A model generated the notes under the pieces. The model searched no databases and was not told the DNA's origin. It worked only from the letters and a program-made list of their open reading frames with translations. From Rhea pennata (taxonomy: Eukaryota > Chordata > Aves > Rheiformes > Rheidae), in contig NC_084669.1 of NCBI RefSeq assembly GCF_028389875.1, forward strand, positions 32,774,731-32,838,730: 64,000 nucleotides of DNA, written 5' to 3'. Shown here one piece after another: positions 1 to 64,000 of this stretch (position 1 is the stretch's first letter; each line of letters begins with the position of its first letter). The position numbers and the translations under genes are program-made.

Positions 1-1515
1 ATAATTATCTAAGTATCCCATTTCTTCTGTTCTAGGTCTGTTTTTCAGGGACTATAAAACTCAAAGGATGCAGAATTTCATTCTACATGGCAAAACTGTA
101 TATCCACCTACCTCTACCAGCCTATCAATGTTTATAACCCATGCTTCAAACAAATGAAACACAGATAATCAGATTGTACCTCCTCTGTGCCCTTCCAGAA
201 AATATCTGAATGTACTGGCCAGCTTGAATGAAGCCTGCTTGACAGAAAAAGAGAAAGCTCTCAGATAAAAATTGTACGACTAGAATTTTTGAAAGGCAGT
301 GGCTAGGTAGAGGCAAGGCCAGAATTAATGCTCCACTGACACTGCAGACAAGCAGATGAATTTGGTCACTGTATGCTGTTTGCTGGCATCTAGCTCACCT
401 CACGGCTACCTGTAGCTCCCAAAGTCTCGCCAGCTGTCAGAGGTCAGACAGAGGCTGGGAACAAAGGATAGACATGTCAGAAAATCAAGTGTCATTATTT
501 CCCCAGTTCATGTTTCTTTCAAGTCTTCCAGCTCCAGTATTGTCTACACACTCTGAGTAGCTCACTATTGCCACAGCAACTCTTAAGAGTTGAACTACTT
601 TCTTTTCCTAGCTGTAAAGTAACTATGACCAGAGATGATCATAGGAAGGAACAGAAATTATTTAAACTTGGCAAATTCACATAATCCCAAATATTCAACA
701 ACTCCTCACTGTCAAATAGCTTCCAAATTGTGGGGATTAACACTGAGTTACTGTCAAGTTGCAGCACCTATGGCAACCTATTCTTAAAAAGGAATCCCTT
801 AAAATCCAAGAAGCAAAACCAAGAACTGAAACAGTATGTCCTAGGTCTTGTTTACCAAATGCAGTCAAGACTAGTATGGTCACAGTGTTGAACCAACTGG
901 TCAAGACTAGGAGTCCTTATACATGCTGACTGCAATGGCAAGATAAAATTCCACAGCAGCCCAGTGTCTTCCCTCACTAATAGGGGAGGTTACATCAGGA
1001 AACTATCACAGATCACTAGTCATATTTCCAAACACATCAAGCTTCCTAATAATAGATTCCATTTCCATTGCAAAGTGTGCTATATATTGCCCAATCATTA
1101 ACATTAAATTCTATCTGTGTTTTTTCAGACGGGTTAAGTAACATCAGTTTCATATTTAAAGTACTGAGACTGTAAAGTTGGTAAGAAGTGAGAAATATTA
1201 AAAGATATTCATCTGAATGCATATTATGTACAGTGAACCACTGCCATTTAAGATGTGTAACACACATGGCAGTACTTTCATATGCACACAGTGAACACTG
1301 ATTTCAGCTGCCATACAGCATATACCACTGGCACAAATCCACACCAGATATTCAGGATACCAGTTTGAAACTGGAGATATACATATAAATTAAATGCCCT
1401 ACTTAAGATATTTTTCCACATACATGGAGTAAGCAATTCAGGAAAAAAAAAACAAAACAAAACAAAAAAACCCCACACAATAGTTACCCTTGGTTGGCAA
1501 ACGGAGGAAAAAAAT
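1..1515. other. Intergenic flank downstream of SLC16A9
   Basis: No open frame here has coding character or paired splice sites. The sequence is AT-rich and unique-looking, and I recognise no repeat family. It lies beyond the best candidate polyadenylation signal of SLC16A9. Confidence 0.5.
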
Positions 1516-1519
1516 AGAG

Positions 1520-3277
1520 TCAAACTAACTGCATCTTTATTGTTGTCAAGCTTTAATACAAACTAAAAGAAGCAAATCCCAGAAAGCCAGTAGAAGCTGT
1601 CTGAAGCCAAGCTAGATTTTCCTGCCTTGGATCAGAACAACAACATTATTTGCACATAGGTCTGCCCCATTAAGAGGTTTGCAAAAACACAGCAACTCTG
1701 TGCATAGCCTTTAACAATAAAAGTTGCTCAGTTAAATGCCTGTTTTTAATCTTACGGAGTATTTATGACGTGGAATCACAGCGGACTTTTGAGGAACATA
1801 GCAATGCTGAGACCTACTTACGCATTTGTAATCAACCATACAGTATCTAACTCCAAAAGGTCAAAGGACTTCCATCTCACACAAGACTTCCCAACATGCT
1901 CCAGTAACCTTTAAAGCAAGAGCAAAAAGTCAAAGTGCTCAGGACACGCAACAGGTAGATGAAAGATTTCTGTGACTACTATGCAAGAGCAACCAGACAA
2001 CTCTGTGGTGCAGGAGCAACTGCAGGAACAGCAAGCATTGCTCAGGATATCGGGAAGACTCCTGCCTCACAGGGAGTTCCCATCAGTCTCTCCAATCCTG
2101 GGCCTCGGATTAAACAAAAGAAAAAACCCAGCACACACACACAGCTGTACTCTAGCTAGAGAGTATCTGGGCAGTGAGTTTCAGGGGCTTTCTCTTTATT
2201 TGCCTGCTTGGTGTTTGAGCACTGGAACTCTTTCCATTCAGCTTCACCCTGTGCCTCTTCAGTTATCCTTTCACTCCTCACCACTTCCTTGCTTGCTTTG
2301 CTAATGTCTCTCCTATCTATGCTCACTCCAAAAAAAGACAGAACTGAGATGACATTGCTATCATATTATTCCTTTTTTTGACCAAATCTACCTTGTTGAT
2401 ATCTCTACTATTAAGCGCAAGTTCTTTCCAACAAATCCAACCTAATAAACTGGAACTGTGCAACAACCGAGGCCCCCCACCACTGTCAGCCTGTGAGTGA
2501 CTTGCAAATGCTTGAGAACACCCATCTGTGGGGTTCTCTGAACATCTGTAATGGGAGATTACGAACTTGCATAACCAAGTAAGCATTTCTTTACACGGTT
2601 TCAACAACTGTATTTATTCCTTGGTTTAAAAGATTTTGGTTCAACAGTTATATAAACAGACTTCTCAAAATGTGTACTTAAAAACTCAGTTTCAGTGGTA
2701 GTAAGAATCTTCACTTTCATGATGAAGTTCACATCAGCTATCTACCACAAGATTGGTTTTGTTCCCCCTCTTCTTCCCCCCTACATTGGCACTTAATTTT
2801 AAATTGTAGAAACTTAAAAAAAAAAAAAAAAGTATGATATTACAAGCACCTCACTACAGTATTACATTCTAATAAGGCAAATTTATGTTTTGTAAAGTCT
2901 GATTGTGCAACTTAGAGACCTATAAAAGGTGACAGTAATGCCATCCTCCTCCTATAAGGATCAGGCCTTTATTTCTGTTTCAAAGTCTTTGTCCCTCTCC
3001 CCTCCTTAAAAAAAGTACAGCCGATAATACAGCAGAATATACCCATTACAGGGTAAAAAGAAATTACAGTAGACAAAGGCTGAAAACACAGTGCATAGTA
3101 GACAAAATAAGACTGTTCTTTAAAAAAAAAAAAAAAAAAAGAAGAAGAATGGAACATCAAGCAACAATGGAATTTTTCTAGTGGAAGAGTATTTTTGGAC
3201 TTCATAAATAAGTGGCAAATTACTAAAATATTTTGTTATATAATATAAAAAAGCATAAAGTGTTTTCCAGTTGTCAT
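1520..3277 (-). other. SLC16A9: Probable 3' UTR of SLC16A9
   Basis: AT-rich sequence immediately downstream of the SLC16A9 stop codon, with several AATAAA hexamers and no coding exon. A-runs at about 2818-2832 and 3121-3140 read as T-runs in the transcript sense. The distal end is inferred from the AATAAA at 1536-1541. Confidence 0.45.
1536..1541 (-). promoter_or_regulatory. SLC16A9: Candidate distal poly(A) signal of SLC16A9
   Basis: Minus-strand AATAAA, followed about 20 bases downstream by a T-rich element typical of cleavage sites. Using it would give a 3' UTR of about 1.75 kb from the stop codon at 3278. A nearer AATAAA at 2968-2973 and another at 2195-2200 are alternatives. Sequence alone cannot say which is used. 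Confidence 0.4.
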
Positions 3278-3456
3278 CTAAGCGCTAGATGCAACTTTGT
3301 AGGAGTAAGTGTTTGGAGGCAGCTTTGAGCTCTGATTGGTACAGGCATTCCAGCAGGGTAACGCTGCCAACAGCAAAAGAGATCCACCAAGTAAAACACA
3401 AAAGCCACTGAAATAGAATGCAGTGTCATATTCCTGCGTCCAGTCGTAAAACCAAC
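3278..3456 (-). CDS. SLC16A9: SLC16A9 coding exon 6 (last), residues 450-507
   Basis: The acceptor CCTTCAG precedes 3456. The exon completes the glycine codon split across the intron, then encodes [17 protein letters not shown] and a hydrophobic final helix with a long Leu/Ala run. The short polar C-terminal tail ends SYKVASSA before TAG at 3278-3280. This is the family's last transmembrane segment plus the cytosolic tail. The tail (about 25 residues) diverges more than the helix, as expected between bird and mammal. Confidence 0.96.
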
Positions 3457-3776
3457 CTGAAGGGCGAAAATAAAAGAGAAGAGCATCAATGAAGAGTTAA
3501 ATGCAACACAGCACTGTAAGGTAGAGAAACACCATGAAAATAAAAGCCAAATCTAAAATGCACTTTGTACATCTAGACATGAAAGAACATCTAGACATGT
3601 TTTCATCAAAGAAGAAAACAGAACACAGTCAGCTTGCCCAGCTCCAGAAATGTAATCTTTTCTAAGATTTTGATTTCATCTTTCCACTGTTAGTAGGACC
3701 AACTAGAACTACTTGCACGCAAATTAATTGTCCGGTCAAGCTCTTTGGAATTTTATAGTATCTAACTTGACCTTAC

Positions 3777-4685
3777 CTACAATCGGTGGTCCGAGGCTAT
3801 TTCCAAGTCCAGCAAAGAACATCAATATCCCATAGGCATGTGTCAGTTTCTCAATTCCTACAGTCTTTGTTGTTACATATGGAAAAATTGACCAGTTTCC
3901 AGTCAGAAAACCCAAAATCCCAGAAAGCATCGCTAATGTAAGGTAACTTTTGGCAAATGGAATTGCAAACAAGGCCATGCCAGTCATTATTAAGGTAGAT
4001 ACATACAGATATAAAGTATTAATCCATTTAAAATCTGCCAGTATTCCTAAGATAAGTTTGCCAACAGCAGTCATAATGCCTATAATGGAAATAAGGGGCA
4101 CATGATAGTCATCTTCACTGATGTTTGCACTTCTTGCTACATCTTCCATGAGCAGTGAAGGAGGAAATCCACCAATGTCAAAGAGCAAGATGGCAACAAA
4201 GAGAGCTGAAAACACTTTGTTCTTAAAAAGAACCACCGTTTCCTCCCAATAGTTCAGATAGAGCTGCCACTTCCTTTTGGCAAGTTGCTTGCAGAAGTTT
4301 GTCTGTTCTACAACCTTCTTTTTGTAAGTGTCTTTCTCATTTACATTTATTGAGGTTAACACATTCTTATTTAAAATGCTATCCTGTTTGTAATCAGGCA
4401 CATTGTTCACACATTTTTCATCAATGGAGCCCTTTTCAAGGATGCTTATATTTTCTTCAACAGTGTTTTCTTTTTCATGGTAAACAAAATATTGATCTGG
4501 GACTTTGTCTATGCAAGTTTTTTCTGATGAAGGAGAATCAGATGACTCCAATGGTCTCATCAGACTGCCACATGCTAATATATTTAAAGACAGTGCACCA
4601 ACTATTAGCAGACAGCCATCCAGTCCATACAGATCAATAAGCTCTCTTTGCAATGCTGCATATATAAAGAGTCCAACACTTGAGC
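3777..4685 (-). CDS. SLC16A9: SLC16A9 coding exon 5, residues 147-448
   Basis: This 909-nt exon has acceptor TTTTGTAG before 4685 and donor G|GTAAGG after 3777. It carries the end of the first helical half, a large polar cytosolic loop at about residues 189-302, then helices 7-11. The helix after the loop begins [20 protein letters not shown]. It is followed by LLMEDVARS and by the conserved [16 protein letters not shown] stretch. At the place where proton-coupled MCT1 has its Asp/Arg pair in helix 8, this protein appears to have uncharged residues. That fits the distinct substrate range reported for MCT9, but it is my alignment by eye. Confidence 0.97.
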
Positions 4686-5783
4686 CTACAAAAGGAAAAT
4701 ATGATCAGTTTAATCAGAAGAGCTGAGAACCTCATTCACCAATAATAATCTTTAACATTTCCAGCTCGTAGCTGAAGAGAGCATAGGCCCATTATAATCA
4801 GATTTCAACTCATGAATACAGAGCAATTTGTCTTCAAACTGACTTGAAAAAACACTTTAATGCAAAATGATTTACTGAAGACTGTCCCTAGGTTTTATTA
4901 AAACCATTTATTTTCTTGAGTGGTAAATAAAGGGAAAAACAACTATAAAATTTAGACTTGCTTTGTCTTCCATGTACTAAAACTAACCAAAGCTCAATAC
5001 TATCAGCCCTTAAGGAAGACTACCTGCAATCCCAGTAAAAGTCACTGAAAACGAGTCCAAGGAACACTTCAGCATAAATCCCCCTTTATTCTACTAGGAT
5101 GGATCAGGCACCAAGATCCTGAAGCACTGACTGCACTGACCAGAACTCACTTCACTAACAACCACTTCCGAAAAGAGATCAGAGGAGAGACACCATACAA
5201 CGCAGAAAGCCAGGCAGGACACAGTTTGCTTCCTTAACTATTCCCACTTTGTCCATTAAGTTAGCAATTCCTCTCTGCATAAAAGATAGCTCACAACCTA
5301 AGTTTTTAGACTTCAGTCTCCTTTTAGATAGGAAAAAAAATCTAAGCCCAAAATTCAACTATTTCTTAAAAAGCACAACTAATGCGGGATTATGACAATC
5401 CACATTTATACCACCCAGTATTTCTGGTCTCTCACCTCTGACCTTGTCTGAATTAGAAGAAGGAAAATACTGCTCTGTGGCAGATTTCCCCTGGTATTAT
5501 ACAGACCTACACAAAGCCCAAAGCTACTGATGAATCTCCTTTCATTTGATACATTTCCTTTTCCTGTCTATACAGATAACCTACATCATACATCTGAAAA
5601 TGCAGTTACTATTTTATCTGAAGCCTGCTGGTATGCTATGTTCATTGCTACTGACATTTTGACCTTAGACGTACTTTGAGAAGTAACTGAGAAAAATATA
5701 GACCTGATTTTTATTGTCAAGGTAATGATAGTTGCATTGTTCGGAGGTCAAAAGTTAAAGAGATTGAAAATTAAAAGCCATAC

Positions 5784-5879
5784 CTGTTGAAATCAGGCCA
5801 AGTGCAAGGCCTCTGCGTTTGTCAAAATACTGACAAGTGATGGTAACTGTTGCGGTATACAAAAGGCCACATCCAAGCC
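5784..5879 (-). CDS. SLC16A9: SLC16A9 coding exon 4, residues 115-145
   Basis: A 96-nt exon with acceptor TTTTTTAAG before 5879 and donor CAACAG|GTATGG after 5784. It encodes [18 protein letters not shown] followed by [13 protein letters not shown]. This contains the second MCT family signature (aromatic-Phe, basic pair, LA-G), which lies at the loop between helices 4 and 5. Both ends interrupt codons after the first base, matching its neighbours. Confidence 0.97.
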
Positions 5880-6736
5880 CTTAAAAAAGAAGTTTGGAAT
5901 AAAATGTGCATCATACTCTGGGAAATGAATGCCCTCATTTATTCCCCAGGTAAGACAGTGTTGTCCGCCTCCTGCACTGTCCCACCTCCCTCTCCCTAAC
6001 CATTCCCAGTCTCAAAACGCATGTGGAGCTGGCTCAGGTTTGAGGAGGTCACTAACTCAGGCTCTGTGCTATGTGGAAGCAGTTACACAGCTTTCCGTCC
6101 AAGGACTGGCCCTGGAAAAAAGTACAGCTGCACCCACATGGCACTGTGCCCGAGCTAACACGCACTGCTGGGTCCTTGCTGGCCAGCGAGGTGTCCAGAT
6201 TCCTGACACAGTTAATTGCGGTCCTTAAACCATCAGCCAACTGCAGAACTGAGAGGCAGATCATCACCTACTTGGAAAACAGCATTTTCATGTCTTTAGC
6301 ATAGCTTTTTAAGTTCAATCCAGTTATGTAAAGAACAATATTTCTCCTTAATGATCTCCAATTTATCAAATTAGAATAATCACATGACAAAATTCCTTGA
6401 GAGATTTTATTCCTTTAAGATTAGCATGTCACAGATACAGAAGACCTGCTTGATTCCCCCTTACGTAAAATCTCAGTTCTTCCATCTTAAAGAACCATCA
6501 GTGTCAACAGAGGACAAACTGTTTTCAAACACTGACAAACATAAGCATAGCCTTTATCTTTCACTATACTGTAAAAGTCTGCCTGTGCTCCCCAACTAGA
6601 AGTTACATATTCCTTGACAATTCAAGTGCCAGTGTCTACAACTGCATCAGTGAAACAGTTTCCTTTTCCAGATTCATAAACCAAGACTCAAAACAATAAA
6701 GAATAAGTCTCTGTATGAAGAGGAGGTGCTTCTTAC

Positions 6737-6880
6737 CAACAACGATCCCATATGAAAGATACAGAAAGTATATATTAGGTGCAAAACTACTCATCATGAG
6801 GCCCCCAGCCACCATAAAGCCACTGAAGATTGCAACTGGTCGCGCTCCAAAAGATGATACACATATACTGCAGACTGGAC
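6737..6880 (-). CDS. SLC16A9: SLC16A9 coding exon 3, residues 67-113
   Basis: A 144-nt exon with acceptor TTTTTGTCTAG before 6880 and donor GTTG|GTAAGA after 6737. The translation runs [20 protein letters not shown], then [20 protein letters not shown] and LSYGIVV. This covers helices 2 and 3 and the start of helix 4. The FGARP loop between helices 2 and 3 matches the short conserved interhelical loop of the superfamily. Confidence 0.97.
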
Positions 6881-9800
6881 CTAGACAAAAACCATGGAAA
6901 ATATTACTTGCAAACAGCAGCACCAGGAGTTTTTTAAATTCTCAGTCTTTGGAAATATTCTTTACAATAATTTTTTTTCAAAATACAATTATGTAAAAAT
7001 AACAATTCAGGATATTCATTTTTACATGATTCTTAAGAACAGTAAGTTATAAAAACAAAGAAGATCAGGCTTTCAAAAATTTCGCTCAAGGAGGCACAGA
7101 CATCAAGAACACTAAATTGTATTAGAGATGAAAGGGAGAGAGAAGAAAAAAAAAACCTTTAAACAGAGGATAGTATGTATATACTAGACTATAAAATTGT
7201 TATTATAAACCTCAGGATTTACACTGAGTTTCTGAAAAGGTAGCAAAAAGGGTAGATCACCATCCAAATTCTAACCAGATACTTCTTGGTAAGCAGAACC
7301 CTAAAACTGTGTTGAAGAAAAGGCAACATCTGTAGTATTCTTGATATAAGGTGAGATTTATAAAATTGAAATGGAAAATATTAACTTCAGCTCATAATCA
7401 CAGTCACAATGCCACCTGGTGCTTACACAGAGAAAGTATCTGCTGACATAACAGGTAAAGACAAAGGATCTTCCCCGATTCTGCAGAAAATTAAATACCT
7501 GTCTGTCAGTATTTTACTAAATAAGTGTTTTACTATCTATCTTGGTGTTTATAGTAAGACTACAGAAAATTAAAGGTATTTCTTGAAAACATCTAGAGTA
7601 AGGTTTATGATATTTGGAAGATGTTTCTCCCTGTCCCTACCCCCAATATTTCTTGGTTGGTTAGTTTTTCATATAAGAGCAAGTTGCTGGTAATATTCCT
7701 AATCTACCTCTACTCAATTGACTCTTCTTTTGCAGGAGTTGTAGAACAAGCACTTATTTTCAGTTGTGGAATCTGGAATATGCCTTTTAATCTGAAGCAG
7801 TGTGCAAGTTTAGTGTTCTGCATAAATAAGTAACTAGCAAAGGACTTGGTTTGCAAAGAAAAAAATCTCTTATCTGAAGAGATTTTCAGATAAGAAAATC
7901 ATAACAGTTCATAAATAGATTTACATATTAGCCCTGAGATCCTAAACTTGCCAACTATCAGCTTAGAATTTTGATACGATGAAAGACATTATTTAAAAGC
8001 AGAAAGAAACTTCACATTTGGACCTCACACACTCTGATACAAAGGCCCTCCATGGTCAACATGATTTGCAAGAGCAGTAACATAGGAGTTTGCCATTTGT
8101 TATCGGTCTTCCCTGGCTCACACATAACTAAGATTCCCAGCAGACGGGAGGTGAACCAAGAGGGGTAATATAAGGTGAACAACACTTGGAATTGATGATG
8201 GTGCTTGCCCAGGTTTGCAGACAGGAGCAAGCAGCTGGGAATGTAGGCAAGGTTTTCGTGTGGTTACCAGCCACGGGACAAGCAGTTCCGGCAGGCAAGA
8301 GCACAGATTTGTTTGCAGGAGAATCAATCCTCAAATACAAGACAGGTCAGAACCTTTGACCCACACAAGAGCTATCTGTTTAAGGAAATTAAAGAAGAGT
8401 TTGAATTAGGGCTTTTCCAAGTAAGAAGTAAGAGCTAAAGAAGAAGCAAGAACATTTGCTGGAGAAGTTGGGTTTATTTGGATTTTGGAAAATATGAGAA
8501 AGGGAGAGGCAACCCCTTGCTGCTTCTCAAGAATCAGCACACTGTGGGGATGAAAGCTGGCCAGAACTGTGGAGTAACTTGCTGAGAATGAAAGCTGAAA
8601 GTGTTAGACTGTTGTTGATTCTTAGAATTAATTACTAGAACTGGCAAATTAATATGCTAAGTTTCTTAAAACCACAAGATTTAAAGAGTAAACAAAGGAT
8701 TGAATCCGTATTACATAAAAAAAATCTTCCTACTCTTAAAAAAAAAATCTTAGGTAGTGATAACAATTGAACTGGGGACAGGAAATGGCTCTATTTTTAT
8801 TTTTTATTTCTTGCCTACTACCCTCCAAAAACAGGGTCCTTTCCACCTGCTCTCTACATTTTGGCACTTTCGTCTTTCAGAAGATCTCCACCCTGCTAGA
8901 GATTGTACTGATTACTACCAAAGGATCTGAAGTATGGCAGAACCCTCTGGTCCCAAAGCAGAACAAAGGTGACACAGAGCTGAGGAACTTGTCTTCATAC
9001 TCTTGACAGCAATGCTGTCCTCTGGAACACCATCAAAAGCATGGACGGTACAAAGAGATCTTTTTGCTTGTCTTCAAGGAAAATAATTTGCACGAAACTA
9101 AAGAACCTGCTCCAATAAGCTCAGTATTAATGTGTCATCTCACACAGCAAGAGATTTGGCAGCGTGGCAACGGCCCTATTTGTAAGAAGAAACACCAAAA
9201 TAACTATTACTATAGTTATTACAAGTCTAAGGGATTAGAGGAAAAGCAGCTGTGTCTTTTCCTACACTCAAGGCTCTATTTTCACATTTCCTTCATTGTA
9301 CCATTAGATAAAAGAAGTCACAAAAGAGAATATTGTAATACATAGCAACTTTGCCCTTTTTCCTGTTCCTTGCCTTTCCTCTCTACTTCCCAAAGAGCTC
9401 GCATTTTTTTCCTAATAGATACAGTACCGTTGATTATTGCCATGGTATTTTTACAGGAGTTTACTGTACACAAACATGTTATTCTCTACAAGTAATTCAA
9501 GTACAATGGGTTCAGGGCAGTTAAATCTGGTCAAACATCCAACTTTCCCAAGTGAGACAGACTTGCTCTGTGAATTCCTGCCCTGTGGAGTTTGTTCAAA
9601 ATGGACTCTTACTTTCTCAAACAAAATGGGTCTTCAGGCAGCATGACAATTTTTTAGTTGACGTATTTCAGAAAAATCCTTCCACTGATACACTTCTCAC
9701 TGCAGTTTTGACCAAGACAAAATAAAATTCCAGCAGCCTTCCTCAATAGGAAGCATAGAAAGTGGCTTTTAAGACAGCATTTTCTTCAGTTTGCTAAACA

Positions 9801-12800
9801 GTTCCAAGCATTAGCATTGGTATTAGCATAATATTTGAAGATATTTATAAATATTTACCTCTGATACAAAAAATCCCTAGGGCTTTTTTCCTTCCAAATC
9901 ATGTATTGTAAAACTAGAACAAAATCTGTCAGAAGGCTGTCAACCCAGTTTATCTGAATGGCAGCTAACTCTAGGAAGAAAACTGTATTCTCAAAGAATT
10001 AAAAGTCAGCACAAGAACACCAGTGTTCTTCTGCACATGATTGCTTAAGGGTCAGCAGCCAGATAACACAAGTGTCAGGCTCTGCAGGTCAAGAGGCTCC
10101 TCAGACCAGACAAAAAGAAGCAACAGAAAGGACAGGCTCTGACAGTAGATGCTGATGCAGCAATCACAAACAGGAACTCCTGGGAGGATTCATTTGTACA
10201 TAGATATTTTCCTGAAGATTTTTTTCAAGAAATAAAAGACTTTACCCTCAGTGAGATCTGGATGTTATAGTCAGTCCTTTGTGAGATGTGAAAACAGTCA
10301 TTTGCTCCCACACAAGAATTTTATAACTACCACAATATTCTGACCTCTGTAGACACATTCCTTGTGAAGATGATACTTCAGTCTGCAATTTCACTATGAA
10401 GTTATTTTTCTTTTACAGATATCAAGAACCAACATTCTCTTGCTCCATCTTCTCACATGGAGAGAGAACTCTGTTCAAACTAATATTCTCTTCCTCTACT
10501 TTCTCATTTCTAGGGTCCTCCCTCCTTCAGCTCATACACACACAAGGCCATTTACTAAACAAACAATACTGGAAAACTGAGTTCTTTTTCTTATCACATG
10601 CATTAATCTGACCCATCCTCCTTGGTATCTGTCCGAGCCTGCTGAAACTGTAGAGTCGATGCAATATTAATTGTCTATATGCAAAATCCACTAGACATAA
10701 CAAAAGAAAATTTTTGTATATGGAAAGCATTACTAAAACTAGTTAGTAATAAAGAAACTCTCCAAGTCTTTGCACTTTGGGCAAGAACATTAGATTATAA
10801 AACTTTTACACTAGAGAGCAATCCAGTTCTGACTGACTGAAAAGACTGCTCCTTTCTGAAAAGGATACTGAATGAACTGAAATCCTGTTTGGAGGAACCT
10901 CCTCTTTGGGAGGACCCCCCTCCTTCCTTCCCACCCCATCCCCCCCCAAAAAAACCCAGCTTTTGTATAGCTTCCATAGATTACTGTGGGAGCTATATAC
11001 ATGTAACACTTTTGTCCAAAAAAATCTGTAAACGTTGGAAAGGTCTTTTACAGAGTTGTAAAAATACTGCTTGAAAACACAGAACTATGCTTTTTAGACA
11101 TTTGATACTAAATGCCTCAGACCAGTGAAAACACGATGTTAGTTTATCAAGATATGCCTTTCAAGAAAAAAAAAAATCTTCCCTGTGTTCTTTCTCCATT
11201 AATAAAGGGGAATGGGAGACATTGCTGGTGTATCCTGCAAGGCCAAATACCATGAAACCAACTTTTACTATAAACAGCTGTGGTGCGAATTAGAGACGCC
11301 AAAGTCTTTGTCTGTTTTGATTTTAACTAGTATAACACACATTTAATTTAATTTTGAGCTTCAAATGGATGTAAAATTAAGAACACTTGGTGTAGAAGAA
11401 ACACAGGACTTTCAAGAACAGAATAAATATTCTCCTCTGGCCTGGTAAAACAACTAGGCTAAACATGCTAAGCCCTTTTAATTTCCTCCTATACTACAGA
11501 CTCTCAGTTCCGCTACATCATCCTGAGAGCCATCTGCCTTATCCATTATACCCCGAAGGGTATGAACCAGAATGACACCTAGTATCGTAGAGGAAGTCTC
11601 AACACTGCTCTGTACAAGGACATTGATGCTTTTCTTTCTGTTTTCAGCCACTTTGTTTTTCAATACACCATAAGGTCATATCATAGTGAGTTATAACGAG
11701 CATCATCCTGCACAGCAACAATCCACCGGACCCTGGCCCAATCCCTTTTCCAGGCGATGAGCTCTCCTGCTTGTGGCAGGACACCAGCCTTAGCAACACT
11801 GCCTGCGTTACAAGTGAGAGGACAAAAATGGAACACAGCCTGCTAGGAAATTCATCTCAATAAACACGGTGCTGTACTGGGTTTCCATGTCTCGAATCTA
11901 AGTTTAGCTCTCACACAAGTCAGAAGTAAACACTGTAGAAAGGATACCAATTCAGCAAATGTAAAAGGACCTACCAGCATCAGCCACTTTTTAAAGCGTT
12001 TAAGCTTAAAGAGTTAAGACTACAGTTACGGAGGGAAGTGGAGAAGATGCACAGTAACCTTTTTTCTGAGCCATATGGCATACATAAAAAGACATATTTG
12101 TCTTTCTGGTGTAATTACAGTACTGATCTAGCAAAGTCACTGGACTTGCCTCCCACAGTAGCAAAATACCTACTGTTGTTTTTCAGCTGTCTGTCAGTGA
12201 GAAAAATCTCTGCAGGAAAAAGAGGTTCTACTATTACTTGCCATACATAGATGCAAACCACCATAACTGCCTTTGTTTCTCCAGTCTGGCATCCACAGCA
12301 TCAGAAAGGTGCTGTTAACTTGTAGAGGGCTCACAGAAGAGCCTTAAAGGTAAATAAAGGAGTGGAGGACTCTTGGATCAAGAGGAAAGAGACTCCGTCA
12401 AGTTGCAGACATAAAAGAAAATTTAGAAGTAATTTGATTGCAGTCTCTAGACATACATAACGCTTTTCTTCCAGAATGCTTCAAAATATACCACTTAAAG
12501 ATAATATTGCCATCAGCTGAAAATTAAAACTGAACAACTTCAATCATATGATTACATACTTTTAAGGAGGAAATTAACTCCCAAGAAAAGTTGTAAGGGA
12601 TGGAAAATACAACAAATGCCTTAAAACAGGAATTACAAAATTTTCTCCATGCAATTTAGATCACTTTAAAAGTACCAATACTTGAAAAGTACATGTCTTT
12701 GGACAACTATATCAGAGATTGAAAATCAAAACAAAGGAGGAGAAGGGAAGGAACAACTAGTAGAAGAGTCAAGTTAGGAACAGTAAGAGGCAGGGGGATC

Positions 12801-15371
12801 ACTGAAAGGGTCTGTAGTAAATCTGTCCTTCTATTACCACTATTCATTCATTCATATGCAATACTGCTGGGGAAATCAGCTTGTTTGGGAAGATTGTTAA
12901 AGTACAGAAAATACCTTTTCACATATATGAAAATACAGTAATTTAGAAAAATTCACTTAGCTTGACCATCTCTTAACATATGCTACCTACGACACACAAG
13001 AGTCCTGTCTCGTCTATAATAGCAGAACCTGCAATAGCAGAAATAAGAACAGAAACTAGTTCTCTTTTCTGGTATTCATGACTCTGTGATACATTAGGTC
13101 AGTGTTTTTGCACTAAAACATACATGCTCTTTAAACTAGTGACTAGGTGTGAAAAAGGCCTGCTTTGAAAACAGCGTGAAAAACAAAGACTGTAAGAGAT
13201 TACATGTTTCATGCACAAGGTTGAAAATGTACCCTATACAAATCAAAAACACTAACCTATTGAAGGCCTTTGAATTTTTAAATGATGGGAGACCAAAGCA
13301 TTTCTAACAAAAAAATTTAAGTACCATATCTTTTCATGTGCTTTTTTAGTAGTAATTGCAGCTCTTAAATGAGTTGCTATTAAATGAAAATACAGCTAGA
13401 GATTTACACTTGTATTACTTTTAAGCTAGTATGAAAGCATTCCTATGAGCTTCTCAGCGACTCTTACACCATGTATGCTTCTTGCGCTGTGAAAGGAAAG
13501 GAACAGATCTCTCACATAGAGGGCACAGAAAATATGGTACAGTAGCTTATTTGCTTCTTATAGATGTGCATATTAAAGAGCATCAATTCCCTTATTTTAG
13601 TCTTTACTAAGTTCCTTCCATAAGGAGGAACTTCCTCCTTATTTGCAATAGAAAGCTTTTATCATCAAAAAGGTAGAATTTATCCTCTCAAGAAAAACGA
13701 TTTCATATGAGAAAGAAACAAGATTTTCCCCCTATTTTGTACTAGGTCTGCCCAAATCAGCCAGTAATCATTATTATCACTAGGTTTTTATCAATCCCAC
13801 TGTGCAAGTTTTAAAATTCAAATTGAAAGAATAAATATGCTCTGACAGGTGAGAGTTCTTCCCATCCCTTGTCAAAATTTCAAGTGATTTAACTATTCTA
13901 TACCAAAATAAATTACAACAGCACCTTTTATTTGTATTAATCAGTCACAGAAATTTGTATTTGCTATAAAGCACAATATGGGCAGTTACTACAGCAGCTA
14001 GGCAGAGAAAATTAAAATCTGGAAACTAGTATGGTGCTGGCATAGTAGAAAATGGGCTGAGGCTCTTGTCAGAAGAGTGACTGAGAAATAGTTGTGAGCC
14101 GTAAACTTTTGGTCTCCAGAGAGAAGGCTTTTCTTCACTCCTTCTCTTGCAATACCCTTCTGCCTAGTTTTTCTTCAGTAACTATCTTGTTCAGCCTTTT
14201 CCTTCACTTCCTTTCTCAATCAAATTAATTCAGGTCTTAATCCTTTAATGTACATGCATTAATGTCCTTAAATTATGAACAGAGTATGCGCTGAGTATGA
14301 TGGAAGAGTAACCTGCATTCCTGTGCCCATTTACATCCTGAGACCGAAAACAGCTTTCCTGTGGTTTGCCTTTGCCCATTTCTGTTCTGTCTAGTGATAC
14401 AAGTCCCTAACATGAGTGTAACACCAGCATTTCTGCAGCCATATAGTCAAAGAAAGCAACAGCTCTTTATTCAATTCTGCATCACCATTTGAATGTCAGC
14501 TTTCTTTTAAGGAGAGATTTCCTCAGAATCTAGAACTGTATTTTGTCCATTAAGTTACTTAATTGCCTTTGCCCATAGCGATTGCTCTGCTGACAGACAA
14601 TTAAACTTTTTGCCAGATTCAGTATAAAGATAATAGTTTCCATGGTGACCCTCTGAACAGCAGAAGCTAGTGTACAATACCCATGCTTAATATTAAAACA
14701 ACAACAACAAAATAGATCTATGGACTTCCAAAGTAGTGTTTTATTTCCCCAAAACCCTGCTTTTCCTCTTCAAGCAACAACTTCTTACTGAAGAAAAGTT
14801 CCCAGTAAAGTTGTTTTACTTAACGCCACCATTATATATAACTTTCTAGGCTTCAAAGGGAGTTTTTTCTCTTAAACAAAGAGTGAAAAAGAGCCTTTAT
14901 CCACCCTAACTAGCAATTTTATTTCTGGAGCTTAAAAAGTAGTCATCAGTTTATTAATTGACCTTTCCTTTTTCCTGTTGAAACACTTGTGATACTTCAG
15001 GCTAACAACTGCTTTGATTTTAAAGATACCAATGCAAAAAGTTAGTCCCAAAGCCTTAACAACAAAAAAATTATGGTTCCGTTTCTCTGAAAGTTTGATG
15101 TTTCTAGTTTACTCAATTAAAATAATTTGAGATTTTCTGAGGGCAATATTTTCATTGCTCTTTTACCATTGTATTTTTTTATATTATGTATAGTAGAACT
15201 ATTAATGTAATTGTTCTTAAGCCATCTTGACCTAAAACAAAAATGCAGCATCCTCATTCACTTTCCGCATTTGCGGCTGCCTTCAACATAATTCCAAAAG
15301 CACATATAGACCGAAGTATCTATTATAAAGGAAACATTTCATTCTAAGATATATACTGCATCTACACTTAC
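6881..15371 (-). other. SLC16A9: SLC16A9 intron 2 (8.5 kb)
   Basis: AT-rich intronic sequence between coding exons 2 and 3. I see no additional coding exon, no recognised transposable element and no RNA gene. A polypurine/polypyrimidine patch lies at about 10890-10960. Confidence 0.6.
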
Positions 15372-15567
15372 TGGCAAGCAATCCAATTCCATTTGCTAGT
15401 GATCCAACCCAAGCAGTCTTGCCTTTCCCTTCTCCAAAGGCATCCAGCCATTCTAAATACAAGACTCCCACCGCCAGCGGCGATCCATAACACAAGAACT
15501 GAGTAAAAAAGGAAACGACGACAATCACCCAGCCCCAGCCACCATCCGGTGGTTTTCGAAATACCAT
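15372..15567 (-). CDS. SLC16A9: SLC16A9 coding exon 2 (start codon), residues 1-65
   Basis: The start ATG is at 15565-15567. It was chosen because the frame then runs straight into the family signature (PPDGGWGWV, residues 6-14), as in mammalian MCT9. The donor GCCA|GTAAGT follows 15372. The exon encodes the cytosolic N-terminus, helix 1, and the external segment with the [10 protein letters not shown] motif. An upstream in-frame ATG would lie inside the preceding intron, so it is not used. Confidence 0.97.
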
Positions 15568-15600
15568 CTTGTACGATGATCGTAGATGTACACACAGATC
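15568..15600 (-). other. SLC16A9: SLC16A9 5' UTR part of exon 2
   Basis: A strong acceptor (a long T-rich tract ending TTTGCACAG) ends just above 15600. It leaves 33 nt of untranslated sequence before the ATG. The gene must therefore have at least one upstream non-coding exon, presumably in the CpG island. Confidence 0.85.
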
Positions 15601-18600
15601 CTGTGCAAACAAAATAAAAACAAACAGAACAGAGCATTAGAAATACAACTGACCTAGGTTTGCTAGTGAGTTGTACAGAAAGTACACATTTAAACAGCGG
15701 GTATTGCCAATCAGTCTTCAAGCAGTATATGCAACACAGTATACAGCAGTGAAAATAATATTACCATTCCATACTTCTATGTGTTCTGCGCAACACAGGA
15801 ACAGCATATAAGGCATTATTAAGTAAGTCATACATACCTCAGTATTATATTACAGAAAGGGAGAACTTCTCGTTTTCCAAGTGTTAAACAGGCTTTACAA
15901 CAATCTCAGGCATTAATATACATCATTGTTCAACAAGGACCATGTGGCCACTAGCTGTTAAATGCCTTGGCTATCCTGAGTGAATTGTATAGGCTCAAAG
16001 GAGAAGAAATGGCCCAAATATAAAACGACCGCAAAAAAACAAAAAAAAGAAAAAAAAATCACAAATATGAAAATATTAACTTAAGGTCAAGAAAAAAAAT
16101 CCGCATTTAGTTCTGTTCTCATTTCCCAGCAGAGTACCTTACCAGGTTTAACAAGGTATCTGCCATCAGATAGCGTACTCTGGGAGGGGCAGGCCAAAAG
16201 AGAGACACTCACGTTACAGTAGTAGTAACCACTCTGTACTCTTCTCTGTGAAGAAGACGAAGTGTAGAGGAGCGATGTCTCCAAAAATGACTTTGTATGT
16301 AGTAGTAAGTCAGATCAGTTCTAAAAGTATATACGCATGTGGCTTGCATGCCAGGCCATGATGGTGTTACACACACACAGATGCCTGTGCGCACATACAC
16401 ACACATCTCCTATAAGCTGTTTCAGTGTCTGCCTCTATAGAGTTTGCATACGTTATCCAACATTCAGCTACACACCCATCCCTGAACATCATTAGATTTT
16501 TGCCCTGTCCCCAAAATACCATCTACCCCTTTGGATGGCAAGATCGGTCACCTACACAGATGGCTTTCAGTAACTGACTGTCGTGACACTCTCTGAGGAC
16601 TAGTTTGTGAATATAGGGACTGGGACTTACCACATCTAGCAAAGAATTTAGAAGTTTTCTGGCCAAATTGCTTTGGAATTAGGATGATTCCACTCATATA
16701 CTGAGAGTCCCTACGCACCTAAGTTGCCTTCCCTTTCTGTAGTGAGTCAACTGATGATCATAAAACCTATGGTCTGTTCCTGGTTCTGCCACTAAGATAT
16801 GTGATTCTCAACAATTTTGTTTCCTTTACCCTGTAAGATAGAGGCAGATAAGATTTCACCCTGTTTACCTTATGACGTGCTCTCAAGGACTATCTTCACA
16901 CACAACAGCTTACGCATTAACAGTGCTGCAGCAGAAATTCTGCTCTAGGAGACCCCAAGAGGCAAAACAGAAAAAAGAAACAAGTCTCACTGATTTACAG
17001 CCCTGAAGAGACAGTTCTTGAACTTTTTATTGACACGGAAAAAAATGGCTGTTTTATAAAAGTACATGGTGTAAATGAGTAGACAATAACAGAACTTTCA
17101 TTCAAGTTCCCTGTGCTAAGCATGGGCACTTTTTAAGAATTTGTATCGAATACTCACAAAAAGCTTCTGCACAAAGTTTTTAGGAATAGTTACTACAGAG
17201 ACATGAAAAAAGCCAGTTCCAGTTCATAAATGCACCTGAATGTTACCTGGGTACTTACAGAAGATGATCTAGAATCCTTCAGCTCTCTACAAGCATAGCT
17301 TCACGTGGCAATTCTATCTGCAGAAAGAGAGCACAAAGATTTTAGCGAAAGCACTGCTGCAACAGTAGAAACAACCATGAAAAATCAGTATTTTCACACT
17401 AACTTACTTCTTTTTAATATCTGTTCAGAGGAACTTTAAAAGCAATCAAGTTACCTCAGTGGAGAAATACTGACCCCCCCGCAATAAAAAAAAACAGTAA
17501 AATACCAGAAATAGATAGGCATAATTCCAACTCATATTTGTTTAAAAGGTAATCTTTAAAAAAATAAACACATTTTAACTGTTATATTGATTTTCATTAC
17601 ACTGAAGTGCTAACATTCGGCACAAAGACAACAAATTTAATGCAGTTCTGCAATTTTAAACATTTATTGGAAAGGGAAAAAAATTCTAGTCTTAGGTCAC
17701 ATAGTCTTTTCTAATAGAAATACTAAAATACATATATGTCAGGACCAGTTCCTCATCTGCTGCAAGTCTGTGTAGCTTCATGGACTTTAACAGAGCTCTG
17801 CCAACTTGTGCCAGCAAAAAAATCTGACCTTTCACATCCTGAAGTCTCCTACTCTGCGCTGCAGCAATCTTCTGCATATTTCAGTTAAAACGACAGGTTT
17901 TTAGATAGCAAAGATTTTTTTTTCTAAACATATCAAACAATTTGCAATCTGTAATTGCTAAGCACAAACTGAAATTCACCATCCTTTTCCTTGCAGAAAT
18001 CATCCTTGAAATTAAAAACAGATCTGAAAAGTCCCAGAGTTGTTTATTAAGAACAGCCAAGACCTGGTCTTTCTTCTCCTTTTTTTGCAGGTTGCTCCTT
18101 TACCTCATATCACTGGGTATCTACTACCTAAAATGGGGCATAATTTTTAATTTCTGTGAAAGCATTAAGTCCTCCTGAAGAGAGCACAGGAGCCGAAGGT
18201 CCTGTGCGAGGCTCCTGTCCCCTCAGCTATAATACGTGGTTAAAGGTGTCCTAGTGAACCAAGCTGTTGTTATGACCAAAGGTATCAATATACTTTTTTA
18301 TTGGTACATTATTTATTTAACGCTTTCCTGAACAAGGTAAGTTGTAGTATAAAAATTTAGCAGCAAGCACAAGAGTTGACAGTAGGAACCAAATCTTCAC
18401 TACACCCATTACTGCCTGCATGGAGACCTAATCTGTGCATCTGCTTGGTAGGGGTCCAAAGTTTCTTACACTGTTTTCTCTCTCTATTCAGGAAGAAGGA
18501 TACAGACTGTAAAGAAGATACACCAGATCATTAAAAAATAGAACAGCCCTAGTTTTCAAATTTTTTTTTCCTGAGACCAACAAGGAAGGCTTTAACAAGT

Positions 18601-19380
18601 ATGGTCCCTGAAAGATTTCAAGACTTTAATATTTAGGTGGGAATCACTTCACTAATCTTACTGTTTGCACAACCTAAGGATGCTATGCTGGACTTCCAGA
18701 AAATCTACTCACTTCAGAGAAACAGAAGTGGAGAAATAAAGCCTAAGGAATTAGGTATCAACTGGAAGTTTAATGAGACAAAGCTTTCCAGTGAGTGAAT
18801 AAGAATCAGAGGAAGAGGAATGTTTGATTAAAGTCTTCACAAAATACACACAAAAAGAGCTAGGTCTTAGACTAAAGAACAAACTGAACAATAACAGCTG
18901 TAATGTGGAATGATAGCAGTATCCGGCTATTTTCTTAAATACTACCAGTTTTATCACAATGCTAAGCACCTTTGCTATATACGTGAAAAATTAGCCCTAA
19001 AGATGACAGGAGAGCACAAAAAAAATGACCTAAAGAACATGAATATGATAGAGACATTAGCCTTAGGCAGAGAAACTTGTATTAATCTGCAGCAAAGGGA
19101 ATCTTGAGACAGACAGTAGCAAAAAGACTGTTTTCAGTTTGTTTTCTGTGCAACTAGAGCTTTGTTAAGTACGCTGTTTTCTGTGAACAGCACATGGCTG
19201 TGAAGAAAGCCGTTGTCAGCAGAACCAGCGTGTGATTAACACTCGGCTATTCCAGTTTTGCAAGGCACCGGTACAAACTAAGACAGTACCAGCCAAAACT
19301 GTAACATCCTTTGCTTTAAACTGAATTAGATTTCATTTAAGTTTCTAATCATTTCTCAGCCAACGCTTCCAACTGTAACC
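15601..19380 (-). other. SLC16A9: SLC16A9 intron 1 (probable)
   Basis: Lies between the exon 2 acceptor and the CpG island. No coding exon was seen. A short CA-rich stretch occurs at about 16371-16405. The exact 5' end depends on which donor in the island is used. Confidence 0.5.
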
Positions 19381-20530
19381 TCGAGTCAGTGCCACGCTTG
19401 ACCTGCGACACGCGGAGCGCCTGCAGGGCAGCCTCCCGGCGCGAGCATTTCTGAGGCGCCATCCCGCGAAGACCCGCGCATCCCCGCGACCGGGCGCCCA
19501 GGTACGCGCGCTCCAACAGCCCACTTCGGTTACGCCCCACCCCAACGGCTGCCCCAACGGCTGCCCCAACGGCAGGAGCCGCTCGCGCCGCACCGCGCCC
19601 TCGAGCCCCTCCGCGCGCAGCACCGCCCGCGGCGCCCCCCGCCCCCGCCCGCGTCCCGCCGGGCGCCACGCGAGCGCCTCACCGGCGCGCACGGCTCTCC
19701 CGCTCCCACCTGCCCGCAGCGCGGCGCGCACTGCACGGCGCAGCTCCCCGGCACGCGCCACCGCTCCCCTCCGCGCAAAGTCCGCCAGAGCCGCACGGGG
19801 CGGCCGCTCCGCGCTGCCCGCCCCGCGCCCGCCCCCGGCGCCACCCGCCCGCGCTGCGCCGAGCCCCGCGCCCGCGGGAGCGGCCGGCGGGCGCTGCCTC
19901 GCGCCGGCCGCGTGCTCCGCTCGTGGCCGCCGGCGCCGCGCCGCAGGCACCCGGGCGGCGGCGCGGGGCGGCGGGCGCGGCCGGCCGGGCTGAGCCGGCG
20001 CCCGCAGCCCGCCGAGCGGCGCGGCCACAGCGGCGGTTACCTGCGAGCGCGCCGGGGCGGGGGCCCGACGCCGGCGCCGCCCCCGCGGCGAGCCGCGGCA
20101 GCCCCGCATCCCCCGCGCGGCGCGGCCGCAGCGGCGCGGGCGGCCGGCGCCGGTACGAACCGGTTGTGGCGGCGGCGGCGGGGGCGGAGCCGGCGGGGGG
20201 CGGGGGCTGCCCGCGCGCCCGCCCGCCCGCGGCACCGCCCGCGGGGTCCCCGGCCGCGCGCCCGGGGCGCTTCGGCGCGCGGCGGCGGCGGCGGCTCCGC
20301 CCGGGGCGCGGCGCGGCGCAGCCGCTGCGGAGAGTGCGTGCGGGACGGAGCCCTGCCCCGCGGCGAAGGGGCTGCCCGAGGGGACGCGCCCGGCGCAGGG
20401 GCCGCCCCGCGGACACGCGGCACCGCCGCGGCCGCCAGGCCGGAACCTGCCCCCTTTCGGGACAAGAGGAGGAGACGTGACAGAAGGGGATGCGCCTGCC
20501 TTGGGTGAGGCGTACCTGCAGTCCCACCCG
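19380..20530 (-). promoter_or_regulatory. SLC16A9: CpG island, probable SLC16A9 promoter and non-coding first exon
   Basis: About 1.1 kb of extremely GC-rich, CpG-dense sequence flanked abruptly by AT-rich DNA. It is the expected promoter for the gene running leftwards. Three minus-strand donor candidates could end a non-coding exon 1: CAG|GTAACC with the exon ending at 20041, CCG|GTGAGG ending at 19683, and GCAG|GTACGC ending at 20516. A plus-strand CAG|GTACGC near 19500 would also allow a divergent transcript. I see no TATA box, as is usual for such islands. Long open frames here simply reflect the lack of A/T-rich stop codons. Confidence 0.75.
19540..19575. repeat. 12-bp minisatellite, 3 copies, in the CpG island
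   Basis: The unit CCCCAACGGCTG occurs three times head to tail; the third copy differs at one base (CAG for CTG). It lies at the gene-proximal edge of the CpG island. Confidence 0.85.
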
Positions 20531-23050
20531 CATCGCTCTTGCGACTTCTACGAAGCTCGAGAGCAAACGTTGCAGGCTGTAACCAAGCACAGGACATTTC
20601 ACCATCCGAAAAAGGATGAAGAACGTACGTGTCTTCGAAGCAGCTCATTAGGCTACTACCTCCATGAAGCTAGGAGTAAGCAATGGTTTGCCTACGCAGG
20701 AAAAGACGAGCAGGGCTAAGGCATATCAGTTAAAGCACACGCTGAAACACACTGGATCTTTATGCAGAGCAAACGGTCCCAGTCAGAGGCAAACCAGCTT
20801 TAGATCCCCGGTGGTGCAGCACCCGGATAAGCGCTCTCACTCGAGAACTGAAACACACCTTAAATGAACACATAACACACACTGGTCCTCACTTCTAATT
20901 GCTTTTCTTAACCCCTCTGGATGCCCTCCTGCTGAGAAGCCGCCCACTTTTAATCTAACCGCACTTCCCATATGGACACAACGGTCAGGTGCGTATCATA
21001 GCTCTGAGGGGGCAAGTATGCTGGCAAAAGGCAGACCTGTAAAAACAAGTCCCAGGAAAAGGCGAGAGGAAAGAGCAAAACTGAAGACAAGACTCCTCAT
21101 CAAACCCCTTTGCCCTTGGTTTCGTAACGAGCGGCACAGTTCCCTCCAAATCTAGGTTTCTGCTCACTCAGCCTACAGTATTTTGGCAACCACCATATTT
21201 GGCTTAGTTCTCAAATCACTGATTAACCTTCTCATTTCTCCACTTCAGAAACACTCCCTGCAGGACCTTCAGACGCAAGTGAATGATAACGGGGCCACAG
21301 CTGCATCTTTCATAAACATGCTTTCATCCCCTACACAGCTAGAAGAGTTCTTAAGCCCTTACTTTAAAACAGAAAATTAAGGGAAACACCAAACATCATC
21401 TATAAATCCCTTCCTTCTCCAGCCTCTGCAGTTTAAGAAATCAAAGGATAAAGGTACTCACATAGCATTGCCAGGGATGAGAGCAACACCTAAGTAAACA
21501 TTTACCTTGTTTTTGGCATAGCACAGTTGCAGAATGTATAATTCTAGGTCACTTGCAGCTATGTCAGTGATAGTTCCCTGGTTTGTTACAAAAAGTCAGA
21601 TTATTTACAGATCGTCTAGAAACATTCCCTATGATACAGATGGTGGAGCAACACGAGCTCAGGAGAGCGCAGAGGGGACATGTACAGGGTATACGCATCT
21701 AGCCACCCCACCCAGGAAGGGGTCCTTTCATGGCAGTGAATGCAGCTGGTTGTGCTGAAAGCCCCAAAACTCTCTGAAAAGAAATTATCATTGTGGTCAA
21801 AAGGTGGTGCTTACAGAAAGTACATCATCTGCAACACAGAAAAATCTCAAAACGTAAAACAATTCTAAATATTTGGTCATTTACTGTCTTGAAACCTGTG
21901 GTCCAGATCAGGACGCATCCCTCCGTAAATTTGCACTGTCTTGATACAATCTGCGTAGGAGGAGGAACTCTGGAATGGAAAGTCCAAGCTAGGATGTTCA
22001 AAGTTCATTGTCTTCTTAGGTGTTCTGTTAACTTTCTTGTGGAAAATGTTCATTAATGATTGGGGGAAAATGTGAGGAAAGCAACTGGTAGTTTGGTTAG
22101 AGTTTAGTTTAAGCAGATGTATTAGGTATCTGTGCACTTGCAGAGTCTAAAGGACAGAGTCAACTGTCTTCAACAGCCTTAAAAAGCAATACTTCAGCAG
22201 TTATAATTTAACCCTTCCTGCAAGAGGGAGAAAAAGTGAGGCTTGTCAAGTGCTGTTTGACTGCATTAGCCAGGGCCATTACACCTCCTCTCAGATTTGT
22301 GTAAAAGGGAATAAACTGGCTTAGGCTGCAAGAATTCAGATTTCTTCTGAGCTGCCAATACCATACTGCAACCCTCCACGGGGCATCATCACGGCTAAAC
22401 TGACAGGGAACTTACCTGATGTTGTTTTGGAAGTGCAGAAATACTGGCAGGACACCCCTTCCCTGCCCCACTCTGTCTGACTATTGCTGCCAACATAAAA
22501 TGCAGCATCTACAAACTACAATGTCCCCAAAAGGCTCCGTGACATAGGCAGGACCTCAACTAGGTGTTCGGGTGAACTGTATCACCACTTAACCACCGTC
22601 CAGAAAACAATCTGTGTTGTTCTGAAAGCTGCTTTATAAATCATTTTTCTGCATTAGTCTTAAAAAATACTCATATGTGTAAAGTAAAGGTCACATGAAA
22701 ACCCTTTGCAAAACATGTAACAAAATGCAGTAGCCATTTACTTTGTAAAACACAATACATAATAGCTTTTGTTTCTTTTTACATTACTGCAAAAGCTTTT
22801 TGTTCTTACACTATCTATATAGGTAATTAGTACATATAAAGATTAGAGTTAAAAGTTACCTAAAAAAAGGAAAAAAAAAGTAATTTTATCTTGCTGCTTA
22901 TTTTAACATCCTTACTAAGCAATACAATCAACTAACATAGTTGCAAGGACCGTCTTTTAAAGATTTGAAAAGATGACTGGTAGAAGACATTTTGTTACAA
23001 ACTAGGGAATTATCACATTTTTAAGCAAGTGTAGTCCTATGAATCTGTAG
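20531..23050. other. Intergenic interval upstream of SLC16A9
   Basis: The GC-rich shoulder fades by about 20.9 kb into ordinary AT-rich DNA. I found no convincing coding exon, repeat family or RNA gene here. This is where a mammal-like MRLN coding exon might have been expected, and none was seen. Confidence 0.45.
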
Positions 23051-23058
23051 CTTATATT

Positions 23059-23064
23059 TTTATT
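23059..23064 (-). promoter_or_regulatory. Candidate poly(A) signal of the unrecognised gene
   Basis: Minus-strand AATAAA about 205 bases beyond the stop codon at 23269-23271. A short AT-rich 3' UTR ending here would make the 23.4-kb segment a terminal exon. A chance hexamer in AT-rich DNA is also possible. Confidence 0.35.
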
Positions 23065-23268
23065 CTCCAAACCATTGAAGGAGCTATTTGGGTTCATTAA
23101 ATAATGACGTTTTTATGTATTAGGACATTAAAAGAAAAAATCACAGTAAATTAAAGCTATTTTACAAACCAAATACAGTTCAACTAAAATACAATACTGC
23201 ACACGAAATGACAAATAAGTGCTGACAGCATGAACCACATTTGCTAAGAGTGTAGAATGAAAATAGAA

Positions 23269-23416
23269 TTATAGTGCTGCATCTCCAAGCAAAGAAATAT
23301 ATCGGTTCTGTTTTGCCGGAGAATTCACTCTCAACGAAGATACAGTACCTTCTTTATGATGGTAGTATTGGTCTCTCAGGGCTTCTAGGTTTGCCACAAA
23401 TTCACCACGATCAATC
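23269..23416 (-). CDS. Candidate terminal exon of an unrecognised gene
   Basis: After a pyrimidine-rich acceptor (TTTTGTTCTGTACTAG before 23416), one frame is open for 48 codons to TAA. The translation looks strongly protein-like: IDRGEFVANLEALRDQYYHH, then KEGTVSSLRVNSPAKQNRYI and SLLGDAAL. The first part would form a charged helix. The other two frames close within 14 codons of the acceptor. A weaker possibility is an internal exon ending at GAAG|GTACTG. I do not recognise the family. The acceptor itself lies inside a 108-bp tandem duplication. Confidence 0.42.
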
Positions 23417-23624
23417 CTAGTACAGAACAAAAGTGCTATTTTATTGAGACATAGATTTTCTGTGGCCCCTCGCAGAACTAGAAACCAGTTAAGACAATAT
23501 AGGTTATATTAGGATAGATCAATCCTAGTACAGAACAAAAGTGCTATTTTATTGAGACATAGATTTTCTGTGGCCCCTCGCAGAACTAGAAACCAGTTAA
23601 GACAATATATGTTGTATGAGGATA
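23409..23624. repeat. Direct tandem duplication, two 108-bp copies
   Basis: Copy 1 is 23409-23516 and copy 2 is 23517-23624. They are nearly identical except for a few substitutions in the last 25 bases, so the event is recent. The unit contains the acceptor of the candidate terminal exon. The duplicated acceptor in copy 2 is a possible decoy 3' splice site. Confidence 0.95.
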
Positions 23625-23637
23625 GCTCAAAATGCAC

Positions 23638-23722
23638 TTATTGTTTAGGGAAAAGATTCCATTTTCTTTACAGCTTGGAATAGGATTCCTTCCAGAAGAA
23701 AGGCGAAGATCAGAGCTATCTC
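23638..23722 (-). CDS. Candidate exon of the unrecognised gene
   Basis: The acceptor TTTCCTCCTATAG precedes 23722. One frame reads DSSDLRLSSGRNPIPSCKEN followed by GIFSLNN. Its phase (two bases, then a full codon) fits the donor phase of the candidate exon at 25272-25448. The proposed donor AATAA|GTGCAT is weak, but it would leave two bases, exactly what the 23.4-kb exon requires. A second frame is also open here, so the frame is uncertain. Family unknown. Confidence 0.28.
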
Positions 23723-23872
23723 CTATAGGAGGAAATTTCATACAAGTATGGTTACGTTAGAGAATGAAATGCCAGTGAAAATACTGGTATATTAAAAAAA
23801 TTACAATGCATAAATAGAATAGACAATCAATTCACTTTCACAGAAAATTATTTTAATAAGAAAATGAAATAC

Positions 23873-23922
23873 TCCTGCTTTAAATGGCTCATCTCTTTTT
23901 GAGGAAATGGGATCATCCACTG
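23873..23922 (-). CDS. Possible small exon of the unrecognised gene
   Basis: A strong acceptor (ACTTTTAATTTCAG) precedes 23922, and one frame reads VDDPISSKRDEPFKAG before a weak donor GGA|GTATTT. Its 5' phase would fit the exon at 25272-25448. Its 3' phase does not fit the next candidate at 23722, so it could be an alternative exon or a chance match. Confidence 0.18.
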
Positions 23923-25271
23923 CTGAAATTAAAAGTGTGGTTAACAGAAAACACTTAGTATTGCTGAAAAACAGTGCAAAATACAACAAAGTGCCATAAT
24001 GTCCCCTTTAGTCCCATGCTACAAACACTTTACTCTAACCAGAAATGTGGCAGGTTTGATGAGGTTGCAAAAACGCATTAAGGAAGGTACTTTAAGGAAA
24101 TAACCACCCATTTGTTATATAAACCGCTCTCCATCACGTGCCTGTCAAGCACACAACATAGAGAAGACTGTCACCAACCACATCATGTGCCTGCTAAGGT
24201 CCCGGTCAGGCTTGCACTGTACAACATCGCGTCAGTTGGGCACTCCAGAAATCTTCAGTGCTACTCTGGTCTGTGTCAAAACAGGTTAAGTAGATGACTT
24301 CCCCTCCTGAGGAAAAAGATGACAATCTCAGCACATCAAAAAGCACGTATTTTTGTTGAGGAAGTCACAAGGTACAGCATGAATACTGGCGATGGTCTCT
24401 CACAAACAGTGCTTATTTATTCCCTCCTGAAAATTCATTTATTTCTGGCCAGTACAGAACACCGAAGTTTAATGGTACACACTTATCAGGGCCGGGAGCA
24501 CATACTGAATTCCCACAACTTTCCGTACAGGCATACACTTTTCATCTTCCTAGAGTATTAAGTTCACTTAACAGCAGTTAAGAGTTAGCTTTTCCTGCAC
24601 TTATTTAAGCACATTGTAATACTGAGGAAAGGCATTTATCTTATGTCAATGAAAGGGACAGGCTAACAGCAGCAGTATGAAGCAGCACCCCAAGTTTATC
24701 TTCAGTGCAATCTCATGGATTTCAGTGCAAATGTTGTCAATTTTTTTCTGTATAATGTAGTTCTGACAGTTAAGAGCTAGCCTTGTTTTCAGTACTAGCC
24801 TTTGCCTCATCTTGGGTCTCCACAGGCTAAGACTAATATTCCAAGTTTTGTAGCATTTTTGCGGGTATGTTTAGCCATCCAATCTGTTATACAGCACATT
24901 CTAAAGTAGTTCAAAATTCATTTCAAAAAGTTTGCAGAGAAGTGTTCAAAAAGGCCTATATATTTTAACTTTGTACTGCCAAGACAAATTCAGCTAGTGG
25001 AGAAACAAAAAGAAAGATTGCACAATGGAAGAAGTTTATTTTAAGTCTATGTTAAGCTGCTAGTAGGGCTTGTCTAAATACAGATTTGTCCATTGTACAC
25101 ACTCTTAGTCTGCATTTAATGCAGAGAGGCATAGAGATGATGAGGAACGGCTAGCAGGCTTTCCATTCAAACCCAGGCCCATGGTAGCTCTCACACATAA
25201 CTATTTCCCTAAGAAATAGCTTGTAAATGACTTTTGCATCCAAAGAGGAATGTTAACTAAGACAAGCTTAC

Positions 25272-25448
25272 CCCTCCCTGTGGGCATTATGGCTTTGTCA
25301 CCTAAGTTCTGGGAATCTCTGTAAATGCTCTCAAGGTCTAGAGCAAGCTCATCGATGGGCTGTAACCCTGAGATCCAGCTCTTCAATTCACCATGGCTTG
25401 CAAAGGATGGGAACCTGCTGCTGCGCAGATGTGTCTCTTGAGCTTCTG
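25272..25448 (-). CDS. Candidate exon of the unrecognised gene (58 codons)
   Basis: One frame is open for 58 codons up to a good donor (GGGAGGG|GTAAGC). It reads EAQETHLRSSRFPSFASHGE, then LKSWISGLQPIDELALDLES and IYRDSQNLGDKAIMPTGR. Composition is soluble, acidic and helix-prone, unlike random AT-rich translation. The 5' boundary is uncertain: CCACAG before 25448 keeps the whole frame, while CATCCTTTGCAAG a little downstream has a better pyrimidine tract and would shorten the exon. The 3' phase (one base left) fits the candidate exon at 23722. Confidence 0.42.
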
Positions 25449-25928
25449 CTGTGGCTCACGTGTTGTGAGGCAGGAAATGGCCTGTGTTGGGCATGTGTGG
25501 ATCATTGTTCTGCTGCTCAGAAACCTTGGCATCCGTACCAGGGCTTCCTGCTCGCTCCAGACCTCCAACTGCTAACACTTGCTCTATTTCTGGATCATTA
25601 ATCCTTGCATTCTGCAGTATAAATACTGAGCTATCCCGAAACTATATCTCCAGCACCAGTTACTTAGTCACATCTGCAAGGAGCCTGGACAATTTACAAT
25701 CAATAAATTAGCTGAAAATATACTTGCTCTGACAACTACAATGTAAACGTCTCCAGTACATTCTACTGCTGTAATCTGATACTCTTTCCAAGTTTACGCA
25801 ACTCATTCCACAGGGACTGTGAAGAGAATTGGAAACCACTCTTTGCTTACTTGATCATAGCTGATTATTTAATTCATGAAATAGCTTCCTTACCAAAAAA
25901 GTGCAAATGTGAAAAAGCATGCCTTTAC

Positions 25929-25982
25929 CTAAACAACCTTGGGACTCCTTTGTTCTCGTTCTTTCTCTTGTTCTCGCTCTTT
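25929..25982 (-). CDS. Possible small charged exon of the unrecognised gene
   Basis: Bounded by an acceptor (TTTATGTATAG) and a good donor (TTTAG|GTAAAG). In one frame it reads KEREQEKEREQRSPKVV, coiled-coil-like, but that frame meets TAG at the very donor edge. The other two frames are open. Phase cannot be fixed between the flanking candidates, so the case is weak. Confidence 0.18.
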   Translation of the reverse strand, partial: KEREQEKEREQRSPKVV

Positions 25983-26991
25983 CTATACATAAACATATAA
26001 TTGAATCTATGTTAAACTTAGTTTGGCTTTTGAGCTTTGTCACTTAGAGTATATGCAAGGATTGCCAGATAAAAGAATTGAGACTAATTTCCACGTTACA
26101 TTTCAGCAGGTTAGTCACCCAAGATCTGCAAGTGCTGTGTTCTTGTGCTGCCCAGAGAAACTGTGCAGTGTCAGCACTTGGGATGGTTCCAAATCTCAGT
26201 GTGATATCCAATATCTGAACCTAGGAGCTTTTATCTCTGAAGGTACAACATCTACCACATAAATTATGTAACAGGACATATCTTCAAAACATTTACAGTC
26301 TAACTGGAGGTGAAGTACCTCAACTTGTCCAGTCATCATTAGAGTAAATAACAATGACTAGCAAAAATTGGAAAACAAAATGGTTGTTAGAATGTAACAT
26401 CCTTGTAACATCCCATCCCTGTCCTAAAAACACGCTTAGGAAGTTTCTTTGTTTCAGCGTCTAAACAATGCAACAAACAGCTGACAATCCGTCAGTGCAT
26501 TTCAGTCTAGGCTGTGTCAGAGCAGAAGCTTTCCACCTTGAAATTAAAATTCAAGGAGAGAGAAGCTGAAACATGACTTGCTGAACCCAGTCCCATCAGA
26601 TACATAAGTAGAGCTCCAAGTGGCGATGTTCAGACACTGTCACTGGAGAACATACAAGTGAAGTACACTCTAGCAGGCATAATGTTCACATAAAATCTAA
26701 ATCCATTTGGAGGGACTCTGGCCAGAGATTTCTTTTATCCTCTTTACCCATTACAATAGCTGTTAAAACCTGAAAGGTTTTGGCCTGAAGAGATCTGGAG
26801 CAACGCCTCTACCTTGAATCCACAAGATTTTGGAAAGTACTTTTTTCTCCACAGTGAACCTATGAAACTGTCAGCAGGAAACTATAATACATCCTTAATG
26901 AAGGCAGCACTCATTCAAATATGCATCAGAAGCACAGCCATCACCTTGAACTGTGGGGCCGCACAAAACAGACCCGTGACTAAGACACAGG

Positions 26992-27021
26992 ACTGAGCCC
27001 TAAACTGAGCCCTAAACTGAG
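26992..27021. repeat. 12-bp direct repeat (ACTGAGCCCTAA, 2.5 copies)
   Basis: Perfect head-to-tail copies of a 12-base unit; no associated gene. Confidence 0.85.
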
Positions 27022-27818
27022 AGTGATGTAACTTAGGCAGATGTAGATTGATCAGGGCATTTAAAGACCTAAAGCACAGAAGGTTATGTCCGCCCTGACT
27101 CTTCATCCCTTTCAGAAGATGGGACTGCTGTAGTCATAGCTGGTGAACACACACCTTGCTGTGATCTGTCATTATTTTTCTTCAATCTTGTGAGTAATGT
27201 GTCAAATTAAAAATTGTATTTTTCAAATATTTGAATAATACTTACTGAGGACTGTCAATGTTTGTTGAGATTACTAAAAAGTTAAAGTTCTTTACACTAT
27301 TAATTTAACTAAACAGAAATAGTATCTCGTAATAGATGAGTATATACAGAAACAGGGATAGAGAGGACATTATAAACACGTATTACACCTAACATGTTTG
27401 TTTATCATGGTCCCCAGAGAACAATTATACAGAACCAGTTGAAGTATATACCAATAAACTAAAACAACTTCCATTTCAAAGAGCCAATAGTTGTTATCGA
27501 TGCCCAGTAAAATAAAATAATTGCCTCATCTGTCTGATATTGTTTAACTACTATTGTCTAATGGTACCACTGTATAAGAAGTTTGAACTCAAGCCACCTA
27601 CTTTTGTTGGTACATCATCCTCCAGTGGGAGTAAGCCTTAATTACCATTTGGTCTGTGACATACTGAGCAGCCAGAAAAAACATTATCAAGATAACATGA
27701 AATCAAAATCAAGATATACCATGTCAAGCAGTTGTTTTGAAAAAGTACTGGGTAGACAAAGCTGAGCCTGGAGTGAAGTCTTTGGATTCTTCTCTCTACT
27801 GTTAGGGATGAGTCTCAC

Positions 27819-27881
27819 CACAGAGTAAGGCGATTGCCCCTCTGATTCATGTGGCTTGCTTTTAGGCAATAAGAGCAGTTC
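27819..27881 (-). CDS. Candidate exon of the unrecognised gene (21 codons)
   Basis: The acceptor GTGCCTCTGTTAAG precedes 27881 and the donor CTGTG|GTGAGA follows 27819. The 63-nt segment is exactly in phase 0. It reads ELLLLPKSKPHESEGQSPYS plus V. The upstream candidate exon also ends in phase 0 (AAG|), so the two join as a Leu/Glu helix followed by a polar linker. An alternative donor AACA|GTAGAG would extend it by eight codons. Family not recognised. Confidence 0.36.
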
Positions 27882-28490
27882 CTTAACAGAGGCACAACAT
27901 CTGCGAGGATATTAAAAGGAGCTGAGAGTTAAAACAAAAAGAAAGAAGTGTTAACCTGACACAAAAAAGCCATCCCTATCTGGAAATACTTATTTCCACA
28001 TTTTTGGAAATATTTGAGACACTGGGGAAAGTTTAAGTATCTCTACATATGCTTGGAATTTATTTTTCACACATAAAGCATTCCTGTGCAGTTACTATGT
28101 GTGTGAACCAGCACACGCATTTCCTCCTCTTTGATTTTTCTGGTGTTTGTTCCCCTTTCCCACCCCGGAGAGTCATTGCAAGAAGTCTCTATGCTTATAA
28201 TCCTCTCAACAGATTGACTGGCAAGGCCTCCAGGATTTCATACATAACTAGACAGCATCTTAAATACAGGGCACGGGTTTTCACAGAAAACACCATTGCT
28301 TCACATTGCCAAAACATCACTCAGGAACATAATCTCAGAGCAGATTTACCCCAGCTAAAATGCTTAAAATGAAATAGGTAAAAAGATTTTAAGTTTGAAT
28401 AGCTCAATAGCGAATTGAAGTTGCACATGAAAAAATATTTTTTTTTCCTTAAAAAGACGTTTCCTGCTTCAGGGTAGCCTGACAAACCAC

Positions 28491-28558
28491 CTTAAGTTTC
28501 TCCAGTTCTGAAATGGAAAACATCCTTAACAGCTTCCGGTAACAGTATCTTTGAAGTC
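28491..28558 (-). CDS. Candidate exon of the unrecognised gene (22 codons)
   Basis: After ACTGCAG the frame reads LQRYCYRKLLRMFSISELEK then LK, up to donor TTAAG|GTGGTT. The phase joins the preceding candidate exon through a split glycine codon. The basic amphipathic start (LQRxxxRKLLR) resembles an IQ-like calmodulin-binding helix, but the resemblance is loose. A longer form using the stronger acceptor upstream (CTCTGTTTCCAAAG) would be out of phase with that partner. Confidence 0.36.
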
Positions 28559-28814
28559 CTGCAGTAATTATGTAACTGCTTTGGAAACAGAGGAGGAGCA
28601 GCTAGGAAGCCTGCCTCTGAACTGAGCCCTCCACTTGGGAAGGGGAAAAAACGAACAGAAAAAAAACTTTTACTGAGTTGCTCTTTGCTGAGACCATTCC
28701 CCCAACCCAGCCTTCGTTGTTGCAAGTGTCAAGCTTTTATCATTTGACTTTTTGGGACTGGTCGTGGAGGAAGAAAGCGAAGCTTGAGCATCATGTGGGC
28801 AACTCTAATATTAC

Positions 28815-28904
28815 CTGGACACAAATACTGAGAAAACATTGCTGTGACTTCTTCTGTCCCTGTGGGAGTAACAGTGCTGTGCCTTCCACTGAACTCTGCG
28901 AGGT
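28815..28904 (-). CDS. Candidate exon of the unrecognised gene (29 codons)
   Basis: Has the best splice sites of the set: acceptor AACTTTTCTTCCAAGCTTCAG before 28904 and donor TGTCCAG|GTAATA after 28815. The 90-nt segment reads LAEFSGRHSTVTPTGTEEVT then AMFSQYLCP, in a frame that enters with two bases and leaves with one. No upstream partner exon was identified, so the 5' end of the gene is unknown. Confidence 0.42.
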
Positions 28905-28929
28905 CTGAAGCTTGGAAGAAAAGTTCCAT

Positions 28930-31900
28930 TTAGAAATCACTGTAATTAGCTTGGCAGCTAATTTAGAAGCCCACTGATCTGTTTAGAATTTGCAGCCAAA
29001 CTCAATTCTAATTTCTGCTAACATAAAACCGAAATAACCTCACTATAGTTATTTTGCCCCCACAGTATCTAGGGAAGTGTGAATTTCAGCCCTGAACAAA
29101 TCCTAGTATTCTGGAGAATGATCAAAGGTTCTCTATGCTTCCTGAATTATAACTTAAAATATTCCTTGCATTAATACCTTTAAGGAAGAACAGGTGACAA
29201 TTCATAAATGCAAAAGGCAGTGCCTTGCAGGAAGCATACCATTACAAACTCTTCTTTCTAGAATAGTTTTAAAATGGGGAAGAAATAACTCAAAAGCAAG
29301 TGAGAATATGAAAGCTGTTCTGTCAGACTGTACGGCATGCCATGTTAAGCTTGACAGCTTCAATGTAATCTGAAAATTAGAAGACATTTGTATTAATAAA
29401 GAAAAAAACCCACAATTAAAATATAGTTCTGCAGGGAAAGGAAAGCTGCCCCAGCAATCAAAGGAGATTGCTAAAGTGCAGTATCAGCCAAAGAATAATA
29501 CTTGCAAGAGAAGCAAGTAGGAGATCATAAAAAGAAAGCAGAAAGCAAATAAATCTGGTAGTATATTAACCAAAGAAGAGCAACATAGGTGAGATTCAAA
29601 TACATTTGCATTATACCACAAAAAGAAAACATTAATTATTAGGCTACAATTTTTGGCTTCCTGTGCCGAAGTAGTTTATACTTAGAACATGAATTTTGTA
29701 GTCTGAAAGACAGAATAGTATCTCAGTCATGATCAGTTCTAACGGTGTCTAGTTTATTCTACATTTAATGGCTTGATCTAGTAAATCTTAAGGTCATTTT
29801 GAATGTGTATTATTAGTAGTACGATGCATCCTGAATTCAATGAAGCAAATATTAGGTCTCTTTGGGAAAAAATCAAGTTTGCTTTTACAGATTTCTTCTA
29901 AGAGGTAACCTGGGAAAATCACCTTATCTTTAATAGAAAACTGAAACTGAGAAAAATTTTCAAAATAAGAATATTCAGAGTATTTCAAAACAATAAATAG
30001 TTCTGCACAGACCCAGTGAAATGAAAGTACTTGAAAAAACAAGCTCTTTAACTCTAGTAAGAGTTAAACAAGAGACCAAAATCTGGTCCTTTTCTTGTCA
30101 GAAAACAAGCTGCATTTCCCCCTTGCTAGCTGATAAAACAACACAAAAAGGACTGTATTCTGCACCCATTGCGCCCTGTTCTCTCCAACACTCCTCTGGC
30201 ACATCCAGCTCTCTTCATGTATTGCTCATAATGATTTGTGGCATTACTCAAATGGGATAAAAGAAGCTTTTAAATAATAAAAAAGAGACACCAACTCTTT
30301 CTTCCTTGCCTGGCAGTCCTGCTCTGCAAGTAGCAGTCAATGTTGAAAGTCAAAAGTTCAGAGGGTAAAAATCCTCCAGGGGCTCTTGTTCTCAGCAAAC
30401 ATGGGAGATAGCATTAGCAGAAGCAGATTTCCTTCATTTCCTTCTTTCCACTTTCCTTCTCCACGTCTCTCCTCTCCCTGCCCTTTGTCTACAAAGATAC
30501 GAACAAGCCAGAACCAGCTTAACTCTGAAATGAGAGCAGAGCCTATTGCAAGTCCTCACCACACTGGTCTGCGGCTTGCACACTGGCAGTGCTAAAACTG
30601 TGCTACTATTCAATCCACAACAGGGGCTTTTTCTTGATCTTTCTGTGATAGATCGGGCAGTTGGGTAGAGCCAGGATAGGTGGTAAAGCTGGCAGGGCAT
30701 TAATGGTATTTCTAACCACTTTTGCACACACACAGAGATTTCCCTAGTAACATGTCACTCTCTTTAGAAACAAAATAAACCTGCAAGCTCCAGACAGGCT
30801 TAGCAGGGTTATTGCTGTTAAGTACAGACCTTGTTTTCCCAGGAATCTAGGTGAGATTTGGGCTGAATTTACAATTAACAGGAACTGCAAAGGGCAATCA
30901 TTTCACTTAACTGGGCTTCAAAAACTTATGATAAAAATAAAAGCCACAGAATTTTACTGTGCAATCTTGACTCACAAAATTGTCCTTTTAATATGTTGTC
31001 ACTTAAATCAGGAAAAACTGCTGGAACAGGGGCACAGCACTCCCACAGCACTTCTGGAAAGCTATTGGGGTCTTTCAGCTAAAATCATAGCCTCAGCTCT
31101 TAATTCAGAAATGAGTTTCAGACACAGAGCCAACATATACACTTAAAAGAGGAGACTTCAGTCTACAGAGAAATTTATAAAAGGAACCTCACTACTTTTC
31201 ACAATATGAAACAGTTAACTTGAAAACTCTTAATTATCTTCAGGAACTAACAGCATTAAAATGGTTCTTATTTAGACACTCAAGACAATAGCCATACTAA
31301 TCCTAAGGTTCCCTAATAGTTTGAGGAATGCAGTAAGTTTTTGCAGGTTTAATTCCTTAATATGTTGTCATGGCCAACACTTGTTTTGGAAATGAAACTC
31401 AAGAAAATAATTTAAATAAAATTGTTACAACAATTACGCTTCACTAAATTACCTGCTACAAAACCTCTGTGCAAGCCAAGTGAATAATGATTTTAAAAAC
31501 AAGTAGGAATATGTCCTGACAAGTAAGTGCAACACAAAAATATATTATGTTTAAAAATCTTAACCATTTTAACCACCTATTCAAAACAAATCGTTTCTAG
31601 CTACAGTTTCTGTGACAGCTGATGTCACAGAATGCTGCTGCTATGTAACATTGGAAATGTATGTTCACGCACACTTAGAGACTTCGATTTCTCTATGGCC
31701 ATGGCTGTGTTAAGTTTTTTATACTTACACTGGAGCCTGGAAAATTGATAGAATAGTCTAAGAAGCAGATATAGATCTGCAAGACAGAACAGTACAGAAT
31801 TAAACCCCCGAAATCACTGCCTATCTTTTCTTCCCCCATTTGCTCAAGTGTATATTAAGACATAAATTATAACCTATTTCAAGTAAAGGGTGCTTTATTG

Positions 31901-34900
31901 CCAAAGGTCATTTGTAGTCTCTAACACTCTTCAGACATGATGGCTTAGCTCTCGTATTCCCACTTCCAAGAGCTTTCAGTCCCTTGTGGCAACCAGCCAT
32001 CCCAGCAATTCCCACCTGACTCCTTTCCTAGCAAGTACTTCTGCACTGCTCATCTGGCACTGTCCTCGACTCTCCCGTCTGCTCCTCACTTTTCAGTAAG
32101 CAGGCATCTCCGAAGCTTCTCCAGCTCTTAATTCTCCGACCTAACAGAAGTTTGCTTCGATCCTTTCTGGTGCCAACGTTGCTGTGTAAGAGAAACAAAC
32201 CCTTTTACTGTTATTCAGTTTAGGATTATTCACAGCCAGTGGAGACTAGTTTCCTGAGTCGTAGGTAGCTCTGCCTTTTGGCAGAGGGGGGAGGGCTAGC
32301 CAAAAGATGTTTGAATACCTTTCCTATGTTCCTTGTCCCTTTATTAGCCTCAAATGCCACTCTACCCTCTTAACCAGGTCCATCTACGCTCCTTGCTGCT
32401 TATCACAGCGGGATTCTAGCAACTGTTCTAGCAACTTCCTTTGGCTGCCTATTAGTATCACACATCTGCATTTAGCTATAGGAACCGGTCCAGTGCCATT
32501 TTCAGATACCAGGTGCTTTCTTTGGCCATCATGACCTATTCTAGTTTGTCCTTAGATTTTTAAGATCTTCAAGGCAAGACTGCTGTGCCAGAGCACTGTG
32601 CAGCACAGGACTTCCAGCCCATGGGAAGGGCTTCTAAGCTTGCCTTCTCCCTGCAAATTACTGCTCTTTCAGGTTCTGAAGAGACAAAAAGCTGCAGGAC
32701 AACCAGAGGGGTTGGGGCCTCTGTCCCTTAGAGTAACCAACCTGGCAGGCTTACAGCACACTTGTTCGCAGAGCCAAAAGCTGTGCTTCCTGCACGCTCC
32801 CGTTTGCTCCCAATTGCACACACTTTGCTGCAAGGGCCTTGAAAAGTCATCTTGCAACAGTCTGCCAAAGCCCTGTACAGCTCTGGATCCTCACCCACGA
32901 GAGGGAACTTTTCAAGTCATAAAAGGTCTTGAGGACCTGGTCTACCCTAGGTTACTAAGCGTGGCACATGTTAACTGCAGGCAAGTAGACAGAAATGGAA
33001 ATAACACCTACAGAGCAAAAATGAAAAAGTTAGTTGTAACTTCCTGATCCTTTTCATATTGCAGTGACTGCACAAGTTTAACTTACAAGTGATCCAAATC
33101 AATTTGCCTTAGTTAGCGTCCTTCATCCATAAAACACCAAGTCTGCATACTCCCAAAGACATGAAGTTAGGTACCAGTCTTAGCTGGACTGGAAAATTAT
33201 ATTACTAACCTTACTTCCCCCCCCCCCCCACAAAAAAAAAAAAAGTAAGCAAAACTAGACAGTATATATTGAAAAGCCATAGAAAAATCAGGAACGTCTT
33301 TTGAAAGCATTAGAAAAGACTGCTCAAAGCATATTTTGAACTCCTATTCCCATCACCAAATAAGAGGTCAGAGTACTCATTGTCTTCCTTTTATTTTTGC
33401 TGCTGACAAAGAGAGTGTAGAGATTCACTATAGAGTTATGGCCTATTTCATTCAGCAGTAAGTGTCAAAATACACTCAGATTTGGACCTGCAAATGAACT
33501 TCCATTTTTTTTATTCTCTGTTATACAAAATGAAACTCTTGCCCCGCACTGTTCAGAGGAAACAGACAGTTTGTGAGAGAAGGTATCACCACTGGCTAGC
33601 ATGAGGAGCCTTTTCTCAATTCAGGAGTAGGGAAGAACCATAGCTGATTTTCAGGAAGTGCCCTGAGGCTTAAAGACAAGGTTCCCATCTCACTCTCCTC
33701 CATTACTTCTCTTCAGTGTTTTCTATTTCAAGTGAATTAACTTTCTTTATATGTATTTTCAGTCCCCATCTGGAAAACGTGGGACTAACTTCAACCTCTT
33801 CTTGTTCCTGGGCTGAAAGATGTTTTGTCCATCTCTTCTTCTATCTTGAAAGGTAGGAATGGCCTCAAGAGTACATGAAATAGACTGATATCCATGGGGG
33901 CACCTTACATATAGGATGCATTAGACTTGCTAAGTTTGCTTACTGTGCGATGCATCTTTCTCCTGCAGTAGTTTACCAGCATTTTTAGGTGAACTCCTGC
34001 AATGCTGAAAACTTGCCTTTCTACATAAGGTACAAGCACCAGGTGAAACTAAGAAGAATCATGTAAAAAGCAGATCACCTGGACAAAGCAACCTGATACT
34101 AAACTGCTCACATGCATCTCCCTTTCCTTTTCAGGCAGTCTTCTGAAAGCATTCAAATGACTCTTTTCTGTTCAGGCAAATGTCAGAGAGAAAACATAAA
34201 TGACAGATGTATGAAGACAAACAGCATCAACACAGCTCATTCACCTGGTTAACAGTCCCACTGGTTGTGTCAATGTCAGGCAGAGTACTTGCAGAGAGAC
34301 AGACAGAACCACTGATTGCTCAGCATTTGCAGCAATGAAGGGATGAAAAAAAGACACATGGAGAAATACCGCATGTGTTTTAGGACCAGAGAGTAACATG
34401 GATTGGCTAGATTAGAGCATCACCGAAGAAGTCCTATGGCTTGGTGCCCAAGAACCTGCAGTCATGCTCGATATCGTAGTGTCAGCGAGAAAGTACAAAG
34501 GCAAGTTGCAACTGTTTTTTCCACAGGCTAGAATACAGAAGGTACGGAGCAGGCTGATGCCGAGTCGAGCAGTGTACACAGTGGCAGAGATATACCTGAG
34601 GGGAGGCAAACAACGAAACAGAGACAAATGCATTCAACCAATGAGCTGAGCAAGACTCAGACATGGACTGAGCTTTCCGTTTTAAGCCAGAAATTTGACA
34701 ACGCAGTCAGATACAGCAAATAATATTTACAAATCTATGCAGTACACTATGCACTTCTGTACTGCATTGATAAAGGAATGCATAAAATAAAATCATGTCA
34801 AAAAACAGATTTCACAAAGAATGGGCCAAAGCGTCCACAAGATTTTCACAAATGCATACTATCATCCTTAGATGTCTAAAGCTTACAGGTAGATACACAA

Positions 34901-35990
34901 CACTTATTCATAGTGTGCTAGTACTGCTTTTCTCCTCTGTATTAGCTAGCTTTGAATAGAAACACAATACCCTCATATCATAACAGGATTCACTGCAATT
35001 AAAGAGAGACATAAATTCAAATGGACTAATACAACGATTTAATAAGGAAAAGAACACACAACAGTAGAAATCTTACTGGATTCCTAAGACAAATCTGTAT
35101 CAGGAAAGGACTGAATCTGTCAATGGAAGAACTGCTCAACTACAATTACACCGATTAGAAGAAAATTAAGACAGGCTGAAATAACTCACTAGATAACAGA
35201 ATTTTTACTGCTACATACAGATAGCAAAAGCATTCTGTTCTGAACCATCAAATATATACCAAACTGCTGTATATAGATAGGAAAACATTTTTTTCCTTTT
35301 CTTCCTCTCATATTTAATATCAGACTAAACAAGTAGCTGTACTGTTTACCACTTTAGACTCAAAACTTGTATGACAGAACTTCCTATAACATTAACATTG
35401 CACATACACGTAGAAGTGTTGAACTAAGAAAAACAGGAAAAAAGACCAATTTTTTTTTCTTCCCTCTCCCCCTCCCAAACATCAGAAGGCACTCTCGAAG
35501 TAAGCAGACCAACTAAGACCAAAAGATACTGCAGTTCTTGCTGAGGCAAACAAACAAACAAAACAGTTTCTCACATTGGAAGGTATCTGGAGAAGGTTAA
35601 ACACAGATTTTTAACTCAGAGGGAGAAAGATAGCCAGGAATTTTCCATAAACAGTAGCTCAAGGGACAGCTACGTTCTTCCAAAATGGAAGCAAAGGTGC
35701 AGGAGCAGAGCAGCCATAATTATACCCTGAATATCCACCTAATCCAATGCAAGGATCATCTCATGTATAAACTTTATTAGGGAAAGAAGGTAATTCCCAA
35801 ATTCTTACTCAGCAGTTTAACTGAAGATACCACAAGAATTGAAGACAGCAAAATTTAAGACAAGAATGTATTTTTCTCTCACCCCCATTTCCCATTTTCT
35901 TCTTGTTTTTCCAGTGATGACAGGCTGGTAGATAGAAAGGAAATACACAATCCACCCCATATTCTTGCAATACAAGTTAAAAAAAAAAAA
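28930..35990. other. Intergenic interval between the candidate gene and CCDC6
   Basis: Mostly AT-rich unique sequence. About 31.9-33.0 kb is somewhat richer in GC and holds a 149-codon plus-strand open frame (32598-33047) that I do not accept as a gene. Exon-like snippets (for instance near 29.9 and 30.6 kb) lack paired splice sites. The 5' exons of the candidate gene could lie here unseen. Confidence 0.4.
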
Positions 35991-35999
35991 AAAAAAAAC

Positions 36000-38900
36000 A
36001 AAAAAAAAAACTATTTATTGGAAGGCTGCATGAAGGCACAAATGAGCTTGATTACAGATATATTGCAACAATTACAAATATACACAAACACCTTGAGAGA
36101 GATAACAAAGCAATAACACAGCTAATACAGGAATAAAATGTAACCTGCTAAAAAACTTCTCAGATACTGAGTTCTTTCAGTAATTAACTCTAATCCACAC
36201 CATCATAGTGTAATGCTTTTTAAGTCATTACTTGCATTCATGCTCAACAAATCTGCACTTCGACTACTGTTTTTAGCCAGTGGATTTATAAATTTGATCA
36301 AAATTTGAACAGACTTTGTTCAATAGAATCAGGAAAATACGGGAATAATCAACTAGATACTCAGCCAACCTCAAATGTGGTTTCACAGGTTTCCTAAGAC
36401 CACAAGTGAAATCACCAAGGAACAGAAATTAAATCTAAGTTTCAAAAAGCTTGTGGATTTTTGTTCCATTTTTACTTGCATTTGAGGAAATTGCTGTATT
36501 CCTGCAGGAAAGGAACAGTCTACATCTCTCAGGGGATATCCTTCTTCCTCCAAAGGAGGCTTAGATTTCATTTGAAACGCCTGCTAAAACAAAAGTTAGC
36601 AATCACAAACTAAAGTGTCTTGCACAGCTCAGTTGTTACTACTAGCATAGAACATCTTAGTTTATAGATACAGCATTAATTTATATAGTTTTCTACTATA
36701 GTATAGCTGGTTTTTCTCACTATTTCAAATATTTCTGTGGAAAGGGGAATTGTTCTTTTGTTATTAAATGCCAGTGCCAGGGATCTAAGTAAAAATTACA
36801 ACATAGTATTTTCTCAAAGGAAACCACAAAAAAGAATTGTGTAGTTTTAGTACAGGTAACTCCTAGGCCCAACTAGAGTATTCTAAGCAGTAATTTACTA
36901 CACAGAGACAGTTTTCTCCAACTCAACCCTCAATCACATGTCTTAATGGCCCCAACTCCTTCTCACCATAGGAAGGTATTTACGTTGTGGTCCAGTTCCA
37001 GTGAGGACAGGATGCGCAGAACAAAACCTAGCATAGCTATACCATTTCTCCTGACACCATGTCCATGTAATTCCAATATAAAGATGAGGTAGCACCTTCC
37101 TTTAGAGCCCAACTAGTAGAACAAAACCAAGGATTACTCTCCCTAATACAATAGCTGCCTCTTAACTCAGTGTCAAACCTCCAGATTTTTGTCTCTTCTT
37201 CAGGGCATACTACTAATGCAGGAACAACTGAGTAAAAACAGAAAACATCACATCACTACACACTCTCACTTGAGTTACAGCTGCAATGCAGAGGCCACAA
37301 TCCAGCATTTTCAGTGACTTCCTTTGGTCCGCTAAGCAGTAATGAACCTCTATTTGTAACAGGACAAGTGGCTATTACCCAACAGGAACACGAGGGATAT
37401 CCTGAGTATTTATTACAATGAGACATCGAAATAAAAAAAATGAAAGATTAGGAACTTCAGTCCAAATCTTAAAAGGGCTAGAAGAGTTACTCAGCTCCTC
37501 AGGGAACAGACAGAACTTGCTCATTTGGTAACTGAGGGCTTTGTTTTCTCTCTTCTTTCCAAGAGGACAACTCTTCCCCTTAGGGAGGTTTTTGTAACAA
37601 AAGTCTGTATTGTAATTTTATAGCTTACACTCATGAATGTTCTGGTTTCGTATGAGATGGCTTGAACATGGGAGAGATGCTCTGCATAGTCCATACTCTG
37701 TAGACTCTAAGAATCAAAAAGAAATAGACTACCATGACTGAAACAGAAAGGAAACATCAAAGAGTGCTGAACAGTGTTACAACTCAAATTCCTTACAAGA
37801 CTAAGCGTTAGAATAGAAAAAGCACTACAGGACTTAAACAAGGTCCTTGGATGAATCCTCTTAATAAGCAATAATTTATATTGAAGGAGAGATTGCATTC
37901 TTTGGTTGACAAAGTATTCAAGGTTCTTTCATTTGTCTTGGTGACCATTTTCTATTTATTTAACAAAATACACGGAGTCTAAACTTTTTGCCAACAGTGC
38001 AACTCACAGACTCCAGGAAGTTTTGTCATTTTCTTTGCTTCCAGGCCTCTATTTTTCATTCAGCTGAAGTCCACAGGAATTTCCACAGGCAGATGGATTC
38101 CTGAACAAGAAACATTTGAACAGGAAAGGGAATCCTCTTCTATCAGTAAAACAAGACTGCTAAAAGAAAAGTACTGCTACTTTCTTGAAAAACTCTAATA
38201 GTCATTTCTGCCCTTGGGAATATGCTCTCAGAGGAGAAGTAATTAAAACAATCTTATCTAACTGTTAGCTGGAAGACTACCTCCAAACAGTCCCACCTCT
38301 TCTTCCAAGTGCACTTCATCTCACAGCTACCAACAGATGAAACCAAGAACTTCTGTGGAACAACTTGTGGATAAGATAAACTCATAATTCTCTACAGAGT
38401 ATCAGCTGCATTCCAACATCCAAGCCAGATTCCTTGAGGGAAAAAGAAAAGAAAAAAAAAAGCTGCTTGACTGTCAGAGAGAAAAGTGCTGCTGAAACAG
38501 CTAGGAAGTTTTTTTGTTCATTTGTTTTACACCTTTAACCGTACACAAATAGTACACACAAACAAAATGCTCATTACTACTAAAAATTGCCTTATTGTAG
38601 CCTTAATTGTAGTCTTATGCAATCAGTGATGACGCAGTGTGTAAGTGATAGGCATTAGTAATGAGGAGAACAGCAGAAACCCACCCAGACAGAACAAAGA
38701 AACCAAGTACTTAAAGCATTTACGATAAGCTGTACCTCATTGTCAAGTGAATTCCTCCAGTCTCATGAGATTCTGATAAAAACATAGCTGCAGAATCATA
38801 ATTCACGACTATAATTCACAAGCAAAAATGAAAATCCATTTATATTTATTAGGAGATGGTTGTGCACAATTCCTTATCTTATTCAAAATGTCTACAAATA

Positions 38901-41336
38901 GAGTTTAACACTTCTGATCGCACACAAATGTTTGTTCAATGTTCTTAGTTTGGTAAGGCCAATTTAGTGCCTTGTTACATTTTTAGGATTTAGTACATAT
39001 TTGTCAGTTCTTTACTTTCATCTGGTAACAGTTGCACTGGAATAGTAAGGAGAGTTCAGTAAGACACTTTATAACAGCAGCTGAACCTGGGTTACAGAAT
39101 TTAAATTTTGGAATATGCTCCAGATGTAGATTTATCTAGGTAATTTTCCGTTTTAAGATTTTAAAGCAACACTATTAAAGGCTTTTTTTCCCCCTGCCCC
39201 CAAGGGCACATGTGAGCTCACCCTCTATAGAGACTTTTATCCAAGAATCTTAAAGCACTTCAGAAAGGAGGGCACCATTTAAAATAGTGGTATACTTGAG
39301 CTGGAATCCTAGCTTTAAAATAATATATCTTCTTCTTTGTCTTATGTTTACAAAACGACAAGTATCAGATTAAATAACCAATCCTATCTTGACCTTAGTC
39401 CCACCAAAAATAGCAGTTTTGATTGCCTGTGATTTTCTCATATGCAATCCTACCACATTCAGGAGCTCTGTTTAAAATGCTCAGCGTTGAGTTTCTTTAC
39501 TGAAAAGTGAGCACCTGCTATGGTTAATCGTTTCCAGATGGAAGCACTGGTCAGATTTTAGGCCTGCCACAATCTCAAGAGTATCACTTTATTGGAAAGT
39601 CACTACCTTAACTAACGTAATGCACTTGATCCCATACTGGTTTAACAAGTGTAGTAGACTATATATGCATTTCTCTAAAGCTCTCAGAGCTGAAACTACA
39701 TAGCTACAGTGAAGAAATTCTAATTTTGCCTTACTTAAGCTGAACCTCTTACAACATTATTTTAACTTACTATTTTGAATTAGAGCACTGATTTTATACA
39801 GATTTTCAGCCTGCAATTCTTGCTGAATATTTGAGCGGCAAACATGAAAATATATGTACAAGTGTTAGTATACTATCAGAATGCTGTACTTCCTTCTTTA
39901 AAATATGCTTAATAAAGCATTAGGCATGTCAAACAAACTTTTGTAAACAAAAGATAAATTACTCGTGTTCTGCTCTGATTATACCCAGATACATATTCTC
40001 ATAAAATAAACATTCTCTTGTCATTTTCCATGGCCCACATATCCATATATATGAGGTAAACCACTTAAAATCATCAATAATATATAATCCTCAGTACTCA
40101 ACAGGAACATTAGGAAAAATAAAACTGAGTAAGATGTCAATATCAAGAAAAAGTGACACTTTGTTCCACTGCAAAGTGAAACCAAACAATTTATTTGTGC
40201 TAAATGAATGGAAAGAATGTATTCAGAATACATTTCTTTTTACATTGTACCGGCTTAGGCTGCTAAATAAGCATTCATTAGTGCCACATTGTGCTACTTT
40301 CTTGTACTCTGTTTCTACCAAGCAATACAACAGTTCTGGCTGTTACACCAATATATTCCTATATGCTCATCTTATACCTTATTTTCTAATAGGTTTTTGA
40401 ACATTTAGAATATATGTTCAAAGTTTGTTTCAGGGGAATCACAATTAGCATATTTTAACAGGGAAAAAAAAGTCAGCTGTTCTCTACAATCACATCGCCT
40501 TCTGCAGCAAAAAAAAAATCAAAGAGCACACTTTAATCAGCTATCAGTAACCTGTGGGCAGGACCACACAGAGCTTAACTGTGACGAATCACACAGTATG
40601 GACAGCTTACAGGTTAATGTAAATGACAAGTGAAATACTCAAATCTTAAGGTCCAACGAATCGTACATTCCATACATTCCAACAAGTCAGTTCCCTCACT
40701 CTAAACTTCAGTCTGTACCATACCTTTGAGGTGGTCTTGAACAGGAGAAGTATGGATGTGTTGTGTGCGTTGAATTAAGCTTATTTACTAGGTGATACAA
40801 TAGAGTATGCGTCTTGGGCACTGATTAGGGTGTCTGACTCACTTTTGCACTAGAAGCTGTTATTTCAAATAACTGAAACGTAGTGCCACGTTACCATAAG
40901 CTTGGTAAACACTATAATATTTCAGAATTTATAACATAGCCCATCATGCCTTTAATTTTATGCAAATTGTCATGAAAAAATATAAAAAGGTATCCCTTTA
41001 ATTTTACAAACCTAAAAGCCAGGAAAATGAAGCTTTGGAGCCAAGCAAAACGACATAATGCCGTATTACCAAACAGAGTAGCAAATGTTCCAGCCAGAGA
41101 ATGGACATACATGTAGTTCAAGTAAACACTGATGGAAAAATTTGTTAAGTTAGTGTTGTAGACCCACAACACTGGCTGCATTTTATACAAACGTTTACAA
41201 CACAATTAACAGTGAAGCCTATATAACCTCAGTGCAAATAAGTCAAATCCAAATATGCCAAGTAAGCCTTTGGCTTTTAGTAAACTGCTCCATGTTATGA
41301 GTCCAATTCTGACATACAGACTGCTGAGCACATGCA
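36000..41336 (-). other. CCDC6: Probable long 3' UTR of CCDC6
   Basis: Follows the CCDC6 stop codon directly. It is AT-rich, lacks coding exons, and has several AATAAA hexamers. The distal limit is an inference from the signal at 36014-36019; the UTR could end earlier, at 37.95 kb. Confidence 0.5.
36014..36019 (-). promoter_or_regulatory. CCDC6: Candidate distal poly(A) signal of CCDC6
   Basis: Minus-strand AATAAATAG followed at once by a long T-rich stretch (the A-tracts at 35981-36010 read in reverse), a good downstream element. It would give a 3' UTR of about 5.3 kb. Alternatives nearer the stop are AATAAA at 37955-37960 (about 3.4 kb) and 39588-39593 (about 1.7 kb). Human CCDC6 also has a 3' UTR of several kilobases. 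Confidence 0.4.
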
Positions 41337-41528
41337 CTAAGGCTGAGAGGAGGGATGCACTGAATGCTGAAAAGTGGCTGACTGCGATGCTGCTGATGGG
41401 ACCGTAGGTTGCACAGGTGGCGGTGGTGGTGGCGGAGGTGGCTGCACTGGGGTCTGCGTGTTTGGAGAAGGAGGAGGAGTGGGACGTTTAAATTTGTCAG
41501 GGCTGTTACTTCTTCGTGGTGAAGGCCT
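41337..41528 (-). CDS. CCDC6: CCDC6 exon 9 (last), 63 residues
   Basis: Acceptor TTTGTTCTGCAG before 41528; TAG at 41337-41339. It encodes [20 protein letters not shown], then SPNTQTPVQ, nine consecutive prolines, and a tail ending HPSSQP. The basic/Pro-rich start and the proline run are candidate SH3-ligand sequence. The Thr-Gln at 41454-41459 corresponds to the reported ATM site Thr434 of human CCDC6 and is conserved. The stretch before the C-terminus ([13 protein letters not shown]) differs from the mammalian one and is a residue shorter. Confidence 0.97.
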
Positions 41529-42943
41529 CTGCAGAACAAATATTGAAATTAAGTTTAAACACACTCCTGAACAACTTTAAGTGCAAGTTCTCTGATCAAC
41601 GTACTACTGAGCTTGGCAAAGGAAAAAGAAAAAAAAAATCAAAGTGAACAATTACGTGGGAAAAAAAAATCCATTTCAAAATGTTACAAGGATCATAATA
41701 CTTTTTTTTTTTAATTTTATTTTAAGTAAATTATGCTACTCTGAAACGGAGCAAAGGAAAGCGGAAGATACTTTTACCTATGATAACCAACAACCTAAGA
41801 AAAAAAATGAGAGTCTGTAGAGATAGCGTGCCATTTGTCCTTGCCCAAGCAGTAGGTGCCAATGAACTTTCAACTTTACACTGCTGGCATGTAAAGTCAA
41901 AGTACGTTGTACCCAAATGTAGGTGGGAATGTTTCAGCTTTAAAGAATTTGCCCAGAGTCTTTAGCACTCACGCTCAGACTGCATACTGAAGCAACACCA
42001 AAGCATAATTCAAGTTGTTCTTCAGAGTATCACATGAAAAAAACATCATAACCTTTTTAGCTGCAAGAGTGAAACAGCAGGCAGAAAGCTCCCCTCAGCA
42101 GAAATTGCATTTTTTTTTAATATAACCTGGATGCTAAAACACACAAAGATTTAATACTCACAGTATTTATCTTCACAAAACAGTGGGAGAAAAACTTCCT
42201 TTAAAGTTAGGAAAGTAAAAATATAAATTACACTGCAGAACACTAACTTCTGCTGTTTTGAAACCAAGGAGATGCACAAAGATCTAACCCAGCAGGCATT
42301 AATTAAGAACTAATTAATTAAGAACACACCCAAAATTAATAACCAAATGAAGACAATCAGTTCTGGAGAAATGTGACTACAGCGCTACACCAAACAGACT
42401 ACATGCAAAGTCAATTTATTCTGCAATGGATACTATAAATGAAGAGTCAAGAAACAAATTACAGTTTGGTCAAATAATATATTTTGTATCTATTTTTTCA
42501 ATGTAACTATATATAATAGTTTATTTTAATGCTCTCTGGGAAAAGCTAAGGGATCCTCAACAACTGATTGATTGATATTTCTGAAACATTTCCATTTCTG
42601 AAACACTTAAAAACATTTACTGCATTAGCAGACTTCTAATAATACAAAAGGGCCTGGCTTCAGTATGGAGACAAAGACAAAAGCCACTTATCAACACCTT
42701 TTTTGAAACAGTTATTATTTTGTCCTGGAGGTCATCTTTCTCACAGTGACTCAATGTGACCCCAATTAGTTTACAATTTCAGAATCAGTAATATCTCACA
42801 GGGAGCAAAATAACCAGGTTCCATGAAAAACTGATTTATAAAAATCAGTTTTTCGTTTTTTCAGAAGCTCAAAGATCTTCCTGTGACCAACCCATGCAAC
42901 ATACAGCAAGAGGCTGGACCAGAGTCCTGGACCAGCTCCTGCT

Positions 42944-43176
42944 CAGCTCCAGCCTGTTGCTCGAGCCACTGCTGTATTGCTCCTATCTCTATTTTGTCAA
43001 TGAAAATAACAGTTTACCTTAGCAAGCTCACCTAACATAATTCAGAAGTACCTATATTTTCAGCTCCAGCCTGTTGCTTGAGCCACTACTGTATTGCTCC
43101 TATCTCTATTTTGTCAATGAAACTAACAGTTTACCTTTGCAAGCTCACCTACATAATTCAGAAGTACCTATATTTT
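42944..43176. repeat. Direct tandem duplication, two ~117-bp copies, in CCDC6 intron 8
   Basis: Copy 1 is 42944-43060 and copy 2 is 43061-43176 (one base shorter). The copies differ at only a handful of sites, so the duplication is fairly recent. Neither copy contains coding sequence. Confidence 0.95.
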
Positions 43177-43957
43177 AACATTCTACTCAAAATTCTACTG
43201 AAACAATTTTTAACATCTGAGAACAACAATCATAAGTGAAAACCTTACAAAAAATTATTTACATATTACTGTATCTGTTGAGAAAAATCAAAATGGGCTT
43301 GATAAACCAATTAGAAGCTATTTTGCCATGTGATTAATATTTAAGCTTTGTCTGCTCATTAAACTCCACAAATACTTAGAAAAATTTTGATTGAGTAGAA
43401 ATGCATCGAACAGAGAAAAGGGAAACAAATCCAGTTGAAAAATACTGAGAAAAATGTCCTAACAAATGTTTAATATATTAACTTTCTTCTTTGCCAGTGA
43501 AATAGAAAATAAGAGTTAACTGCCTGTTACAGTGACATGGTGGTAGCATTGTGTGTCATCCTGAAGAAAACCTGAGCTTGGAGCAACCTCAGATGACTCA
43601 TCCGTCAGATGGTGGAGACTAGGAGAAAAATGAAAGCAATGTTTTTACTTCCTGGGATAGGCTCAGTAGCTTAGAACATCACTTCTCACACCCTGCCTGC
43701 TGATCCATAAGATGATACCTATCACTGTCCTTAAGATGATAATACATCCTATTCTTTTGCAGAAAAAAGGTTCTTCAAAAAGAATCAGTTTCTGAGGGGT
43801 GAAGAGAAATCAGGGTTGAAGGAAGCAGCAATAGATATCTTGGAGTAAGGAGACAAAAAGCAAACATTTACAAAAATATTTTGTAAGAAAGCTTAAGGAC
43901 AAGCAGTCATAACTTTTTTTAAAAACCTGACATTGGTGACAAATATTTACCACTTTA

Positions 43958-44101
<144 letters not shown>

Positions 44102-47100
44102 TTAAAACAACATGTTATCAACAAGATAACAAAGTAATTGATACCTTATTCGATTGTGTCACCTACTACACAGTGTTAAACATGACTTTGCACTTAATAT
44201 AAATAGGTTAAGGCTGACTTGGCAGTTTGATTTCAGCCCACAGATACGTCTTCTCCAGCTTTCCCTCCCTCCTCAGAGAAAAGGGCTCTTGAACAAAATA
44301 CTATCTGAAGAAGCAGACGAGCCCAGAGAAGCAGTCTTGCACTTGGCAATAAAAGTTTCCACATGAAAGAAACCAGCTGGAAGGGGCTCCTTCTAGGCAT
44401 CCTAGATCTGCACTGAGACCAACAGCTGCCCCGGCTGCCTCCTGTTTTGCCTAGACCTGTATAGGCAGGGACTCCTAGGTCCTAGGGGGCCGTGAGGTTA
44501 AAACACTCTGCAGTAAGCTGCCACAGCTGGACTATGCTACCACTAATAGAACAGTTCACACTGAAAGTTATAACTTACTTTATGCAATTAAGAAAAGTCT
44601 CATATTCAAAGGCGCAAATATCTAGTTCCTTCAGTTGAGATAAATTCTTTTTAAGTGAATTAAGACATCTGACTTCCATCCAAACATTTCCTTTCTATAA
44701 ATACTATTTATAAAAATGCAGAGCACCTGAATAGCTAATGAACGTAAACAGAAACAGCCACTGCTAACTGCTTCTCAAGTTCTGATCTTAAAGTGCTCTG
44801 AAAGTTTTGAATTATTTCTCAAAACAGAAGATTTTCTAAAACTTCTAGCTCACTATTGTTTTCTGACATATATCAGTCGGATAGGGGACAAAACTATTTT
44901 CTCAGCTGTTTGGTATCAGAAACCAACAACTATTTTAGAGAAGCAGGACCAAAAAATTTCTAAGTACCTATGAAACTTTCATAACAATAAGTTGGATTTG
45001 ACAGCTGTCATACTTCTGCAACTCTAAAGCAACACAACATAGTGCCACTGCACTTAAAGTATATTCCAATACCTGGATTTGTTCTTAACTACCTATGTTT
45101 GATAAAACAACATCTCAGGAAAAGAACTCAAGCCTCAAATAACTAAAGTCATGCAAGAAAATATATTATACTTCTCCTGCTTCTTTAAACTAGGAGGCTG
45201 ATGCCACTCCATGACCAACATGTGTCTGCTGAAAATTACCAGCAATTCCAGGGGAATCACTGACATTTTAGAACAGTTAAGTAATGCAAAAGTTTAAACA
45301 AAAAATAATCTGTTTTCTGACTACCTAATTTAATTGTTTATACAGCATATTTTGTGAATAAGAGTTCTGCAAGCACTAGGACAGAAACACAAGTCAGTGT
45401 TAATTCTAAAAACTAGAATGAAGTGACAACTGTGTTTCAAGACAAAGACAAAAGCCCAGAACAAGAAAGAATAAAATAAAGCTTTAAGTCACCTTGCAAC
45501 ATTCTAATTTTGAACTGCCTCAGGTAAAAACAGCTCCGTAAGTTTTACAAATGCAAGTCTAAGTCCACAAGGCAGTCAAAGAAGTGACACCAGAGCAGTG
45601 CACACACATCCAAGGTAGTTCAGTTATATTTCTGTAGCCCAAAATCTACTGTACCTAGTCTATTTGCAAAAGCCAAGCATGAAACAGTTTATCTAGCCTA
45701 GAGAAAAGACTCATTGGTAATGACAGCAACCTTCCCCCAAGCTGCCTAATATTCACACTTTCACACACCATGCAAACCTCAACAGCATCTCGGCTTCAGG
45801 CAGAGCCTCCCAAAAGAATAATCTCAAGCCAGGCAAGCACAAAAGGCTCCAGGACTCAGGGCAAGAGTCTGACTCATTAAACCTGCCCTGGCTATCCACA
45901 TGAAATTAGAGTACTTCTAAATAGTTTCAAACTGTTTTTCCACAAATTCCAGTTCATCATTTCCCAAAGGAAACATGCCAAACAACACAGTTACTTGATG
46001 CAAAATTTAACTGTTGCATTATTTTGTGCTGGGTATTTTTGGCATAATCTTACTGCATTACTTTATATCTAAAATTCACTCAAAAACTATTTGTTTTCAT
46101 CAACTACTGTATTTATACATACAGTTGTATGAAATTCCCTCCTGATCTCATTAGTCCTCTAACAAGTTGCTGCTTATATTTTTCTGAAGTCTGACACTAT
46201 CAACTGCAGATATTAATTCATGAGAGAAAGAAGACAGTAACATAGCTGCCTGTGCAGAACTGCTAGCCTAGAACAGTTACTACTATACAAACACGACCAA
46301 CACTGTGAACTCCATTAGAAATGATCAATTGAGCTTTATTTCTAACTCAGTTTCAGACTGCATTTCGGCATTCCCTACCTACGTAATATAATTCCACTAG
46401 GATGCAAGACTCTGCTTCCTATTAGGAGAGGCAGCTGATATAACAGTCAGCAGAGAACTACGAATGAGTTTCAACTCCAGTGTAGAAGCAACAAGCTAAC
46501 AAAGTACTCCAGCACGGACACAGCAGCATCTCAGGTGGGTACATTTCTAGGTAGGGCTAGGACACAAGCCTGTACAGTGCCAGTTTCCCCCATGCCTGCT
46601 TTTCATAACCACCACTGGGACTGCAGGCAGTGTGCACCTGCGTATCAGACCATTAAGAAAGCTGCGGGTGTATAACCATGAATGTCCAAAGTAATTGTTT
46701 CAGAATATTTACTTGTATGATCACATTTCTGTTCACCAAGTTACATGCTAAAGATTAGGAAATATACATCATTTTCCTGGTAATATATCTTGCAAAACTT
46801 TGGAAGTCAAAAGATTTAGCTCATTCACAACCCTCTAAAACCTAAAACTCTCAAAAAAACAAACCATCATCATACATATTTCAAACATAATAACAAGGCT
46901 TACAGCTACAGTTAATTTACTCTTTTACCAACATCAAGATGAAAACTATTTGGAGTCCTTCTGAAAAAATAAAGTTAAGCTTGAAAACCAGAAAATTTAA
47001 AGACATTTGATATGTTCTAGCAGACCTGTGTAAGAAAATGTCTAAATCCCATTTTGCAGAATGTGTCGGTATACAGCACACCTCATTCGCCCTTGCGTAA

Positions 47101-47897
47101 GATTCTTCCTGTTAGGCTCTAAAGGCGAACCTGAGAAAGCAGGGTATGCAGGATTTGCTCCGTTATATACAAGTGAATTTGTGATCACCTATAACATCTG
47201 TGGCCAGCAACTTCCGGTGGATGTTCAATGGCAACTTCCAGTAATTTTAATGGCAGTCAAAAAAAAAAAAAAAAAAAAAAAAAAAACAAACAAACAAACA
47301 AATGTATTTCCTTTGACTTAAAAAAATATATTCAGTTAAAAAGCCAATTTTTTGAGGTTAGGTATAATCCATTCAGGTTCTTTTGGAATTCCAAAGAAAA
47401 TATCATCCATTTATTATATTCAGAAAATGTTAGTTTGCTTTTCTTACACAAAATACTAGAGAGGGATTCTAAATTTTATGGTAATTGATTTACAATAGAA
47501 ATTAGCAGAAGAACAAAAGCCACTCTTCCAATACAGAGAAATGGACCTTTCTTTCCAACATTTTCAAAATTAGTCTTCAAGAAGTTTTCATGTAGAGCAC
47601 AACAACCACCCCATTACTAGTTCATTACTAAATTCTGGAAACCTATTTGACTTATGTGCCTTGTTGTGGGGCTAGGGGAGGAGGAAGGAAAGGGAGGGCT
47701 CAAATGACAGCTTAATTGACTTTAATATGTGGTCATAGTGTAAAACAGAATACTCTGAAACATGCTGCACTAGGAGAAGTCTAAGGCAAAACTACCCTTA
47801 CATTTATGATGCACTTTTTCCTAGATTAGCTCTCAAAGGCTATTTACCTAAATATATTAATAGAGTACATTACTACGTGATGCATACAAAAATTTTA

Positions 47898-48044
<147 letters not shown>

Positions 48045-50802
48045 TCAAACTTTCTAAAAATGTGCCATGTTTTAAATGCTCCACTGTGGTATTTTCAATT
48101 CCCATAAAAATATATTAGATTAGCATTGGACCAATCACTTTTAGGAAATCATGACAGGAATATTCTTTTCGTTGCCAAAGGCACAATTATCGGCTTAATT
48201 TGCAATGGAAATAACAGGACTTATCTTAAGTCATCTGCAATTAAAACCATACATGTTGCACACAATTGGAATAGTACATATTAAGGCACTGACCTATACT
48301 ATCTTCTTCCACTTTATACTTTGTTTCTATCTTGAATTCAATAGCTTATCTGGCTGAAATATATCTTTCTGAAAAGACAATCGGCATTAATTTGAAATCG
48401 CAAAGAGGTGAAAAAGCCATTATAGTTCTGATAATTTGTTCCAACAAATTATCACAGCCTCACAGTTAGAAACACGTCCTATTTGGTATACGCATCCTTC
48501 CAGCTTCAGCCTCTAGCTGTTTGCTCATTATGTCTTTTGCCAATACAACAGAGAGCTATTTTGAACCCACTACATTGTCCCTGTAAAGATACAGGCTGTA
48601 GAGTAGGACAGCTCCAAATCTTCTTTTTGATAAGCAAATTAGAATCTCAGGCAAGGCGTTTTAATCTCATCTATGATAATTTCAGTGGTATTAGTTTGTA
48701 CCTCCTTCACTGCATATATTGGATCAATCATCAAGTCCTACCTCATATAAAAGGAATTTAAAATTATACCAGCTGCTCTTGCTTGCTGCCACTTATATAT
48801 GGAAAGTAGTCTAATTTATTTTTTCCATAATGCTATGCTGGCAGTGTTCAGGTTGACTTGCTTATATAATTTCCCCTCTAGATTTTTCAGTCATTGTCTA
48901 GATTAGAGGTCCCCCCCTGCTCTCCTCCTCCTGCAGATAAAGTTGCAAATCCGTGCTGCCAGATTTACACCATTACATTTAGCTTTATATTTTTACTGGA
49001 CAAGTAACAGGAGTAGTTGCAATATAGAACAACAGTTGACGAATTAAAGTTTACTTAATTGCAAGTTTTTCCAAATAGCTAGTGGTAGCAAAGTTTGCTA
49101 AGTTAAGCTAACTAGGCTACTCGTACACCACAAAAATCACTTGTAATGCAAATAAGCAGAGATCTTTATGATTTAACCTTATTTTATTTTCCATAGAGAC
49201 AGTCTTCCGTAAGAGTCATCCTAGTTACCTGGATGATGTCATTTGGAATAACAGCACACCATTAGTATGCTTCCTGGTTTCAGAAATTTCCCTATTACTC
49301 CAGAAAATAGGATGAAGGATTGAGAAAACAAAGCTACTGCTAGTCAGGGGGAAGAAATGTTGGGAAAGCTGTGTATTTCACATTCAGCGAGGCATCTTCA
49401 CCTACCCACATCTAAAAAAAATGAGTATCATCAACTACGAATGCAACAGAAAAACCTGGATATTGATCCATCAGCACCATCATTTTTAAGAAGAAAACGC
49501 AAACTGATAAAAATTAACAGTTTCAAATCAAACTACATTTTGTTCCGTAATTGTCTATATAGTAATTTCCTAAGAATTACCGTTCTAATAGCTCTGTTTT
49601 CTGCTTCCTCATTTAGTTTACTTTTTATTAATTATAATGCAAATTGCCCTTTTGGGAGGGATTTTGTCATGTCTTTGTAGTATCATGCAAATCAATAAGA
49701 TGACAATGAAATTTCTTACAAGTATACAATACTTAAAAACTTTTTTTCCTATGTTTCATTACTACCACTAGAGCTAGTTGACAAAAAAAAATACTTAGCA
49801 TAGCCCATTCTTTCTGGATGAACACTAATATTTTACATAAATTCAAGTTTTCACTAAGTATTAGAGAACAGAAACAAATCCAAGCTCATTACTTGATTTG
49901 GTATTTCTGTTATAATGTAAGTATTTACAGAAAACATTAGGATAATAAAAGCAGACTCAAAACACTACAATCTAACAATTGTCTAATTTGTACAGCTTTC
50001 AGTATATCACAGTGTCAGCTATTACTGCAATATATTGTTGCCTAGTATTTCACTAAAAAGAAAACATTGTTTTGAATTTTCTAAGGGTATTCCTTGAAAC
50101 AAAATATCTGATACTTTGTTTTCTAATTATGTCTGATAACAAATATACTAATGACCCAAGAAGAAATATCTCTGTATCAGAAGAATACACAGCACGGGAT
50201 GACTTTTTCTTCACTCTTTAAAGGATCACTATCAATCCAAAATAACGTAAAATAGTACAAAAAACTGTGAGCATTTGATAAGAAACAAGAATGTTTTATT
50301 CAAAGTGTACTTAAAACCTCTTTCAAGATACAATACTGTCATATCACTATGATGTGAGGAAATACTGAAAGGCATTATATAAAACCATGAAAAGTTCAAT
50401 ACTATCTGTAAGGTCAGTGCAATGCAGATCACAATAGAGAAAAAACAAGGATGTTATGTTCATAACACAACATATGACGTGCAATAGGCACAGCTCATCA
50501 AGAACAACTCAAGAGTTCTTGAAATGCTTCCTTCTCTCTCACTCTAAGGCTTTATGTATTACTCACCCTGGATTTGGCTAAGATTCCTGTGTGACATATT
50601 TTCTGCAAGAGACAAATTAGCCCCAGGTAAGGACATTGCTCCTACCTGCCTCACAAACTTCTTGGCATTTTCAGAGTTAGGGGCAAAACAAAGGTACCAT
50701 GAGTTAATAATCCTGAACATCAACTCCACAGATCATTTCATTTCAACATATATTAAACCTATAAACAGGTCATTTCTATAAATACTCATTCTATAATATT
50801 CA

Positions 50803-51033
<231 letters not shown>

Positions 51034-53456
51034 TCAGAAACTTTTGTTACAATGTGAATAAAATTCCACTTCACAGACAGGCAAATATGAGGCACTTGAA
51101 TTTACTTAAATACTTCAAGAACAAAGGTGTGGAAAGTGCTCAGAATGGACCATTCAGATGTTCCATCTCTATGTCTGCTTCAAAGCCTAATTCAGAATGG
51201 CAGCTACTAGAACAAATAGCTGTCTGACAGAAAATTGGGAAATAAAAGTAAAAAGCAAAAGGTTTTAGAGTACTTAGTTAAATGGATTTGAAAAGTAGAG
51301 CAAAAGTTCATAAAAATAGTAAAACTAAGCCATAAAGAAAAAAAACATGACGACTCCTTTCGAAATACTGGAATTTTATGTTTACAAAGATTTTACTACA
51401 ACACAGGAAAGAAATTATATTAAAGATGTATCTCCTCTTCTAGCAAATAAACACAAAACAAGTTCTGAAAGATAAAACACTAAAACCTATGTTAAATTGC
51501 TACCTTGGGTACTTTCAATTGCACTTTATCATAGAGATTGGCCAGGAGGACAGGTAGCAGTATTAAAAGCCAAAAAGTGATTTTCTCTTTATATCAATGG
51601 GCTATTTAACTTTTCAGTTCTATACAGAGTTGAACAAACATCACTTAAATAGCTGGCATCACAGACTAAAGGGGTTAAATCAAATTATGGAAAACTATGA
51701 AGCATTTTGACACAGTTTTTAAATAAAATGGAGACTTACTACCTATACCATTCTCTAAGACCTTCTAGTACTTTATCAAACATACAGTGCATTCTTTGAT
51801 AGTTAAAATATTTATAGTCATTTCTTTTTGCAACATCTTTCAATCGGAAGAATATTCTTGTTTTAGAATCTTGTTCCCAAGCTGGCAATAAAAACACAAT
51901 TTATCTCCAATTCTGTGGAAGTACTACTTTCCCAATGCTGCATTTCTCTCTACTCTGCGGAAATATTAATATCACTTCTTCCCCAAACATAACAGTATCA
52001 CATATTTACAACTGGTATTATACCAATACATTTCCTAGACAGGAAGTAAGTACTTTGAAAAAACAAAATGTAATACAAATATCAAAATTTAGTCAGTAGA
52101 CTTCAGTAAGTATTTATCAATAGTAGTAGAGGTTCTCTAACGATTACACTCTGCAATCAACAAACTTCCTTCTGAAAAGTGTATTTCAATTTGATCTTCA
52201 ACTTGCAAGCAGCCTATAAACCAGTAAATCAATTATTTATCAGTGTTGCTATCATTAATACAGCTATGTTTAATCTATTCATAAATAAAAATATTCTAAT
52301 CCTAAATCTAATTTTCAAAGAGATTGTCTTTAAAATGCTTCTAAAATTTTACTCTAAATCACAATAATTCAACAAGAAATCACTTAAAAATAAAAAAGAA
52401 CACTTCAAAGCTAATTAATTAGGCTAGATCCGCACACAGAGTGCTTTGTATCAAAGGCCTTGTTCTCATTGTGAAGTTCAGGGACACTACAGTGCAAAAC
52501 TGGCAAGTACAAAGATTACCATTCCTTATCTTCTTTTAGCTGACAAATTATTAATGCCACGAACTCGGGCACAAAGCCTCTGTGCAAGAGCACTCTCCCA
52601 TCATCTCTGTCTGTAAAGAAGGTCATTGCCTCTAGCAAGTTATTTCTCTAAATAGTAGCTGAAATGTTCTAGTTGGTCTCTCAGGAATAGCACACTAAAG
52701 GGGGAGAACACTGTTCATTTTCCACCCTTCCAGAGTTTTTGTATCTATCAACTCATAAGGAGGTGTCTACTTATTTAGAAAGATAATGTTACTGATCAGA
52801 AACCGTGCTACCAAAAAAAGGCATAATTGGTGAACTTAAAACGGAAATTTTAGATTTAGCACAAAGAGATGAAGCTGGGGGGTAACAAAGATCATGGAGA
52901 AAAACAAGTGATCTTTTTGTCATCTAAGAACAAGTGCTTCAAAATGACATCCTCACCTTTAAAAGGTATGGCAAAAACCGGGCTTTCTACTGCTGGCAAA
53001 GAATCTATGCCACTTTTCCCAACAGAAACAGGTGGGCTTCTATAACTATTTATTCTATATCTTTCCAAAATTGTATCACATAAGTAAGAACACAACCAGT
53101 TACTTGTTTTGCTATACTGTGAAGTCAAAAGGCTACCTTAACAATTACTTTTAAAATAAAGCTACAAACAGGTCTTTAAAGGTAGCCAGAATCACTTAAC
53201 AAGTGAACTGCTTATAAGTGAATTTTATTTTGCTAGCTAGAAATTCTTTTAAGTCTTAACTTGTAACTAGACTCTTACAATGTACTTCATAGGTGAGTTT
53301 TGAAGAATTTTATGTCAAAACACCGCTAAGCGTCTGAATTAAAAAAAAAAAATCATAGAAATGTTTTCTGTCCCAAATATCAAACTCACGAAATTCTAGA
53401 CAAAAAAAAAATCTTACATTATAGAAATTTAAAAAGATTTAAAGGTAAGCTGTTTA

Positions 53457-53645
<189 letters not shown>

Positions 53646-53771
53646 TTACCATCAACTCTAACAAAACCAAACCAAACCAAACACTCACTGCAAGGATTCT
53701 GATAGACAAATACTAGGATTTACATTAATGACCGTTTTTGTTTGGGAGAGTTTTCTGGGGATTTATAATGC

Positions 53772-53795
53772 CTTTTTCTTTTTCTTTCTTTTTCT

Positions 53796-53825
<30 letters not shown>
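53772..53825. repeat. Pyrimidine (TTTCT)n / poly-T tract
   Basis: A T-rich tract with interspersed C that ends in about 35 uninterrupted T. It sits in CCDC6 intron 4 about 150 bases upstream of exon 5, where it reads as an A/G tract in the sense strand. Confidence 0.9.
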
Positions 53826-53827
<2 letters not shown>

Positions 53828-55140
53828 CTCAAAATAGGAAAAAGAAAATTTGTTGTCCAGGGACACCTCTAAGGGGATTTTCTTAAATGTTCAGATGTTG
53901 ATAGTGGCAAACATTTCTGCCTATAGTTTGGAAAAATAAACCACTTTGGACTATATACAGGTACTTCAGTTTTACATTAAAAACCCTACTTCCACAAGAT
54001 TGTTTCTAATCAAGTTTGTTTAATTTCTTTGGAACGTTTTATTTATGTTCTAAGATGAAGACAACATATCTAAGATAAAAAATGAAAAACAGTACTCCCA
54101 ATGATGCAGAAGTTTTTGTGCACTGCTGGTCAATATTCATTGGATTGGTGAAAGAAAACTTTATTGACAGTTTCTGAAGCAGATATTCACTTTATTATCT
54201 GCAAAGAGAAAAATACTTCTCATCATGCTCTTCTCCTCACATAGTCAAATACCTTCCTGTGAAGTCAGGAGTAACAAACTTTTCATATAAAGAAATAAGC
54301 ATACTGCAGATACTGATGTTCTAAATTAAGATTCTTGGAGTTTACATAAGTACTTTTCCATCTGAAAACAGGAAACAGTTCATTAGAAATACGTTGATAG
54401 GTCACATCCAACTCTGCCCTGAAGAGCAGATACAGCACTATGCAAGCATAACTCTTTGCATGGTCTAGGATATACACAAGCCATACAAAGTCATATTAAA
54501 ACATGGTCTATGACTCAATTGTACCTCCTGGTAAGAAGGCACACAGTCTGGGATAGATTAAACCAGAAATAGTTTGGTTTAAAAAAGTTTTAAAGACCAA
54601 GATGCATAAAAAATCCTACCAAAGGCCTATCCACTATGTGGCTTTACCACTGTTGTATATTACATGAAGCTCTTCAGAGCACCTTCCACTCAGCAGGGCT
54701 CCGCAAAACAAAACTACAAAAATTGCAGTTCATGTAGTCTCAGGTGTTTGCCAAGGCACAGATTGGGATTCATGGAGTCGTATTAACATAACTCTCCTAA
54801 CAATGTATAGTAGGAAGTAAGGCATTCATCATTGCTTCTCCTCTACTCCCCACAAAAAACAGAGTTCTTACAATATGCTCCCCTCCAGAGGCTCCCTTTA
54901 ATATGTATTTTTAGCTTTTCCAGGAACATAAAGCCTCATTATCTTTACTTCTATTGAAGAAGCAGCAGGAAGCCTCAATGACACAAGAGTACATCATAGA
55001 GAAAAAGCTAAAGTCTTCTTCAAGGAGAGAGGGAAGCAACAAGAGCTTCCCATATAATCGATACACTAAAATGTCATATTATTTTCTTTGGCCAACAAAG
55101 CTGACCCAAGAACAGAAGTTTTAAAAGTCTACCAGCAATC

Positions 55141-55169
<29 letters not shown>
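55141..55169. repeat. Poly-A tract (29 A) in CCDC6 intron 4
   Basis: Uninterrupted A29 on the plus strand, about 235 bases downstream of the exon 4 donor on the gene's strand. No retrogene body or target-site duplication is visible beside it. Similar tracts lie at 47259-47286 (followed by CAAA repeats) and 63129-63153. Confidence 0.9.
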
Positions 55170-55172
<3 letters not shown>

Positions 55173-55402
55173 GTAAATTGTTTCCAGCTTTCCCAGCTCA
55201 CTTCTTACACTACTTAATTGCATCTAGTTTAGGCAGTCAAGCATGTAATATCATGAAAAGAAGGAGCTTTACAACTACTTTAACCTCCGTGTTTTCATAA
55301 ATTAAACAACGCCTGTGGGACTGAGACAACTGTATTTAAACCAGAGCTAAGTATTAGACAGTGCTTCTTCCACAGTAATAAACAAACTGCAACAAGACAA
55401 AC

Positions 55403-55506
55403 CGTTTTTCCGCTTCAAGCTTATCCATTCTCTTCCAGAGTCGATTCACTAGTGCTTCTTGTTCTTGTTCCAAAGTATTTTCAAGGTCAATCTTCTCACG
55501 TCTTAG
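55403..55506 (-). CDS. CCDC6: CCDC6 exon 4, coiled coil, 34 residues
   Basis: Acceptor TTTTTCCTCCCCAG before 55506, donor AACG|GTTTGT after 55403; the donor splits an arginine codon. It reads [20 protein letters not shown] then [14 protein letters not shown]. It repeats the pattern of exon 3 (a Leu-Glu-Gln-Glu-Gln core followed by basic heptads), reflecting internal repetition in the coiled coil. Confidence 0.97.
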
Positions 55507-56668
55507 CTGGGGAGGAAAAACAATCAGTGAAAACGACAGTGATGTATTTTCTGCAAGGAACTGTTACTATGGAATTTTGTTGCCATGATGAAGTTGTTTT
55601 ATGTGGTGCTCTAAGATACCAAGGAGGAAGCGAAAAGGAAGTCAGCACTGGGAACACCACATTGGTCACAGGGCCAGATTTTGTGAAAAAATTCAAGGAA
55701 TTCTGGAGCTGCACAATTGTTAAGTCCTTAACATAGAAAATTTTCCCATAGAACTTGTTCAGGTTTCAAGTTCTTCTTTATTTCGTGGTTGGTCAGAGCC
55801 AATATGCAGCAACTGATGAAATGACAAGTCTATTAAGAGATGTCTCCTATTCCATGAATTTCTAAAGTTCAAACTGAATTTAATACTATGTTCTAATGTG
55901 TAGACATTTATTTTTGGGAAAAAAATTAAACATTTTTACCAGAATAATCACCTTTAAGTATGCCAGAAACAGCAGAAAACATGTTTGCCTTGTGTTAGAT
56001 CCAGTGCAACGTAACAAAAATAGCAAAGAAAAAGGACTGCCACAAGCGTTACAGCATCAGTCCTTACTAGCAGAATCGATTATTTCGATCTTAGCAAAGG
56101 CTTTATAAAATAGAATACTGAAGTTGACATTATTCACATTCACTTATTGTGTGAACAAATATTCTTAATTCAAATACAAGCTAATAAAAGTGGATGTAAC
56201 TGCACATGAAAATTCTATTATTACTGTTTCAGAACAAATGCAATTAAAATATTATCAAGAATACACTAGAATACTAACAGTATTCAATAATGTAAGCAGC
56301 TGAACTCTAAAAGTTAACAGGAATGAAAAAACACTTGAATAGATCAGTACCTTTACAGACAGAAAATACTACAGACTTATTTTTCCAGCCAAGACTTGGC
56401 TAACACTCACCACTTTCCTGATAGGCAAATACACCCACTTTACAACTTGGAAAGACTGAAAACAGAGATATTAAGTTATCTCCTTGCATGTTTATTGCAT
56501 CACCATAGCTGAAGGACTACAGTAACATTTAAATTCACAAGACCTTTGTTCCAGCTACTATATTAACAGAGAGATTCAAACTGAAACTTACGTGCTTCAG
56601 GCAGCAGTAAAAGTTTATGTACAACTTTCTTCTTTAAAGAAGAGGACAATTAGTTACAGTATATTTAA

Positions 56669-56670
<2 letters not shown>

Positions 56671-56700
<30 letters not shown>

Positions 56701-56723
56701 TTATATATATATATATATATATA
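56671..56723. repeat. Compound microsatellite (TG)7(AG)8(TA)11
   Basis: Three dinucleotide blocks run into one another in CCDC6 intron 3. They are probably polymorphic between individuals. Confidence 0.93.
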
Positions 56724-58120
56724 AATTAATACTCATGAGTAATGGGGAACATAAAATAATCAGAAAATGTTTAGCAAAGCTTTTCACATCTGACACAGTT
56801 CTTACCACTTTTAATAAAAATGAGGTTTGAACTGAGGTTCTAGATTGCATACATTAGTAGGCGTGTAGGCCTTATAAGGAATGTAGCCTTACACATCAGA
56901 AGTCACAAGGAACCCGCTTGGTCTACACCTGATTAGACTCCGGTTCCTGACAGGTGCTTCATTCCTACACTGCCAGAGCTGGGGTGGCACGGAGGGAAAA
57001 CGCTCGCTCAGCCCCTGGGGAGATGAGGCTGCTCAGTGCACTGCTCACTCGCCAGCTTGTTTGGCCAGTGTTTGGAGCTGAGAGAGTTCAGAGGAAAGAA
57101 AGCATACAAAATTTTCTGAGAATTTGTATGCTGTGCTCTCGCATTACCAACACGCACATCTTCAATATATCAGAAAGCTACCTAAATAAACGTGATGAAA
57201 AAGGTTGATTGTAGAACAGTAATTCTGCACCAATGTTTTTTGCATCAATTAATGGAATATGGTTTAGATTCACTTGTTTTGACCTTTCTTAATCATTTTT
57301 ACAACTACATTACTGAACTAGCCCAAATAGGAATACAAAAACATTCTAGTGAAAGTAAATGTATTTAATTTAATGGTATGAAAAAGAACATACTGGAATT
57401 TAGACACAGATATATTTAGAACCTCCGATTTTAAAATCTAAAACTATCCTTGATGTTACAGCATCCCTCACCAAGGCAGCAGAGTCTATTAATTAGAAAT
57501 CTATGTGTAGGTGAGCATGCATAGTGACAAGTTCAAATCACCAGCCACAATCGAGAAAAAAAGCCTCATGTTGTACCCCGAAGCCTGACAAACACACTCT
57601 GATGAGCCACCAAAGCAGCTGAGTTGCAAGAAGAAGATCTAAAGCTCTGCTTTTCCAGCAATATGAGAACACACTGGAAGCAAGCATCTTCCTTTGCTGG
57701 TCTTAAGCATCGACCCAGTTCCTCCCTTGAATACGTCAGGATATTCAAAGATCTAAGGAGAAAAACCTTGAATTGAATCTACGGGACAGGGCTACTGCAG
57801 CATATTGAGCAGAGCAGGGCATTCAGACTGGAGGTCTCTTTGTTTTGTTGTAGGTAGTTTCTGGTGTACTTAAACTCCAGCCAAAGAATTTGTTTGGAAC
57901 TTCATGACATTTTGAACTCAAGTGAACACAATGGCATCATATCTCAAGACCAAAGCAGAATCTCTGTCAATATTACTGTAAGTCTATATGAGTTCCCAAG
58001 CTACATTCCAGTTGAACAGCATTTAATTTTTACAGCCACAATAGGAAAGGGAGGATGTATTGCTTGGATTTTTTGGACTGTAATTCCTCCATTTTAATCT
58101 TCATTGTGTTTCTCTCTCTC

Positions 58121-58148
58121 ACGCACGTGCGCGCACACACACACACAC
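58121..58148. repeat. CA/CG-type dinucleotide repeat
   Basis: An imperfect ACGCACGTGCGCG stretch runs into a CA run in CCDC6 intron 3. The alternating purine-pyrimidine pattern could favour Z-DNA. Confidence 0.85.
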
Positions 58149-59815
58149 TTACTTCAAATGCAGCTACAATATCCACTGTCTGTGTATTCCTGGATTACTG
58201 CTTCTTCAGCCTTCTTGCCAACTTACTTACAAACACAATTGTTTCCCTCTGAAATGACGGTGATCTTCCTAATCAATGAAAGTTGAAAACAATCTCTGAC
58301 TAAGCCCACAACCCTCTTGGCTCCTCTTTGACCCTTCCCCCTTTATTTCTTCGCTTCTATCCAAGAATATTTTTCTGGAAATTTTACACATTTTATGATC
58401 CTTTTCTCCTTTCAAATAAGCAGATATAGGAGAGGATTATTAGCATCTAAGTTGTTATTTCTCTTTTCTTTTAAATGCACCTCTTCTAGTTACCCACTGT
58501 ACTGTATGAAATAAAAAAGCAACTGAAAAGGGTAACAGAAAGACCACACAGACTCGGCCTCTGTAGGGCAGAACTGACAGCTATTTTATTTCCTATCAAA
58601 TCACTGAACTGTAATGCACAAGACCACTGCTGTTCATTTTAACTAAAACATTCAGCTAATGAAACAGTCACATGTTGTGAAATTCTTCACCATTAGCCTT
58701 CAGAGAAAACGTTCTGTTGCTTCAGGCTGACTTTAGAAAATTAAAACGGGTCACAATTGAAACCTAAGACCCAACTTCATTTTTGAAATTAAGAGCAACA
58801 CTCTACAGAAGCATCATTGCTATAAAACAACTATCTTCTGGTCAACTCTGGCATAAGCAGCTCAGATAAGAGGAAGCTAACGAGAAAAGAATCAAAGCAT
58901 AGGTAATTTGCATTCCACATTTAAAGAAATAGTCATTTAGCGATCAGTGTTGTAGCTATCTGACCACTGGTGACAGCAATAGATCTAGAAGATATAAAGC
59001 TGCAAGTAATGCAGTCCTATGAGATTACGTTCAAAATATGAGGCATTGCTGAAGTACTCGTTACAAGCCCTGTAAATAACAGGTATCCCAAAGACTATGT
59101 TGAAAAGCTGTGGCACTCACTCTTCCTTAATTCCTAGTAAGTACAAACACAACATTGTGCTGCTGCAACTTTTGGTAGCTTCTTGCTAAGTACCAGATGT
59201 GCCCCAAAGGCAGCTGTTTCACGTTGCAGTTAATGCAGTAAGCCTTTGTATGAATTTGTACAAGTGATGAAAGGGAGAGAAAAATGCATGCAAGTGGTAT
59301 ACATGCATGCTGAAGTTCAAAGTAACTTGAGATTTATTACACCTTACTGTAAGAGAAAACAAAGGTATATGATGTATAGCATTTAAATATACAATAAACT
59401 TCAAAATAAGACTGAGAGCCACTTTAACACCTTAACAATATTTAAAGGTCAGATATTTAAGTGAAAGACTTGACAAAAAAGAAAACATAAGCAATTCAGT
59501 TTTGAGTTTATATGCTTTCTGAACAATCTATTTTTGATATTGGAATAGAGTTGAATAAAGTAATAAGCTCCAAATTTAATGATTCCACAACTCTGCCCAA
59601 AATAATGGTATCAAAATAAATACCAAGAGAATTTCAGTTGTGGCTCATACTAATATTTCAAAGAATAAAACAATACAGTATGTAAGCTTAATTTGTATTC
59701 ATTTCAATTTTGATTAAATGGCCACCATCACCACCTTGTGGCTAAGAAAGTTATTTCAATTTTATATCAATTTCAACACTGGTTAAAGATTTGCTGGCAG
59801 CTAGATCTTTCCGCA

Positions 59816-60294
59816 GTACAAGAGAGACATGGAGCTACTGGAGAGAGTCCAGTGTAGGGCTACAAGGATGATCAGAGGGCTGGAGCACCTGCCCTGTGAG
59901 GAACGGCTGCGAGAGCTGGGCCTCTTCAGCCTGGGGAAGAGAAGACTGAGGGGGATCTTATCAATGTGGATAAGTACCTGAAGGGAGGGTGTCAGGGGGA
60001 CGGGGACAAACTCTTTTCAGTTGTCCCATGTGACAGGACAAGAGGCAATGGGCAGGAAGTGAAGCACAGGCAGTTCCACCTGAACGTGAGGGGGAATTTC
60101 TTCACTGTGCGAGTGACAGTGACAGAGCACTGGGACAGGTTGCCCAGAGAGATTGTGGAGTCTCCTTCTCTGGAGATCTTCAAGGCCTGCCTTGGATGCA
60201 ACCCTGTCTAACATGCTCTAGGTGACCCTGCTGAGTAGGGAGGTTGGACTAGATGATCTCCAGAGGTCCCTTCCAACCTTACTGATTCTGATTC
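59816..60294 (+). mobile_element. 5'-truncated CR1 LINE (3' end), antisense in CCDC6 intron 3
   Basis: The sequence follows the well-known CR1 3' end: a GGAGAGAGTCCAG-type start, the GAGGAACGGCTGCGAGAGCTGG segment, and the GGTTGGACTAGATGATCTC block. It ends in short tandem copies related to the CR1 terminal octamer (ATTCTG/ATTC). About 480 bases survive. They hold only the C-terminal end of ORF2, open at 59966-60211 but far too short to be active. The element is the clearest sign that the host is a bird. Orientation is opposite to CCDC6. Confidence 0.92.
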
Positions 60295-61294
60295 CTAATT
60301 TTTTAATTTTCAATTTGTTCCATAGATTTCTCTACATATAAATTTTGAGTTAATTCTTGCTCTGAGTATCATTTTCACTTGCTTTCTTCCAATTTCATCA
60401 CTAAGTTACCTAGTAATTAATCTATTCACAACGTCAAGTGAAGCAAGACAGTCAAATACAAAACTGGTAGAATTTCAAGTCACCTGCAACAGAATAGTTT
60501 CATGCCCATGATTGTTTTATGATGAGAACAGCAAACAAATTCACAGAAATAATGTACTATGCTTATACCATTCAACTTGCAGGACTTTTATAAGCCAAGA
60601 AAACCAAAGGTCTTTAACTAATCTGTATTTTTCATCAGTCTGCCTTTCAAACCAACAGGACTTAGACTAACAGTGCTGAGATGCTTTGGCACACATGTAA
60701 AGTTAGACAAATGAGCAGTCCCAATATCTAAACTTCCAGTGGAAATGCAAGACCAAAACCAGTGGTATTTTCTCTCTAATCTTCATTGCTGTCTACAGAA
60801 AAAGGGTGTAGCTTAATCCCAAATCATTCTTCACGAGTATATATGCTGTTGACATCTAACAGTTCCAGATTCCTGGGCTTGCCACACTGCCATAAAAGGA
60901 TGACCTAGAGCACAACTAGGCCACACACATATGATTTACTCTTGTGCCTAACTGCTATCAGAAGCGGCAGGCAGTCTTTCTCCCTAGCTTTAGGATGGTG
61001 AAAGCTGATGAACAGCAACAAGAAGCATTACTTATAAAGCATTCATAAACACTAACAGCTTCCTAACAGATGTGAGTTAGGCTTGTGTTAAAGGTAATAA
61101 GAGTTGTAAAGGTCATAACAGAAATGAACATTTCCTATAATAAATTATGTTAATGATTTATAGCTTTGACTGAAAGTTAAACTCACTTTTTCATATTCTT
61201 GATACTATCCAGTTTCTCACATTTAAAAATTAAGTAGGTCAAAACTAACATAAAACAAGTCAATTTTTTTCTGAAATCTCTTGTTCCGCAGTTA

Positions 61295-61450
<156 letters not shown>

Positions 61451-64000
61451 CTAAATATTTAGGAGACAAGGAGACAAGTGCTTTAATCACACAAATAATA
61501 GTATAAAAACTTATTATGCAGCATTTATATGCACTATTTCTTATATTAAATTCTCCACTGATCGTATTTGGTGGTTCTCAGATGATTTGAAAATGCAAAA
61601 TCCAAATAACAGCATCTCTAAGAGCAACATTTTAAAATGTGCTCAATTTATAAAGCAGATGGAAGTAAACTGCATTTTCAAATATTTAATAGTCAAAAAT
61701 GTCACATAATACATTCTGGTATTAGAAATACAGCATGACAGAAAAATCACTGACATTTTAAAAATAGAAAAGATATTAGTGTTCACAAAAGCATTAAATT
61801 TAATCTAAATGCATCCTCTTAAGAGTATGCAAAGCTTAAAATGCAGATATTGGTTCTTCTTTCTCCCAGACAGCTGAAAGTTTAAAATCATGACTGAAGT
61901 CATACTAATGGAATTATTGTGCAATAATTTTTTTTTTAAAAAAGTCTTACATCTAGTCTTATGCCAACAAAAATATTTTGATGACATAAAACATATTTCA
62001 ACAAAAGCATGCTATAAATTTCTCATCAGTTGAGAACAAATCTTTTTTCAGTTAAGATTTCCAATTAAAAAATCCTTCAAAGTTCACAACCAGATGTAAA
62101 TACAAAAACTGTCCATTATAACGCACAGAAATCATTGTATGGAGCAGTCACTTTTAACATTAAATGTCAAGATCATGATAGCATCCCTTTGAGATAGAGA
62201 TTCAGGTCTGCCTGCATATAAAAATCATCACCACTATCACCATGATGCAAACATGAGAGTCTGACTTACTGAAAAGTAAACCACCAAAAAGTAAACTACG
62301 CTAAAAGAAGGGTGTGATTACACTGTAGTCTGCCTAAATATAAAAAATTGAAAGTACTTGTACCACCTGCTAATTTACTATGGTAGGTCAGCCCTTCTGG
62401 GTACCTCAGAAGAACATGTAAGCCAGATGTGTTAAACAGTAAGACAGTGCAACAGGTCTCTGCAGCGCTCAGTGAGGAAAACCTGGGGACATACCTGATA
62501 GCCACGGACACAAGTCAAGGTTGCCAGGCATCCACAGTGAAGAAGAATATTTTAATTAGAAAAAATTAAAAATTGCTTAGCTCAATTGTTCAATTCCCTT
62601 TGCTGCTATTTAAAGAGAAAATGACCTGTAAAGCATATCCTGGCAGAGGGTATAGAGTAGAAGCTCTATGGAGGAGAGCACCTGGGCAGGCAGCAACTAC
62701 TCAGCTGCATGCGCTGCAAAGGAAGTGTGCAGTGTCACTGTGCTTTCAAGGCTTATCAATCTGCACAGATTTTGTTTTTCACAAATTAAGATACATACTA
62801 GAATCATAATGAAAAATATTTGAGATCTATTTTCTCCACTGACAAAATTACACTGATTTTTCCAAAACACAATTAAACTGATTACAGAAAGCATCTTCAG
62901 TTTTATACCTCTACTGTCTTGTCCATAAATTCCCACAAACTTGAGGAAGCTGTCTGGACTCCAGTGTAATAATACCTTGGACTATCAGAACCATTCTCAA
63001 CTCAGATAGTTAGGAAATCTTCTTGAATTGTTTAGTCAGAAATAAAACCATTCTATTTCTTATGGAAGAAAGTAGGGCTGCTAAGTAAGATTTTCATCAG
63101 AAGAAAATTTTAAACTTACACCTTTAGTAAAAAAAAAAAAAAAAAAAAAAAAAGAAATTGCACTATTAAAATACTATTGGTGTTGTTTGATAAGCAGACA
63201 TTTGAAGCTTCTTTCCTGAGCAATGCAGTAAAACTCAGCTGCAAAAAATTTTTGTATGAACAAGACATTATTCAGTTTTAAAACCTTTTAAGCCCCTCTC
63301 CCCATTTTACAGTTTCAGGCTGAACACCACCAAAGAAAATAAGGAATACAGACAGCTTGCAGATCACCACCTAGCCCAAGGTAATATGCCTCTTCACTTT
63401 CATCAACCTTAATCATGCTTAATCGAAAAAGCTAGACCCTTTTTTTTCACCTAACAAAAAATTGAGTCCAAAGCTAGTTGTTGTAATCAGCTTATACTTA
63501 GTTAGCAAATTAAACAGTGTAAGAAGGCACATGGCCAAAATCTCTTACTCAGCCTTGAGTCAGATGCTGGTCACAGCAAGCGTGTGATTAGGGACTATTA
63601 GCTTTTGCAGACAATCCAGTGAGTCTGGCAAATGATACAACTATGTAATACAACCTCAAACCAACTTAAGCAAGACACACTATTTGTTATTTTCTCCTTT
63701 ATGCAAATGCAATTATTATTTAAAACAAATTAATTTGTAATAGTACAGTCTTGTTTGTCAGATCATTCCTGGTAAAGCTTGTGCGGGATTTGCATCACAC
63801 AGGATTGATAGGGCTTACTCATTAGATCTGTAGCTGCTGTGTAGGACCTATTAAATCCCATCTTGGCAGTATGAACACACCATAACCAAAGGACTGTGGT
63901 AGCTGATCAGAAAGCTAGTAAGTAAAGCCAGCAGAGATTTACCCACAAAAATATTCTCCATTCTGATTTAAACATAAATGTATCAGGAAGTGAAGTGACT
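61451..64000 (-). other. CCDC6: CCDC6 intron 2 (partial)
   Basis: AT-rich sequence from the exon 3 acceptor to the window edge. I looked for exon 2 (the segment ending in a Leu-Ser-Arg-Lys-Leu-type motif) and did not find it, so it lies beyond 64000. An A25 run is present at 63129-63153. Confidence 0.65.

Follow-up and report, generated by a model that had tools for sequence, protein, structure and literature searches.

A probable protein-coding exon with an in-frame stop codon between SLC16A9 and CCDC6 in Rhea pennata

The question raised by this locus is whether the DNA between SLC16A9 and CCDC6 in Rhea pennata carries a further gene. A sequence-only reading of a 64-kb window (the whole stretch of DNA that was analysed, from a genome of 1.27 Gb) had marked a series of short minus-strand segments between these two neighbours as a possible multi-exon gene, and had named a gene retained in birds and lost in mammals, a decayed gene and a lncRNA with chance frames as explanations. 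Exon translations back both neighbours and put SLC16A9 at about 3.8-15.6 kb and CCDC6 from 41.3 kb upward, both on the minus strand. A GC-rich island is found at 19-21 kb, and the interval analysed was 21-41 kb. A literature search on the SLC16A9-CCDC6 interval, judged by titles, found no paper about it and none for SLC16A9, CCDC6 and chicken together, and a word search of the main text of PMC10416458 and PMC4290089 found neither gene name.

The minus strand carries all six proposed segments, with AG before each, GT after the first five, and the assigned frame open in every one (Table 1, where the fourth segment, D, 25272-25448, appears as part of a longer exon). Their phases were also as described: A joins B through a split Gly codon, B joins C in phase 0, D joins E, and E joins F, which ends in TAA. 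The AATAAA expected 205 bases past this stop is present at 23064-23059, but it is weak evidence, since about one AATAAA per kb occurs on the minus strand at 21-24 kb.

The splice sites had been called plausible, and most of them are. Among the minus-strand GTs of 21-41 kb, the donors of A, B and C and the one at 25272 rank between the 95.7th and the 99.6th percentile; among the AGs, the acceptors of A, B, C, E and F rank between the 89.5th and the 98th. Two sites were poor: the acceptor at 25448, where D was thought to start (−2.5 bits, 65.5th percentile of AGs), and the exon E donor at 23638 (−4.3 bits, 62nd percentile of GTs), which scored below all nine scored CCDC6 and SLC16A9 donors (−0.8 to 5.0 bits). 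The E donor falls outside the range of the scored known exons; every other splice site of the chain A-B-C-GD-E-F, four donors and six acceptors, falls within it. Exon C could alternatively start at a stronger acceptor, at 27900, in a different phase. Neither a start codon nor a 5' exon nor a promoter was established for the chain.

Table 1. Coordinates of the candidate exons and related features (window positions).
Feature	Position	Strand	Remarks
Candidate exon A	28815-28904	-	good splice sites; without coding signal; requires an upstream exon ending in phase 1
Candidate exon B	28491-28558	-	fair splice sites; without coding signal
Candidate exon C	27819-27881	-	phase 0 to 0; donor 4.3 bits; claimed frame best of six, by a small margin
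Core exon GD	25272-25611	-	340 nt; enters in phase 0 and leaves in phase 1; one in-frame TGA; segment D is its 3' part
G, 5' part of core exon	25460-25611	-	absent from the sequence-only reading; possible exon of its own, donor GTGAGCC 4.1 bits, phase 2 out
Possible frame-keeping mini-intron	25397-25459	-	63 nt; donor of 4.1 bits; acceptor at 25396 scores 0.2 bits; would remove the TGA
Candidate exon E	23638-23722	-	claimed frame best of six; acceptor 2.4 bits, donor only −4.3 bits
Candidate last exon F	23269-23416	-	TAA at end; claimed frame best of six; acceptor 2.6 bits
AATAAA	23059-23064	-	possible poly(A) signal, weak

That segment D is an exon of its own was not confirmed. Besides having a weak acceptor, its frame continues upstream to an acceptor at 25611, which gives a 340-nt exon, GD, with one TGA at 25456-25458. 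This TGA stands between D and the upstream part, G, which shares its reading frame. In an internal-exon scan of the minus strand of 21-41 kb, G ranked first with 22.3 bits, against 14.8 for the runner-up. Its frame score was 8.9 (scored as 25459-25611), and the other five frames were all negative. The whole exon is bounded by a donor of 5.3 bits (99.6th percentile) and an acceptor of 1.1 bits (89.5th percentile). Since the entry of GD and the exit of 27819-27881 are both in phase 0, this exon, with the in-frame TGA inside it, fills the link between 27819 and 25448 that had been left open. Joined as A-B-C-GD-E-F, the chain has agreeing phases and runs for 263 codons, the TGA among them, up to the final stop.

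The rarity of such a signal was estimated in 180 kb of random DNA from the same genome (18 of 20 fetched loci; the two with GC of at least 0.46 were left out). With thresholds taken from GD itself, as also in the neighbour test below, and with a human codon table as the basis of the codon model, a GD-like signal was defined as a 340-nt stretch with at most one stop, a frame score of at least 11.2 and a margin over the other five frames of at least 12.6. One locus in the random DNA reached this strength (L003, a long stop-free, exon-like ORF), and within the window (1-19 and 21-64 kb) it was reached only here, at 25281-25620. The random DNA also contained 663 ORFs of at least 62 amino acids, 50 of them with an open same-frame upstream neighbour of at least 51 amino acids; for none of the 663 was the neighbour as coding-like as G, a segment that had not been picked beforehand.

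GC over exon GD is 0.51, compared with 0.38 and 0.37 in the flanks, and in 60-base steps a smaller rise is also seen outside it, at about 25110-25229. Within GD, the coding signal is mostly held by G. Segment D alone is weak, two reverse frames outscoring its claimed frame. As a prediction from these statistics, a minus-strand coding exon at 25272-25611 is well supported, and a lncRNA with chance frames becomes less likely for this segment, an explanation with which the lack of coding signal in A and B agrees. The interval holds a 340-nt exon with coding statistics and in-phase joins to segments on both sides; this is not yet a gene, and it is worth checking.

Tests on the whole chain were less clear. 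The claimed frame was the best of three, and also of six, in C, GD, E and F and not in A and B, that is, best of three in 4 of 6 candidate segments. The corresponding figures are 10 of 11 for known exons and 739 of 2479 for random open segments matched to the five shorter segment lengths; by the stricter best-of-six criterion, 5 of the 11 known exons passed. The result for the candidate segments is weak because they had been chosen as protein-like. Signal above chance is present in exon GD, weakly in C, E and F and, by the frame test, not in A and B. In a second scan, part of GD was the only piece of the chain among the 14 best frame-specific segments of 21-41 kb.

When chains were scored against the local background and block shuffles, the best minus-strand chains of 21-31 and 23-33 kb lay 2.75 to 3.0 standard deviations above the shuffles, and the plus strand lay below them. 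For 23-33 kb, the values were 3.0 on the minus strand and −0.9 and −1.3 on the plus strand (two runs); for 29-39 and 31-41 kb, they were 2.1 and 0.4 to 1.1. A value of 3.0 is not rare, since 10 of 40 random strands reached 3.01 in the first shuffle run and 3 of 40 reached 2.99 in the second; some of these strands will contain real genes. Five minus-strand control windows from SLC16A9 and CCDC6 gave 0.7 to 4.5 in the second run. The contrast between strands proves little by itself, since the plus strand of four of the five known-gene control windows reached 2.7 to 3.2 in the first run. The top-scoring chains differ from the proposed one, and these tests are only suggestive. Raw chain scoring with one fixed background separated nothing, since random DNA came out higher on either strand, with 25 to 32 of 40 random strands outscoring the candidate minus-strand windows, and it was discarded.

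Chance was weighed against this evidence. If the DNA were noncoding or made a lncRNA, and a reader had selected open segments ended by AG and GT, the absence of coding signal in A and B, the two poor splice sites, the weak chain-level tests and the lack of a credible relative in Pfam and PDB would all be accounted for; the 340-nt exon signal and its in-frame extension G, which lay outside the original choice, would not, and we consider this reading somewhat unlikely.

A coding locus at this place, counting damaged and intact forms together, appears reasonably likely from the exon statistics and phases. The minus strand between SLC16A9 and CCDC6 would then contain the 3' part of a multi-exon protein-coding gene, functional now or until recently. 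We infer a transcript spliced A-B-C-GD-E-F and polyadenylated near 23.05 kb, whose product would be the polar tail of a protein, about 260 residues long and without a recognised domain. In this copy of the genome, the TGA in GD would truncate the protein and make the mRNA a target of nonsense-mediated decay, and the gene is probably damaged in this bird.

The fate of the TGA was considered in three models. In the first (M1), GD is one exon and the frame of the six-exon chain is interrupted by a premature stop that lies about 185 nt upstream of the next junction, so that nonsense-mediated decay would be expected. In the second (M2), G is spliced straight to F (A-B-C-G-F), in phase and with sites within the known-exon range. 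In the third (M3), the 63-nt mini-intron is removed in frame and the poor exon E donor is retained. Under the predicted splicing of M2 and M3, no internal stops are left. The position of the TGA inside the strong donor GTGAGCC (98.7th percentile) favours M2 or M3; M1 is favoured by the even GC across G and D and by D remaining open in frame. We lean towards M1, without much force. Taken together, the in-frame TGA and the poor donor of exon E point to a gene damaged recently, so that, of the explanations named at the outset, decay is favoured over an intact retained gene, with the same lack of force.

The candidate resembles unitary pseudogenes, which are single-copy genes that were lost to an early stop: it has one genome match, mostly open frames, a premature TGA and a weak donor. 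The single-copy sign comes from E-F and GD, each with one match in the own genome (1.27 Gb; DNA search skipping very common words), and the TGA, though present, may be spliced out. It differs in that its loss is one that we infer.

Less likely is that splicing avoids the TGA, by the mini-intron or by the G-F join, and that the gene works; we regard this sub-case of the coding reading as rather unlikely. It would fit the donor around the TGA, the agreement in phase of G and F (G leaves and F enters in phase 2) and the stop-free frames of both models. The mini-intron is doubtful because its GC matches the high GC of the exon; it also leaves the poor exon E donor in use, and vertebrate introns of only 63 nt would be exceptionally short. 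The G-F join, for its part, throws away open, phase-matched sequence in D and E.

The coding signal could also end at the TGA, with G as the true last coding exon and D, E and F as 3' untranslated or chance sequence. Most of the coding signal does lie in G, and D alone does not stand out, but the raised GC extends through D, and the in-phase frame of D-E-F runs for 135 codons without a stop until the TAA. We consider this form of a coding locus improbable.

Regarding relatives, the sequence-only reading could assign no family, and this stands. Pfam (E up to 10, with HMMER filters dropping most matches above about 0.1) gave no credible relative, none at all for the full chain, and listed no IQ and no transposon domain; PDB gave no match to the full chain. 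The IQ-like basic patch that had been noted was located in A and B, which are without coding signal, and found no backing in Pfam either. In Pfam, matches below the cut-off were DUF6331 to D-E-F (E 0.2) and a mussel myticin profile to an upstream segment (E 0.39). In PDB, Lem22 (E 0.49) came from a join without G, and ribosomal S25 (E 0.023 and 0.66) from a join of unproven exons. All of these were rejected. In IMG/VR, no pattern match to G-D-E-F was found, and in GTDB none of 33 pattern matches was confirmed; absence from viral and prokaryotic collections is as expected. That GD is a fragment of an old transposable element is highly improbable: two of the strongest random hits in the frame-segment scan (L021) do resemble CR1 reverse transcriptase, but GD and E-F each match once in the genome in a DNA search that skips very common words, and Pfam lists no transposon domain.

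In mammals, the gene between SLC16A9 and CCDC6, on the same strand as the candidate, is MRLN (myoregulin, or LINC00948). MRLN encodes a 46-amino-acid membrane micropeptide in one exon. The two share interval and strand; they differ in that the candidate is a polar, multi-exon ORF. A tblastn search with human and mouse peptides, in which a diverged peptide could be missed, found no convincing myoregulin peptide in the window; the best match in 21-41 kb had E 1.1, and the best in the window had E 0.16 at 55107-55139, inside CCDC6. It is conceivable, though clearly unlikely, that the locus is an intact, undescribed sauropsid protein gene without a known domain, sited where mammals have MRLN, and that MRLN arose in its remains. 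In a parallel case, Xist arose from Lnx3.

If the frame is conserved in other birds, domain-based annotation would have missed a gene where mammals have a micropeptide gene, and synteny could be used to trace its history. If the break is confined to some birds, a recent gene loss could be dated. If it is due to chance, the case is a useful warning on exon chains read by eye.

Further segments were seen upstream of the chain. The protein-like segments at 37629-37706, 37060-37227, 36476-36580, 35883-35924 and 33944-33996 are not claimed as exons; the claimed frame was the best of three in 3 of these 5. Four further segments were tried, with the same outcome in 2. The join of 33944 to 28904 is in phase and is an unproven candidate. 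On the minus strand, 37060-37227 and 36476-36580 have good acceptors and weak donors, with the claimed frame best of three in both, and are possible 5' exons. No other segment of the interval had a frame-specific signal as strong as the purine-rich open segment at 30385-30504 on the same strand (normalised 2.23), which has a good acceptor at 30524. This segment may be a further exon, or its signal may simply reflect the purine tract.

Two tandem duplications were observed. One, at 23409-23630, consists of two copies of 108 bp with 4 mismatches in 108; its end lies just within candidate exon F, so that the acceptor of this exon and the preceding intron are present twice. The other, at 42943-43176, has a 117-bp unit and lies in the last intron of CCDC6. 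In addition, open frames at 59811-60208 resemble a bird CR1 element.
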